64,000 bases of DNA from Prorocentrum cordatum (Eukaryota > Sar > Dinophyceae > Prorocentrales > Prorocentraceae), in NCBI GenBank assembly GCA_963575745.1, contig CAUYUJ010015938.1, forward strand, positions 114,335 to 178,334, in the 5' to 3' direction. Of this stretch, positions 1 to 64,000 are shown one piece after another. Under the pieces are notes generated by a model. The model ran no database searches and was not told where the DNA came from. It was given only the letters and a program-made list of their open reading frames with translations. Position 1 is the stretch's first letter; each line of letters opens with the position of its first letter. The position numbers and the translations under genes were made by a program.

Positions 1-545
1 TGACGATGATGATGGTGCCCCGCTGGCGATATCCGATGATGATGATGTCCCGATGAAAAAGATGTTGATGATGATGGTGACGATGATGGTGTCCTGATGA
101 CGATGCTGGTGATGATGATGTTGATGATGATGAGGTGGTGATGATGGTGTCCCGATGATGATGCAACGGCCCCGACTTTTCTTAGCCGGAAGGGCCATCG
201 TGGCATTGAAAACCACAAGAAGGGACAAGAGTTCCCCTGGCAGCGGCACGTTCAAACTCCGTCGGCCAGCTGTGTCAGGCCGGTGAGGTGAGGGCCGGAA
301 AGCCAGGTAACTTTGTTGCGAAGGGTGGCGATCTATAAAGTGCTGAATATTCGCTCAGAGGATGGTCAGCAGATGATGATGGTGACGATGATGATGGTGC
401 CCCGCTGGCGATATCCGATGATGATGATGTCCCGATGAAAAAGATGTTGATGATGATGGTGACGATGATGGTGTCCCGATGATGATGATGTTGATGATGA
501 TGTTGGTGACGTTGCTGACGATGATGGTGATGATGATGATGATGA
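1..545. repeat. GATGAT-rich microsatellite with a 382-bp direct duplication
   Basis: Bases 1-92 recur almost exactly at 383-474, including the unique segment GCCCCGCTGGCGATATCC. Both copies sit in imperfect GATGAT/GATGTT repeats, and the first is probably truncated by the window edge. Bases 160-360 between them are unique and show no gene. Open frames here are low-complexity Asp/Met or Ile strings and are not treated as genes. Confidence 0.85.
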
Positions 546-554
546 TGATGTTGA

Positions 555-800
555 TTGTGAAATCGATTGTTATATGGAGAATGAGGCCGATAATGAAACC
601 GAATGTGGGATCGATTGTGGGATCGATAGTGAGATCGATTGTGGAATCGATATTCATATCGATTGTGAAATCGATCGAATGAAATAGATCGAGTGGGATC
701 GATTGTGGGATCGATCGAGCGATATCGATCGAACGATACCGATAGTGAGATCGATAGTGATATCGATCGTGAGACCGATCGAGTGAAGCGTTGGTTCCTC
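555..800. repeat. GATCGAT-based degenerate minisatellite
   Basis: About twenty spaced GATCGAT cores are separated by 4-8 variable bases such as TGTGG, AGTGA and GAACGATACC. The core is palindromic, so the tract reads alike on both strands. No coding signal is seen. Confidence 0.85.
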
Positions 801-857
801 CCCCCCGAACCTCCTTATCACCCGACGGGTGGTCCTATAGGTAATAGTACTAATAGA

Positions 858-960
858 AGTCGTCGTCGTCGCCGCCGACGCCGCTTCGTCGTCGTCGTCG
901 TCCTCCTCCTCCTCCTCCTCCTCCTCCTCCTCCCCTTCTATTCCTTCTTTTCCTCCTCCT
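858..960. repeat. GTC then TCC trinucleotide tract
   Basis: A run of GTC/GCC triplets passes into uninterrupted TCC triplets. This is the first of many polypyrimidine or polypurine tracts in the window. Confidence 0.9.
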
Positions 961-1021
961 CTCAATCAAATTCCCATCTCGGGGGCGGAATCAAGCAACA
1001 CCTGGATGTGGAAAAACAAGC

Positions 1022-2720
1022 AAATATCCTGGCGAACGACCCAACCATATGCAGTTGCGGGTGCACTTGCGAATATCTTCTTCGGTGAAGCTCCCTGCGG
1101 GGCCACGAAGCGCTGCACTGGGTGGGGGGGAACGCATGCGGGCGGTAACACTGGGGCCGTCGGTGGAGCTCGGTGGGGCCACGAAACCTTGTAGTGGGTG
1201 GGTGAAAATGCCAAATTGGGTGTGTGGGACGCACGCGGACGGTCCCACCGGGGGCTTCGGTGGAGCTCCGATGGGGCCACGATGCGCTGTACAGGGGGGG
1301 TGAAAAAGCTAAAGTGGGCTTCCGGGGCGCACGCGGACGGTCCCACTGGGGGCGTTGGTGGAACTCCCTGTGTGGCCACGAAGCGCTGTACTGGGTGGGC
1401 GAATGTGCCAAATTGGGTTTCCGGGACGCATCCGGACGGTCCCACTGGGGGCTTCGGTGGAGCTCCTACTGGGGCCACGAAGCGCTGTACTGGGTGGGTG
1501 AAAATGCCAAATTGAATGTGTGGGACGCATGCGGTCGGTCCCACTGGGGGCTTCGGTGGAGCTCCCTGCGGGGCCACGAACCGCTGTACGGTGTGGGTGT
1601 CACTGCCAAATTGGGTGTGTGGGACGCATGTGGGCGGTCCCACTGAAGGCTTCGGTGGAGTTCCCTATTGGGGCCACGAAGCGTTGTGCTGGGTGGGTGA
1701 ACGTGTCAAATTGCGTGTGCGGGACGCATGCGGGCGGTCCCTTTGGGAGCTTCGGTGGAGCTCCCGATGGGGCCACGAAGCGCTGTGCTGGGTGGATGAA
1801 GCTGCCAAGTTGGGTGTGTGGGACGCATGTGGGCGGTCCCTTTTGGGGCTTTGGTGGAGCTCCACTGGGTGTGGCAGACGCATGTGGCCCCACCCCCGGC
1901 GGAGTTCCCTTATGGAGCCACGAAGCGCTGCACTGGGTATGGTAAACGCACGTGGTACCCCCCAGTGGGGCCTTACGTGGAGCTACCTATTGGGCCACGA
2001 AACGTTGCACTGGGTGTGGCAGACGCATGTGGCCACCCCCACTGGGGCCTTCGGTGGAGCTCCCTACGGGGCCACGAAGCGCTGTACTGGGTGTAGCGGA
2101 TGCATGTGGTAGCCCCCAGTGGGGTCTTCGGTGGAGCTCCCTATGGGGTCACGAAGCGCTGTACTGGGTGTGGCGGACGCGTGTGGTACCCCCACCGGGG
2201 CCTTACGTGGAGTTCCCTATGGGGCCACGAAACGCTGCACTGGGTGTGGCAAACGCATGTGGTACCCCCACTGGGGCCTGCGGTGGAGCTCCCTATGGGG
2301 CTGCGAAGCGCTGTGCTGGGTGTGGCAGACGCATGTAGTAACCCCACTGGGGCCTTCGGTGGAGCCCCCCAAGCGGCCACGAAAAACTGTAATGTGTGGC
2401 GAACGCATGTGGTATCCCGCCCTGGGGGCCTTCGGTGGAGTTCCCTATGGGGCCATGAAGCGCTTCACTGGGTGTGGCAGACGCATGTGGTGCCCCCATT
2501 TTGGCCTTCGGGGGACGTCCCTATGGGGCCACGAAACGTTGTGCTGGGTGTGGCAGACGCATGTGGTACCTCCTTGGGGCCTTCGGTGGAGCTCCCTATG
2601 GGGCCACGGAGCGCTGTTCTGGGCGGGCAAACGCATGTGGTATCACCCCTTTGGGCCTCACGTGGAGCTCCCTATGGGGCAACGAAACTTTCTATTAGGT
2701 GTGGCAGACGCATGTGGCAC
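1022..2720. repeat. Satellite-like tandem array A1 (about 99-bp units, then about 76-bp units)
   Basis: The array opens with a leader that includes GACCCAACCATATGCAGTTG and ends in TCTTCGGTGAAGCTCCC. Units of about 99 bp follow, built from GTGAAAATGCCAAATTGGG, GGGACGCATGCGGGCGGTCC and CTTCGGTGGAGCTCCC. From about 1860 the GTGAAAATGCCAAATT block is lost and the unit shortens to about 76 bp (GTGTGGCAGACGCATGTGG recurring near 2014, 2090, 2168, 2243 and 2319). Long open frames on both strands follow from unit lengths divisible by three and are not evidence of a protein. Confidence 0.9.
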
Positions 2721-4290
2721 ACGGCAGAATCGGCCCCAAGAGCGAAAGAGCACGGCACAAATAAACTATCGTGGCGAAGGACCCAACCATATGAACTTGT
2801 GGGTACCGCAATTGTGAAAATCTTATTCGGTGAAGCTTCGCATGGGGCCACGAAGCGCTGGATGCGCTGGGTGGGATGGGAACGCACGCGGGCGGTAACA
2901 CTGGGGCCGTCGGTCAAGTTCCCTATGAGGCCACAAAGCGCTGCACTGGGTGGGTGAAAATGCCGAATGCGGCGTGTGGGACGCACGCGGGCGGTCCCAT
3001 TGGGGGTTTCGGTGGAGCTCCCCATGGGACCGCGAAGCGCTGTATTGGGTTGGTGAAGCTGCCAAATTGGGCGTGGGGGGCGCATGCGGGCGGCCGCACT
3101 GGTGGCTGCGGTGGGGTTCCCTATGGGGCCACGAAGCGCTGAATTGGGTCTGTGAAAATGCCAAATTGACTGTGGGGGGCGCGTGCGGGCGGTCCCACTG
3201 GAAGCTTCGGTGGAGCTCCCTGTGGGGAACGCATGCGGACGGTCCCACTGGGGCTTCGGTGGAGACCCCTATGGGGCCACGAAGCGCTGCAGTGGGCGGG
3301 TCAAAACCAAATTGGGCATGGTGGACGCACGCGGGCGGTCCCATTGGGGGCTTCGGTGGAGCTCCAGCTCCCTATGGGGCCACGAAGCGCTGTACTGGGT
3401 GGGTGACAATGCCAAATCGGGTGCGGGGGACGCGTGCGGGCGGCCCCACTGGGAGCTTCGGTGGGGTTCCGTATGGGGCCACGAAGCGTTGTACTGGGTG
3501 GGTGACAATGCCAGGTTGGGTGTGGGGGACGCGTGCGGGCGGTCCCACTGGGGGTTTCGGTGGGGTTCCCTATTGGGCCACGAAGCGTTGTACCGGGTGG
3601 GTGAAAATGCAAAATTGAATGTGGGGGACGCATGTGGGCGGTACCACCGGGGGTTTCGGTCGAGCTCCCTACGCGGTCACGAAACGCTGTACTGGGTGTG
3701 TGAAAATGCCAAATTGGGCGTGGGGGGCGCATGCGGGCGGTCCCGCTGGGGGCTTCGGTGGAGCTCCCTATGAGGCCACGAAGCGCTGTACTGGGTGGGC
3801 GTAAGTGCCAAATTGTGCGTGGGGGGCGCATACGGGCGGTCCCACTGGGGGCTTTGGTGGGGCCCCCTATGGGGCCACGAAGCGCCGTGCTGGGTGGATG
3901 ACAGTGCCAAGTTGGGTGTGGGGGACGCATGTGGGCGGTAACACTGGGGGTTTCGTTGGGGCTCCCCATTGGGCCACGAAGCGCTGTAACGGGTAAGGGT
4001 AAATGCCAAATTGGATGTGGGGGACGCATGTGGGCGGTACCACTGGGGGCTTCGGTGGAGCTCCCTATGTGGTCACGGAGCGCTGTATTGGGTGAGTGAA
4101 AATGGCAAATTAGGCGTGGGGGGCGCATGCGGGCGGTCCCACTGGGGGCTTCGGTGGAGCTCCCTATAGGGCCACGAAGCGCTGTGCCGGGTGGGCGAAA
4201 ATGCCAAATTGGGCGTGGAGGATGCATGCGGGCGGTCCCACTGGGTGCTTCGGTGGAGCTCCCTGTGGGGCCACAAAACGCTGTGTTGGG
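2720..4290. repeat. Satellite-like tandem array A2 (about 99-bp units)
   Basis: The array restarts with a short AGCACGGCA linker (about 2720-2760) and a second copy of the leader (about 2770-2845), then about fourteen 99-bp units of the same family. Spacing is direct: GCCAAATTG at 3061 recurs at 3160. The array ends where a GGA tract begins near 4300. Confidence 0.9.
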
Positions 4291-4295
4291 TTGGT

Positions 4296-4700
4296 GAAAC
4301 GCATGGAAGAAGGAGGAGGGAGGGGAGGAGGAGGAGGAGGAGGAGAGGAGGAAGAACGCGGGGCGACGCCTCTTCAAAACGAGGACCCAACACCACATAA
4401 TGGTTGGGAAAAACAAGAGCACGGCAGAATTGACCCCAAGAACGAAGGAGCACAGCAGAAGAGGCACCAAGAGCGAAGGAGCACGGCAGAAAAAAAAACC
4501 CGAGCACGGCAGAATAGACCCCAAGAGCGAAGCAGAAGAAAACCAGGAGCACGGCAGAAGAAGACCCGAAGAGCTCAGGAGCACGGCGAAACAGGCCCCA
4601 CGAGCGAAAGAGCACGGCAGACAAAATTAGCCTGGCGAAGAACCCAACCATATGCAATTATCAGTACCGCAGCGGCGGGTTTCATCTTCAGTGGAACTCC
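4296..4700. repeat. Linker module: GGA tract, TTCAAAACGAG motif and AGCACGGCAGAA repeats
   Basis: In order: a GGA tract (4305-4355), the motif TTCAAAACGAGGACCCAACA with ATGGTTGGGAAAAACA (4372-4415), about seven imperfect units of AGCACGGCAGAA plus CCCCAAGAGCGAAGG (about 4416-4625), and the leader ACCCAACCATATGCA (about 4640-4700). ATGGTTGGG at 4399 and CCCAACCAT at 4643 are inverted and bracket the AGCACGGCAGAA block. Confidence 0.85.
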
Positions 4701-6425
4701 CCATAGGACTACGGAACGTGTGAGGGGTGTGCCGAGATGGGTGCCACTGGGGCATTCGGCGAAGCTCCCTATGGGGACATGAAACACGCGCGGGGCGTGC
4801 CGACATGGGTGGCGGAAGCGCATGTGAGGGCCGCCACTGGGGCCTCCAGTGGAGCTCCCTATGGGTCCCCGAAACATGATGCTGCTGCGGGGGGGGGGGG
4901 CCGGGATGGGTGGCGGAGACGCATGTGAGCGCCGCTACTGGGGCCTTCGGTGGAGCTCCCTATGGGGCCACGAAGCGCGTGAGGGGTGTACTGGGATGTG
5001 TGGCGGGGACGCATGTGAGCGCCGCCACTGGGGCCTTCGGTGCAGCTCCCTATGGGGCCACGAAGCGTGTGAGGGGTGTGCCGAATTGGGTGCGGGTGGT
5101 GACGCATGCGGGCGGTGCCACTGAGGCCTTCGGTGGAGTTCCCTATGGGGCCACGAAACCTGTTGTTGTGAGGGGCGTGCCGGGATGGGTGGCGGGGACG
5201 CATGTGAGCGCGGCCGCTGGGATCTTCGGTGGAGCTCCCTATGGTGCCACGAAACGTGTGAGGGGTGTGCCGAATTGGGTGTGGGTGGCGCATGTGAGCG
5301 CCGCCACTGGGGCCTCCGGTGGATGATGGGGCCACGAAGCCTGTCACGGGTGCGCCGAAATGGGTGTGCGGGACGCATGCGCATGTGAGCGCCGCCACTG
5401 GGGCCTTCGGTGGGGCTCCCTATGGGGCCACGAAACGTGTAAGGGGTGTGCCGAATTGGGTGTGCGGGACGCATGCGGGCGGCAGCACTGGGGCCTTCGG
5501 TGGGGCTTCCTATGGGGCCACGGAACGTAAAAGGGGTGTGCCGAATTGGGTGTGCGGGACGGGGCCTTCGGTGGGGCTTCCTATGGGGCCACGAAACGTG
5601 TGAGCGGTGTGCCGAATTGGGCGTGCGGGACGCATGCGGGCGGCAGCACTGGGGCCTTCGGTGGGGTTCCCTATGGGGCCACGAAAAGTGTGAGGGGTGT
5701 GCCGAATTGGGTGTGCGGGGCGCATGCGGGCGGCAGCACTGGGGCCTTCGGTGGGGCTCCCTATGGGGCCACGAAGCGTGTGAGGGGTGTGCCGAATTGG
5801 GTGTGCGGACGCATGCGGGCGGCAGCACTGGGGCCTTCGGTGGGCTCCTATGGGGCCACGAAACGTGTGAGGGGTGTGCCGAATTGGGTGTGCGGGACGC
5901 ATGCGGGCGGCAGCACTGGGGCCTTCGGGGGCTCCCTATGGGGCCACGAAACGTGTGAGGGGTGTGCCGAATTGGGTGTGCGGGACGCATGCGGGCGGCA
6001 GCACTGGGGCCTTCGGTGGGGCTCCCTATGGGGCCACGAAACGTGTGAGGGGTGTGCCGAAGTGGGTGTGCGGGACGCATGCGGGCGGCAGCACTGGGGC
6101 CTTCGGTGGGGCTCCCTATGGGGCCACGAAGCGTGTGAGGGGTGTGCCGAATTGGGTGTGCGGGACGCATGCGGGCGGCAGCACTGGGGCCTTCGGTGGG
6201 GCTCCCTATGGGGCCACGAAACGTGTGAGGGGTGTGCCGAATTGGGTGTGCGGGACGCATGCGGGCGGCAGCACTGGGGCCTTCGGTGGGGCTCCCTATG
6301 GGGCCACCAAACGTGTGAGGGGTGTGCCGAATTGGGTGTGCGGGACGCATGCGGGCGGCAGCACTGGGGCCTTCGGTGGGGCTCCCTATGGGGCCACGAA
6401 ACGTGTGAGGGGTGTCCCGAAATGG
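4700..6425. repeat. Satellite-like tandem array B (90-bp units, very homogeneous at the 3' end)
   Basis: Units share CTTCGGTGGGGCTCCCTATG and GGGCCACGAAACGTGTGAGG with array A but carry GGTGTGCCGAATTGGGTGTG. From about 5550 units are almost identical: GGGCCACGAA recurs at 6031, 6121, 6211 (6301 with one change) and 6391, exactly 90 bp apart. That keeps all three frames open and produces artificial 30-residue protein repeats. The homogeneity points to recent expansion or conversion. Confidence 0.92.
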
Positions 6426-7065
6426 AAGATGATGACGATGATGATGGTGGGAGGAGGGAGGAGGGAGGAGGAGGAGAACGAGGAGCGTGAGCGGGAGCGG
6501 GCGCTGTCTCTTCAAAACGAGGACCCAACACCACAGGATGGTTGGGAAAAACAGGAGCACGCCAGAATTGACCCCAAGAGCCAAGGAGCCTGGCAGAAAA
6601 ACACCAGGAACACGGCAGAATACGCCACGGCAGAACATGACCAGGAGCACGGCAGAATCGACTCCAAGAGCTAAGGAGCACGACAGAGTAAGACCAGGAG
6701 CACGGCAGAACAGGCCCGAAGAGCGAAGAAACACGACAGAAAACGACCAGGAGCACGGCAGAATAGGCCCCAAGAGCGAAGGAGCACGGCAGATAACGAC
6801 CAGGAGCACGGCAGAATAGACCCCAGGAGCTCAGGAGCACGGCAGAAGAGGCTCCAAGAGCGAAGGGGCACGGCTGAAAAAGACCCAGAGCACGGCAGAA
6901 TAGACCCCAAGAGCGAAGGAGCACGGCAGACGAAGACCAGGAGCACGGCAGCATAGACCCTAAGAGCTCAGAGCACGGCAGAATAGGCCCGAAGAGCGAA
7001 GGAGCACGGCAGAAACAAAACAGGAGCACGGCAGAATAGACCCCAAGAGCAAAGGAGCACCTCAG
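6425..7065. repeat. Second linker module with a long AGCACGGCAGAA array
   Basis: It repeats the 4296-4700 module: a GAT/GGA tract, CTTCAAAACGAGGACCCAAC, ATGGTTGGGAAAAACAGGAG, then about fourteen imperfect AGCACGGCAGAATAGACCCC-type units, ending near 7062 in unrelated sequence. No leader follows, so this copy ends the composite region. Confidence 0.88.
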
Positions 7066-7264
7066 CTCCACGTGCTGCATCCTGGCAGCCTCGCTCCACC
7101 GTGGGCACTGCGCTTCTGCTCGGTCACGTGGCTGGCTGGGACCCGATGTATGCTGGATGTGCTGGCCACGCCTCGCATGGCTCCGCAGGGCTGATCCGCT
7201 GAGGCCAGTCAAGGCCGCCTGGGCTGCCATTGCCCATCTGTGGTATCGGGTGCCAAGAGTTGGG

Positions 7265-7488
7265 CGCCCGAGTTATCCGGGATAACTCGGGTCCGGGGTA
7301 ACTCGGGTTTGGATTCCCGAAAAAGGAACCCGAGTTATCCCTGACCCGAGTTACCCCTGATGATTCGGGGCTCTGGACGCCCGAGTTATCCGGGGTAACT
7401 CGGGTCCGGGGTAACTCGGGTTTGGATTCCCGAAAAACGAACCCGAGTTATCCCTGACCCGAGTTACCCCTGATGATTCGGGGCTCTG
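7265..7488. repeat. 113-bp hairpin repeat, locus 1 (two tandem units)
   Basis: Two units start at 7265 and 7378. Each contains several copies of CCCGAGTTA or its complement TAACTCGGG. The first holds a near-perfect palindrome at 7267-7291 (CCCGAGTTATCC, one base, GGATAACTCGGG). The left half of a unit can pair with its right half around a TGGATTCCCGAAAAAGG loop. Both loci are entered through GTTGGGCGCCCGAG. Confidence 0.93.
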
Positions 7489-8542
7489 AAGGAGTGTGGT
7501 TGAGGCTGGGGTTCCCGGCGCAGACGATGCAGCACCCGACCTGGGACTGCGGCGCACCAGCGGCGACCGACCACGAGGCCTCCGGCGCTGCTGGCCGCTC
7601 CTGGTCCAGGCGCCGAGGGGGAGCAGGAGGGGGAAGGAGGCGGAGGGGGAGGAGGAGCACAGGGGGAGGAGGGGGAGGGGGCGGAGGAGACGCAGGAACG
7701 CAGTCAACAGAATGAAGGGCGAAGGGTCGTATTCGACGGCAGCAGGCCAGCATGCACCACGAAGCAGGGGCATCTGACGGGGAGGATGTGGATGGTGTGG
7801 TGGCAAGAGGCAGGGGAGGGGATGAAGAGAGATGCTGGGCATAGATGGCAGGGGAAGGAGAAGGAGGTGCGGGGGGCCTCGAGAGAAGGAGAGCCACACG
7901 AGGGGGCCGCGCGCGCGTGTACGAGGAGGCACATGCGGACTCTTGCCTGAGACGTAGTAATGTACACGATGGCGTGTGGAACGGTCCACGCTCGCAAGCC
8001 CACCCCCGAGAATGCCCACTGCACCTCACAGTGCGTGCGCGGCCACAAAAAACCCTCGCAAGAAACCCAACCCTGAAAACCCGCGCGCGAGGTGCACCCG
8101 AGGGGAAACCAGGAGCACCTTGAACGCAGCAGCTCCTTCCACGGCTGCGGGAAGTCACCACGCGGCGCGCGGAGCGAAGAAAGCCAGGGCACCCTGACGA
8201 GAAGCATGTGGCTTCTCGAAGCGCGCCCCACTGCGCTCCGCGGACTGACGGCTGCAAAGACAGCAGCATCATGGTCGTGCCCCTGCCCCCGACCAACATC
8301 AGGGGCAACGTTACACGGGGGGGATGTGTCCTGGGGAGGGGGGCGCCTCGACCCCCGACCGCCCCTTGTCATCGCCGCCAGGGGCCCGATGGCCCATCCC
8401 GCCCGGGCACGCCGGGTTGTGCTGTCGGGGGCCTGTCGCCGATGCCTCGGCGATGTCTCGCCGACTCCGGGTCGATGCTCCGCCCCCGGAGCTGCTCCCC
8501 TGGTGGTTTTCTGGTCGGGCCCCTGGCAGCCGTTTGGTTGGG
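7489..8542. other. Intergenic or intronic sequence, no firm gene
   Basis: It contains a GGGGGA-rich tract (7610-7690). On the minus strand near 7605 an acceptor-like GCGCCTGGACCAG is followed by a short open stretch to about 7500 (for example VGCCIVCAGNPSLNHTP). No domain is recognised, and I treat it only as a possible exon. The rest shows nothing. Confidence 0.3.
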
Positions 8543-8766
8543 CGCCCGAGTTATCCGGGGTAACTCGGGTCCGGGGTAGCTCGGGTTTGGATTCCCGAAA
8601 AAGGAACCCGAGTTATCCCTGACCCGAGTTACCCCTGATGATTCGGGGCTCTGGACGCCCGAGTTATCCGGGGTAACTCGGGTCCGGGGTAACTCGGGTT
8701 TGGATTCCCGAAAAACGAACCCGAGTTATCCCTGACCCGAGTTACCCCTGATGATTCGGGGCTCTG
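8543..8766. repeat. 113-bp hairpin repeat, locus 2 (two tandem units)
   Basis: Units start at 8543 and 8656 and differ from locus 1 by only a few bases. Even the difference between first and second unit is conserved between loci (GAAAAAGGAACC in the first, GAAAAACGAACC in the second). The whole two-unit block therefore appears to have been copied as one piece. Confidence 0.93.
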
Positions 8767-8779
8767 ATTTGGGGCGATC

Positions 8780-9012
8780 CAGGCAGCCCCGGAACGCCCT
8801 CGGCGAGGCACAGATGCTGGCGTGTACCCCGAGGCTGGAAAGCCGCCGAGGTCCCATACAGATGCCAGAACATCTCAGACCTCGAGCCCGAAACGTTGCC
8901 TCCTGAGCCATACTCCACACATGAGCGACGGTCTGTGAGGCCCCGGGACGCTCTCGGTGAGGCGCAGCTGCTAGAGCGCTTCGCGAGGCTGGAAAGCCGC
9001 CAGTCACGTACG
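8780..9012. repeat. Dispersed repeat related to 47745-47880
   Basis: CCCCGGAACGCCCTCGGCGA, GGAAAGCCGCCGAGG and the CTCGAGCCCGAAACG stretch match 47745-47880 (and its duplicate near 50460-50590). A second weaker partial copy follows at about 8940-9005. Function unknown. Confidence 0.7.
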
Positions 9013-9257
9013 GAAGCGTCAGAGATCTAGAAACTCGGACCTCTCAGACACCTGGCCGCTACAACTTATTCGATGCGTCGGCCCGAGGTCTGGACAACTT
9101 CCCTGTAGGGCCGGCTTTGCGCCCTGAGATTTTTTTGACCGTCCGGGAAATCGGCGGGGGGCCCCCGTGGCCGAAGACGGCCCTTTTCGGACCCTCAGAT
9201 CCCTGGGCAGTCCCGTTCAACATGAACCGGAAATGCTCTTGGTTTTCGTTCTCCCGG

Positions 9258-9311
9258 CAATGCATCGGCGGCGTCGGCGTGGAGAGCATCGGGCTCCACA
9301 TCGAGACCCCA
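9258..9311. repeat. Fragment of the GCATCGGCGATG inverted-repeat element (family B)
   Basis: GGCGTGGAGAGCATCGGGCT and CCACATCGAG match the centre of the full copy at 13448-13642 (GGCGTGGAGAAAATCGAGCT). No terminal repeats remain. Confidence 0.65.
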
Positions 9312-9394
9312 ATATACTCTGACCCAGTTCAGCTGCTGGCTCCCTCCGGATCCTCGCCTCCCACCCCCGCCTGACGAGGGGGTGAGGCTGGAAG

Positions 9395-9830
9395 CGACGA
9401 CCCTGACGACCACCACGGCCACGACGACGGAAACGACCGCGACGACCACGACGACGACCACGACGGCCACGACGACCACGACGGCCATGACGACCATGAC
9501 GACCACGACGACGAACACGACGGCCACGACGGCCACGACGGCCACGACGACGACGTCGGCCACGACGACTACGTCGGCCACGACGGCTCGAAGCGAGACG
9601 ACCACGACGGCCGCGACGACGCCGTGCACCGCGGCGGGCCGCCAGCAGGCGCCACGCCGCGGCGCGCGGCGCGCGGCCCGCGAGGGGCATGGCTCCGCCG
9701 CGCGCGGCCGAGGGGCCCGCGAGGGGCTCGCGGGGCGCGCGCCGTGGGCTGCCGGCGGGCCTCGCCGCCGCGCCGCGTCGCCGCGCCTCGTCGCCGCGCC
9801 TCGTCAGTCGCCTTCTCCTCCGCTTGCTCC
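9395..9830. repeat. ACG/ACC trinucleotide tract with GC-rich flank
   Basis: 9400-9610 is an irregular run of GACGACCACGACGGCC triplets, read as Thr-, Val- or Arg-rich frames. 9611-9830 is very GC-rich with no recognisable protein or RNA. Confidence 0.85.
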
Positions 9831-10215
9831 TCCCTCTGTTCCGCCTCCTCTTCGGTGTCTCAGTTCTCTATATTCCCTCTTCCCTTCTCTTCCTCTTCCT
9901 GCTGCTCCTGCTCCTGCTCCTGCTCCTCCTCCTCTTCCTCTTCCTGCTGCTCCTCCTCCTACGCCTCCTCCTCCTCCTCCTCCTCCTGACTCGTGACTCG
10001 AGACTTGGGACTGTCTTGCCAAACGACTGAAGTCCTCACCGCCTGCTCCTCCTCCTCCTCCTCCCATCCTCCACTTCCTCCTCCTCATCCTCCTCCTCCG
10101 CCTTCACCTCCTCCTCCTCCTCCTCCCCCTCCTCCTCCTTCTCCTTCTCCTTATCCTCCTCCCCTCTACAATTCCACATTGTCAACATCAACAAATTACG
10201 ACTACTACTACTACT
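9820..10215. repeat. TCC/TGC microsatellite
   Basis: An almost continuous (TCC)n tract broken by CTGCTCC and short unique islands (for example 9990-10040), ending in (CTA)n at 10198-10215. Non-coding. Confidence 0.9.
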
Positions 10216-10319
10216 ATTTTCTCTCCTGACTCCGTGCGGAAGGTGTTGGACCCTCTCCGTATACTGTTGTTTCACAAGCCGGAGTTCAGGCATAAAGAAA
10301 GCATTCGGCGAATGCTTTC

Positions 10320-11362
10320 AGTGTTTGGGCGTGGTGCCTCCGCTTCAGAGTGGGCCCCAATTTCGGATCGGTGCTTTTCTCCCGTGGCTGTCACATGGGC
10401 TCTCTCGCACCAGCAAGGACCACTTTTCTGGACCCCAGTCCGTTTCTAGTATCGCCCCCCCCAAGCGAATCCACTTTTCTGGATCCGAGGTTGTCGCCCC
10501 CTCACTTCCCCTCCTCCGCCTTCCCCTGGCCCTCTTGCTTCTCCGCTCCTTCCACTTCAGCTCCCTGCTGCGGGTGTTTGTCCTCGTCCTCTTCCTTCAT
10601 CCTCCTCCGGTTCCTCCTGCTCATCCTCTTGCACAACCTCCTGCTCATCTGCCACCTCCTCCTCCCGTGTACGCAGCTCTCCGGTTCCGATTGCGCATAA
10701 CGCGGTAGGGGTGTGTGTGCTCTTTAGAGTTCCAGGTCGTCTGTGACACCCGACCGCGGATAGAGAAAAATGTATCGCAATGCGAAGGCATGGGTGGGAG
10801 GGGTAGGATGTCAGAGATGGCGCGAACGCACCTAGCTTGATAATTACACATTATGAATGCTACTCCCCTCTCTCCCTAGTCTCTGTCCGGAAGAGCACCT
10901 GTGTTCAAACATTGATGTTCCATGTTGTTACAATCCGATTGTTGTCGGTGTTTCGAAACGTTATTCCCGCTGAAGCGTCCGCATCGTTTTCGGATCGTTG
11001 TTTGATCCCGTCGTTCAGACAGGCGCTTCCGCCCAAGCGAAGCGCACTTTTCTGGATCCGAGGTTGTCGCCCCCTCACTTCCCCTCCTCCGCCTTCCCCT
11101 GGTCCTCTTGCTCCCCCCGCTCCTTCCATTCCAGCTCCTGCTGCTACCATTCGTTCTCGTCCGCCTCCTTTCTTACCCTTCTTTTCATCCTCCCATGTGC
11201 GCAGCTCCTCCGATTGAGCATAACACGATGGTCTGTTGCGGGGTTCCAGGTCGCCTGTGACTGTGACACGCGTCTGCGGATAGAGAAACATCAGCGCAAC
11301 GGTGAGGGATGGGAGGGAGGGCTAGGATGTCAGATATGGCGTGAGAGTACCTGGCTTGCCTC
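10320..11362. repeat. Diverged direct duplication, about 520-575 bp offset
   Basis: The block around CTTTTCTGGATCCGAGGTTG at about 10472 is repeated at 11047. The following TCC-rich part, GTTCCAGGTCGTCTGTGACA, GCGGATAGAGAAA and TAGGATGTCAGAGATGGCG all have counterparts 520-575 bp downstream. The copies differ by substitutions and indels, so this is older than the 45-51 kb duplication. No protein family is recognised. Confidence 0.8.
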
Positions 11363-12210
11363 CCTGCACGCCTCTCTTCTTATCCTCGCCCGCCTCGTCA
11401 CCCTCCTCCCCCAGGCGTCCGAGGGGCTCTTTTGAAACGTACCCTTCACGCCTGCATGACGCATTTCCGAAATGCTGGGCAGCCCGCGCTCCAAAAGAGG
11501 TGCAAAGGAGCAAGATGGCGATGTGTTCAATGGTTGTTGTTAGACTTCTGGAACCCACGAACAAATGCTGGCGTGATTCGCACGTGCTTCAACCGCTGTC
11601 CTGACGGAATGAAGCGGGTCTCACGCGAGAAGACTTAGCGACCTGACTCCACGGCGTACGCGGGCTGCCAGCGCGGCACACCGCGAGAAGAGAGCGACTA
11701 CGCGCAGCCTTGCGCGGGAAACTTACGCGCGCATGTCGGCGGTCCACCCTGTTCCCCGTCTAGCTTCCCAAGCATCTTCGGAACATGAGTGCGGGTTGCC
11801 GTGGAGTCTTGGGACGTCTCTAAGCGCGCAGGCAGGTGAGGAGGGCGTGCTGACCTCACATGGCAGGGCGCCCTTTCCGCGGAGCAGACGGAGGCACACC
11901 CCCTCCTCCTGAGCATGCTCTTTTCTTTTGGGTGCAGGGCATGGCTTCAAGTGGAATACATATCACATATTGTGGCCGCGTGCACCTCGAAGGAGCACTC
12001 GCCGACTGGGCTGGTGACTTGAAGGATGGACAGAAGTAATGCTTCGGCATGCGTATGTGTTGGGCGTCCATTGCTACGCCATTGCGGCGCATTCTCATGG
12101 GGATAAGCCATGCAGTAGCTCGGTGATCGTATCGGCCCCTCCAATGATCTGGGAACGATCGCGCAAGATCTTCCGAACACGCGACTGCTGCCCGACAGGT
12201 TAATCCAGAA
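11363..12210. other. Unique sequence, nothing recognised
   Basis: No tandem repeat, domain or RNA gene is seen. Short open frames on both strands have no recognisable motif. Confidence 0.5.
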
Positions 12211-12212
12211 TT

Positions 12213-12410
12213 ATAGCCGTCTCTTGCGTTCTGGAATGTAAGTTCGCTGAAGCACCGGTGTGGACGTTCTAGAAGTAAGTCGTGTTCGCGTGCGTCGCTG
12301 TATTAAATTCTGGAAGTTCGAATAGCGTTCTACAACGACTGTTGTGCCTTTTTCTAGAATGCGGGCGGCTCTAGGACTTTGTTGTGCGTTCTGGAATGCA
12401 GTTCGCCTCT
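12213..12410. repeat. Degenerate repeat of GTTCTGGAATGYAGTTCGC with TTCTAGAA palindromes
   Basis: GTTCTGGAATGTAAGTTCGC, GTTCTAGAAGTAAGTCG, ATTCTGGAAGTTCG, TTCTAGAATGCGGGCGG and GTTCTGGAATGCAGTTCGC occur within 200 bp at spacings of about 35-50 bp. The TTCnnGAA core resembles a eukaryotic heat-shock element half-site pair, but a diverged minisatellite explains it equally well. Confidence 0.6.
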
Positions 12411-12779
12411 CTCGCAAAATACCAGAAGACCATGTTGTGGCCGTTCAGCAGCACGTGTACACTGCGATCGAGCTTCCATGCCCTCTCTGAGTGTGATGGG
12501 AGGCGGTTCTAATTGAAGCCTGGAATGGCCCTTCCTGCAATCGGACGCTGCGTCCGCGCGCGAGCTTGCGTCGGCGCCCACCGTCTCGCTTACCCCGCTG
12601 TCGCAACTTGCCAGCAACGGTCTTGTCGGGATAATTGAAGGGTGGCGAAACTCTGGGCCAAACGACGCCCAGAGAAGCGCCCTGAGGGCGGCTCTCTGGG
12701 TGGAGGGCAGAGGGTGGAATCCACAGTGCCTGCCCTCATCTCCTCCCCCTTCTCGCTCTGGGGACGGGAACAGGGGGAG

Positions 12780-12975
12780 AGCGCTTATTCAAGACTGGGG
12801 GCAGAGGAGGAGGGGAGGAGGGGGAGGAGGGGAGGGGGATGGGGGGGGATGGGGGAGGAGGGGAGGAGATGAAGAGGGGGAGGAGGGGAAGAGGGGGACG
12901 GGGTGGAGGATGGAAGGAGGGGAAGAGGGGGAGCAGGGGAGGAAGATGGGAGGAGGGGAGGAGAGGAGAACTTGT
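12780..12975. repeat. GGGGAGGA polypurine tract
   Basis: About 190 bp of GGAGG/GGGGA/GATG purine repeats. It ends just before CCTCTTCCCTCAG (about 12985), which could be a plus-strand acceptor. The GC-rich open frames downstream to 13170 show no domain. Confidence 0.85.
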
Positions 12976-13244
12976 TCGAGGAGCCTCTTCCCTCAGACGG
13001 GATGGCCGGCGGCGGCGAGACGCAGCAGCAAATCCGCGCGGCCTCGGCGAGGACTCCCCCGCCCCTCTGCCGCAGGGCGGCCCAGAGGCTCGGCGGCGGG
13101 AACGCCGAGTCGCCCCCGAGGCGCGAGCCGGCTAGGCCCGCGGGCGCGCAAGGCGAAGCAGAGGCTTGAAGCCCGCAGCCCGCGGCCGAAGGCCTGGACG
13201 GACCGAGAGGCAAGGACGTGAGGATGCCCTCGCGATGACCTGGA

Positions 13245-13425
13245 CAGGAGAACGAGAGGCCGCATAACCATGGTCTCTTGGAGGTCCGCGCAGATTTCCT
13301 GGACAGGCGCGGGGACCCCCTCCGAAGCATGTGGATCGCGCCAGGGGAGGCACCGAAGGGGGTCGCAGCGCCGATCCAAGAAATCTGCGCGGAGCTCCCA
13401 GAAATAATGCTTATGCCGATTAGTT
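13245..13425. mobile_element. MITE-like element A, copy 1
   Basis: Terminal inverted repeats centre on GGAGGTCCGCGCAGATTTCC (left, from about 13277) and its complement GAAATCTGCGCGGAGCTCC (right, about 13378-13402). Flanking CATAACC and ATGCTTATG also pair. There is no coding capacity. The structure is like a MITE (non-autonomous DNA transposon). Confidence 0.75.
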
Positions 13426-13447
13426 CTTCTTCGAAGGATGCAAGTCG

Positions 13448-13642
13448 AGGCCTCCTAGATGGGGTCCGAGCAGGTGGGGTCGGAGGATCGCGCCGTATCG
13501 GCGATGCAGCGCCCGACGTCGACGAGGCATCGGCGCCATCGGCGTGGAGAAAATCGAGCTCCACATCGAGCCGCATCGCCGATGCATCGGCGATGCGGCG
13601 CGATCCTCCGACCCCATCTACCCCTGCCCGATCTAGGAGGCC
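13448..13642. mobile_element. MITE-like element B, copy 1 (best preserved)
   Basis: The left end has AGGCCTCCTAGAT and TGGGGTCGGAGGATCGCGCC; the right end has GGCGCGATCCTCCGACCCCA and ATCTAGGAGGCCT. Together they form imperfect inverted termini of about 45 bp. The middle is built of GCATCGGCGATG-type repeats. Related copies are at 25802-25935, 35708-35942, 48075-48270 and 50790-50985. Confidence 0.8.
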
Positions 13643-13845
13643 TAGAACAAGGATGCCCTTGCAAAGATTCCCCTGGATGGTCCTGTCTGGCTGTGCCTCC
13701 CCGCCTTCCGCACGTGAGGCGACGCTGCTCATCGGACATTGGGCTGGCGGCTGTCGCCGGCGAGGGCGCCGCGGGGCAGGGGCCGCGGCGCCGGGCATGT
13801 GAGGCACGTGAGCAGAAGCCGAGAGAAAATCCAAACTTGCAGAAC

Positions 13846-14021
13846 CTGATGGGGCAATCTTCCACCACCACTACCGTATTTAGGACGGGGGGGAAGGGAG
13901 GATGGGGAAGTCCTCCTCTCCTCCTCCTCCTCCTCCTCCTCCTCCTCCTCCTCCTCCTCCTCCTCCTCCTCCTCCTCCCTCGCCTACCTATGCTAGTGGT
14001 GGTGGAGAATCGGCCCATCAG
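13846..14021. mobile_element. MITE-like element C, copy 1, with a TCC microsatellite core
   Basis: The ends CTGATGGGGCAATCTTCCAC plus CACCACTAC and TAGTGGTGGTGGAGAAT plus CGGCCCATCAG are inverted repeats. The interior is mostly (TCC)n (13912-13978). A second complete copy is at 16625-16812, with right ends alone at about 47655 and 50385. This ties some of the TCC tracts to a mobile element. Confidence 0.75.
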
Positions 14022-14212
14022 AGCCAGCCCATCGAAATCTCTGGTTGGGGGGCGTGCGGGCTCCACTGTCTTGTCTCAGTACACCAGGATGCCCCCGCCG
14101 CTTGAGATCGGCAGCCCCAAGGGGGGTGGTTTGGGAGGCAGTGAGAAAGCAGAGCTGCAGAGCAAGATTGAGCGAAGTCCCCTCTGCATCAACAAGATCG
14201 GGATACCCACGA

Positions 14213-14391
14213 GAAGAAGCGAAAGACGTCATAAGCGTATGCTTTCGGAGGCCCGCGCGGATTTCCTGGGTCGGCGCTGGACCCCATTACTGGTGCACGG
14301 AGCGCGCCACGGGCGGCGCCCGAGGCGCCGCCAGGAGGGTCCAGCGCCGACCCAGTAAATCCGCGCGGACCTCCTAAGGTTTGCGTCTCTG
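14213..14391. mobile_element. MITE-like element A, copy 2
   Basis: GGAGGCCCGCGCGGATTTCC and GGGTCGGCGCTGGACC on the left pair with GGTCCAGCGCCGACCC and AAATCCGCGCGGACCTCC on the right. The core is GGCGGCGCCCGAGGCGCCGCC, itself palindromic. Element D begins immediately afterwards. Confidence 0.8.
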
Positions 14392-14575
14392 TACTCCAGA
14401 TTTCGTAATAAAAGGGAGGGGGTCTGGACCCTCCAAGACAAGCCATTTCAGACCTCTCCCGTGGGAGAACCCTCCGAAGCATCGTCCCCAGACCCCCCCA
14501 GGCCCTCCAAGATAGCCTGGAAGAGACCCCCCCCGAAATGAGACCCCCCTCCCATTATTACGAAATCTGGAGTAA
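14392..14575. mobile_element. MITE-like element D
   Basis: ACTCCAGATTTCGTAATAA followed by GGGAGGGGGTCT (14393-14425) is inverted at 14542-14574, giving terminal repeats of about 33 bp around a 116-bp interior. No second copy in this window. Confidence 0.75.
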
Positions 14576-15150
14576 GTGTTCGCTGCTTTCTTCCGCAACG
14601 AGTGCAGTCGACCATGACATCCTTGGTCCTGATTGGGCAGAGGGGGCCGCCACAGCCGCCTCAACGGCGCTCCACACGGAGGTCGACGGTCCCCGGCAAG
14701 AACTTGACGGCGTGCCGCGCGCCGTTCGTGAGGAGGCTCATGGTATCGAGTACTTCAGGGCAGTCCTGGGAGGCAACGCTTAAACGAGGTCCCTTTGGGC
14801 CCCCAAATCCGCCGACCCTGCTGGAATGTTTGAGAGGCTTGTCATTTCGAGTCGTCGCCTCTGTCACTCGTTAGTCGTCGTCTCTGTCATCCTCTCTCCC
14901 TGCGCCCCCCCTTTCCCTGGGCCCGTCGCCGCTCCCCGCCTTTCCCTGGGCCTTCCTCCTCAAGCGCTGGGCCCGTCGCCGCTCCCCGCCTTTCCGTAGG
15001 CCCTCCTCCTTCAGCGCGCCCGCCAAAGCGACATTGAGCAACGTCGTGGTTAACTCGAAGGGAAACATCTTTGATCCCTCCCCCGCCGGGAAGGGGCGGG
15101 GTCCTGGGGGGGGTCGCGGGGGGGCGTCCTGGGGTGTGGTCTTGGGTCAG
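14576..15150. other. No gene seen
   Basis: Mixed unique sequence with a short direct repeat, GGGCCCGTCGCCGCTCCCCG, at about 14918 and 14969. Nothing else is recognised. Confidence 0.4.
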
Positions 15151-15154
15151 ATGC

Positions 15155-15785
15155 GACTCCCCCCCGGGGGGTCCCAGAGGCAAAAAAAAACAAGAAGACG
15201 GGCCAGCAATGCCCCAAGAGGCCCCCAAGACGGTCCCACCGGGGCCCCGAATCGCAGAACGATCTGTCCAAGACGCCTTGACGGCCTCCAGACGGCCCAA
15301 GAGCCCTGCAAGACGTCCCAAGAAGCCTCCAGGAGCACGGCCCCAAGAGGAAAACACAATGATTCCCCATGGTTTTTGTTGCATTTCGGCGTTCTCGCCT
15401 CTTCCGCTTCCTGACGCTCCAAGACGGCCCAAGAGGCCCCCAGATCGCTCCAAGACAGCCCACGAGGGCTCCAGGAGGGACCCAAAACGGCCCAAGAGGG
15501 CCCCAGGACGGCCCAAGACGCCTCCAAGTCGGCCCAAGAGGCCCCCAAGACGGCTCCAAGAGGGTGCCCAGACGAGGGACCAGAACGAGCAATTCGAGCC
15601 CTCGGCCCCAAGAGGCTCCCAGGAGAAATCATGAGGCCCCCAAGAGGCTCCAAGAGGCCCCCAAGAGGCTCCCAGGAAGCCCCAAGAGGACCCCTGGAGG
15701 CTCCTCAGAGGCCCCAAAGAGGTCCCCGAGATCGCTTCGAAAAGACCCCAAGAAGCATCCATGAGGACTCTGACACACGTCAACG
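15155..15785. repeat. Composite CCAAGAGGCCC element, copy 1
   Basis: About 600 bp of CCAAGAGGCCCC/CCAAGACGGCCC 12-mers, interrupted near 15340-15415 by an AT-richer core (ATGATTCCCCATGG, TTTTTGTTGCATTTCGGCG, CTTCCTGACGCTCCAAGACG). The 3' end GAGGACTCTGACACAC matches the tail of the copy at 22371. Long Pro/Lys/Arg-rich (plus) and Gly/Leu/Trp/Ser-rich (minus) frames are by-products of the 12-mer. Confidence 0.85.
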
Positions 15786-16620
15786 TCGTTGTCGTCGCCG
15801 CCGCCGCCGTTGTCGTCGTTCCCCTTCAGGGTCGGCGGCACCGGCTAGAAGGCCCTCGCAATCGGGTTGGTGCACGAAGCGCGCCAGATGAGCAAGCATC
15901 GAAGGACCCAAAAATCGCGAGCCCCTGCCGAATCCGGACTGGGACATGTAACGGGAAAACTACACGGCCTTGCAGACCCAATCAATCTCTTGGAGATCCG
16001 CGCGGACCGAGACGGCCCCAACGGATCGCGAAAGGGCACCGACCGAGAGAGCCTACGATGCCCCCAGGAAAGCCCGACAACGGCGCCGCGAAACTCTCTG
16101 CCCAGGGGGGTCGGCGGAATGGCGTAAGCCTCTCGAGTAAATTCATGCAGGTCCGCGCGGATTGATCGAATCGGCGTCTGTCCCCCCTCCCCCGACAAGC
16201 GGATCGTGCCACAGGGGTGGCCTAGCCACGAAGTCCGCGCGAATCTCGGAAAGTTTAGGCTTACGCAGCTTTCTCGTGGAAGGGCGACAGGAGGGAGGCA
16301 GGAAGAGCGAAAGAGCGGTGCAGGGATCAGATGAAAAATGGAGTGAGCAAGACTGATGGATCCAGACCCCCACGGTAGCGTTTTTTTCGATAAGCGGACT
16401 TCAGGGCGAAATATCAACCCCATCCATGTGCCATCCTGGGGCAAGCAGCTTCCGAGCGCGACCATAGCGAGCAAGACGCCCGTCCTCCTGTTTTCGCTGC
16501 GCCTGGAGACCTGGGCCGGTTTGGAACGTTTGCGCTCGAAAATCGTCCCTCGAACACGTTCACCGCTCGAAGAATTCTTTCGCCCGACATCAGTCCCCCG
16601 AAGCCCCCCCGAACACCGTC
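15786..16620. other. Unique sequence with a decayed element-A fragment
   Basis: CAGGTCCGCGCGGATTGATC (about 16149) and GAAGTCCGCGCGAATCTCGG (about 16230) look like the two ends of a diverged element A. Another isolated GAGATCCGCGCGGACC is at about 15994. No domain is recognised elsewhere. Confidence 0.5.
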
Positions 16621-16624
16621 CTGA

Positions 16625-16812
16625 CTGATGAGCAGCTATTCCACCACCACTACCACATGTAGGACGGGGGAGAGGGGAGGATGAGGAGCTCCTCCTCCTC
16701 CTCCTCCTCCTCCTCCTCCTCCTCCTCCTCCTCCTCCTCCTCCTGCTCCTCCTCCTCCCCCTCTTCCCTCTCCTACCTATGGTAGTGGTGGTGGAAAATG
16801 GGCTTATCACTG
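16625..16812. mobile_element. MITE-like element C, copy 2
   Basis: The left end TTCCACCACCACTACCACAT plus GTAGGACGGGGGAGAGGGGA pairs with the right end TACCTATGGTAGTGGTGGTG plus GAAAATGGGCTTATCA. The interior is (TCC)n at 16687-16760. Confidence 0.75.
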
Positions 16813-17600
16813 ACCACACGTTCGAGCTGCGTCCAGCTGTGGCTGCGAGCGAGGGCCCTCCAGGCGGCCCCCCCCCAAGAGGCGAACCACCTTCGACGCC
16901 CGACCTCCTCCTCCTCGGCAGGGCGGTCCTTCGCCCCCAGGAAGATCGTGTGTATGCCATGGGCAGCTCAAACCACAACGGTGGCGAGATTCGCGGACCC
17001 CTCTCCCACCGAGAGAGGGGGAGAGGGGGAGGAGCAGGAGGGAGAAGGGAGGAGGGAGGGGAGGGTAGGGGCGGAGGGAAGAGGACGATGATGAGTGTCT
17101 GCGGGCTCCAAAATGATTTGGGTGGCCAGGGGTCTAACGCAGTGTCTTGGATTCTACTGCGTTCCATGGGGTCCTGGGTGGTGCTCGGGAGGTGTGAGGG
17201 AAACGACCACGACCATGACGACGATGCTAATGACGACGGGAGAACGAGGAGGGGTGAAATGGGAGGGGGAAGAGAAGACGGAGGAGGACAAGAAAGGGCA
17301 GAGGAAAGATAGGGGATCTAATTATCTCCCGCAGAGGGGGCAAGAGGAAGCTGGATCCAAGTACGCGGTCAAGAAACCTTTAGCGATGAAATAAGCTTTG
17401 GCGACAAATGATCCTTCCCTGCGAGGAGAATGGCCAGGACCAGCAGCAATATCCAATCTTCGAGGGTGAAAAAGCAAAGGGCAAACAAACACGCATATAT
17501 GAGCTGTTAACCTGTCGAAGATGGTGTTGCAGCCTCGTGCCCTTGTACCCCCACAGGAAGGACAACTGCGAACCAGCCGCGAACCAGAGCCCCCCGTGGT
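16813..17600. other. No gene seen; probably intron or 3' flank of the VWA gene
   Basis: Contains a GGGAGGAG purine stretch (about 17015-17090). Open frames here are short and show no motif. Later exons of the minus-strand VWA gene may lie in or beyond this stretch, but I could not identify them. Confidence 0.35.
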
Positions 17601-17616
17601 GGCTTAGGCTGCCCCA

Positions 17617-17734
17617 GCTATGGACACTCCGAGGCTTCGGGCCGACGCCAGCTGCCGCGCCACGGAGGGGTCGCCCCGGTTGGGATGCCCGTCCGTGAGG
17701 AAGAGTATGTGCTGGTTGCAGCGGGCCGCCATGC
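17617..17734 (-). CDS. VWA-domain gene, exon with the TDG motif (C-terminal half of the domain)
   Basis: This exon codes for the second half of a von Willebrand factor A domain. The reading frame gives MAARCNQHILFLTDGHPNRG followed by DPSVARQLASARSLGVSI. HILFLTDG is the hydrophobic strand ending in the third metal-site (MIDAS) loop, and ARxLGVxI is the following helix and strand of VWA domains. A good acceptor, TTCCTCCAG, precedes the exon at 17735. The 3' limit is uncertain because the frame meets TAA at about 17604, and a donor may lie at GTGTCC or at GCTGGG just after SLGVSI. VWA domains bind partners through a Mg2+ site and often work with MoxR-type AAA+ ATPases. It joins upstream to the exon at 18738-18941. 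Confidence 0.8.
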
Positions 17735-18167
17735 CTGGAGGAATCACCCACAAGAACATTAACATGTGATCGTTTTCTCCCTTTAGTCGACCTCCCTTAA
17801 TAAAAACGGCCTGGGACCGAAACCGACGGACCTGGGCCCGCAAAAATGACGGCCGCGACGCCCTCTGGCAAACCGAAAACGGCCAATTCCTTAATCGAAG
17901 TGTTAGGGTAGGAGGTCTGTCCACTCCCGATTATTCGGCGTTTCGGCATTTGGGCGGAAAGGAGAGGGAGTGGGGGGGTCTGACTCGGGACCTCTGCTCA
18001 ATGTCACTGTTTGCAGCAGTGCGTCGTCCTCCGAGGGACACTCCACCTGCCTGCAACAGGCGCCACAGACAGGCAAGATCTACTCCACGAGGGGGGGGGG
18101 GAGGGGGGGCGGTGCGAGGGCTCGCGCCGATCGGTAAAACAATGAATAACAAACAACAATCACGATG

Positions 18168-18222
18168 TGCTGGTTGCAGCGGGCCGCCATGCCCGGAGAA
18201 ACCACCCACAAGAACATTAGCA
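18168..18222 (-). pseudogene. Partial duplicate of the VWA exon-3 acceptor region
   Basis: These 55 bases match 17712-17766, covering the end of the intron and the first codons of the TDG exon (CTGGTTGCAGCGGGCCGCCA is shared exactly). In this copy the acceptor AG has become GG (TCTCCGGGC instead of CCTCCAGGC), so it should not splice, and the exon stops after about ten codons. It lies inside the intron between the TNYE and TDG exons. Confidence 0.8.
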
Positions 18223-18224
18223 TC

Positions 18225-18345
18225 CACCTTCGGAGGTCCGCGCCGTTTTCCGTGGGCTGGCCGGGGGGGCCCCTCCCCTGGTGCGCGCGGAGCGGGCCAG
18301 AGAGGCGAGCAAGAATGCCGCGCGGACCTGCGCAGGATACCTAAA
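18225..18345. mobile_element. Decayed MITE-like element A
   Basis: GGAGGTCCGCGCCGTTTTCC at the left and CCGCGCGGACCTGCGCAG at the right resemble element A termini around a GC-rich core. Diverged and without clear borders. Confidence 0.45.
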
Positions 18346-18636
18346 CAACGAGGCCCCTTTTTCCACGAGTCCAACTTCGATTTCCCAAGGGGAACCTACG
18401 GAAAACCGATGACAAGCTGTAAAACCATCAAGTAACACCGAGCCCCTCCCCAACGCAAAGGGTTCCTTATCCGGCGGCCCGACTGTACGTTTATGCTGTT
18501 CTTTCTTTCGGGAGCGGCCAAGAGGGGGGTGTCCAAGAGGGGGGGGTGCAGATCATGACCGGCGGCATGTGCGCGGCCCAGCGGGGGGGCCAGGGACGTA
18601 AGGAAACAAGAAGCGGCGCCATGAGATCTGGGGAAA

Positions 18637-18660
18637 TATCATGGCCCCCGCCATGATATC
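18637..18660. other. Palindrome ATATCATGGC / GCCATGATAT
   Basis: Two perfect 10-bp arms with a four-base C-rich spacer. A related CATGGCCCCGGCCACAATAT occurs at about 30991. Possibly a remnant of a short inverted-repeat element. Confidence 0.6.
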
Positions 18661-18737
18661 CACCCCCCCCCTAGTCATACACCCCCCTCTTTGCCGCCCC
18701 CGATTCTTCTTCGAAGGCCCGCCCCCTCGCCTCTCAT

Positions 18738-18941
18738 CCCCCGGAACTCGGAGAGGGCCACGTTCAGGGGCACCTCGTAGTTCGTGCACCCTTTGCTCCT
18801 TGCCCAGCGCACCTGCCTGAGAAGGGTCGCGTACTCCCGCGAGAAGAACTGACGGGACTTGTCCAGGACAAACCGGAGGACGTCATCGTTGAATTCCAAG
18901 TACCCCACATGCATGCGAAACTGCTTGGCCAACTCGATGAC
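18738..18941 (-). CDS. VWA-domain gene, central exon with the TNYE motif
   Basis: The frame reads VIELAKQFRMHVGYLEFNDD, then VLRFVLDKSRQFFSREYATL, then LRQVRWARSKGCTNYEVPLN and VALSEFRG. RMHVGYLEFND is the second core strand of a VWA domain, and the Thr of GCTNYE is the expected second MIDAS residue. The acceptor is CATTCGAAG|GTCATCGAG, so the exon starts at 18941 in phase 0. The 3' boundary lies at about 18738-18742, where no GT donor is present; a GA or other non-GT donor (reported in dinoflagellates) would be needed. Codon use is strongly GC-ending. Confidence 0.85.
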
Positions 18942-20146
18942 CTTCGAATGCCTCCTCCCTCCTCCTCGGCCTCCTCTCAAACATTTGTCCTCTACCGTGC
19001 CGCTGGCCACTGAGTGGGCGTGTCCTCGGGTCCATTGCCCTCTGCCTAATCCCGTAAGCCTCAGTCTTCACTCCTGAGAAACGTTGAAAAGGTCGGACCC
19101 CAAATTTGCAAGTATCTTCGGCCTTCCCGCGTCTTCTCGGGGCGTGCCGCGCGACCGTTTCGGGCCCCAGAGGGCCCCAACACGAGCCAAGAGGGCCCCA
19201 CGAGGTCCCCCAAAACGGAACAAGCGGGCCCCGAGACGCCCAAAGATCCCACCAAGACGCCCAAGGTGGTCCCAAGACGGCCCAAAAGGCCTCCGAGACG
19301 CCCTGAGAGAGCCCTGGACAAAATCATTGATTGTCCATCGGTTCTCTAATTATTTAGAGGCCCTCGGCTTTTCGAGCTCCCGACGCTCCAAGACGACCCA
19401 CAAGGTCCGCAGGACCGCCCCAAGACGGCCCAAGAGGCCCCCAGGAAAGCCACAACACGGCCCAAGAGGGCTCCAAAACGGCCCCAGAGGCGCCCAAGAC
19501 GGCCCAAAGACAGCCCCAAGAAAGGCCGAAGAGGGGGAACACGAACCGAATATCCCCGTCTGCCGCCTCAAAAAGCACCCTGGAGGCCCAAATGCGGCCC
19601 CAACGAGGCCCCATGAGACCCCCATAAAACCCCGAATACGCCCCAAGAGGCCCCAAACTGGCCCCCGAAGATGCCTCACAACGGCCCCCAAGAGGCCTCC
19701 CACGACATCCCAACGAGCATCCCAGAGGCCTATGCCCCACAATCCAGGCACGGTGGTGGGATGGGCCGAAGGCTATTCGATACTATCCCAATCCTCCGCA
19801 TCACCATTATGTTTGTCCACCTCATCCTTCCCCCGTCTTCTGCTTAAGCTCGTTTCTGTTATCATCCTTTCTTGTAGGTCCTCTTCGTTCATTCTCCTCC
19901 TTCCTCCTGCATCGTACCCTCCTCCTCCATTTCCTCATCCTCGACGTGCTCCTCTCTTCGCCGTCTTCGTCCTAACACTGTCCCGTTCCTTCGCCTCGTC
20001 GTCGTCGTCGTCGTTGTCCCCCTCCTCCTCCTCATCCTCCTCCTCTTTCTATAATCAAGTCCTCCGCGCTCACTCCCTATACTCTGCCCCTCCTCCTCGC
20101 CCTGTTGATCGTTGCCGTAGTCATGCTCCGCCTCCTCCTGGATGAC
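18942..20146 (-). other. 1205-bp GT-AG intron flanked by a 13-bp exon-junction duplication
   Basis: Both intron borders contain TTCGAAGGTCATC. Splicing as TCGAAG|GTCATCC...CATTCGAAG|GTCATCGAG gives a GT-AG intron and joins exon 1 to exon 2 in phase 0. Inside lie a complete CCAAGAGGCCC composite element (19135-19790) and a TCC-rich stretch (19880-20060). The duplicated junction suggests insertion with target duplication or another repeat-mediated origin. Confidence 0.75.
19135..19790. repeat. Composite CCAAGAGGCCC element, copy 2
   Basis: CCAAGAGGCCCC-type 12-mers with an AT-rich core at about 19320-19395 (ATTGATTGTCCATCGG, CTCCCGACGCTCCAAGACGA). The tail is CAATCCAGGCACGGTGG and GATGGGCCGAAGGC (19740-19775). 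It sits inside the VWA intron. Confidence 0.85.
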
Positions 20147-20251
20147 CTTCGAACAGATCATCGAGGCGAAGATCTCGTAAGGCCCCCGCATCGATAAACT
20201 CGTGTCGCGGATGATGGCCACCCGACCGCCCAGGCGCCGGCGAACCCGCCG
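20147..20251 (-). CDS. VWA-domain gene, exon with the DxSxS (MIDAS) motif
   Basis: The frame reads RRVRRRLGGRVAIIRDTSLS followed by MRGPYEIFASMICSK. VAIIRDTSLSM is the first strand and the DxSxS metal-site motif that opens a VWA domain. With an acceptor at GGGTTCAG (20252) the exon is 105 nt, exactly 35 codons, and it joins the next exon in phase 0 to give SKVIELAKQF, as expected for the first helix of the domain. The upstream border is the least certain point. Earlier exons should lie at higher coordinates; candidates are listed at 26280-27000, 29677-30111 and 43130-45121 on the same strand. Confidence 0.75.
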
Positions 20252-20544
20252 CTGAACCCGTGGCAGATGCGGGCCTTGGCGCGCAGAGGCAGCAGGAACG
20301 AGGAGCGGGGTGGTTGGAGGAAGGGATGATGGATTGAGGGGTAGGAGGAAGAGGTGGAGTGAGAAGGAGACGAGGGAGGAGGACGAAGAAAGAAGGGGAG
20401 TGGATGAACGGCTGAGTGAAGAGGGGAGGGCGGAGGACGAGTGTGGAGGAGAGAGAGGAGAAGAACGAGGACGAGACGGAGGAGGGGGAAGACACATGCC
20501 TCCGACGTCGTCATTTCTTCAAAGCATATGTTAGCCACGGTGGA

Positions 20545-21215
20545 CCCCCAACAGTGACTTCTTGCACCGTGGAAGTTGCACATACCTTGTGCAAGTTATG
20601 TCGCGTAAGCTGCGTTGTGAACTATTTGCGGTGTGAGATATGTGGTGCAAGCTATAATATGTTAACTACCTGACATGAACCATGTAGTTTGAGAAAGAAG
20701 GTGTTAGCTGTAATATGCAATGTGTGGTGCAAGCTATGGCGTGTAAGCAACGCGGTGTAACTTGACCGGGGTAGGTCTTCGGACTACTTCCAATAATGGA
20801 AACGATATATCCATTCCACGCCGTTATTGATGGACTGGGATCCCACCAATCATGGAACATGTTTTTGTCGCGGCACCCGCTGCGCAACAGCGACGACAAC
20901 GTCTACGACTACTAGGAAGAGGAGGAGCAGGAGGAGGGGCGGAGATGATTGCCCGCCGAGGGAAACAGTAGGAGGGCATCCTCAAACCGAAAGACCTCCC
21001 TCGGTTATGTGCAAGCTGTGTTGTGTACTGAAGGTTGGTGCGAGCTGTGCTGTGACAGCTAACCAGCGTAACGCATGTGTTGCAAGGCAAGCTGTGCTGT
21101 GTAAGCTAGGTGGCTTGAGCTACGTGGTCTGAGCCGAGCGCTGCAGGCTACATGGTGCACGCTATGTGCTGTACGCTACGTTGTGCTGTGCAAGCTGCGT
21201 GGCGAAGCGCACGGG
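20545..21215. repeat. Degenerate GTGCAAGCTGTGTTGTGTAAGC repeats
   Basis: Two clusters (about 20565-20765 and 21005-21215) contain many variants of GTGCAAGCT, TGTGTAAGCT and GTGTGAG at 15-25 bp spacing, separated by a unique stretch. No coding signal. Confidence 0.7.
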
Positions 21216-21450
21216 AGGGGGGCCCACGAGGTGCCCACGAGCAGGCTCCGGCGCCCATGCGGCGAAACTTCGGGAGACCTGCACAGCGCACGGGGGGCCC
21301 ACGAGGCGCCCACGAGCGAGCGCGGGGGCCAACGGGGCGAGCCCCTGGAGAAGCCCCTCGAATGTCCGAAGAGAGCCAAGTCCGCCACCGTGCCCTTCGG
21401 CACGGGGTGGGCGTGCCCTCGGGTCCCAACCCTGAGCCTCATATCGGGGA
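21216..21450. repeat. GCCCACGAGGYGCCCACGAG minisatellite region
   Basis: GCCCACGAGGTGCCCACGAG (about 21222) and GCCCACGAGGCGCCCACGAG (about 21297) repeat within GC-rich sequence. No gene is recognised. Confidence 0.5.
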
Positions 21451-21634
21451 ACGAACACTGACACTAACATCAAAACTCTGAGGTCCGCGCAGATTTCTCG
21501 GATCCGCGCTGAACCCCCCTGGCGGCGCCTCCGGCGCCAGCACCTGGCGCGTTCCGCGCGCCAGGGAGGGGTGTCCAGCGCCGATCTGAGAAATCCGCGC
21601 GGACCTCTGAGTTTTCATGTTTCTGTCATTGTTC
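21451..21634. mobile_element. MITE-like element A, copy with the longest terminal repeats
   Basis: Left GAGGTCCGCGCAGATTTCTC pairs with right GAGAAATCCGCGCGGACCTC. The pairing continues outward through CATCAAAACTCT / GAGTTTTCATG and GAACACTGACA / TGTCATTGTTCG, for roughly 63 bp per arm. The core is GGCGCCTCCGGCGCC. Total about 184 bp, no open frame of interest. Confidence 0.85.
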
Positions 21635-21719
21635 GCTTCCCTATCTAAATCTCATTCCTCGCCCCTCAGGAGTTCCTCTGGGGCCCCGGCCCGAAAAGTT
21701 TCAACTCTGCCGGGGCTTC

Positions 21720-22430
21720 CCTCGTCTCGTCGGGGGCTTCCCGCGTCTTGTCGCGTGACTTTTTCTCGGGCTCCAGGGGGCCCCAAGACGAACCGAGCGG
21801 GCCCCGAATCGCCGCACGATCGGCCCAAGACGCCCGAGATGGCCCCAAGACGGCCCAAGGTGTCCCCAAGACGCCCGAAGAGGCTTCCAAGAGGCCCCCC
21901 GAGAGGATCCCAAGAAGCAGCATTGATTTTCCTTTAGCTTTTGAATGATTTTGGCGTTCTCAGCGTTTCGGCTTCCCGACTCTCCAAAACGGCCCAAGAG
22001 GCTGGCAAGATCGCTCCAAGACGGCCCAAGCGGCCTCCCAGAGGGCCCAAAGAGGCCCAAGAGGGCCTCCAAACGGCCCAGGAGGCGTCCAAGACGGCCC
22101 AAGAGGCCCCCAAGGCGGCTCCAAGAAGGGTCCCCGACGGGGGATCCGAATGTACATGTCAAGCCCTCGGCTCCAGGACGCCCCCAGGAGGCCCAAAAAG
22201 GCCACCAAGGGGCCGCCAATAGCCCCCAAGAGGCCCCGAAAAGGTCCCCAGGATGCCCAAAGAGGCCCAATTGGCGCCCAAGATGCCCCCAAGTTGCTCC
22301 GAAGAGGCCCCCAAACTGCCCCCAAGAGGGTCCCCGAAAGCGCCCCGAAGAGAACCTTTGAAGCACCCCTGAGGACTCTGACCCACAACCCAGGCACGGT
22401 GGCAGGATGGACCGAAGGCCATTAGAGACG
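21720..22430. repeat. Composite CCAAGAGGCCC element, copy 3
   Basis: Two blocks of the 12-mer flank an AT-rich core at about 21918-21995 (GCATTGATTTTCCTTTAGC, GGCTTCCCGACTCTCC). The tail carries GAGGACTCTGACCCACAACC and CAGGCACGGTGG (22371-22405), matching copies 1 and 2. Confidence 0.85.
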
Positions 22431-22660
22431 GTCAGAGACAAACTCATAAAAGATGAATCACTATTTGCGGATTGTTTCCGCACTTTCGGCATGCAAAGGT
22501 GATTCTCCTCGCAGGGCCACTGTCGAACGACCCGCAGCGCGAGACTGGCCCTGGGGGATGTGGCCGAGAGCTCCGGAGGGCCGCGCAAGAGAATCAGGAC
22601 GTCGGTGGCCTGGGGAAGAGGGTGGGGAGATGGCGGGAAATCCAAATCGGACAATGTTTA

Positions 22661-22935
22661 TCAGATCGTGTACAGTAGGAGCTCGACCACAAGAAGCCTT
22701 CCACAAGAGACCCGACCCTGAGACACCAGAACGTCCATTGATGTTTCGTGTGATAGTGCCACGCTTTCCATAGCAAAACCATCGAAACCCAAGACACCCA
22801 GGGCACCCTGGAGGCAAGCTGGGTGTTTTTTGTTGGCATGGGCCCCCACGGTGAGGATGCAGATGTCCCCGGACGTCACAGCTGCAACAGCCGCGGCGGC
22901 GGCGGGCCAACGCACAAGCACAGACGGGCATGCGC
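22661..22935 (-). CDS. Hypothetical coding fragment, possible terminal exon
   Basis: An open frame ends at TGA (22661) and reads TSGDICILTVGAHANKKHPA, CLQGALGVLGFDGFAMESVA, LSHETSMDVLVSQGRVSCGR and LLVVELLLYTI. Its composition is balanced, unlike the low-complexity frames around it, and an acceptor-like CAGCTTGCCTCCAG lies within it. I recognise no family. It could be chance. Confidence 0.3.
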
Positions 22936-22984
22936 GGCGGCTGTACGCGGCGGCGCTCGCGGGCGGCGTTCGTCGTCGCCACCA

Positions 22985-23400
22985 TCGTCGTCGTGTCGTC
23001 GTCGTCCTCCTCCTCCTCCTCCTGTCCTGTTTCTGTTTGCAAAGCTTAGGGCCCCCTTCCTCCTCCTCCTCCTCCTCCTCCTCCTCCTCTCCTCCTCCTC
23101 TCCTCCCTCCTCCTCCTCTCCTCCTCCTCCTCCTCCTCCTCCTCCTCCTCCTCCTCCTCCTCCTCCTCCTCCCCTCCTCTCCTCCTCCTCCTCCTCCTCT
23201 CCTCCCTCCTCCTCCTCCTCCTCCTCCTCCTCCTCCTCCTCCTCCTCCTCCTCCCCCTGCTGCTGCTCTCTCGCCTCCTCCCCCTTTTCCTCCTCCGTCG
23301 TCCTCCGTCCTTCTCCTCATGTGTCGTCCTCCATCCTTCTCCTCTTCCTCCGTGCTCCTCCTTCTCCTCCCTTGCCGCTGTTCCTCCTCCGCCCTCCTGG
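22985..23400. repeat. Long TCC microsatellite
   Basis: 23054-23258 is almost pure (TCC)n with occasional TCTCC, continuing as imperfect repeats to 23400. The mirror-symmetric polypyrimidine run could adopt triplex (H-DNA) structure. Confidence 0.95.
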
Positions 23401-23654
23401 TGCATACTGGTGCATGGAGCAACCCAGATGCAACACTGCCCTGTCGGTGCCGTGTGTTTTCCTGGGAGGTGGCGCTCGGCACGTGCGCGAGGTGTCTGCT
23501 GTGGCCTGCGTGAGCGGCGAGGCCGCGCGCGTGCAGTGGGCTTCTGCCAGAAACTGTGCTGCGAGGTCGCAGGGATACGAGGCGAAGTGGGGGTGTCGAC
23601 GACGACGGCGACAAGACCGAGGAGCGGGGAGGTGTGGGGGGGAGAGGGGCCGGG

Positions 23655-24240
23655 GCCGAGTATGAGGAGTTGGAGAAAGCCTGTGACGAGGAAGAGGAGG
23701 GAGGGGGGAGGGGAGGCAGAAAGGAGGGTAGAGGAGGAGGAGGAGGAGGAGGAAGAGGAGAAGGAGGAAGAGGAGGAGGTTCCCCTTCCTCATCGTCATC
23801 CCTCGTCGTCTCGCGTTCCTCCACCCTCCTCCCTCTTTCTCCTTCCTCTCATGTTCTCGCTCGTTTTCCTCGTCCTCCTCCTTTTTCTCTTTCCTCATTC
23901 CTTTGCCCCGTATCCCCCCCTTCTCCTCCTCGTTGCCTCCTCCTCCTTTTCCTCCAACTCCTCCGCCTTGCTTCTTCCTTCTCCTCTTCCTCCTCCTCCT
24001 CCTCCTCCTTCTCCTCCTCGTCCTCCCCGTCCTCCTCCTCCTCCTCCTCCTCCTCCTCTTCCTCGCTTTGTTGCTATCTACCTCGCCTCAACACCCTGGA
24101 ACCCCTAAAATCCATCGATCACATCAGAGAAGCCTGCAACTTCGTAAATTGACCTAGAACCGATTGGAAGTTCCCAGGGCCCTCTAATATCATCCTCTTC
24201 CTCCTCCTCCTGCTCGTGCTCCTCCTCCTCCTACCCTTCT
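23655..24240. repeat. GGA tract followed by TCC tracts
   Basis: GGAGGA repeats (23690-23785) are followed by TCC-rich sequence (23786-24065 and 24195-24235). The arms are complementary, so a long-range hairpin is possible. The Ser/Leu- and Arg/Glu-rich frames are repeat by-products. Confidence 0.9.
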
Positions 24241-24371
24241 TCCTTATAAGAATATACTCTTACTCCCCCTCTGTCCGACCGGTAGCAACCCCACCCGAGG
24301 GGGTTCCATCCTGATTGCCAAAAAAAACAATACAACGTCTCCATTGTTCCTCTCAACATGGCCTGTGAGAT

Positions 24372-24707
24372 CATTTTTTTATTCCGGCCGGTAACGCTCG
24401 TTACCCGGGGGGGGGGGGGGGGTAGTGCCCCCCGGGTAACGGTAACGCTTGGGCTGGGCGGGGTATGGCGAAGCAGGGGCGCTCTGCGATCGCCATAGTA
24501 TGCGCGCGAGCAGCACTCTCTGCCTGAGAGCACCACAGTGGCTTGCGATTCGAGTACAAGCGCAAAGCCCGCCGCGTGGTCCCGGCACCACGCCCGCGCC
24601 CGCGCGCGCGACGACGATGATCGACGAGCGACGAGCGACGAGGTCGACGACGACGACGACGACGTTTGCCGCCTGTTTCGGCCTCCGGAGGCCGTTTTCG
24701 GGCGCCG

Positions 24708-24753
<46 letters not shown>

Positions 24754-24990
24754 TTCGAGTACAAGCGCAAAGCCCGCAAGCACCAGCATCGCGCATGCGA
24801 GCGCCGCAATGGCCTGCGAGCGCCCACAGTGCGCCTGCGACCACCACACCACAGTGCGCATGCCTTCGGGCACCAGCATGTTGGAGGGGAAGACCGAGAC
24901 CCCCCCCGCGTACGAGCGTTACCGTTACGGGGGGGGGGGGGGGAGAGGCCCGGGTAACGAGCGTTACCCCCCAGAGGATAAAAAAACACT
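24372..24990. mobile_element. Element G: about 600 bp with long nested inverted ends and a CGA core
   Basis: The left end GGTAACGCTCGTTACCCGGG (24390) is inverted at 24949-24968. Inside it the left CCCCCCGGGTAACGGTAACG is inverted at 24915-24935, and outside it TTTTTTATTCC pairs with GGATAAAAAA. The interior holds GACGAC runs (24640-24665, 24708-24752) and a direct repeat of GATTCGAGTACAAGCGCAAA at 24547 and 24751. No transposase is visible, so a non-autonomous element is the best reading. Confidence 0.75.
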
Positions 24991-25039
24991 CTCTGTCTTG
25001 TCGTCGACGATGCGAAATGCGTGGTAGGAATGGGACGCG

Positions 25040-25330
25040 GCGCACACCTCCCAGGGTCTCCTGGAACATCCTGGGGCTTCCCGGGTCTTCCCTTGGGCCT
25101 CGTGGATCCTCCTGGGGCCTCCTGAGGCATCCTGGGGGTTCCTGGGATTTCTCCATGTTTCCTGACACCTCCTAAGGCTTCCTGAAACCTCCTGGAACCT
25201 CCTGGGACTTCCAGGGCCCTCCGGAAGCCTCCTGAGGCTTCCTGGGGTTCACAGGGGCTTCCTGCAACCTCCTGGGGTCCCCTGAGGCCTCCTGGGGCCT
25301 CCTGCGGCTTTCTGGGGCCTCCTCGGCTCG
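25040..25330. repeat. CTCCTGGGGCTTC minisatellite
   Basis: Imperfect 9-15 bp repeats of CTCCTGGGGCTTC/CTCCTGAGGC run for almost 300 bp. Not coding. Confidence 0.85.
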
Positions 25331-25526
25331 TGCTGAAATGTCAGCGCAATCTTTGAGACGCGCCAGGAATTTCCCATCGGCAACCGCCATCACGGCTGCA
25401 TCAGCTGTGGCAAACCACCTTGCCGATCTGATGTCGGTCCCCAGTTGCGCCAGCACTGCTTCTTCTGTTGTGGGAGGACGGGTGAGAATGGGCATGCCGT
25501 GCTTGACTCGCTCGAGCTGGCTAGCT

Positions 25527-25605
25527 CGACTCCTACTCCTACTCCTACTCCTACTCCTACTCCTACTCCTACTCCTACTCCTACTCCTACTCCTACTCCT
25601 CCTCT
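25527..25605. repeat. TCCTAC hexanucleotide tract
   Basis: (ACTCCT)n repeated about twelve times without interruption, followed by TCC-rich sequence to 25700. Confidence 0.95.
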
Positions 25606-25801
25606 TTCCTCCCCCTCGTCCTCCTCTCTCCTCCCACTGGCCGCCCCACGTCCTCCTCGCTCCCCTCCACCGCCCTCTTCTCCAACCTCCTCCGAAGGCC
25701 TTCCAAAGCCTGCGGAAGCCTTCGGAGAAGCCGTCCAAAGCTGCTGAACGCAACGGAAACCGCTGGAATCCTCCGAAATCCCTGCTCCATCCCTCCCGCC
25801 T

Positions 25802-25935
25802 CTCCTAGTGGCCTCCCGAACGGGTCCGAGTAAATTGGGTCGGAGAATCGCGCCGCATCGCCGACGTCGGCGATGCATCGGCGATACATCGGCCATGCAT
25901 CAGCGATGCCGGAGTGGAGATAATCGGGTCCCACA
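25802..25935. mobile_element. MITE-like element B, one-ended copy
   Basis: GGTCCGAGTAAATTGGGTCG and GAGAATCGCGCCGCATCG match the left end of the 13448 copy. GATGCATCGGCGATACATCG repeats and GGAGTGGAGATAATCGGG follow. The right terminus is missing. Confidence 0.7.
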
Positions 25936-26279
25936 TGGAGCCCAACTCTCCGCTCCCTTCTCCCCGCTCCCCCTTCGCGCGACGAAAACGTCGGCGTCGG
26001 CGGCGTCGACGTCGGCGTCGGCGGCGGCAGCCGCCGAAGGTGTTCGCACCACACACCGCCGAGCCGCTGGCCGGGGCTGCTGCCAAGAGGCCCCTGGGGC
26101 CCGAGGTGCCCCCAGGCTCCCATGGGGAGCCCCCCCCCCGCCCTCGGGAGGTCCAGAGGGCCCCTTCGGGGCGGGCCCCCATGGGGCGGAGCTGGTGACG
26201 ACTTGGGCCAGGAAGAGGATCGGCTCTCCTCCCACGACGCAGACGCCATCGCCGCCGCCGCCACCGCCGACGACGACGA

Positions 26280-27000
26280 CGACGGCGGCCCTGAGATCCC
26301 GCGTTGCGAACAAAAGTGCGACATCGCGAAACATCTCGTCCAGAGCCCTAAACCATTTTTCTGCAGCACTTCACTGAAACGACACTAAATCGCTCGTTGC
26401 GAAAAAAGGCGACGCCAGCATCTCAGGGAACGAGGACGTCGACGACAACGATGGCAGCACCGACGTCGGCGTCGGCGGCGTCGGCGAGGGCGACGTCTCG
26501 GAGCAGGGCGAGCTGAGGGCGAGCTGAAACAACGGCAGCTCAAGCTCGGCCCCCCGACCACTCCCGGGCTCCAGACGCACCAGTTTGTCGAGCTGCGCCC
26601 GGTCGTGGCGAAGAGAGGCCCCCCGAAGGCCAACCCGTGATGTCTCAACCCGCTCTCCTCCGAGTCGGCAATAATTACGCAGTTCCAGGAAGTCCCGACC
26701 CTTCCCCCAGCCCTGGCCCGGCGCCCCCCGCCGCTCCTGCTCCTGGACGGCCCCGGGGCCCGGCGAGGACCCCTCAGAGGCCGAAAAACGGCCAGAAGCG
26801 CCTCTTCGAAACGCTTCCGCGCTGCGAGCATGTCCGTGGCCGGCGGCGAGGGCAGCGAGGGAAGGCGGCAGCGGCAGCCGCCTGGGCTCTCGCACCACAC
26901 CGCCGCGCCGCCGAGGTCCGCATCCAGGACGTCGGAGAAGCTCCGCAGCGCCGCCCAACCACGCGGCAGGCCCCCCGGGTGCTCCGCCTGAGCACCGCCG
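26280..27000 (-). CDS. Candidate cluster of coding exons of unknown function
   Basis: Several minus-strand stretches look like protein rather than repeat. About 26985-26765 reads LRSFSDVLDADLGGAAVW and later TDMLAARKRFEEALLAVFRP. About 26640-26500 reads GASLRHDRAQLDKLVRLEPG then ELELPLFQLALSS. 26360-26291 reads KWFRALDEMFRDVALLFATR and DLR after a TGCTGCAG acceptor. They are helical and charged, with no motif I can name. Frames change between stretches, so short introns must separate them. The strand and position between the AAA+ and VWA exons make them candidates for the same gene. Conversely, a GC-rich chance open frame cannot be excluded for any one of them. Confidence 0.35.
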
Positions 27001-27059
27001 CAGTCGGGGCTGGCCGCGCCGTCGCCGCCGTCGCCAGCGTCTTCCGCCCCTCCGCTCCT

Positions 27060-27320
27060 CCGCTCCGTTCCCTCCTCGGTCCTCCATCGTGCCCATTCTC
27101 CATCCTCGTCCTCCGCCCCTCCTTTCCTCCGTTCCCTCCTCGGTCCTCCATCATGCCCATTCTCCGTCCTGGTCCTCCACCCCGCCGCTGCTCCATCCCC
27201 TCCTCGGTCCTCCATCGTACCCATTCTCCGTCCTGGTCCTCTGCCCCTCCGTTCCTCCGTTCCTTCCTCGGTCCTCCATCGTGCTCATTCTCCATCCTCG
27301 TCCTCCCTCCGCCCCTCCCC
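27060..27320. repeat. About 63-bp tandem repeat (CTCGGTCCTCCATCRTGCCC)
   Basis: Four units carry TCCTCGGTCCTCCATC followed by CCCATTCTCCGTCCTGGTCC, spaced about 63 bp (near 27076, 27140, 27205 and 27268). Confidence 0.85.
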
Positions 27321-27369
27321 CCCTCCCCCCTGCGTGGTGCGCGGTCCACCCTCCTTCCGTGGTCCGCCT

Positions 27370-27500
27370 TCCTGCATCCTCCTCCTCCTCCTCCTCCTCC
27401 TCCTCCTCGCTCACTCTCCTCCCTCTCCTCCTCCTCCTCCTCCTCCGCCTCCTCCTCCTCCTCCTCCTCCTCCTCCTCCTCCTTCTCCCATGGCCGGAAG
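27370..27500. repeat. TCC microsatellite
   Basis: (TCC)n with short CTCACTCTCCTCC interruptions. The sequence between 27500 and 28460 is mostly unique, without a recognised gene; a balanced plus-strand frame ending at 27850 and a minus-strand frame near 27930 have no known motif. Confidence 0.9.
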
Positions 27501-28462
27501 CATCCTCCCCTCCTCCTCCTGCACCCGTTCCCCCTCCACCACGAGGAGGTGGAAGGGGTGGTGGGAGGAGGCTGGGGGGAGGGGCGGTGAGGGAGGACGG
27601 AGAACGGAGAGGGAAAGGATGGGATGAAGGGACGGGAGGAAAGGACGAAGGTCGGGAACACCATTCTGGCGTCCACGCGGCTTGCCGTGATCGCGCATCG
27701 TTTCCTGATGCCTGCCACGATTGCCTGTGGATCAGGCGTTCGATACAGGTCCAGCAGGTGGAGTGCGTCAAGTGCCCCATTCGCTCATGGTACCTGTTGA
27801 AGCTTAGGTCGGGCGTGTCCCCCGGCAGACGGATTTTGGATGACAAATGAAAATAGGCAAGAACATACCCCAAAAGTAGTCGAAACGAAAATCGAGAATT
27901 CGTCCCCTGGCTATTTTTTGACTATTCTTGAATGTTCCTCCTGTAGAGGGACATGCCCGACTTAATAGTACCTGTTTCAGCCCGACCAAACCAACCTCAC
28001 AAGTGCTGGACGCTGCGGGGGACCGCGCCGCGCCGTGCCCGCCGCGCCCTGTGCGCCCTGCTGCTTCCGTATACGGCATGCTCTCGTCGCGCCGATCCCG
28101 GCGTTGCTTCCTGATGCAGCGGGGATCGTTCAGCCTTGAACGATCGCCCGTTTCCGAAACCCGAAACGTCAGATCGTTCGACATCGACCGCTTCTGGGTC
28201 GCCGGCGGCGCGCAGCGTTGAACGCCTTTTTGTTTCGGGACAGCGCGGTAGAGGCGATCCGCGCGCGCTCTGGTGGGCCGGGCTCGGGAGCACACGAACT
28301 GTCCGGCTGCAAGAGGGGAGAGGGGGCTGGAGGGCGGCCGCAGAGGACGGAAGAAAGAGGGAAGGCACCCACTGTACGAAGACGACGCTGAACGCAAGCG
28401 GCGGGGTCGCCGCCGGTCGACACGACGCGAACCTGCCGTAAAGGCTCCGGCAGGACCGCCGT

Positions 28463-28535
28463 GCGGCGCGAGGAGGAGGAGGAGGAGGAGGAGGAGGAGG
28501 AGGAGGAGGAGGAGGAGGAGGAGGAGGAGGAGGAC
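28463..28535. repeat. GGA microsatellite
   Basis: (GGA)n of about 70 bp, giving poly-Glu or poly-Ser frames. GC-rich GGGAGGGA sequence continues at 28700-28790, then TCC-rich sequence to 28980. No gene is recognised up to about 29290. Confidence 0.9.
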
Positions 28536-29564
28536 CTCCCCGCCGGGCCCGCCCGCCGCTCGGCAGCCCGCGGGGACGTCGCGGCCGCTTCGACGCGCCC
28601 GCGGAGGCGGGCAGGGCTTCGGGACGGGAGGCAGTGCTCGGGCCTCCCTCGGAGGGCAACGAGAGGGCGGGCAGGGTGGCAGACGAGGCGCACCAAGGCG
28701 AGCAGGGCAGGGCGCAGGGAGGGAGGGGGGGAGGAGGCCAAGACGGGAAGGAGGGGACGGAGGGACGAGGGGGGAGGCAGGTCCGGGAGACGACAACGAG
28801 GAAGGCGAGGCGTCCTCCTCCCTCCACCTTCCCCGACTCCTCCCCTCCTCCTTCTCCTCCTCACCCTCCCGCTGCCCTCTCATCCGCCCTCCTTTTCCCT
28901 TCCACATCCGCCCTTTCCCCTCCCTCCCTCTCGCTTCCTCTCACTATATTATCCCTTCATGCCTCTCCCCCCCTCCCCTCGTGGGCGCAGCCGCCCGATG
29001 CAGGCTGCTGATTGGGACATGCGGGATGTGGAATGAAGCGGCCCGGGGAAACATCGCCCGCGCTGCTTAGCATAGGGTGTCGCACCGCGACACCTGGGTG
29101 CCAAGTGGCGTCGGGACCCATTCCAATCCTTCTCCTGCTCCATCCCTCTGCCCACCTCCTCTTCCGTCCCCTCGTCGTCGTCGTCCTCCTGCATGTCTGC
29201 TCCAGGGAGAGGAGGAGAAGGACGCTAACGGCTAGGACGATGACGAGGGGAAGGGGGACGGCGACGAGGGGGAAGGGGGAGGGGAATCAACCTAAACAGG
29301 CCAAATTTTTTTCAACACGCGGCCTCCAAGAATCCCGACCCTTCCCCCGAGATCGATCTTCCAACCCGAGTCGTGCTGGATTCCCCCGACGAGAGGACGT
29401 CCTGGGAGTGAGCAGCGCGAGAAAACCGAGGCGCCGCACGCACGCGAACGTGGAGGGACCCGTGGGCCCAGCGCGTGGGGCTCCAGGTCCACGGATCGAG
29501 GGGCCTGCTCCCCGAAGCATGGCGCCAGTGCCGCCCGATTTGGCGCCAGAGCGCCCCATCTCCG

Positions 29565-29672
29565 CGAGGAGGAGGGCGGAGAGGAGGAAGGAGGAGAGGA
29601 GGAAGGAGGAGGGGAGGAGGGAGGAGAGGAGGAGGGAGGAGAGGAGGGAGGAAGGAGGAGGGAGGAGGGAGG
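29565..29672. repeat. GGAGGAGGGA tract
   Basis: Purine repeat of GAGGAGGAAGGAGGAGAGG units, immediately 3' (minus sense) of the candidate donor at 29676. A second GGA tract occupies 29850-30015. Confidence 0.9.
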
Positions 29673-29676
29673 AGAC

Positions 29677-30111
29677 CTGGCCGCCAACCCACGCGCCCGC
29701 ATCCACGTCTGCGCTTCCTCGAAGGACTCGCCATCGCTCGGGCGTCCGTTCCCCGCGCGCTGCTCGGCTTCGGGCGTGCGATTGTTCGACGATGGCCCAG
29801 GATGCTCCTCGATGTTCCTCGCCGGAAAAAAAAGAAAGCACGTGCGAGCGACGGAAGGAGGAGGAGGAGGAGGAGGAGGAGGAGGAAGAAGAGGAGGAGG
29901 AGGAAGAAGAGGAAGAGGAGGAGGAGGAGGAGGAATAGGAGGAAGAGGAGGAGGAGGAGGAGGAGGAGGCGGAGGAAGAGGAGGAGGAAAAGGAGGAGGA
30001 GGAGGAGGAGGAGGAGGCTTGGGACGTGGAGGGGGCCTGGGCCGCGGCGCCGTCCCCGAGCTTCCCCCGCAGCTCCCGCAGCAGCGGCCGCAGGTTGTCC
30101 ACGTCCCGCTC
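29677..30111 (-). CDS. Two candidate exons flanked by consensus-like splice sites, function unknown
   Basis: Exon one (30111 to about 30018) follows a C-rich tract ending CCGCCCCAG and reads ERDVDNLRPLLRELRGKLGD then GAAAQAPSTSQA. Exon two (29817-29677, 141 nt) lies between CGGCGAG (acceptor) and CCAG|GTCTCC (donor). Two of its frames are open, one reading HPGPSSNNRTPEAEQRAGNG and DGESFEEAQTWMRARGLAA, the other ASWAIVEQSHARSRAARGER. A GGA/TCC tract (29850-30015) forms the intron between them. No family is recognised. Strand and order agree with a gene running from the AAA+ exon to the VWA exons. Confidence 0.3.
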
Positions 30112-30354
30112 CTGGGGCGGAGGGGGGGGGGCGCGCGGACGCGTCGAGGGCAGACCCGCATCTCCGACGACTCGGGCGGGTGGGAAGTTGGAAGGTGGCC
30201 CACACGGGGGGGTGGAGACCAGGGGCCCTAAATGAGCCCCTTAGGGCTCCCTTTGGGCCCCTGCTGGCTTCACAAGAGGTGCCCGGGCCCTTTTTCTTCG
30301 CCTCCCATTTGGGTCACCCCCCTTCGGTGGCAACTCATGGGGGCCTCCCATACC

Positions 30355-30482
30355 ATCTTGTCGGCTCCTGCGACTTGAGGCACCTCGACGCGAAGTCGAC
30401 GCTAAGTCGACGCTGGCCGACGCGAAATTGGCGCTACCTCATCGACTCCCAGACGCTAATCGACGCCAGTCGACGGAATCAA
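30355..30482. repeat. Degenerate GTCGACGCTAA repeat
   Basis: CTCGACGCGAAGTCGACGCT, AAGTCGACGCTGGCCGACGC, GACGCTAATCGACGCCAGTC and similar 10-14 bp variants are strung together. It contains repeated palindromic GTCGAC. Confidence 0.75.
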
Positions 30483-30725
30483 GAGAGTAGGCCAGGCTTC
30501 CATGACCTGCTACCGAACCCCAAACTGCCACCCGCCCGACCCGCACCTCCGACGACGCGATTTCCGTGCAGTCCCGCGCTTCTCCTCGAGCTCGGCCGTC
30601 GGAGGCCCGCACTCGGAGGCCCTCGGGGCATCACGCACGGATCCGGGACGACTGCCTCCTGGGGAATCCCGCGGGGCTGCGGAGTGGAAAAACAGACCGG
30701 CGACTGCAGTCAACCCGTATAGCAA

Positions 30726-30885
30726 GGATGCGCGATAAGGATGCAAGGGCCTTGGAAGGCCATGTCGAAGCTTTGCGGGCGGGGCGCGGCCATGGACAGC
30801 GGCCAAGAATGGGCCGAAGGGGCAAGGATGCAAGGGTAGCCTTGGGAAGGTTGCCCATCCTGACCAACTATGCGGGTTGTTGACT
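30726..30885. repeat. Dispersed 160-bp repeat, copy 1 (second at 51416-51575)
   Basis: GATAAGGATGCAAGGGCCTT, GGCAAGGATGCAAGGGTA and AAGGTTGCCCATCCTGACC recur in the same order at 51416-51575 (GATAAGGATGCAAGGGCCTT exactly). Both are preceded by CAACMCGTAT. Identity is moderate. No coding capacity. Confidence 0.8.
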
Positions 30886-31195
30886 GTATCAAAATCGCTC
30901 CTCCATGAATTTCGGGTGCGCCAAAGAAGGGGGCTAGGAAGAAGCGCGTCACCGCTTCATGGCCCCCGGGCACGCGCGCAGACGAGACTTGCATGGCCCC
31001 GGCCACAATATCCACACACCCCTCGTCCTCACCCCTCTGTTGGGCGCCCCCAAGGGCGCTACGGATAATCCGATGTGTGGTTCGACGCTGCATGGGCAGT
31101 CAGGATCGAGCCACGAAATCGGATCGAACAGGAACGTGAGCTGGATCGGGCCGCATCGGCACGGGGTCCGGATCGGATCGGCCGCGGCAAACTGC

Positions 31196-31345
31196 ACAAC
31201 GGATTTTCTATTACTCGTTCTACGAAATCTCATACATCTGCGCAAATCCGGCCCCGGAGGAGTTGGTCCACTCAAAATTGTTCTGATGTCTGCGACTATC
31301 GATGCCACGCGCTTCGTCGACTATTTCGAAACGCTGCCCTCTCTT
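31196..31345 (+). CDS. DExH-box RNA helicase exon (motif III region)
   Basis: The frame reads TTDFLLLVLRNLIHLRKSGP, then GGVGPLKIVLMSATIDATRF and VDYFETLP. TDFLLxxLR followed by KIVLMSATxDAxxFxxYF is the segment between motif II and motif III (SAT) of DEAH/DExH-box helicases, ATP-dependent RNA remodelling enzymes. MSAT is at 31286-31297. The DExH box, the P-loop and the C-terminal RecA domain must be on other exons, which I could not find. Exon borders are unclear: no AG precedes ACGGATTTT directly. Both flanks are rich in GATCGGATCGG and a GCGGCAACTG motif, suggesting related introns on the two sides. An isolated pseudo-exon is possible. Confidence 0.65.
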
Positions 31346-31769
31346 CCGTTGGCTCGAGCAGGACCACGCCGGACGAAATCGAAACCGAATCAGGCCGATC
31401 GGATCGGATCGAAAGCGGCAACTGGGCCCCTGTGCTGCGGAAAGTCGAATGCAACACTGCTTTTTTTGAGGCGGGGAAAGTGCTACTCACGGCTTGGCCT
31501 GACAGAACGACGACACTGTCCAGCATCGGGTAATCCCCACATGAACCATGGTTCTCCGCAAGGTGGCGAGGTGCCATAGTTGGGGCGGCAGGGGAGCATC
31601 GAACATCGCGCCAAACTGCGCGTGGAGGACCAGGGGGCGCAGGGGAAAAGAGAGCATGAGAGATGAGAAGGATGGGACGGGGCGCGGTCTGACGGCCCTC
31701 GAGCCCCTCAGGGGGGGCGGCTCGGGGGGGCGCAGGCAGTTATCGCCCTCGCTCGCGCCCGAGTAGATC

Positions 31770-31870
31770 CCAAAGAACGTGTAAAGGAGGAGGAGGAGGA
31801 GGAGGAGGAGGAGGAGGAGCAGGAAGAGGAGCAGGAGAGGGAGGAGGAAGAGAAGGCGGAGGATGAGAAA
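31770..31870. repeat. GGA/GCA purine tract
   Basis: GGAGGAGGA with AGCAGGAAG interruptions. Sequence from 31870 to 32250 is unique and without a recognised gene. Confidence 0.9.
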
Positions 31871-32249
31871 AGACAAAGGGGGGGAGGTGGGGGACAGCGG
31901 CCAACAATTTTCGCATTTGCGGGGGAAGCGTCTTGGAGAAAGGGGTTCGTCCTCCATCACCTGACGAGGCGGGGGGCGGGGGGTGCAATTTTGTGGGGCC
32001 GCTCCAACCAGTGCATTCTTATCTGGGAATACTGTCCTGGACAACTGGGTGCCGGGGCAATGTATGCAGGAGGGTCGGGCACAAAAACTGCCTTTCAAAT
32101 TGTCTCGAACGCGAACATGAATGACCGAATGTCCATGACACTATGTCGGAGTGTCCAGAACTAACCAGGACAGTACTTCCACAAACGGCAAGACACGTAT
32201 TGCTTTTTAAGCCCAAACACCCACCGACGGCCTGGAAGAGAACGTCAGT

Positions 32250-32400
32250 CTTCCTCCTCCACCCTTTCCTCCTTTTCCTCCTCCTCCTCCTCCTTCTCCT
32301 CCTCCTCCTCCTCCTCTTACTCCTCCTCCTATTCCGCGTCCTCCTCCACCTCCTCGTCCTCCTCTTGCTCCTCCTCCTCCTGCCCCCCCTCCTCCTCTAC
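32250..32400. repeat. TCC microsatellite
   Basis: (TCC)n with CTTC and TACTCC interruptions; Leu- or Glu-rich frames are by-products. 32400-32880 shows no gene. Confidence 0.9.
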
Positions 32401-32899
32401 CTCCGATTACGTCTCCGCGTGGCTCTCGTTCCCCCGCCGCCCCCCCTCCCTCCTCGCGCCCCCTGCCCTCTGCCTTTCCACTTCATGCCTTCGTGAGCAG
32501 TCTCCCCCACTTCACCGGCCCTCGTTCTCTGCTTTCCCTCCGCCACGCGTCCCCAGAATACATTCCCCTCGCGCGTGGCCCTCCACGAGGTCCGCCTGAC
32601 GCCCACTTTAGGGCCAGAAGATGCTCAGAAGGACTGGTAACGTAGACTGGTTCCAACACTTGCCAACGCATTAGAATCTACGACCGGTAAACTGAATGCG
32701 GCGCTGCAAATTATTCGTATATTTGCGGACAATCGTGGAACCACTCATTTCTGTTATCAGAATAATACCTGACTTAACGGTCTGAGACAACCAGAACAGC
32801 CCACCTCGTAGCACATCCCCCCGCTTCCGTGATTTTCGAACCGAAGAAGCAATGGGACGCACATGGACATACTAGTACTATATGTCCTCCTTGGAGGCG

Positions 32900-33560
32900 C
32901 GCGTCCGACCCGAGCATGTTGGGGTGTTGCCGAAGCAAGGACGACCGCCTCGTCGCAGGAAGCGCCGAGGACGCGACAGTTCTCAACGCCCCTCGGTCCA
33001 GCGTGGGAGCAGCTACCGGGTCGACCCTGCTGATTCGGGCGTTGCTGGAAGCGGTCCTGGCACAAGGTCGTCGACTGCCGAGCACGAGCCGTCGGGCCCG
33101 CTTGCACACCCTGTTGGTCCAGCGAGCATTGAATACAAATCGTAACCTGCCGTCCTCCTGTCTGACGGAAACGCAGCTGGCCCGGAAGTGCACCCGACAC
33201 CTCATGTCAGCAAGCCGATGGCATGCAGCGACCACAAGAACTCGATCATGCTGTGCCAAGACCCCTTGGGAACCGGGTCCCAGTATGGCTGACCGCGCAG
33301 CAACTTGGTGTCGATATCGGCAGTGAGCTCCGCGCCCGACTTGAAAATCTAAGTGGCCGGGTCGCGGATGCAGGGAGTAACCTCGGCCGACGTGATGGTG
33401 TCGACTTCCTCGAGGTGGAGGTCACCTCGAGCGACTCGCAATCGAGAAACATTGCAGGTGCCCACCGCTGTGCCGCCAATCAACGAATAGAAATCATACA
33501 GGTGGAGGAGATCGGACAGCGCCTCGGCCTCGCTCTCCTGCGGCTAAGCCAGCAAGGATA
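32900..33560 (-). pseudogene. Decayed reverse transcriptase fragment
   Basis: Read on the minus strand, about 33540-33250 gives LSDLLHLYDFYSLIGGTAVG and, later, QPYWDPVPKGSWHSMIEFLW and SLHAIGLLT. About 33154-33105 gives RQEDGRLRFVFNARWTN in another frame. PYxDPV...L...GL followed by VxKxDGRLRxVxDxRxxN is the N-terminal (fingers) part of reverse transcriptases common in dinoflagellate genomes. An in-frame TAG lies before IFKSGAEL, and at least one frameshift separates the two blocks, so it is dead. The palm motifs with catalytic aspartates are not seen. Confidence 0.6.
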
Positions 33561-35290
33561 GGAGCCACGGCCGCTCGGGCTCGCATCCAGGCTCGACGTT
33601 GCCACCACGCTGAACGCACACCAAGGACGAGTTCACTGCAGCGCAGACCCTCAAGAAATGGTCCCCGCGGATGCGCCCGAGACAAGGCGGTCAGCGCAAG
33701 CGCGACGTCGCTGAGGAGCTGAGCCGTAAGGGCGGTACCCTCGATGAGGCTCGAGACCGGCTGCCGGGGCAGCTTGGACTCCATGGCCGCCGAACGGACG
33801 GGAAACGGTCGAGTGGTCGAGTGTCACTGGGAAAATGATCCGCAGGACGCTGGGATCACGCGCCAGCGGGGCTGCAGCCTGGCGTCAAAGCCCGTTCATG
33901 CCGCCCTCGCCTTCTTTGTGACCTTCAAGGTTGTGCTTAGCCTTCCTCTTTGCGTCGAGCCCCTTCTGGAGCAATCGGTTCCGCTTCAGGATGCGTGCCT
34001 CCGCCTCAGCCAAATCCCTATGTGAGCAGTGAAAGCCTGGGTGGTGCCGCCTTGCCCGTCCTGCGCGCGCTCGACCTTTCTGCGTGGCCCCTCGACATTC
34101 GGGGCTTCGGGTTTGACGCGCACCGCCAGCTCGAATATGATGACCCGTCTCGCTGCCAGCCCCAGATGAGTGCAGCCTGGTGAGATCGAAACCACCGTGT
34201 CCAACCACGCGCGATCTGCATGTGTACTTTGAGTGGCCATGCCACCTCACTCACGCTGTGGCCCCGACGGTCGCACCCAACGAGAGTGCTACGTCGAGAC
34301 ATAGATGCCCGGGGCGTGAACCATGCGCAACAACTCGACAACAGAAAGAATGCCCGTAGCTGGCCATGATGGGGTCATCGTCAAGTCTTTGTGCCTTGAA
34401 CGCCCTGCAGGGCGGCATCACGCCAGCCGCCAAATCGCCAGAACAACTGCCGCACCCCGACGATCTTGACCCACGTCTGCCGGCATGTCAGCCTACTACC
34501 TCTCGACATCCGAGTGCGGCATGAGCTCCAAAATGGCACACGACCAGCGGGTTCCACCACCGCGAGCCCGACAGAACCTCGCATGACCCACGTCTGCGTC
34601 GATTACACTCGCTCATCATGAGGTCGCGGTCGCGCACTCCAACATCGCCAATGAGACAATTCCACGCATGTGCGGCGGCCACCCTGCTGCTCGCAGCGAA
34701 GGCCACGCGACCTCTTGCGAGCAAGCCCATGATCTCGACGGCGTCGTCCGCGGTGCATGCACCCCAACCGCGACAGCGTGGTGCCAGCGTGCATACCCCC
34801 AAGACAAAGTGGTGCCAGGTGTGCGGCATGTGGCTTGTGTCCTTTGCCAGGGTCTGAGACTCCGCGTTGGCGAGCACACGCTCCGTATCGGCCGCTGGGC
34901 CCGCCATCGCGCCATCCGAACCTCACTGGCCGCGAGCTTGACCAGCAAAGCCCTGCCCCCTGGCCGAGCAGCAGCCTGCGGCGCACACGCCAAGCCCGAG
35001 GACTATCGCGAGCACTGCTGCGCAGGCCGCTCTCAAAGAGCAATGCGCACGGGGTGCCACTCGAGGTCTCAACGGGCTTGCAGAAGCTCACGGAACTTCT
35101 CGCCGCAGGAGAACTCACTCAGGCTCGGGGGCAGGCGCCAGGCAGCGCGGCTTGGGCACCACGGGCCAAAGCGGGAAGATGGCCTGCCACAACCACGCAC
35201 TGGCATCCACGATCGCGGCTGCCCACGGGAGGTCCGGATGCATTGGCGTGAACCTGAACGCCTTCAGAACCAATCCCTCCCGCGCAGAAT
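33561..35290. other. Unique GC-rich sequence, possibly older parts of the same retroelement
   Basis: No tandem repeat is seen. Many moderately long open frames exist on both strands without a family I can name. The position upstream (minus sense) of the reverse transcriptase remnant suggests decayed retroelement sequence. That is inference. Confidence 0.25.
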
Positions 35291-35299
35291 GAAATGTGC

Positions 35300-35430
35300 A
35301 AGACTGGCCATTGCCCAAAACCGACAGCGAGCTCTGTTGGGCAGGCGGCCTCCCGCCTCAAGTGGACAAACGGCCGCGGCGACACCGACAGCGCATCCTG
35401 TCCAAAGCTTGGAGGGACCTGCTGTCGGGC
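35300..35430. repeat. Dispersed repeat related to 40945-41065
   Basis: TGTTGGGCAGGCGGCCTCCC, TCAAGTGGACAAACGGCCGC and GACACCGACAGCGCATCCTG correspond to TGTTGGGCGGGCGGCCTGCC, TCGAATGGACCCAGGCCGCG and GCGCGGACAGCGAGTCTTG at about 40980-41045. Identity is around 75 percent by eye. Confidence 0.65.
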
Positions 35431-35555
35431 CCACAGACGGCAAGAGTGGCCCGAAGGCGAGGCGCGGGGAGGCCGAACCCGAGCGCGCACGCCGCTGCTG
35501 CCATCGCATCGCACCCAGCCCTCTGGGGGCCTCGATGTGCCCACACGGAAGGTCA

Positions 35556-35706
35556 CCTCCTCCTCCTCCTCCTCCTCCTCCTCCTCCTCCTCCTCCTCCT
35601 CCTCTCCATTTTCATCCTTCTCTTCCTCCTCCTCCTCCTACTCCTCCTCCTCCTCTTCCTCCTCCTCCTCCCTCCTCCTCCCTCCTCCTCCCTCCTCCTC
35701 CTCTCC
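35556..35706. repeat. TCC microsatellite
   Basis: (TCC)n of about 150 bp with one CATTTTCATCCTTCTC interruption. It abuts element B at 35708. Confidence 0.95.
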
Positions 35707-35707
35707 T

Positions 35708-35942
35708 TAGAGGCCTCCGTGATGGGGTTCGAGTGGAGATGGTGTCGGGGGATCGCGCCGCGCCGCCAATGCATCAGCGATGCATCGGCGATGCATCGGC
35801 GATGCATCGGGGAGTCGGCGGTGCATCGGCGACGCCAGCGCGGATCAGATCAGGCTCAGCACCGGGCTGCATCGGCGATGCATCGGCGATGTGGCGCGAT
35901 CCTCAGACCCCATCTACTCGGACCCCACTCGGAGGCCTAGAA
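35708..35942. mobile_element. MITE-like element B, full-length copy
   Basis: The left end AGGCCTCCGTGATGGGGTTC plus GGGGGATCGCGCCGCG pairs with the right end TGGCGCGATCCTCAGACCCC plus CACTCGGAGGCCT. The core is GCATCGGCGATGCATCGGCG repeats. About 235 bp. Confidence 0.8.
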
Positions 35943-36214
35943 ACCTGGCGCAGGGTCCCTCTTGCCCTGCGGTTGGAAGAGGTGAGCCTCAACATTAAGT
36001 AGGAAGGCGTCGGAAGTGTAATAGGATTTGAGCACACTCCCTGGAGACGAGGGCAGAGAGGGAGAACCGCTGGACCCCTGAAGTAAGAAGGCGCCTAAAG
36101 CAGATTGGGATCTGGGAGCTCAGAGGCGCCTACTTTCCAAACACCGGCGTGCAGAACTCCGGCGCAAGGTCACTCTTCGCTGCAGCCGACCGTGCCACTC
36201 CGTGCCCTCCCCCT

Positions 36215-36345
36215 CCCCATCCTCCTCCTCCTCCTCCTCCTCCTCCTCCTCCTCCACATCCTCCTCCACATCCTCCTCCTCCTCCTCCTCCTCCTCCTCC
36301 TCCTCCTCCTCCTCTGCCTCCTCTGCCTCCTCCCCCTGCTGGGTC
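36215..36345. repeat. TCC microsatellite
   Basis: (TCC)n of about 110 bp with CCACATCC interruptions. 35943-36214 shows nothing recognisable. Confidence 0.95.
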
Positions 36346-36534
36346 CTCGTGGGCCGGCGCGACCGCCCCCGAGCACGGCGCCATGCCCTCGGTGACGCAG
36401 CCCGGGTCGTGCCCCATGGAGCGCGCGAGGCGGCGCTCCTCAGGCTCCTCGGGGGCAGCTGGGCCCCCTCCGGGGCAACCACAGGGGGGGGGGCAGGCAG
36501 AGGGAGGGGGACGCATCGACCCCGAATGGTCAAT

Positions 36535-36668
36535 GAGTACATCCAGGATGCATCGACGATGCATCGTTGATATCAGGGACGATGTATCGACGACACATGG
36601 GGCGGTCTGCGTCGACTGTGTGTCGATGTTGCATGGGCGATGTATTGGTAAGTCGAGGCCGATGCATC
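36535..36668. repeat. GATGCATCGACGATG repeat
   Basis: CAGGATGCATCGACGATGCA, GACGATGTATCGACGACACA and TGCATGGGCGATGTATTGG recall the interior of element B, but without its termini. 36669-37136 shows no gene. Confidence 0.6.
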
Positions 36669-37136
36669 TCCCCCTAGCCAATTCTTTATTTCTTTCCGAC
36701 GCCTCTGATTACCGTGACAGGCCACGAATACTAGACACAGCCATGCAATACAAATCACAATGAAAGTGAAGACTGGACTACTTAAGGAGTTCGGGCTCGC
36801 TTGGTCGACCATTGTTTGGAACAGACTCTGGACAAATACTGGATGGCGTCATCGAGCACCATCGCCTCGGCAGTGAAGGATGAAAACGGTATGCCTATTC
36901 CCCCCAATCGTTGCCCCCCTCTCCCCCCGATGCTTTGGCAGCGAAGGGGACCAAAACATGCTGGCGTCGTGACAAACATCACGGCGGGTGGTTTTTGCCA
37001 ATATTCGGCCTCTCGGAGCCCTGGCAAGGGTCCCGGGACCGTCAAAAACGGCTCGGGATGACAATTTGGCCATGGGAAAGGGTCGGGACTTCCGGGCGAC
37101 CCCGTATTGAAGAAAATTAGACACCGGATGTCTACG

Positions 37137-38104
37137 AATTCGCCGGCCCAACGGGCCAGGGCGTGCTAAGATCTCCGGTACCTGGTTAACAGTATTTCTA
37201 GTTCGCGCGCGCGGGGCGGCCCCTGGGGGTCCCCGGACGAACAGTACCCCGGCAAGGTCCCGGCAAGTCCCCGGCAAGGTCCCGGCAAGGTCGGGTCAGA
37301 GATGCCGGAGTTCTGTTTCGGAGTCCAAGAGGGCTCCAGATCGGTCCAAGAGGGCCCCGAGAAGCTTTCTAGACGGTCCAAGAGAGGCCCGAGACGGCCA
37401 AAGATCGCCCGAAGACGCCCCAGATGGCCCCAAGACAGCCCAAGAGGCCTCCAAGACGCTCCAAGGGCCTTCCAAGAGGCCTCCGAAGAGGGCCCCAAGT
37501 TGCCAAAATCGTTGATTTTCAGTGTTTTTTTCAATGTTTTTTTGTGTTCTGGCCTTTTCGCTTCCGGACGCTCCAAGAGGGCCCAAGAGGCCTTCAAGAC
37601 TGCTCCAAGACGGCCCACGAGGCTCCCAAGACGGCCCCGGAGCGGCCCAAGAGCGCCCCCCAGACGGCCCAAGTGCTGCCCAAGGCGCACCAAGAGGCCC
37701 CAAGACGGGCCCAAGAGGGGCTCAAGAAGGGAACCGAGAACTGAAAAATCGAGCCCTCCGCCCCAGAAGGCGCCCAGGACCCCGAAAAGGCCCCAAGAGA
37801 CTCCAAGACACCCCCAAGACGCCCCAAAAAGCTCCCGTGAGGCCCCAAGAGGACCAACAACGTCAGGCCCCAGGCCCCAAGAGGACCAACAAATACCGCC
37901 AAGAGCCCGCCGAAAGCCCCCCAAGAGACCGTCACGAGAGCTCAGGAGGCCCCCTGGAGGCCTCCCGAGTTCTCCAAGAGGCCTAAAAAGAGGCGCCAAG
38001 AGGCCCCAAACGGCCCCACCGAGGCTCCAAGAGGCCACGTACGCGCAAACAAACGCCTGCGATGGCACAATACGGGCCGGCGGAATGAGCGAAGCGATTA
38101 AATA
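37137..38104. mobile_element. Composite CCAAGAGGCCC element, copy 4 (complete, 968 bp)
   Basis: The leader ATTCGCCGGCCCAACGGGCC ... GCGTGCTAAG ... CGCGCGCGGGGCGGCCCCTG (37139-37225) is shared with the copy at 45766. Then come two 12-mer blocks around an AT-rich core (37497-37575, with TTTTTTTCAATGTTTTTTTG) and the tail GGGCCGGCGGAATGAGCGAA plus GCGATTAAATA (38074-38104). GCCGGCCC near the 5' end and GGGCCGGC near the 3' end form short inverted termini. Confidence 0.8.
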
Positions 38105-38339
38105 CGCTTTTGACAGAACCGGATTTCGGCGGCGCGCTCAGGGGGGGGGGAGGCAGAGGGAGCAAGTCATCCAAGAAGGCCCAGAAAGCCTCAGGCCTTC
38201 TGAGAAGCTTGCGGAGCCTACTTCCGAAGGCACAGAGGGCAGCTCAGAAGGCTTCTGAGCTGCCCCACCGCCTTTTGAAAGGGTCTGCCCCCTCTCACTT
38301 CTCCCCTCGGCGCTCCTCGATAGCAGAATCCCGAGGCTT

Positions 38340-38500
38340 TGGCGTGTGGACTCTAATTTGGGAGGACTCGGGGAGGCCTGACGGGGCCGTCAGAGCAGTG
38401 ACGGGACCCAGTCTGGAATTGAACGCGACCTCCCGCTGCAAATGTCCCACGGAACCTGGACAGCCAAACTCCAAGACGGCTCCGTCAAAAAGCGTCGGCA
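38340..38500. repeat. Dispersed repeat, copy 1 (second at 43866-44010)
   Basis: GACGGGACCCAGTCTGGAAT and CTCCCGCTGCAAATGTCCCA match GGCGCGACCCAGTCTGAAAA and CTCCCGCTGCAGCCATCCCA. On the minus strand both copies share an open LQRExAxxSRLG-like stretch ending LPES/PPES, so an ancestral protein-coding origin is possible. Confidence 0.65.
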
Positions 38501-38929
38501 AACCAGAGATCGAATACGAAACTCCCGTTTCCCGTACGAGAGGGGCCCACGAGGAGAATCGGGGTTTCCACTCGGAGACGGGTCTGTTCGAACATGTGAG
38601 GGAAGAAGATCGAGCGCTAACGCCAACGCAAGGCTTAGGGTGGCTGCCGTCCCTCCCGTTTTCCTCTCCCTCGTTCAATTGCCGCTTCTCTTGCGTGTCA
38701 CCGATCTGTCGTCACTGCAAGGTTACAACACACAAAAAACAATACCCTTGGGGTGAACCAACGCGTGCTTGACGAAAACACGGGTTGATGCCTCGACTTG
38801 GGCCTGTACGTTGTATGAGGTTGTCAGTGCGTCTTGGGTTCGAGCTCTTGACTTGCTTTGTTGCCCTGTTCTGGGCTGCCTCGTCGCCACGGCTGGACCA
38901 GCTCCGAAACCCTGGGCGGCACGCACCGC

Positions 38930-39097
38930 TACACCCTGCGAAATGCTTAAGAAATCATGGGTTAAGAAATTCATAGTCTCAGAACTTGAGTAAAAACCCA
39001 ACAGTTCTATTACAATATTAAGATTTGCATTGGAACATCAAGAATAATCGAGACTCTGGCCGAAAACTTAAGTTTTCTTAAGCATCGCCTAAGGTGT
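38930..39097. repeat. Dispersed AT-rich repeat R165, copy 1
   Basis: CTACACCCTGCGAAATGCTT, AGAAATCATGGGTTAAGAAA, AATAATCGAGACTCTGGCCG and TTTTCTTAAGCATCGCCTAA occur in the same order and spacing at 41819-41988, with about 93 percent identity by eye. It is AT-rich in GC-rich surroundings, has no open frame, and resembles a SINE or a short DNA element. AATGCTTAAG and CTTAAGCATCG near the ends are inverted. Confidence 0.9.
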
Positions 39098-39139
39098 AGG
39101 CTGGTCCAGGGTCCGAGTCTCGACCCCCGTGTCGACCCC

Positions 39140-39241
39140 TGGCCCGAAGGTGAAGAGGGCCCGCGGAGGCCCCCGAAGAGGTCCCCAGAGGCCCCAGGAG
39201 CATCCCGAGAGGCCCCAGGAGGACTTCCCTGAGGCCCCCTG
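39140..39241. repeat. Short GAGGCCCC-type block
   Basis: CCCGAAGAGGTCCCCAGAGG and similar units resemble the composite-element 12-mer. It joins R165 to element E without unique sequence. Confidence 0.6.
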
Positions 39242-39422
39242 AGTTGGGCGTGGCTTCATGGGGGGGTCACAAATAGGGGGGTCAGAAACGGTCCCCTTTC
39301 GTGCCCCTTTCGGGCCCCTCCGGAGCCCCAGGGGGCTCGTTTAGGCACCGTTTGGGTACCTTTTCGGACCACCCTCGCCACCCCCCCATTTATGACCCCC
39401 CTATGACGCAACGCCCAACTGA
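39242..39422. mobile_element. MITE-like element E
   Basis: Left AGTTGGGCGTGGCTTCATGG, GGGGGTCACAAATAGGGGGG (39243-39282) pairs with right CCCCCCCATTTATGACCCCC, CTATGACGCAACGCCCAACT (39381-39420). The arms are about 40 bp and roughly 85 percent complementary. Interior 98 bp, no coding. Confidence 0.8.
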
Positions 39423-39956
39423 GGGCTCCCAGAAGGCCTTCCGGGGAGCCTCTGGGAGGCCGCAGGGGGTCCTCCCAGGGGCTTCCTCCTCCTTCTCCCC
39501 CGTCCAGTCGCGACGAAGACAAGGGGCCCCAGAGGAAGGAGGTCCCGACCTTTTCGTTGCCCTTCTCGGGCCCTCGCGGCCCTCCACGGGGACCGTCAAC
39601 AGCGACTCCCGAGGAAGAGCTGGTCCTAGGGAAAGCCCATGGGTCTGGGTTCCTTTATGGGCCTCTTTCCTTCGTGGCAGCGCGCCTTCTTCAGTCTCCC
39701 CCTTCCCCTCTTCGCCTCCGCACGTTCCCCCCCGCTCGGGCCTGGCCTCAGGCGCCCGCACCGAAGGGAAGGACAATGGCGTGCACATAGGCTGTCGGAG
39801 CTGAAGCACCGCCTGGGAGACCCAACGCCGAACGTAGATGTCCGCGCAGAGCTCCGGAAGTTCAAGTGGGTTCACAGGTCTTGAAGTCGTACCATATCCC
39901 CCAAAAATATTATAAGCCTTCGAGAACTAAGGAGACTGTGGGGAAGATAATAACTT

Positions 39957-40136
39957 GCATTCAGTTCGCATGTCGACTTGCAGGTCGATTGCAACTTGAC
40001 GTTCACATGGACGTGCACTTCGATTGCAATTGGAACTGCACTTCAATGTGCACACGACGTTCATGCATATCAACATTCTGGATTTCGATATGCAGTTCGA
40101 GTTGCATTCCGATTTGCACTTCGACTGTATCTTCTG
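39957..40136. repeat. Degenerate TTGCAnTTCGA repeat
   Basis: CATGTCGACTTGCAGGTCGA, TTGCAACTTGACGTTCACAT, GGACGTGCACTTCGATTGCA, ATTGGAACTGCACTTCAATG and further 10-12 bp variants run for 180 bp. Many are partly palindromic (TCGATTGCAATTGGA). No coding evidence. Confidence 0.8.
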
Positions 40137-40364
40137 TGTGCTTTCGGCAACAGCTTCCCCGAACAGTGCCCGAACTCGGACACGACCACGCAGCGTCAAG
40201 ATCCCCCCCAACAAAAACCGTTGCACTGCGACATCTGTGGTGCGGTTGATGAGCAACATCGGGTGGGCCTCCCGCGCTCTCGGCCGGAGCCTGCCCGGTG
40301 GCCACCCGCTGACGATGGGCCTCCCGCGCGATAATTAGGGAGGTGGCCCGAGGTCTCGCCGGGT

Positions 40365-40535
40365 GTGAAGGGGGCCCGGGGACACGCAAATAAAGATACA
40401 CACAAATAACCAGATGCCCCATCTTTTCCCCTATTTTCGGGGATTTTGTTTCCCCCCCCCCCCCACTTCCCACATTTTCCAACACTCTCTGGGGAATCGA
40501 CGACTCGTTGTGTCTGTGTGTGCTGATCCCCTCCT
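40365..40535. repeat. Dispersed repeat R155 (CCCATATTTTC), diverged copy
   Basis: GACACGCAAATAAAGATACA, CACAAATAAC, CACTTCCCACATTTTCCAAC and TGGGGAATCGACGACTCGTT match the copies at 42128 and 45325 in the same order. This one has a poly-C expansion (40455-40465) and more substitutions. Confidence 0.85.
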
Positions 40536-40944
40536 GATGGTGCCCGCCCGCGTGCGCCGGGTGCCCGCCCGTGCGCCGGGTGCCCGCCCGTGGCTGCTCG
40601 TGCGCGCCCCGAAACCGCGCGCGGCGGGGGCTCTGGCGGCAGCGGGCGACGGCCACCCGGCGGACCCGGCCGCCCCCGCCTGCGGCGTGAGCGGTGGCAG
40701 ATCACTGTGCGGCCTGGCGCGCCGCCCCTGTGTGGACGCCCGAAATAGGGGGAAAACAAACCTACCTCGCTTTTGACCACCCTCGCTTCCAAGAGATACC
40801 AAACGATGCCAAATTGCAGCCTGTACTGGTCAGGCCGCTTGACGAGGAGGCGCGTGGTATGGCTTGGTTTTGCCTGGAAGCGAAAGCGGGGTAGGTAATT
40901 CACGCTCTGACGAAAGGGGCACGGACAAGATGGGTACGATGCCG

Positions 40945-41065
40945 AACAGCCAGTGTTGTCCCGAACCAGCAGCGGCCGCTGTTGGGCGGGCGGCCTGCCG
41001 TCTCGAATGGACCCAGGCCGCGGCGGCGCGGACAGCGAGTCTTGTTCAAAATGAACAGGAACTGC
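40945..41065. repeat. Dispersed repeat related to 35300-35430
   Basis: Second member of the pair described at 35300. It lies in otherwise unique sequence without a recognised gene. Confidence 0.65.
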
Positions 41066-41240
41066 TGTTGGGCATTGTGCCCATTCTTTCTGTACCCATT
41101 TCGTTCGCGCAGACCTTGGAGGCGCGGTTGCCGGCCGGGGCCGCCAGACTAATTATGTGCGCCTTGCTCGCCTCCCCTCCCTCTCCCTCCTCCCCTCAGC
41201 CACAGGGCGCCTGTTCGCACGGTAAAAAGTGTCGATGTGT

Positions 41241-41420
41241 CGATGTGTGTGTGTGTGTGTGTGTCGGTTTCCCGCCACCGCCGGGCGTTCCTCCTCCTTC
41301 CCCCGTGCATTGCGGCTCAATTCGCGTCCGTATGCCCTACCGAATGCTTTTCCGCCAGCGCAGTCACTCTGCCTAGCCGTCGGCGCAAAAAATGTGTGTG
41401 ACTGTGTGTGTGTGTGTGTC
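41241..41420. repeat. Two GT microsatellites
   Basis: (GT)n at about 41244-41263 and 41394-41419, the only dinucleotide repeats of note in the window. 41420-41640 shows no gene. Confidence 0.9.
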
Positions 41421-41639
41421 GATCCCATCTGGGCGAATCCAGTATCTCGACGCCGCGAGATCTGGGCCAGCCGCGCGCATCTCTTCGCCCGACGTTCTCC
41501 GCCGCCCCGCTGCGCGCGTGGCCGCGGTGCCAGAAGTGCGTGGGTGACCGGCACTGGCTGTGGCTACATCGTCAAAACCTCCAGAAGGCTCCTTCCCGGG
41601 GCGCTCCTCTGCTGGCGGTCCCTCCGCGCACCCGCGCTC

Positions 41640-41818
41640 CGGTGCCAAGACGGCCACCAGACCACCCCAAAGGCGACCCAGAAGGGCCCCCAGATGGCAC
41701 AGTGACTCTCCGAGACGGCCCACGAGGGTCTCAAGACGGCCTGAGAGCCCCACGAGACGCTCCAAGGGAGCTCCAGCCTGATCCCCAAGAGGGCCCTGGG
41801 AGCACAACATCATCAGTG
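41640..41818. repeat. Partial composite CCAAGAGGCCC element
   Basis: GTGCCAAGACGGCCACCAGA and further 12-mers run directly into R165 at 41819. No core or tail is seen. Confidence 0.7.
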
Positions 41819-41988
41819 TCTACACCCTGCGAAATGCTTTAGAAATCATGGGTTAAGAAATTCATAGTCTCAGAATTGAATACAAACCCAACATTTCTAT
41901 TACAATCTTAAGATTTACATTGAAACGTTAAGAATAATCGAGACTCTGGCCGAAAATTTCAGTTTTCTTAAGCATCGCCTAAGGTGTA
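41819..41988. repeat. Dispersed AT-rich repeat R165, copy 2
   Basis: Same order of blocks as 38930-39097, with a few substitutions (for example CTTTAGAAATC for CTTAAGAAATC). Both copies are followed by GGTGTA/GGTGTAGG and GC-rich sequence. Confidence 0.9.
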
Positions 41989-42127
41989 TGCGTTGCAAGG
42001 TCCGAGAGGCTCCCGAGAGGGCCCACGGCCCAAGAGGACTTCGAGACGCCGAGGAGGCCCAGCAGGATGGTCCGAGGGACCCCCAGGGAGGGCCCGAGGG
42101 GGAAGCCAAGACGAGGGAGGTGAAAGT

Positions 42128-42285
42128 GAAGGGGCCCCAGGACACACAAATAAATACACACAAATAAAACGATCCCCCATATTTTCCCATATTTTCTGGG
42201 TTTTTGTCTTCGCCCCCACTTCCCATATTTTCCCATACTTTCTGGGGAATCGACGATTAATTGTGTCTGTGTGTTGTTTCCCCTC
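42128..42285. repeat. Dispersed repeat R155 (CCCATATTTTC), copy 2
   Basis: CACACAAATAAATACACACA, CCCATATTTTCCCATATTTT, CACTTCCCATATTTTCCCAT and CGACGATTAATTGTGTCTGT. Nearly identical to 45325-45485. Confidence 0.92.
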
Positions 42286-42319
42286 TTGAGAAAGGGCCTT
42301 CGGAGCCTTCCCCATGGCA

Positions 42320-42530
42320 TGGTCCATGAGATCCTCACGCAACTTGCGCCGGAGGGGTCCCCAGAGGCCCTGAAGACTTTCTCGAGAAGCCCCAAGAGGC
42401 TCCCAGGGGGCCCCAGACACACGATGCCAAAGAGGCCTCCAAAGAGACCCAAGAAGCCTCCCGAAGAGGCTTCTTGTCCGCGACCCAGGCACGGTGGCGA
42501 GTTTGGCCCGAGACCACTCGATCCTTTAAA
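42320..42530. repeat. Composite CCAAGAGGCCC element, truncated copy with tail
   Basis: A short 12-mer block ends in CGACCCAGGCACGGTGGCGA (about 42480), the same tail as in copies 2 and 3. The core is missing. Confidence 0.7.
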
Positions 42531-42894
42531 GAAGCCTCCAGGTAGCCCCCCCCAGCAAAGAAAGCTAGCATGAGCGCCACGTCACGACTCTCGATGCTGC
42601 GCGCCACTTTGCCGAACTCCCGAGGAAGGGCCACAGATAAGCTGCCGGCGTCCTTGACAATGAGCTCCTAATTTGGGTAGAACTAGGCTCCTTGTTTGGA
42701 GCGAGGACAAGGGGGGAGGGGGCGAATCGCCCATGATCTGACTGATGAGTTCAGGATGAGGAGGAGCCGCCTCCTCATTTGCCTCATCCTAAACTGGTGT
42801 CCTTGCTGTTTCTCATCACTATGCTGCTCTTCCTCATCCTGCCTATCCCTTTCCTTCACCATCCTTCTCATCCTCCTTCTTCACCTCTTACCCT

Positions 42895-43105
42895 GAATCG
42901 TCCTCCTCCTCCTCCTCCTCCTCCTCCTCCTCGATTGCTCCTCCTCGATAGCTCCTCCTCGAGGAGGAGGAGAAGGAGGAGGAGGAGGAGGAGGAGGCGG
43001 AGGAGGAGGAGGAAAAGGAGGAGGAGACGAGGAGGAGGAGGAGGAGGAGGACGAGAAGGACGAGGAGGAGGAGGAGGAGGAGGAGGAGGAGGAGGAGGAG
43101 GGGAG
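42895..43105. repeat. TCC tract joined head-on to a GGA tract
   Basis: (TCC)n at 42900-42960 meets (GGA)n at 42961-43105 through the palindrome CTCCTCCTCGAGGAGGAG. The two arms are perfect complements over tens of bases, giving a large potential cruciform. Confidence 0.92.
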
Positions 43106-43129
43106 GATCCCATCCCCCCAAGGCCCCCC

Positions 43130-43297
43130 CCGGGAGTCCTCCGGAGGAGTCCCCGCGTCTTCCGCCGGCTCTCCTGGCCGCCGCGCCTGCTCCCGCTCGG
43201 CAGCGTCGGCCGCCTCGCCGGGCTCGGCCCCCGGCGGCGGCGTGCCGCCCTTGGGTGCCTCCGCCAGGACTCCGGCCGGTGGTTCCAAGATGGGGTC
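43130..43297 (-). CDS. Candidate Pro/Ala/Glu-rich linker exon after the AAA+ exon
   Basis: A consensus-like acceptor, CCGTTCCCCTACAG, precedes an open frame in phase 0: DPILEPPAGVLAEAPKGGTP, PPGAEPGEAADAAEREQARR and PGEPAEDAGTPPEDSRGG. The composition is that of a flexible linker. Its phase matches the end of the candidate exon at 44072. No GT donor follows; GC at CGGGGGG|GCCTTG is the nearest option. It is low complexity, so coding status rests on splice signal and phase only. Confidence 0.35.
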
Positions 43298-43390
43298 CTG
43301 TAGGGGAACGGAGGAGGAGGAGGAGGAGGAGGAGGAGGAGGAGGAGGAGGAGAAGGAGGAGGAGGAGGAGGAGGACAGAAACATGGGAAA

Positions 43391-43495
43391 CTCAGAGGTC
43401 CGCGCGGATTTCTCGGATCGGCGCTGGACCCCCCTCCCTGGCGCGCGGAGCGCGCCAGGGGCGGCGCCGGAGGCGCCGCCAGGTGATGGGGTGGG
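43391..43495. mobile_element. MITE-like element A, left half
   Basis: ACTCAGAGGTCCGCGCGGAT, TTCTCGGATCGGCGCTGGAC and the core GGCGCCGGAGGCGCCGCC match other A copies. The right arm is absent. It follows a GGA tract (43312-43375). Confidence 0.75.
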
Positions 43496-43727
43496 ATGGG
43501 GTCCCAAGGACGAGGTGCCTCAAACAATGTGAACATCGACCCTGAGATCCCTTCCTACCCTCAGGGCCCCACCCCTCAGGACCCCATCTTTGAGCCACCG
43601 GTCTGGCGATGATGGCCTCGATCTGCTCGTGGACTTTCTCTGGCTCGGCAGCGCGCCCAGGGCAGGCGGGCCTCCTCCTCCGAGAGCCCACAGGGATCCG
43701 GGAGGCGTGAGGACTTGGGTGAAGGGG

Positions 43728-43863
43728 GACGACGATAGGGGCGAATAGCCCAGGGGCGGTCAATACACGTACTCGCCCGGGAGCCTTTTCGAAGATATAG
43801 ATCATCGGCGCACCTGAATACATGTATTGCTCTCCCCTGGGCTATTCGTCCCTATCGTCGCCT
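43728..43863. mobile_element. MITE-like element F
   Basis: GACGATAGGGGCGAATAGCC plus CAGGGG (about 43731-43756) is inverted at 43835-43860 with one mismatch. Inner CAATACACGTA and TACATGTATTG extend the pairing. About 135 bp. It lies in the intron downstream of the AAA+ exon. Confidence 0.8.
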
Positions 43864-43865
43864 CT

Positions 43866-44010
43866 GAGTTAGGGGGGACTCGGGTGGGCCCGGCGGGGCC
43901 AGCATGAACATGGCGCGACCCAGTCTGAAAATGGACGCGGGCTCCCGCTGCAGCCATCCCACGAAAACTGAATCGTCGAGACTCAGGACGGGCTCGTCAG
44001 CAAGCGCCTA
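43866..44010. repeat. Dispersed repeat, copy 2 of the 38340-38500 family
   Basis: See 38340. On the minus strand this copy reads ALADEPVLSLDDSVFVGWLQ and REPASIFRLGRAMFMLAPPG, with an in-frame TAG just upstream. The protein-like look in both copies may reflect a decayed gene family or retroelement. Confidence 0.6.
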
Positions 44011-44071
44011 TAGGCGAACCCGAGGTCCGGCGTACTCGAGTCTCACGTGGCCCCGGCGGAAAGCCTCTGAC

Positions 44072-44154
44072 CTTTCGAGAAACCTCCTCGTCCATTCCCG
44101 GAGGCGCCGCGGGCTTCGCAAAGGCGGGGGGCTTCTGGGAAGCCCCGCCAGCTT
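44072..44154 (-). CDS. Candidate short exon following the AAA+ exon
   Basis: TCCTCCTCCTCTCAG|AAGCTGG is a strong acceptor and CGAAAG|GTCAGA a good donor. The 83 nt plus one base from the AAA+ exon make 28 codons: EAGGASQKPPAFAKPAAPPG and MDEEVSRK, returning to phase 0. The implied first intron is only 51 nt (44155-44205), short for a dinoflagellate. An alternative frame through the same stretch (REWTRRFLERSEAFRRGHVR) is also open, so the call is tentative. Confidence 0.4.
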
Positions 44155-44205
44155 CTGAGAGGAGGAGGAGGAGGCGGAGGCGGAGGTCTGCCCACTCTCA
44201 CTCAC

Positions 44206-45121
44206 CCCTCGGCACGCCGCCGACTGGCACACGGAACGTCGTCAGGTGGCGCATGGCCGTCAGATCGTGGGGCTCGCAGCGCAGACGTCCGTTGAGGACG
44301 GCGTGTGCCTTGAGGACCTTGACCGCTTTGACGAGGAACGTCCTGTCGGTCAGCAGCGAGTTGCCCTCCCCGAGGGCGTGCTCTTCGTGCAGGACTCGCA
44401 GTAGCTCGACCAGCACGGCCTTCGTGTCGCTCCCAAACGCGACTTGCGGAACGAGCTCCCCGCACTGTTTGATGACGTCTCGACCCTGAGTTCCGGACAG
44501 ATCTGCGTCGCCTCCAGGCGGAGGGCCAGAATACATGTCAATGGCATCCGACACGCCTGCCCAACGCCCCTCGTTGATCAAACCCTTTGCTCTCACCTGC
44601 AGGGTGAACCGATCGAGCGTTGCAGGGTCGAGCGGCTCGGCGAAATACGCGTCGTCCTGGGCCGGATTTCCAGTCGCGACGGCTGTCAGCAGAGGAATCT
44701 CGGCAGCCAGGCTCCCTCCGTACTTGCGCTCGTTCAGTATGCGCAGCAGAACGTTCAGCGCCTCGCCAGGGGCACGGGAGATGTCGTCGAGGACCGCGAG
44801 CTCACAGGTCAATATCCCGCCTGGAATGACATCCTGGCGGATGATATCCCCAGTGGGCGTCGCCTCCTTCGTGATGACCGCCTCTCCAATGATCTCGTTC
44901 AGGCGCGAATCGCGATGCAACTGGTAAAACCAACGTGAGAGCCCAGTGGACTCCGAGAGAAGCTCCGCGATGTACGTCTTGGCCACTCCAGGTGGGCCTT
45001 CTATGTAAACATGCTCCCTGGCGAGGAGCGCCAGGAGGACACCCTCCTTGACGGACTCCTGGCCCACGACGTGACGATCGAGAAAGCTGCGATACGACAA
45101 AAGGTCGCGATGGACGCTCAG
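44206..45121 (-). CDS. MoxR/RavA-type AAA+ ATPase, main exon
   Basis: This exon codes for a AAA+ ATPase of the MoxR/RavA type, ATP-driven chaperone-like enzymes that often act with VWA-domain partners. Order: HRDLLSYRSFLDRHVVGQ helix; Walker A GPPGVAKT (44975-44998); Walker B LAVLDDISRAP (from 44800); LLRILNERKYGG; sensor 1 ATGNP (44663-44677); LDPATLDRF (near 44617); and a C-terminal lid with LLTDRTFLVKAVKVLKAHAV then NGRLRCEPHDL. The usual glutamate after the Walker B aspartate is Asp here (LDD, where LDE is typical), which may lower hydrolysis. The frame is open up to 45292, but TGACCCTGAG (acceptor, 45122) suggests that the exon starts there. A good donor, GAGGG|GTGAGTGAG, ends it at 44206. 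N-terminal start unknown. Confidence 0.85.
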
Positions 45122-45324
45122 GGTCAACGGTATGAGAGGGGACCGACTCAGGGGGGCAACTGTCGACATGGAATCGGCGACACACCGCCGATGCGTCGGG
45201 CCAGCAAAGCACGCAGAGCCACCGAGAGCAGGATCCTTTGAGGGTCGACGCGGGGGGGCCAGGGCCCTGAAAGCACTCAGATGTCGTAGCACATGGATAC
45301 TTTACGACCTTGAGTGTGTATTAT

Positions 45325-45485
45325 TGAAGAGGCCCACAAACACACAAATAAATACACACAAATAAAACTATTCCCCATATTTTCCCATATTTTCTGAGTT
45401 TCTGTCTTCCCCACCACTTCCCATATTTTCCCATATTTTCCTGGGGGTCGACGATTAATTGTGTCTGTGTGTTTCTTCCCCTCCT
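45325..45485. repeat. Dispersed repeat R155 (CCCATATTTTC), copy 3
   Basis: CACACAAATAAATACACACA, CCCCATATTTTCCCATATTT and CGACGATTAATTGTGTCTGT as in copy 2. All three copies have the same orientation. It lies just upstream (minus sense) of the AAA+ exon. Confidence 0.92.
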
Positions 45486-45699
45486 GAATTATTGGCTCCA
45501 CTGATACAATCCTTCCCATGAGCCGAGACGTCGGGGAGAAGACCCCGATGGCGAGCCCGCACGCTCCCGGGTAGGGGAGGTGCTGCCGGGCCCCTGCCAG
45601 AGACGAGTGGGCGATTGGGGGTCGATAACCCCCCCTGGCTTTCGGGCCATACGGTGGGCTTGTGTTCCACCGCCACCGCCACAAGCAGGAGGGGGAGGG

Positions 45700-45748
45700 G
45701 GTCCTCCTCCTCCTCCTCCTCCTCCTCCTCCTCCTCCTCCTCCTCCAT
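45700..45748. repeat. TCC microsatellite
   Basis: (TCC)n of about 45 bp just before the composite element. 45486-45700 shows no gene. Confidence 0.95.
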
Positions 45749-45765
45749 TCCTTCTCCGTATAAAT

Positions 45766-46636
45766 TCGCCGGCCCAACGGGCCAGAGGCGTGCTAAGGTC
45801 TCCGGTAACTGGTTTACAGTATCTCTAGTTCGCGCGCGCGGGGCGGCCCCTGGGGGTCCCCGGACGAAAAAAAACCCGGGCGATCCCCGACCGACCCCCG
45901 AGCGATCCCCGGGAGACTCCCCCAGAGCGCTCCAGGAGCGCTCCAGGAGCGCACCAACAGGGCTCCGAGACGTCCCCGAAACCCTCAAGACGGGTCCAGA
46001 TGCCCCCAAGAGGCTCCCAAGATGGTACACAAGGGTTCCGAGATGCCACATGATCGCTCCAAGACGCCCAAGATGGCCCCCAGACGCCCCAAGAGGCCTC
46101 CAAGAGCACTCCCCAAAGGGCCCCAAGAAGCAAAATTCATAGCTTTTCCTTAGGTTTTTGAGAGATTTTGGAGCTTCCACCTTTTCGGCTTCCCGACGCC
46201 CCAAGACGGCCCAAGAGGCCCCCAAGATCGCCCCAAGAGGGCCCAAGAGGCCCCCAAGAGGGCCCCAAGATGGCCCAAGAGGGCTCGAAGACGGCCCAAG
46301 AAGCCTCCAAGACGGTCCAAGAGGGCCCCAAGAACGCCCCCAAGGGGGCCCCAGAGAGGGAACACGAAACAACATTTCGAGCCCTCGGCCCTAAGAAGCC
46401 CCCACGAGGCCCCAAGAGGCCCCTAAGAGGCCCCAAGAGGCCCCCACGAGGCCCTCAGGAGGCCCCCAAGAGTCCCCCAAGCGGCCCCAGGAGGCCCCCC
46501 AAATGCCCCCCCGAGCGCCCCAGGAGTCCCCCAAGCGGCCCCAGGAACCCCCAAAGCGCCGCATTGACACCAGGCCCTCGGGCAAACGGCAGACATGAGA
46601 CTGTATGGGCCGGCGGAATGAGCGAAGCGATTAAAT
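45766..46636. mobile_element. Composite CCAAGAGGCCC element, copy 5 (complete, 871 bp)
   Basis: Leader ATTCGCCGGCCCAACGGGCC (45763), 12-mer blocks, AT-rich core (46132-46200: CATAGCTTTTCCTTAGG, TTTTTGAGAGATTTTGGAGC) and tail GGGCCGGCGGAATGAGCGAA plus GCGATTAAATAA (46605-46637). Same architecture as 37137-38104. Confidence 0.85.
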
Positions 46637-46734
46637 AACTGTTCCTTCTCACACCCCGAAACAAGTTTTTAGGGCGGTCCGGGCGTTTCGCCTGAGACTT
46701 CCTCACCATTTATCACACCGAACTTGAAACATGA

Positions 46735-47315
46735 CAACAGCTTCACAGATGGAGGGCGGGTCGTTTCCAAAATGCGGCTCTCGCCGTAGCGCCGCGCACG
46801 TCTGTTTCCAAAATTTGCAAGGGCTTCACGGAATGAGGGCGGCTCGTCTTCAAAATGTGGCCCTCGCCGTAGCGCCGCGCACATTCGTATCAAACATTTG
46901 CAAGAGTTTCACTGACTGAGGGCGGGTGGTTTTGAGACTGTGACCCTCGCCTCAGCGCCGCGCACACTCGTTCCCAAAAGCTGCAAGGGCTTCACAGATT
47001 GAGGGCGGGCCGTCTCTCGCCATAGCGCCGCGCACATCAGTTTTAACAAGTTGCACGAGCTTCACGGATCGAGGGCGGTTCCTTTTCAAAATGCGGCTCT
47101 CGCCTCAGCGCCGCGCACGTTCTTGTTAAAACATTTGCAAGAGCTTCACGGATTGAGGGCGGGCCGTCTTCAAAATGTGACTTTCGCCTTGGCGCCGCGG
47201 ACATCGGTTGTAAACAATTACAAGAGCTTCACGGATTGAAGGCGGGTCGTTCTCAAAATGTGACTCTCGCTTTGCCGCCGCGCACATTCTTCTTATAAAA
47301 CTTGCAAGAGCACTA
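46735..47315. repeat. About 82-bp tandem repeat (GCTTCACGGATTGAGGGCGG)
   Basis: Seven units of TTGCAAGAGCTTCACGGATT, GAGGGCGGGTCGTTTTCAAA and ATGTGRCTCTCGCC with GCGCCGCGCAC. A repeating frame on the minus strand is a by-product. Confidence 0.9.
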
Positions 47316-48074
47316 CGGGCACGCAATGGTGTTTTGGGAGGATTCACGATTATGGGGCGCAACAATTGCGATGATTCGCGGTGTTGAAGTCCCAGGATCG
47401 GCGTTTTGGCACGATGCAGGATCGTCAAGACGTACCAGATAGGCTTGACTATCCGTGGCGTTGGAATACCGAGAACAATGTTTTGGTATGCTTCAGGGTC
47501 TTCAAACGAGGCAGGTTCCTGTGTTGAAATGAGCCGTTGTAGGGGCCTATGAAGAGAGAGCTTGGGAGGGCGTATTCCAACATCGCTGGTGACTCTTGGG
47601 TTTACACTGGTCCTCCTCCTCCTACTCCTCCTCCTCCTCCTCCTCCTCCTCCTTCCCTTCCCCAACTTATGGTGGTGGTGGTGGTGGAAAACAGGCCCAT
47701 CGCCATAACTCGGCTCTCCGGTGGCCGACCGGGCCAATCCGGACATCCCCGGAACGCCCTCGGCGAGGCGCGCTGGAGCGCATCCCGTGGCCGGGAAGCC
47801 GCCGAGGACCGACCAACACGCCCGAAAGGCCTCGAACCCCGAACCCGAAACGCCCCCCCTGAGCCACTCCCCTCCTAACGTTGCCCATGCGATGTCCCCT
47901 ATGGCCCGAGAAGCGCACGCCCTGGAGAGCGACCGGCGCGGGAAAGGCGCGCCCCGGCGCGCAGAGCCGCCCCTCGGCCACGGGAGCAGGGGCCGCCGGT
48001 GCGCCATCGAGCAGAGCCGGCCATGCCGAGCCGCGCCCTCGAGCCGAGGCGGCCGGTCACGGCGCAGCCGATCC

Positions 48075-48270
48075 AGGGGCCTCCCAAATCGGGTCGGAGG
48101 ATCTCACCGAATCGCCGATGTATCGGCGATGCATCGGTGATGCATCGACGGCGTTGGCGAGGCATCGGCGGCGTTGGCGATGCATCGGCGACGTCGGCGT
48201 GGGGAACAGAAAGACATCGGCAGTGCGGCGCGATCCGCCGACCCCATCTGCCCTGAGACCACTTAGGTAG
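48075..48270. mobile_element. MITE-like element B, copy within duplication copy 1
   Basis: GGGCCTCCCAAATCGGGTCG and GAGGATCTCACCGAATCGCC at the left, GCGGCGCGATCCGCCGACCC at the right, GATGCATCGGTGATGCATCG repeats between. Its twin is at 50790-50985. Confidence 0.8.
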
Positions 48271-48569
48271 CCGCAGAGTACGGGACAAGAATTGCGTGGC
48301 ACTCGTTTCTAGCAGCCCGTGTGGAGCATCAGGACACATGAGGAGTCCTGGAAATCTTGGAACGCATCATGGTCATGACCTCTTGCTCATCTGAGCTTAT
48401 TAAGATGAAGCCAAGATCAGGATAACATCGGATCGGGACAACTCCGGTGACCTCTAAGGCCCTGCGGCTCTGGAGGACACAGCGGGCGCCGCTGCCGTTC
48501 CAGAGCGCTGCCGGGACCCCCCGGGAGCGTTCAGGGACGCTCTGGCACCAAGAGCGTATACCATTTCTG

Positions 48570-51284
48570 CGGCCCCTGGGGGTCCCCGGACGAAAAGTAC
48601 CCCGGGCGATCCCCGACCGACCCCCGAGCGATCCCCGGGAGACTCCCCCAGAGCGCTCCAGGAGCGCTCCAGGAGCGCACCAACAGGGCTCCGAGACGTC
48701 CCCGAAACCCTCAAGACGGGTCCAGATGCCCCCAAGAGGCTCCCAAGATGGTACACAAGGGTTCCGAGATGCCACATGATCGCTCCAAGACGCCCAAGAT
48801 GGCCCCCAGACGCCCCAAGAGGCCTCCAAGAGCACTCCCAAAAGGGCCCCAAGAAGCAAAATTCATAGCTTTTCCTTAGGTTTTTGAGAGATTTTGGAGC
48901 TTCCACCTTTTCGGCTTCCCGACGCCCCAAGACGGCCCAAGAGGCCCCCAAGATCGCCCCAAGAGGGCCCAAGAGGCCCCCAAGAGGGCCCCAAGATGGC
49001 CCAAGAGGGCTCGAAGACGGCCCAAGAAGCCTCCAAGACGGTCCAAGAGGGCCCCAAGAACGCCCCCAAGGGGGCCCCAGAGAGGGAACACGAAACAACA
49101 TTTCGAGCCCTCGGCCCTAAGAAGCCCCCACGAGGCCCCAAGAGGCCCCTAAGAGGCCCCAAGAGGCCCCCACGAGGCCCTCAGGAGGCCCCCAAGAGTC
49201 CCCCAAGCGGCCCCAGGAGGCCCCCCAAATGCCCCCCCGAGCGCCCCAGGAGTGCCCCAAGCGGCCCCAGGAACCCCCAAAGCGCCGCATTGACACCAGG
49301 CCCTCGGGCAAACGGCAGACATGAGACTGTATGGGCCGGCGGAATGAGCGAAGCGATTAAATAACTTTTCCTTCTCACACCCCGAAACAAGTTTTTAGGG
49401 CGGTCCGGGCGTTTCGCCTGAGACTTCCTCACCATTTATCACACCGAACTTGAAACATGTTAACAGCTTCACAGATGGAGGGCGGGTCGTTTCCAAAATG
49501 TGGCTCTCGCCGTAGCGCCGCGCACGTCTGCTTCCAAAATTTGCAAGGGCTTCACGGAATGAGGGCGGCTCGTCTTCAAAATGTGGCTCTCGCCGTAGCG
49601 CCGCGCACTGACTGAGTTTCACTGACTGAGGGCGGGTGGTTTTAAGACTGTGACCCTCGCCTCAGCGCCGCGCACATTCGTTCCCAAAAGTTGCAAGAGC
49701 TTCACAGATTGAGGGCGGGCTGTCTCTCGCCATAGCGCCGCGCACATCAGTTTTTAACAAGTTGCACGAGCTTCACGGATCGAGGGCGGTTCCTTTTCAG
49801 AATGCGGTTCTCGCCTTAGCGCCGCGCACATTCTTGTTAAAACATTTGCAAGAGCTTCACGGATTGAGGGCGGGCCGTCTTCAAAATGTGACTTTCGCCT
49901 TGGCGCCGCGGACATCGGTTTTAAACAATTACAAGGGCTTCACGGATTGCAGGCGGGTCGTTCTCAAAATGTGACTCTCGCCTTGCCGCCGCGCACATTC
50001 TTCTTATAAAACTTGCAAGAGCACTACGGGCTCCTATGATCGCCGTACCAGAAATTGTGTTTTGGGAGGATGTACGATTATGGGGCGCAACAATTGCGAT
50101 GATTCGCGGTGTTGAAGTCCCAGGATCGGCGTTTTGGCACGATGCAGGATCGTCAAGACGTACCAGATAGGCTTAACTATCCGTGGCGTTGGAATACCGA
50201 GAACAATGTCTTGGTATGCTTCAGGGTCTTCAAACGAGGCAGGTCCCTGTGTTGAAATGAGCCGTTGTAGGGGCCTATGAAGAGAGAGCTTGGGAGGGCG
50301 TATTCCAACATCGTTGGTGACTCTTGGGTTTACACTGGTCCTCCTCCTCCTCCTCCTCCTCCTCCTCCTTCCCTTCTCCAACTTATGGTGGTGGTGGTGG
50401 AAAACAGGCCCATCGCCACAACTCGGCTCTCCGGTGGCCGATCGGGACAATCCGGACATCCCCGGGAACGCCCTCGGCGAGGCGCGCCGGAGCGCATCCC
50501 GTGGCCGGGAAGCCGCCGAGGACCGACCAACACGCCCGAAAGGCCTCGAACCCCGAACCCCGAAACGCCCCCCCTGAGCCACTCCCCTCCTAACGTTGCC
50601 CATGCGATGTCCCCTATGGCCCGAGAAGCGCACGCCCTGGAGAACGACCGGCGCGGGAAAGGCGCGCCCCGGCGCGCAGAGCCGCCCCTCGGCCACGGGA
50701 GCAGGGGCCGCCGGTGCGCCATCGAGCAGAGCCGGCCATGCCGAGCCGCGCCCTCGAGCCGAGGCGGCCAGTCACGGCGCAGCCGATCCAGGGGCCTCCC
50801 AAATCGGGTCGGAGGATCTCACCGAATCGCCGATGTATCGGCGATGCATCGGTGATGCATCGACGGCGTTGGCGAGGCATCGGCGGCGTTGGCGATGCAT
50901 CGGCGACGTCGGCGTGGGGAACAGAAAGACATCGGCAGTGCGGCGCGATCCGCCGACCCCATCTGCCCTGAGACCACTTAGGTAGCCGCAGAGTACGGGA
51001 CAAGAATTGCGTGGCACTCGTTTCTAGCAGCCCGTGTGGAGCATCAGGACACATGAGGAGTCCTGGAAATCTTGGAACGCATCATGGTCATGACCTCTTG
51101 CTCATCTGAGCTTATTAAGATGAAGCCAAGATCAGGATAACATCGGATCGGGACAACTCCGGTGACCTCTAAGGCCCTGCGGCTCTGGAGGACACAGCGG
51201 GCGCCGCTGCCAGACCAGAGCGCTGCCGGGACCCCCCGGGAGCGTTCAGGGACGCTCTGGCACCAAGAGCGTATACCATTTCTG
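48570..51284. repeat. 2.7-kb tandem segmental duplication, copy 2
   Basis: Direct repeat of 45844-48569. The offset is 2726 bp in the first part and 2715 bp in the later part; the loss of the sixth minisatellite half-unit near 49605-49620 and TCC length changes account for this. It includes composite-element copy 6 (48570-49362), the 82-bp repeat (49460-50030) and an element B (50790-50985). Differences are few, so the event is recent or gene conversion is active. Confidence 0.95.
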
Positions 51285-51415
51285 GGCCCGCCCGACTGTT
51301 GCCGCGGGGCAGTGCCGCGTTGCACCTGGTTGAAGAAAGCTGGCCGGCTGTGGGGCCAGGTGCTCTTCTCACCCCTCCTCCTCACAACTGCTACAGTCAA
51401 CACGTATCATGAGGA

Positions 51416-51575
51416 CGCAGGATAAGGATGCAAGGGCCTTGGAGGACCATCTCGAGGCTTTTCGAGCGGTGCGCGGCCAGTGAAACGTACCAAGGATGGA
51501 CCGAAGAGGGTAGGATACAAGGGTACCCTTGGAAAGGCTGCCCATCCTTACTGGGCGGATCGACTGTAAGCAACA
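51416..51575. repeat. Dispersed 160-bp repeat, copy 2
   Basis: Matches 30726-30885 (GATAAGGATGCAAGGGCCTT, ACCAAGGATGGACCGAAGAG, GGCTGCCCATCCTTACTGGG). Sequence from 51575 to 52700 is unique, with a short 12-mer-like block at 52015-52205 and no recognised gene. Confidence 0.8.
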
Positions 51576-52710
51576 ACCGCCTTTCACATGTGACCAATAC
51601 CCCTGCAGGTCAGATTTCAGAAACGCCGGCTGGGGTCCAGAACTCGAAAGATGCATGTAGCCAGGTGAACCCCCAACGGGGGCGTCCGATACCCCAGCGT
51701 GGATCTGACCCGCGGGGGTAGGCTTCGCAAGTGGTCGCAGAACTCCATCCGTCTCCCCTTCTCTCCCTTCTCCTCGCTCCTCACTCCTCGCTCGCAGACT
51801 CGTCGTCCTCCCTTCCCTCCGTCTCCTCCTCGTCCTCCTCATCGTCGACGCTGCGCGTGGGGGTCAATTCGTCCTCGACTTCTACGACCAAGGCCGCCCC
51901 CGCCCTCGCGCGAAGCTCGTCCCAGACGCACACCGGCAACGAGTCCTGCTCGAAAGAGGTAGGAACTGCTGCCGGTGGTTGTCTCCATGCGTTCCCTCAG
52001 AGGGCCCCAATATCGCCAAAACCCAAGACGGTCAAGAAACACCCACAAGACGGAACGCCCCGTGACGTCTCCAAAGCGGCGCACGGCTGGCCCAGGACGG
52101 CCCCAAGTCTCCCAGACGGGCCCGATGCCCCACGAAAGTGCCATACGAGCCCCTCGGACGACCCCATGACCTCCCAAGATGGATACAAGATCCCCGAGCA
52201 GGCCACCAAGAAGAGCCGAATAAACACCTAATTACCCTGCGACGTACCCAACCCGATGGCATCACGTGGCAAGAGGAGTAGGAAACATTAGCAGGAACCG
52301 TGACAGTGCAGGCGCGGCGATTTGTAGTGCGACCTACATGGGATGCGTAATGTTGCACAACTCACAGAACAGCAATCGATAAGACGAGGAGTAGGTCTCA
52401 AGGCTCGTTAAACAATAGCGGGGGCGGGAACGAGGGACAGGAGAAGGACGAACCCAGTAGGAAGGGGCGAGGAGCCATCGCACCAGCAGCAGCATGAATG
52501 CAGAAGGTGACCGGAGGACTAGGGCGGCGATGATGACAGAGGAGGGAGGAAGCAAGAGACTGCTTCGTTTTTGCAGGAGCTCGGTCAACGCATGCCTGCT
52601 GCCTGTCCACAGAATCATACCTGTTTATATCTAGTGCAGGAAGCGATCGAAACCTAGCTCGCGCGCCAGCTTCTTCGCCTCCTTCCTGCATGTTGCAGTG
52701 CGGAAGTGGC

Positions 52711-54040
52711 GACAGTTTCACAGATCGCAGCCCCCCAGGGATGGCGAGGTCGAATCTGAATTCCCGAAGGGCGTCACTCCGCTGGCCCCCCCAGCAGCCT
52801 TCGAACGTGGCGACACTTTTGCAGATCGCAGCCCCCCAGGGATGGCGAGATCTAATCTGAATCCCCGTATGACGTCACTCCGCTGGCCACCCCAGCAGCC
52901 CTCGAAAGTGGCGACAGTCTCACAGATCGCAGCCCCCCAGGGATGGCGAGGTCGAATCTGAATTCCCGAAGGGCGTCACTCCGCTGGGCCCCCCAGCAGC
53001 CTTCGAACGTGGCGACACTTTTGCAGATCGCAGCCCCCCAGGGATGGCGAGGTCTAATCTGAGTCCCCGTAGGGCGTCACTCCGCTGGGCCCCCCAGCAG
53101 CCCTCGAAAGCGGCGACAGTTTCGCAGATCGCAGCCCCCCAGGGATGGCGAGGTCGAATCTGAATCTGCGTGGTGCCTCACCCCGCTGGACCCACCAGCA
53201 GCCCTCGAATGTGGCGACAGTTTCGCAACCAGCAGCCCTCGAATGTGGCGTCAGTGTCGCAGATCGCAGCCCCCCAGGGATGGCGAGGTCTAATCTGAAT
53301 CTGCGTGGTGCCTCACTCCGCTGGACCCACCCTCAGCCCTCGAATGTGGCGACAGTTTCGCAGATCGCAGCCCCCCAAGGATGGCGAGGTCTAATCTGAA
53401 TCTGCGTGGTGCCTCACTCCGCTGGACCCACCAGCAGCCCTCGAATGTGGTCAGTGTCGCAGATCGCAGCCCCCCAGGGATGGCGAGGTCTAATCTGAAT
53501 CTGCGTGGTGCCTCACTCCGCTGGACCCACCAGCAGCCCTCGAAAGTGACGACAGTTTCGCAGATCGCAGCCCCCCAGGGACGGCGAGGTCTAATCTGAA
53601 TCTGCGTGGTGCCTCACTCCGCTGGACCCACCAGCAGCCCTCGAAAGTGACGACAATTTCGCAGATCGCAAACCCCCAGGATGGCGAGGTCTAATCTGAA
53701 TCTGCGTGGTGCCTCACTCCGCTGGACCCACCAGCAGCCCTCGAAAGTCGAGGTCTAATCTGAATCTGCGTGGTGCCTCACTCCGCTGGACCCACCAGCA
53801 GCCCTCGAAAGTGACGACAGTTTCGCAGACGCAGCCCCCCAGGGATGGCGAGGTCTAATCTGAATCTGCGTGGTGCCTCACTCCGCTGGACCCACCAGCA
53901 GCCCTCGAAAGTGGTGACAGTTTCGCAGATCGCAGCCCCCCAGGGATGGCGAGGTCTAATCTGAATCTGCGTGGTGCCTCACTCCGCTGGACCCACCAGC
54001 AGCCCTCGAAAGTGGCGACAGTTTCACAGATCGCAGCCCC
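52711..54040. repeat. 101-bp tandem array
   Basis: Units contain CAGATCGCAGCCCCCCAGGG, ATGGCGAGGTCTAATCTGAA, CTCCGCTGGACCCACCAGCA and GCCCTCGAAAGTGGCGACAG. CAGATCGCAG falls at 52721, 52822, 52923, 53024 and 53125, exactly 101 bp apart. Later units (from about 53225) carry deletions and a second variant, GAATCTGCGTGGTGCCTCAC. About thirteen units in all. Confidence 0.95.
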
Positions 54041-54049
54041 AAAGGGATG

Positions 54050-54312
54050 ACGTAAAAGGCAAGAGAGAAGAGGAGGAGCGAAGAGAGGAGGAGAAGGGAA
54101 GCAAGAGAGGAGGAGCGAAGAGAGGAGAAGGGATGCAAGAGAGAAGAGGAGGAGCGAAGAGAGGCGGAGAAGGGAAGCAAGAGAGGAGAGGAAGAGGAAA
54201 AAGAGGAGGAGGAGGCGGGAAGGAAGGAAGGTGGAGACCGAAGTGCTCTATTCAAAACGAGTACCCAACGCAGGAGGGTTGGGAAAAAGACGCATTACAC
54301 GAAAACTAACCC
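54050..54312. repeat. GGAGGAGCGAAGAGA tract and a TTCAAAACGAG/GGTTGGGAAAAA module
   Basis: A purine minisatellite (54055-54225) is followed by CTATTCAAAACGAGTACCCA and GGGTTGGGAAAAAGACG, which match the module at 4372 and 6515. As at those loci, the module lies directly after a purine tract. Confidence 0.8.
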
Positions 54313-55087
54313 GCACGAGGCTACGCAACAACCATGCAACCGTACGGGCATGCAGCGCTGCAAGCGCTGCTGCAATGCGTCTCCAAGTACGGTGGAGGGC
54401 CGTTCCAGCCCCCCGAAGGAGAGCAGAATCAGACCCCCAAAGCAATCCATCCCCAAAGCTTAATTATTGAACAACTCGGACACGCCTCGCAGCTCAACTG
54501 AACAGGTCTAGAACAACTTTGCCGATGGCACTCCTACTTGCTTAGCTGTTGTCCTTCAGAAGTTGCGTCTACGCCTTGCGCTGTCTTGGAAATTGGCTGG
54601 CCCGAGTTGTGCTGTCTATGTCATGTTTGCAGCGCGCTAGCCACATGATTCCAAATATCGCAAACAAAAATCATCGGGGTCAAGGGTAACCACTGTTAAA
54701 AAACGCGAGATGGCTGGAAACACGTTTCCTCGAAATCACGCGACTCATAACTGTCATAGCTAGCAGCGAAGACTCAAGCGCTGACTGGGGGCACAATACC
54801 GAGGGGGATGAGTAGTACATCTTTCGCTGCCAGAAGCTATTATACCCCCCGCCCTCACCTGAGGGTTTAATTCCTCCCTGTTTCCTTCCTGGGCTGACAA
54901 TAGGTGTGGTCCGACCTGTGTTCGGCACCATTATGTTAGTTGTAATGGTACTTGTCATTGTTGACCTGGTCTTTGTTTAGATGGACAGCACTGAGATGGT
55001 ATCTGCTGTGCTGGTCAAAGCTGTGCCTGCCACCGTTACGCTGGCTGTCGGGGTTGATATGGGAGAGGTTGTGACTGTTGATGTTTT

Positions 55088-55393
55088 TTGCTGGCAAGTA
55101 ACAGCAAGCTGCGGTGGCCAACACATCATGGTAAAGCTTGCAATGCACGGGCGTACTCCGACAAGAACCGTCGTTGCCAATGTTGCGATCGCGTATTAAT
55201 GGCCGGCATGAACGTTGCGTTTGTATTCATGCTTCGGATTCGGCGGGTAGACTGCGATGAACGTTGTCATTGTCAGAACTGTTTCGGCATTGCGCACCGC
55301 ATGGCACACCATGGCGCCATACACCGCAAACGCTATCTGACGCGAAGCGAATATACGAACGTGGCACGGACTTCAATACAATTTCGCTACTAA
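55088..55393 (+). CDS. Cys-rich hypothetical open frame
   Basis: An open frame in the less GC-rich stretch 54470-55530 reads KNRRCQCCDRVLMAGMNVAF, VFMLRIRRVDCDERCHCQNC and FGIAHRMAHHGAIHRKRYLT. Paired CQCC and CHCQNC spaced 27 residues apart recall a zinc-binding module, and composition is protein-like. No family is recognised and no splice sites were confirmed, so it may be chance. Nothing else is identified between 54470 and 56090. Confidence 0.25.
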   Translation: MLASNSKLRWPTHHGKACNARAYSDKNRRCQCCDRVLMAGMNVAFVFMLRIRRVDCDERCHCQNCFGIAHRMAHHGAIHRKRYLTRSEYTNVARTSIQFRY

Positions 55394-55559
55394 ACCTCGC
55401 ATGCTGCCACATTGCGCTGTACTGCACGGGTTGTTCAACGCACATCTGCAACACGATCCGATACCGTGCCCCCTGGCACTTTGCGGCGTGGCAAAATGCA
55501 TCGTGCTAGCAGGCAGGGTTTCTTTGTTCTTCTGTGGGGAACACCCAGCGGCATGCGCT

Positions 55560-56090
55560 GCCCACCCCTCCCGACGCTCCACTGGTGACCAGACGCCTCT
55601 CTGGCGATCCCCAGGGCCTCCAGGATGGCCCAGGCAGGCCATCAGAGCCGCAAACATGCCACAAACAGGCATGCTTGCCAAACTGCCCCAAATGGGACTT
55701 GTTACGGCCCAAGAGGGCTGCGAGAGGATCTTCAAGAGAGCCCGAAGATTTCAAAACCACTGGTTTCCTTCAAATGTTCGAGCGATGCTCGCACTCACGC
55801 CTGTCCAGTTTTCGATCAGCCCCAGCCGGTCCAAGAGGCCTTCAATGTGGTGGGCCCCAGGATGAAAGCCCAACCTGACCCAGAGGATCGCAAAATGCCC
55901 AGGCGACCCCACGAGGTCCCTTGCGCCGTCAGCGTCAGCGCCGTTGGCGGTGACGGCGCCACCGCCGCAGCCGCTGCCGCAACCGCCAGAGGAGGGCGAG
56001 GGCGAGGGGTGAGGGGGGAGGGGCAAGCGGAGAGGGGTGGGGAGGGGGAGGGGGAGGGGGAGGATGATTTTGACATCCACCGTGCCAGGG
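55560..56090. other. Mixed sequence between unique region and LINE remnant
   Basis: Contains a partial GGCCCAAGAGGGC 12-mer block (55600-55760) and a GGGGAGGG tract (56000-56065). The LINE reading frame fades out in this tract. Confidence 0.5.
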
Positions 56091-59000
56091 CGACGTGAGC
56101 GATCAGTTTGGCGTCGCAGCTCTTTCAGGAAAAGGGGGCGCGTGGCATCTGGAGCTCGAACGACAGCATACTGGCCCCGGGGTTAGTCTCCTTTCGGAAG
56201 AAACGCGAAGACCGAGTCGTTGAACTGGCGCGGGGCCAGGCCCGTTTCGAACATCTGCATCGTGAGGTTATCTGAGAAGATCCAGGGGGGGTGGCCCATG
56301 CAGCGTATGGAATCTGATCTGCGCCTGGAGCGGTATGTCTGACCTTACGGAGGGCCCTCTGGAAGTCCTGAAGAGCTGGAACCCGTAGGTCCGCGCAGTC
56401 GAACTTGGCGAGGTGCTGGGACAGGCGCTGCTGGGCCGCCACGGGGTCCACGATCCTGCTCGAGAAGATGAGCCGCCAACGCTTCTGGAGGCCTCCAAGA
56501 ATACGCTCTGGGGAACTGGCTGTCGGTGTCCCCTCTTTCGGTATCCTACGTCCTGATCGACGGCGAAACGGATGCCGGGCCTGTGCCCGGCGCGTGAGCT
56601 GCGTCGCGGCCTTCCGACTGCCGGCCTGGTCCAACTGCATCTCGGCGTTGGACAGCAGCTGGCGCTTCGTGGCGAGGGCGACGCGTCTGTCGCAGTCGGC
56701 GGTGACCGCCGCGTCCATCAGCGCGACATACTCGCCCCTGTTCGTGAGCTCGGGGCCGTCGTCTGTGAGGTACAGATGCGCGCTGCCGATGTCGGCCGTG
56801 GCCATGTGGAGCGACGCTGCGTCTGAACCCTTTCTCCAAATAGCCAGTGAACTTGCGCGGCGAGTGGTGGGCCTGCCGTGCTTTGCCCAGCGACCGTGGT
56901 CTTGAAGGGAGGCGCGCTGCCGGAGGTTGCGAGTGAGTCTCGCCGCTTCTTTGATGATGAGCTCGCGCGGCTTCCAAGCCGCCGCTAGGCGTGGGCGCAG
57001 CCTTGGCAATGTTATCCTTCAGAAAATTGAAGTGGCGCTGGTAGGTGGGTCGTGGAAGCTGATCGGGCCGATGACTTCCTCTTCTGACCATGGGGCTGAG
57101 GCGTTGGCCAGAAGCAAATGAAGAATGGCATGATCGCTGAGGCCTTTGTCGGATAGTGCTGCGCAGTCTTTGTGAATCCTCGGGCGCGCGACCACGCCCA
57201 GCAAGCCGATGCCCGAGAGGGAGATGAAGATGCGGTCGATTACCGTGGCCGCTTGCGCGCTGGCCGAGAAGTGCGCGGGGGGGTCGGGCGCGACCCCTGT
57301 GGGCGAGACAAAGAGTTGGCGCCGCCGCGCCTGATCTCCTTGATATTGTCCGCCAGGTGCCATAGGCCGCCAGCGCGCAGAAGGAAGGGCCCTTGAAGCT
57401 GAAGGAGGGGGCAGCGACGGCATTGAAGCCGCCCACGGCGATAAAGAGTCTTTGTTTGGGCGCTGCTGCTGCCCAGCGCCGCGAGGCGTGCCGTGCCTCG
57501 GCCACTCTGTTCATGTCTTCTGCCGCCTCGTCATAATTGTGTACGTTCGTACTGAGCGCCTCGAAGCCCGCGGCGCGATTGGCAACGTGCGAGGCGGCCA
57601 CTCGCCCGCGGATAACTTGCCAGAGCGACGTTGATGTCGAGGTCGATGTAGGTGTCGGAACCAAAGTGGCCACTCCCCCTCTGCCGCGGTTGAGTGGGCA
57701 GCCGCTGAATTGCACTTGATAGTCATGCGGAAGTTCGCCAATGTGCGATTCGAGATCCAATTGGGGGCCGCGCACTTCTTGCAGGGCTTCCAGGGCCTGC
57801 TTTCAAGGGAGATCTGCCTTATCTCCCCCCCCCCATCTCTTGCAATCATCATGACAAAGAAGGCCTCTGGCATTCCTACAGATGTAGCTGCCTGCGGCCT
57901 CTGAAGTAGTAGGTCCGGTGGTAGTCCGCGTCGGCTTGGCGCGGCGAGTACGTGGAGATGTGCTGGGCGAATAAGAAGAAGATGGGCTGCTGGCACTGGA
58001 AGAAGAAGCGTTTCCCGATGTTGAGCTGACTACCGAGACTGGGGCCACCTGGGTCTTGTCGGTCTAGAAAAGACGATCTTGCTCTGGAAGAAGAAAGGCT
58101 TGAGCTGGGTGGCGCAGGTCATGCTGGGGGGGGAGTGCTGCTGCGGGGCTCTCCAAGCCCGTGAAAACCGACATATTATCTGGACCGGCCCCTCGGGGGC
58201 AACGCGGGTGCCCCGATCCCCGCGCGCCTGTCGTCGCGGCGCGGCCTGTGCAGGATGAGACCCATGATGCCGTGGAGCTTGCCAGAGTTCACGTGGGGCG
58301 CGATCAGGGGGCTGTGGGGCGTCAGCAGCGGCGGGGCAAGGTGGGTCCTGTTCAGGTGCCGGTCGAAGGTGCTGTAGAGGACGCCGTCGCTGCCCTGCAG
58401 ATGCGCCAGGTCCTGGAGGGCGCGCGCGATCAGCGTCAGTTGCAGTCGCCCGCCATGGCGACCAGCGCTTGCGAAGTCCACTGTGCTGTATCCTCGGCTT
58501 TGTAGAGAGCGGCAACTTCTGCAGCGATCGTGGCCTTGTCGATTGGAACCCTGGCCAGCGCATCTTGCTTCCAACGAATGGTGGTTGCCGCGTCCATGCT
58601 AGTGAGCTCCAGTTTGGCGGTGGTGATGGTGTCGCAGAATATGCGCCCTTGATCGCGACGCGCGCGCCAACTGTGCAGGGGTTAGTGAGTCTGACAGAGG
58701 GCGAGTAGCTTTATTCGTTTTAGGTTCCATATTGATGCGCTTGATGCTCTTGTCTGGGTTGACGTAGAGCGGTACGTACTGGCCATTGTTGATGGCGGTG
58801 TCGGTTGGCGTCTGAACTGTGGACTGTCTGTAGCCACCGCGGCCTCGTAACTGAAGCGCCCGCGCAGGGGCCACTGGTGTGGCGACGGCGACAGCGCGAC
58901 CTGCAAGGAGTTGCAATATGAAACGCCGATTCGGTCCTTCTCCATGAATCTGAAACTGCTGCGGAGCCACGTCTGCTGCGTCGAGCCACTCGGTAATGGA

Positions 59001-60188
59001 GTTGCGGGCGGCGGCAGTGGCGACGGGCTGCGCGCTGGAGAGAGCGAAGATGGTGGAATCTGGCTCGCGATCTCAGCCCGATAATTTGGCCATGTCCAGT
59101 ATGGGTGCCTCTGCTTCGCCGGGGCTGAGCTGCTGGTTGTCACGCTGGGTTGCACTCCAGATCCCTTGGTGCAGGGCTTCTTGCTGTGCTGGTGCGGTCT
59201 TGACTCCCATGAGATCTTGCTCTTGGCCATCCAACCTGCGGGTGGTAGCTGCTTCGTGCCGCTGCAGTGCGGCGAGAAATTGAATCTGCGAGGCTGAGAC
59301 GGCGTTGCCGACGGCTGCGCTGATGGCGGCGACCTGCGATGCCATGATATGCTTGAGCTCGCTCTGAATATCTTAGGCGAGATTTGACTGCTGCCAAGGT
59401 GCTCCTGTAGGCGTGGCTGTGCCTTCTTCTGCTGGAGCTGGTGCCGGAGCTGATGTCATGAGTCCAGAGCTGGCTGCGGCGGCAGTTGATGCTGCTGCAA
59501 TAAGAGAGCGCTGCTGAGCTGCTTGAGCGGCTTGATGTGCCAACCATTGCTGTTGGGCCGTATCGGCTTCTGCTGCAATCCGGGCGGCTTCATGAGCTTG
59601 GTGGGCAACTTGCGTTTCGCGCCCACCTCGTTCTCGCTGTGCTTGATGGGCTTGCCACTGCGCTTGTTCTTGAGTAGTAGCTGAGTGAAACCCTTGAGGG
59701 GCTCCAGAGGCTTCGCGTCCGAGAGGTCTGAGAGGTCCTTTAGATCGTCCACCATGTCCTTTGGGCGGCTGGCGTGATCCTCCGGAAGAAGAGGAATGGT
59801 GGCGTATATCCCTATCGCGTCGGCGGTGTCGATCACGGTCACGGTCTCTATCTCTCTCACTGCGCCTTTCAGTGTGTCTGCGTCGATCGCGTCGGTGTCC
59901 ACTGGCTTGGCTTCTACTTTTAGAAACGCTTCGGGAAGATGCCGAGGCAGAATCTGAGTCCATTCGGAAGTACTGAGCTGAGCTAGACCACGTACCGCCT
60001 GTCCGATGCCAAGCGATAGAAGAACCAACCCAAAGATCTGCAACTGAACTCGTTGAGTTAGAACTTCTGCCAAGGTGAACTTCGTTCTGCTGAGATGGAG
60101 CGGCACCGCAGGCCGTGCAGCCGTGGCGGACCTGTGAGTTATGGCAAGGCGCAGAGCTGAACGGCCAGCTGCTTTGGGAAATGTTGTA
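56090..60188 (-). pseudogene. Non-LTR (LINE) retrotransposon polyprotein, decayed and 3'-truncated
   Basis: A retrotransposon polyprotein lies on the minus strand. From the 5' end: an Arg/Ser/Asp- then Gln/Ala-rich region (60188-59376), a helical segment (59345-59076), a segment with GQYVPLYVNPDKSIKRI (about 58780) typical of the region before the endonuclease, a helical segment near 58600-58440, an endonuclease/exonuclease/phosphatase domain (ALQEV near 57775; GGFNAV at 57416-57433, where Asp normally replaces the second Gly; DRIFISL; LSDHAI at 57138) and the start of a reverse transcriptase (APGADQIPYAAW near 56325, FNDSVFAFLPKGD ending 56186, then RAPDATRPL). Nonsense codons at 59373 (TAA), 59073 (TGA), 58599 (TAG), 57019 (TGA) and 56183 (TAA), plus at least four frameshifts, make it inactive. 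The catalytic part of the reverse transcriptase and the 3' end are missing. Confidence 0.85.
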
Positions 60189-60271
60189 CTTGAGCCAAAA
60201 TGGCTTGAGCAAAAAAGGCTTGAGCCAAAAAGGGCTTGAGCTAAAATGGCCTGAGCCAAAATGGCTACGGA
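60189..60271 (-). other. One full DinoSL copy followed by four relic spliced leaders
   Basis: Read on the minus strand, 60271-60250 is the 22-nt dinoflagellate spliced leader (TCCGTAGCCATTTTGGCTCA then GG; one change from the usual AG end). Four contiguous 15-16 nt relics follow: 60249-60235, 60234-60219, 60218-60204 and 60203-60189, each a variant of CCATTTTGGCTCAAG. Relics lack the leader's first CCGTAG, as expected when a retroposed leader is trans-spliced again at its own AG. Together they record about five rounds of trans-splicing and genomic reinsertion of this LINE's transcript. The oldest relic, next to the LINE body, still matches well. Confidence 0.95.
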
Positions 60272-60274
60272 CCA

Positions 60275-60690
60275 GGAGGAGGAGGAGGAGGAGGAGGAGG
60301 AGGAGGAGGAGGAGAAGGGGGAAGAGAGGGAGGAGGAGGAGGGAGGGGAGGAGGAGGGGGAGGAGGAGAGGAGGAGAGGAGGAGAGGAGGAGGAGGAGGA
60401 GGAGGAGGAGGGAGGAGGAAGGGGTGGACGGGGGGGGGGGGGGGGAGGGGGGGAGGATGAGGGAGGATGCGGAGGAGGAGGAAAAGTATGAGGAAGAAGA
60501 AGAAGGAGGAGGAGGAGGAGAAGGAGATGAGGGGGAAGGGGAGAGGAGGAGGAGGAGGAGGGAGGCAGAAGAGGAGGAGGAGGAGGAGGAAGGGGAGGAC
60601 GGGGAGGGGGAGGTTGAGGGGAGGGGGAGGGGGAGGAGGAGGAGGAGGAGAAGGAGGAGGAGGAGGAGGAGGAGCAGGAGGAGGAGGGGG
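60275..60690. repeat. GGA/GGGGA purine tract
   Basis: More than 400 bp of GGAGGA and GGGGAGG repeats directly upstream of the LINE's leader. No target-site duplication can be defined because of it. Confidence 0.95.
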
Positions 60691-60692
60691 AG

Positions 60693-60994
60693 CAGTAATA
60701 ATAATAATGACCATAATAATAATAGTCGCAGTAGTAATAATACGAATACTAATAAAAATTCTGATAAAAATAATAATGATAATACTAATAATAATAATAC
60801 TAATAATACTACTAATAATACTAGTAATTATAAAAATACTAAGTATAATTACAATAATAATGATAATAATAATAATGGTAATACTACTAATAATAATAAT
60901 CATACTACTAATAATAATACTAATAATAATTATTATAATAATAATATGAATAATATTGAAAATATTAGTAATAATAATTATTATAATAATAATG

Positions 60995-61040
<46 letters not shown>

Positions 61041-61108
61041 GTATAATAATAATAACAACAATAATAATAATACTAATCAGAATAATAATAATAATAATAA
61101 TAGGAGGT
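60693..61108. repeat. AAT/ACT trinucleotide tract
   Basis: About 415 bp of AATAATACTAAT repeats, the only AT-rich tract of this size in the window. It is bounded on both sides by GGA tracts. The Asn-rich and Ile-rich frames are by-products. Confidence 0.97.
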
Positions 61109-61109
61109 A

Positions 61110-61360
61110 GGATACGGAGGATGAGGAGGCAGAGGAGGAGGAGGAAACAAGGAGGAGGAGGAGGAGGAGAAGGGGGAAGGGGAAGACGGGGAGGGGGAGG
61201 GGCAGGTGGAGGAGGAGGAGGAGGAAGAGGAGGAGGAGGAGGCGGAGGAGGCGGAGGAGGCGGAGGAAGAGGAGGAGGAGGAGGAGGAGGAGGAGGAGGA
61301 GGATCAGGAGGAGGAGAAGGAGGAGGAGGAGGAGGAGCGAGGAGGATCGCAACACGTTCT
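61110..61360. repeat. GGA purine tract
   Basis: (GGA)n with GCGGAGGAG variants. A short 12-mer-like block, CCCCCACGATGCCCCCAAGA, follows at 61460-61500. 61510-61970 shows no recognised gene. Confidence 0.95.
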
Positions 61361-61974
61361 ACGGAGGAGGCCCGAGAGAGCCCCAGGACGACCCTTCCGG
61401 GCCCCCTAAGACGACCTGCTAGGGCGCCAGCCGGTCCAGGAGCGCACCAGGACAGCCATGGGAGCCCCCACGATGCCCCCAAGACGCCCCCAATGCTCCC
61501 CCACGGGAACCCAAAAGGAAGAGTGAATCAGGGGAATGGAAAAGACGACGACGAACACGAGGAGAGACGCCCTGACACGACGCGGAAGAGCATGCCACAA
61601 GCTACAGCGTTCCCAGGCCTCGGACCACGAGGTGTCACATGTTACGACCTGCAGTGCGGTCCTCGAGCAGTCGCCACCCAGAGTGCTGGACTGGCATGGT
61701 GGCGAAACTTGCCGCAAACAACAGGATATGTCGCACTGCGTCAAACTGCGCCGTAACCACATGGGTGCGATGGCGCCACGCCACCTCGTGTAGTAACATG
61801 TGGTTGCATATCGCCAACGGTCGATCACATCCTATACGCAATACTTGTTGTTCCCTCCCGAGCGGTGTGCTGCTCCATCCCTTTCTCCTCTTCGAGACGT
61901 GGTGCGCTCTTGCCTCCCCATCTCCCCGCGGCCAGCTTCCCCCCCCGCCCCTCTCGGGGACCTGCTGACCGGGG

Positions 61975-62100
61975 TCCATCCAGACCCGGGTCAATCAGGC
62001 GTTGCAGGATCCTACAAGGTCCTGCAGGAGCCTGCACCCAAGCCCGGGTCAATGCGACCCTGGCCCTGCAGGATCCTGCAAGGTCCGGCGCTCTGGCCGA
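61975..62100. repeat. Short direct duplication with GGATCCTGCAAGGTCC
   Basis: CCGGGTCAATCAGGCGTTGC, AGGATCCTACAAGGTCCTGC is repeated as CCGGGTCAATGCGACC, CCTGCAGGATCCTGCAAGGTC about 60 bp later. A plus-strand open frame through 62250-62490 has no recognised domain. Confidence 0.75.
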
Positions 62101-62469
62101 CCCCCGTTTGCATGGACCCCCGTCGCTTGAGCCCCGACCCCCGCAGCCGTCGCCTCGGCGCAGCGGCGCCAAACGGTCCCGGCCTCGTGCACCAGCCTGC
62201 GCCTGGCCGCCTGCCGCCAGCTCGAGGCGGGGACGCGCAAGCCGCCGAGGAACCGAGGCCGATTACGGCCAAGTCAGGCCTGTCCCCCTGCAGGAGGAAT
62301 GTGCAAGGACAGTCAAGCATAGTCTGGAGACGATGTTTCGTGCTCGTGTTTCTCATCGTACGGCAAGTCTTTCAGTTGGCGAGGTTCTAGGTGTCTTCCA
62401 AAATCCGCCTGTAGCAGGACGTGCTCGACCTAAGACTACGGGCGGTTCCCCCCGACACCTCCAGCTCGT

Positions 62470-62650
62470 CGAGGAACAACAAACTGCATAAGCATAAACT
62501 ATCGGAGGGCCGCCACTGGTTCCCCCTGGTGACGCCTCTGGCAGCGGAGCGCGCCAGGGGCGGCGCCGGAGGCGCCGCCAAGAGGGCCCAGCGCCGATCC
62601 AAGAAATCCGCGCGGACATCCAAAAGTTTAGGTTTATGCCGTCTCTTGTC
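62470..62650. mobile_element. MITE-like element A, last copy
   Basis: CTGCATAAGCATAAACTATC at the left pairs with AAAAGTTTAGGTTTATGCCG at the right. The core GGCGGCGCCGGAGGCGCCGC and right arm CCAGCGCCGATCCAAGAAAT, CCGCGCGGACATCC are preserved. The left GGTCCGCGCGG block is degraded to GGGCCGCCAC. Confidence 0.75.
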
Positions 62651-62734
62651 CTCGAGCTCATACAGGTTTTCCCCTTGCACACGCGCGCACGCGCGGCCAC
62701 TTCTGGCCGGAGTCTCACCCCGGGCGCGAGCCGC

Positions 62735-62995
62735 TCAGCGGGCCGTCTCGAAGGCGGCGTCCGAAGCCGCCGCTGACTGCGAGAGCGCGAGCGCTGGAGT
62801 CTGCTCCACGCCCTTGAAGTGCTGCTTGAGGCCGCCAGTGATGCCGACGATCGCCTCCCAGAGCTGGTGCACGCTGCACTTGAACTCGCTGGCGGCCAGG
62901 GCCTTGATGAACGCCCACGTGAACGTGCCCTGGACGGTGCCCTCCAGGGGGAGCTCGGCATCCCACTCCTCGGGTGCCAGCCAGGGTGTCGGGGG
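62735..62995 (-). CDS. Probable last exon of a metacaspase-type cysteine protease
   Basis: The frame ends at TGA (62735) and reads PWLAPEEWDAELPLEGTVQG, TFTWAFIKALAASEFKCSVH, QLWEAIVGITGGLKQHFKGV and EQTPALALSQ. GTFTWAFIKAL, a following helix with a 'LW..I' pattern, and QTPALALS resemble the C-terminal (p10-like) part of metacaspases, Ca2+-dependent Arg/Lys-specific proteases. The catalytic His and Cys would be on upstream exons beyond the window or unrecognised. The 5' border is unclear (TGTGGTAG at about 63008 is one option); an imperfect TCC tract (63040-63085) lies upstream. Another caspase-fold protein is possible. Confidence 0.5.
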   Translation of the reverse strand, partial: PPTPWLAPEEWDAELPLEGTVQGTFTWAFIKALAASEFKCSVHQLWEAIVGITGGLKQHFKGVEQTPALALSQSAAASDAAFETAR

Positions 62996-63034
62996 CTCCT
63001 CCCCTCCTACCACACATTTTCCGCCTCCTCCTGC

Positions 63035-63290
63035 TCCTCCTACTCTTCCTCCTCCTCCTCCTCCTCCTCCTCCTCCTCCTCGTCCTCCTACACCTTCAAC
63101 TCCCACACCCACTCCTCCTATACATAAGGAAAGAATGGGTGAAGCCCGCTGACTCATTTGATCTGGCACACTCCACAGCTAGACGTACCCCTCAACTTTC
63201 TCTTTCACCTCCTGCACCCTGTCCTCGTCCTCATCCTCCAACCTCTCCTCCTCCTCCTCCTCCTCCTCCTCCTTCTCCTCCCAATGTACT
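63035..63290. repeat. Two TCC tracts
   Basis: (TCC)n at 63042-63088 and 63242-63285 in pyrimidine-rich sequence. 63290-64000 shows no recognised gene. Confidence 0.9.
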
Positions 63291-64000
63291 CCTACACAAT
63301 CTCTTGGCCGCGCGCGTAGTGACTGGCCGTGGGGGCTTGCAACAGCACGTTGCCGATAATACCTACCCGCCATCGCGTATGCAGCGGTAGGTGTGCGTCG
63401 GGTCCTTTCGCTGCTTCCAAAGCAATAATTGGGCCCCCCCCGACGCATGCAGCCAAAAAAGCCTTCATTACATGACCAAATCCCTCGGCTTTTGGCCGTC
63501 AAAAGAAAAATGTGCCTAAATACGAGTTTGGGGGACGGACGTTCAGTGACCCCCCCCACTGGCGCCCACGCCCCCTGCCCCCCCCCTCCCCTGGGTGCCC
63601 GCCCGAGCGCGGTGGCCGAATCGCGCGGCAGCGCCACTGGATAATTCGAACTATAGATGTCCCTGTAGTTCTGGTAATTCCCGACACTTCACGGTACATC
63701 AGAATTCAAGAACTGCACTAGACAGCCATTAGCCGAAGCCGCATCACATACAAGTTAGGTGTGGGCGCTACGAGAAAAATAAACATGCCTACTCTGTGTG
63801 CGCGTGTGCGTGCACATGCGATAATCCCATAATATTTGTGGGTGGGGCGTGCACTGGTATCAACACAGAAGAAATGCGCACGTCGAAACACTTCGGGCCT
63901 GCAACCGTCCCGAACTCGGACGCCCCAAACCCGAAAGGGGACTTGTAAAGAGGTATCGTCATGGGACAAACCCTTCGGCCCAAAAAGGGAGCAGCCGCAC

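Follow-up and report, generated by a model that had tools for sequence, protein, structure and literature searches.

The 5' end of a LINE in the dinoflagellate Prorocentrum cordatum was found to carry a full-length dinoflagellate spliced leader (DinoSL), with truncated leaders stacked behind it in many copies. Judging from the sequences of these copies, it is fairly likely that this APE-type LINE takes the 5' end of its RNA from spliced leader (SL) trans-splicing by the host, and that the stack is a ladder of splice acceptors redrawn in each cycle, not a counter of cycles. Features that can be read directly in the copies are the full outer leader, the 15-nt inner units, target-site duplications (TSDs), CCT on both flanks, a leader number free of kinship and leaders joined to different AGs within the body.

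Genome search and selection of copies

Related copies were collected from the 4.13-Gb assembly (21,875 contigs) by using a five-leader query (40 of 350 candidates scored) and a one-leader pattern, so that leader numbers among them are not frequencies. A total of 58 loci (L numbers) were fetched and 17 were excluded: 15 repeats of known places (one of them another contig bearing the same six-leader copy), L018 for its unrelated body, and L001, identical with the window (the window being the whole 64,000-nt stretch of DNA that was analysed). The remaining 41 loci and the window gave the 42 copies analysed. A further sample, not picked by leader number, consisted of the 23 places with an intact innermost unit and an intact first 32 nt of the body.

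Leader block and carrier element

In the window, one 22-nt DinoSL and four truncated leaders of 15 or 16 nt lie end to end on the minus strand (60189-60271) at the head of a decayed LINE. Read from 60271 to 60189, the block runs T-CCGTAG-CCATTTTGGCTCAGG, CCATTTTAGCTCAAG, CCCTTTTTGGCTCAAG, CCTTTTTTGCTCAAG, CCATTTTGGCTCAAG and then passes into the body, TACAACATTTCCC. The outermost, full-length leader (60250..60271, minus strand, 22 nt) has T at position D and one substitution near its 3' end. It is followed on the same strand by leader 2 (60235..60249, 15 nt, one substitution), leader 3 (60219..60234, 16 nt, one extra base and one substitution), leader 4 (60204..60218, 15 nt, two substitutions) and the innermost leader 5 (60189..60203, 15 nt, intact). 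A DinoSL 21-mer with up to 3 mismatches matched the 64-kb window twice, and none of 100 dinucleotide shuffles contained a match. Relics of the form CCATTTTGGCTCAAG directly inside a full leader, the mark of DinoSL-relic retrocopies, were present in the window and in related copies. What lies behind the window block is a LINE body with no intron donor of the kind a tandem-SL donor gene would have.

The body (56091..60188, minus strand) is decayed and has lost its 3' side. It was delimited by blastn against L026 and L028 (82-84% identity, alignment ending at 56090/56091) and by tblastn of the open reading frame (ORF) of the related copy L021, which showed homology across 60145-56089 with frame breaks. 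An APE-type endonuclease remnant at 57407..57787 (minus strand; residues 6-132 of ORF 56546-57802) matched Exo_endo_phos weakly, at an E value of 7.7e-4 that falls under the curated cut-off, and nearly all of the reverse transcriptase (RT) domain is missing along with the 3' end. Related copies gave Exo_endo_phos at E 1.9e-10 and, in L021, RVT_1 at E 2.1e-16; Exo_endo_phos was present in all three long ORFs scanned (L009, L021 and L015). The best solved relative of the L021 RT region was human LINE-1 ORF2p (E 6.1e-15), and among its closest named proteins 13 of 31 matches bore the name Prorocentrum cordatum, including the best seven, which were 37-41% identical. NCBIfam and PDB searches with the L009 ORF returned no match. 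The carrier is therefore an APE-type non-LTR retrotransposon (LINE), given the endonuclease and RT of its relatives. An earlier sequence-only reading of the window had described one full DinoSL and four truncated leaders at the 5' end of a retrotransposon; the minus-strand reading, the shuffles and the ORF homology confirm the leaders, and the domains of related copies confirm the carrier.

Full-length copies measured approximately 6.1-6.4 kb (11 of 16 between 6.10 and 6.41 kb); the others were 6.05-6.09 kb (L015, L022, L023), 5.2 kb (L009, L011) and 7.1 kb (L012). A search of 10 loci with Rfam for known 5'-end RNAs (HDV-like ribozymes and others) gave 17 weak matches, none at the gathering score and none to a ribozyme.

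The first 33-43 nt of the body (window 60146-60188), TAAAACATTTCCCAAGGCAGCTGGCCGTTCAG, are approximately 88-94% common to LINE families that are otherwise unalignable. The stretch occurs in L021, L025, L049, L037, L048 and L055, all of which except L025 and L021 were found by a pattern that includes it; the bodies of L025 and L049 could not be aligned with that of L021, and the RT is 34% identical. It may have a role in packaging, translation or splicing, or act as a promoter, comparable to the trypanosomatid Pr77.

Elsewhere in the window, a 2.7-kb direct tandem duplication (45843-48575 and 48569-51289) has 96.7% identity, large tandem arrays of 76-99-bp units occupy 1119-6425 and show a higher-order period of 445 bp in 4907-6421, and an array of 101-bp units lies at 52703-54049.

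Insertion into CCT tracts

The 5' flank of the window LINE is an AGG tract (CCT on the element strand) at 60274..60692 of the plus strand, for which TRF reported approximately 141 copies of the unit AGG with 77% matches. Further upstream of the LINE, a stretch of ATA/TAA trinucleotides (60764-61102) lies between two AGG tracts. Across the 42 copies, CCT, CTC and TCC made up a median share of 0.72 of the trinucleotides (lowest 0.29) over the 60 nt that precede the element, compared with a median of 0.03 (highest 0.17) in the body control. At the other end, (C/T)TCCT continued past the 3' end motif in 16 of 16 copies, a count that omits four of the 20 long loci (L010, a duplicate, and L018, L025 and L027).

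Among the 16 copies whose 3' end could be read, 15 had exact TSDs of 10-25 nt and one, L020, had no exact one; the window copy, having lost its 3' end, falls outside this sample. Own TSD pairs beat re-paired flanks, only 10 of 5000 permutations being as good, and the clearest, non-periodic duplications were those of L021 (16 nt), L014 (17 nt), L028 and L015. Since CCT flanks both sides and TSDs are present, the copies are products of target-primed insertion into CCT tracts, in a single orientation throughout, and the LINE is a microsatellite-targeting one that inserts into one kind of simple repeat.

LINEs that target microsatellites or other repeats include Waldo, Dong and TRAS/SART, among others. 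In the available text on such elements (PMC4640811), insertion into simple repeats in one orientation is alike, whereas here the target is CCT/AGG, the host is a dinoflagellate and the target doubles as the pyrimidine tract before a splice acceptor.

Leader numbers in the copies and across the genome

The outermost unit bore the six-base SL cap in all 42 copies (37 intact, 5 with one substitution), and inner units were without it. Together with the retrotransposon features, TSDs among them, these caps support, at the level of sequence, the proposal of the sequence-only reading that the LINE transcript is trans-spliced and that the leader is copied to the 5' end during the element's own retrotransposition. 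The step of about 15 nt that it gave also holds, the unit being 15 nt. At one 5' junction (L031, 1 of 42 copies), two consecutive CCGTAG hexamers precede the only full unit (CCGTAGCCGTAGCCATTTT...), six bases at the start of the leader being duplicated. Identical off-consensus changes in the leader (CCATGTTGG, GGTTCAAG and CTCAAA) were also seen in unrelated copies, and may stem from variant SL RNAs or from mutational hot spots.

Leaders per copy numbered one in 13 copies, two in 10, three in 9, four in 7, five in 2 and six in 1. In the 23-place sample, one to six leaders were carried by 6, 10, 2, 2, 1 and 2 copies, respectively, so that 17 of 23 had more than one; the two six-leader members are probably alleles. 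Copies thus differ in number, and a single five-leader block fixed in the relatives, which the sequence-only reading had named as evidence against itself, was not seen and is excluded. Genome-wide, places with at least three leaders at up to 3 mismatches numbered 488 (longer stacks being counted repeatedly) and 0 in the reversed control. At least four leaders were found at 101 places, 35 of them exact, and the longest stack listed has nine (C19311:78842-78982, on a carrier body that was not read). The exact two-leader pattern gave no match in viral contigs and none in bacterial or archaeal contigs. Assembly of short repeats and microsatellites is difficult, and the stacks could in principle be an artefact or chance; this is extremely improbable given the absence of matches in shuffles and reversed controls, the agreement on six leaders between L010 and L011 (the same copy on two contigs) and the span of less than 100 nt for stacks of up to six.

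A second exact unit stood behind 1202 of 14,218 exact leaders genome-wide (8.5%), and the multi-leader excess in the LINE (17/23, 73-74%) was significant against this background (Fisher p 4e-14), as it was when equal exactness was demanded of the LINE (14/20, p 2e-11). A perfect CCTCCTCCT preceded 15 of the 42 copies of the LINE; only 143 of the 1202 exact two-unit leaders have it in front, and therefore most sit on carriers outside the bodies that were read. Stacks were also present on the distinct bodies of L018 (six leaders) and L025 (three), both in CCT tracts and with RT approximately 34% identical to that of L021, so the stacking habit spans more than one family. As a matter of LINEs, stacking appears to hold for the families read, which make up few of the 35 exact stacks of at least four leaders, and is not a claim on the whole genome.

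The same excess bears on the donor of the leaders. A multi-unit SL RNA gene, as proposed in the available text for Fugacium (PMC6616646), could deliver a ready stack in one trans-splicing event, and clean units, the lack of an age gradient and kinship-free numbers would likewise be expected of it. Shared donors should, however, stack all mRNAs alike, which is at odds with 73-74% in the LINE versus 8.5% overall. Moreover, when exact units and a GTA donor were considered, two units followed by GTA were no commoner than a single one (6/1202 versus 76/13,016, Fisher p 0.84). The 6 two-unit places were scattered over 6 contigs, whereas single SL+GTA places were clustered on the same strand (20 of 76 within 30 kb). 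Delivery from tandem-SL donors is accordingly quite unlikely. The same-strand clusters of single DinoSL+GTA, spaced 4-27 kb apart on C3764, C9786, C11806, C16102, C19578, C20920 and C20935, are probably SL RNA genes.

Leader number, descent and age

A tree was built from 1447 body columns of 41 copies, with leaders excluded and L025 dropped because its body belongs to another family. Near kin carried unlike numbers (6, 2, 3 and 1 leaders in one four-copy group). Fitch changes in leader number came to 25, compared with 23.7 +- 1.7 in 2000 shuffles (1727 at or below the observed value), and step changes to 39, compared with 37.9 +- 2.6. Pairs less than 2% apart (17 pairs) differed by a mean of 1.41 leaders and random pairs by 1.51. 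Within the main clade of 28 copies, 27 steps were counted versus 24.3 in shuffles, of which 1941 of 2000 were at or below this value, so the scatter exceeds that of most shuffles. Simulated one-step inheritance of leader number was detected in 71-89 of 100 runs, and no phylogenetic signal was found in the 41-copy tree.

Leader ages were compared with the end branches after omission of 5 long-branch rows. Leader changes numbered 10 against an expected 13.6 in 28 young copies and 25 against 27.0 in 8 older ones, and the window copy had six changes in 81 leader nt, a share equal to the length of its own branch (0.072). No copy carries leaders older than itself. An age gradient was not found in copies with at least two leaders: changes numbered 7 in 27 outermost units, 14 in 32 middle units and 6 in 27 innermost units, the last count being biased low since finds by the one-leader pattern needed an intact innermost unit.

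The sequence-only reading had taken the stack as a history, and the published host-gene model does likewise: every round, made up of splicing to TAG and then re-insertion, leaves one more 15-nt relic, and the number equals the cycles. The 15-nt unit, the single full outer leader and the richness of the LINE in multi-leader copies (17/23 versus 1202/14,218) all fit this model, and addition at TAG is needed at least sometimes because one-leader copies exist and stacks reach nine. As a clock, it is ruled out by the tree and by leader ages; the proposed check, that relic number should track phylogenetic depth, failed on the 41 copies, where kin carry 1 to 6 leaders. One-leader copies are nested among many-leader ones, so the history must include losses, reaching as far as the innermost unit, besides gains. 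As the sole process, addition at TAG is refuted by this nesting unless stacks were rebuilt on each end branch from leaderless sources. With signal and age gradient absent and losses required, the stack as a record of about 15 nt per cycle lacks support, and the model is very unlikely to be the explanation.

Leader number would also change if the 15-nt repeats slipped or underwent unequal exchange, either at the DNA level or while the RNA is reverse transcribed, once a few real additions had taken place. Tandem repeats do slip, and adjacent units sometimes have a change in common (units 3 and 4 of L020; three units in C10624). It offers no route from one leader to two, however, nor to a junction at another AG of the body, and it is unlikely as the main process, although slippage could contribute to leader number.

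Proposed acceptor choice along the stack

The acceptor ladder, which we favour, would work as follows. An element inserted in a pyrimidine-rich CCT tract would be transcribed from outside, and since each leader holds two AG acceptors, the stack would form a ladder of 3' splice sites, to one of which the new leader is spliced. Use of the TAG within the outermost leader would add one unit, use of the end of that leader (CTCAAG) would leave the number unchanged, use of the end of an inner relic would leave fewer units, and use of the innermost end would leave one leader; rarely, an AG within the body would be taken. Reverse transcription would then fix the choice in the next copy, and the stack would be self-renewing.

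The body start is constant behind CTCAAG in all copies. If, on the most economical reading, the AG at the end of the leader is an acceptor besides TAG, other nearby AGs should occasionally be used. At 7 places a leader was joined to the body at its following AG (CCCAAG|GCAG), compared with 0 in the reversed-pattern control; 5 of the 7 matched with 0-1 mismatch, and the 7 comprise three sequence variants seen in different subfamilies. At 1 further place the leader was joined to the body AG one beyond. At least one such junction (C96) is itself a stack, since the joined unit is immediately preceded by a full exact leader. A non-AG junction control, weak because its body tail was 11 nt long, yielded 21 places at the level of chance, each with 2 mismatches and none with 0-1. 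Use of internal acceptors at relic ends is suggested by the leader numbers, the leaders being too clean to bear shared inherited marks. Several models fitted the distribution of leader number equally well in 22 copies, a small sample (log-likelihoods -33.7 to -35.3). For Amphidinium actin, the text available to us (PMC2488372) reports a single gene that is trans-spliced at several AGs, and self-maintenance of the SL via its two AGs is an idea already published (PMC3229502, available portion).

Comparison with known systems

Relic DinoSLs on recycled host genes were reportedly described by Slamovits and Keeling in 2008. Relic leaders are known for dinoflagellate genes derived from mRNA, as the sequence-only reading had stated, and several relics per gene, up to four, are in print (PMC7245778 and PMC3229502, in the portions available). 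In the portions available for such genes (PMC3229502, PMC7245778, PMC12014239), the full leader outside, the 15-nt relics inside and the junction after TAG are alike. Here, in contrast, the carrier is an autonomous, self-copying LINE, up to six leaders occur in the family (nine on the unread body) and the number is not a record of cycles. An inward gradient of decay is described in the accessible account of Alexandrium ESTs, whereas the LINE leaders show no decay towards the inside. The tandem-SL genes of Fugacium (PMC6616646, available text) likewise have a full SL and then CCATTTTGGCTCAAG units; there the carrier is a donor SL RNA gene, and here it is an acceptor LINE with CCT microsatellites, TSDs and no multi-unit donor signal.

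The trypanosomatid elements L1Tc/ingi, with their 77-nt 5' promoter Pr77 (PMC8190864 and PMC4748587, as far as available), are also LINEs in an organism with SL trans-splicing and also have a short 5' stretch in common among unlike elements. Their transcripts are unspliced and started from an internal promoter, whereas the template RNA here would bear a leader. In the literature available, drawn mostly from non-subscription journals and in part only, relic leaders were found on host genes, viral insertions and SL genes and none on a LINE; stacking is known for host genes, and no account of an autonomous LINE that carries it was found.

Implications

Each jump of a LINE requires that its 5' end be rebuilt in full. 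Here the host leader appears to rebuild it, and the element could thereby persist on outside transcription. As a wider and tentative possibility, this may be a LINE lineage that has ceded its 5' end to the host: CCT would provide a ready polypyrimidine tract and the fresh leader an immediate acceptor, no promoter of its own would be needed beyond outside transcription, and the stack would be a self-reproducing acceptor array common to several LINE families. Relic-leader counts, which are used in print for rounds of gene retroposition, need not equal rounds. Beyond AG, no simple consensus is known for the dinoflagellate trans-splice acceptor, according to the available text of PMC2488372, and in this group the stacks offer a natural record, hundreds of cases in size, of which acceptor was chosen.
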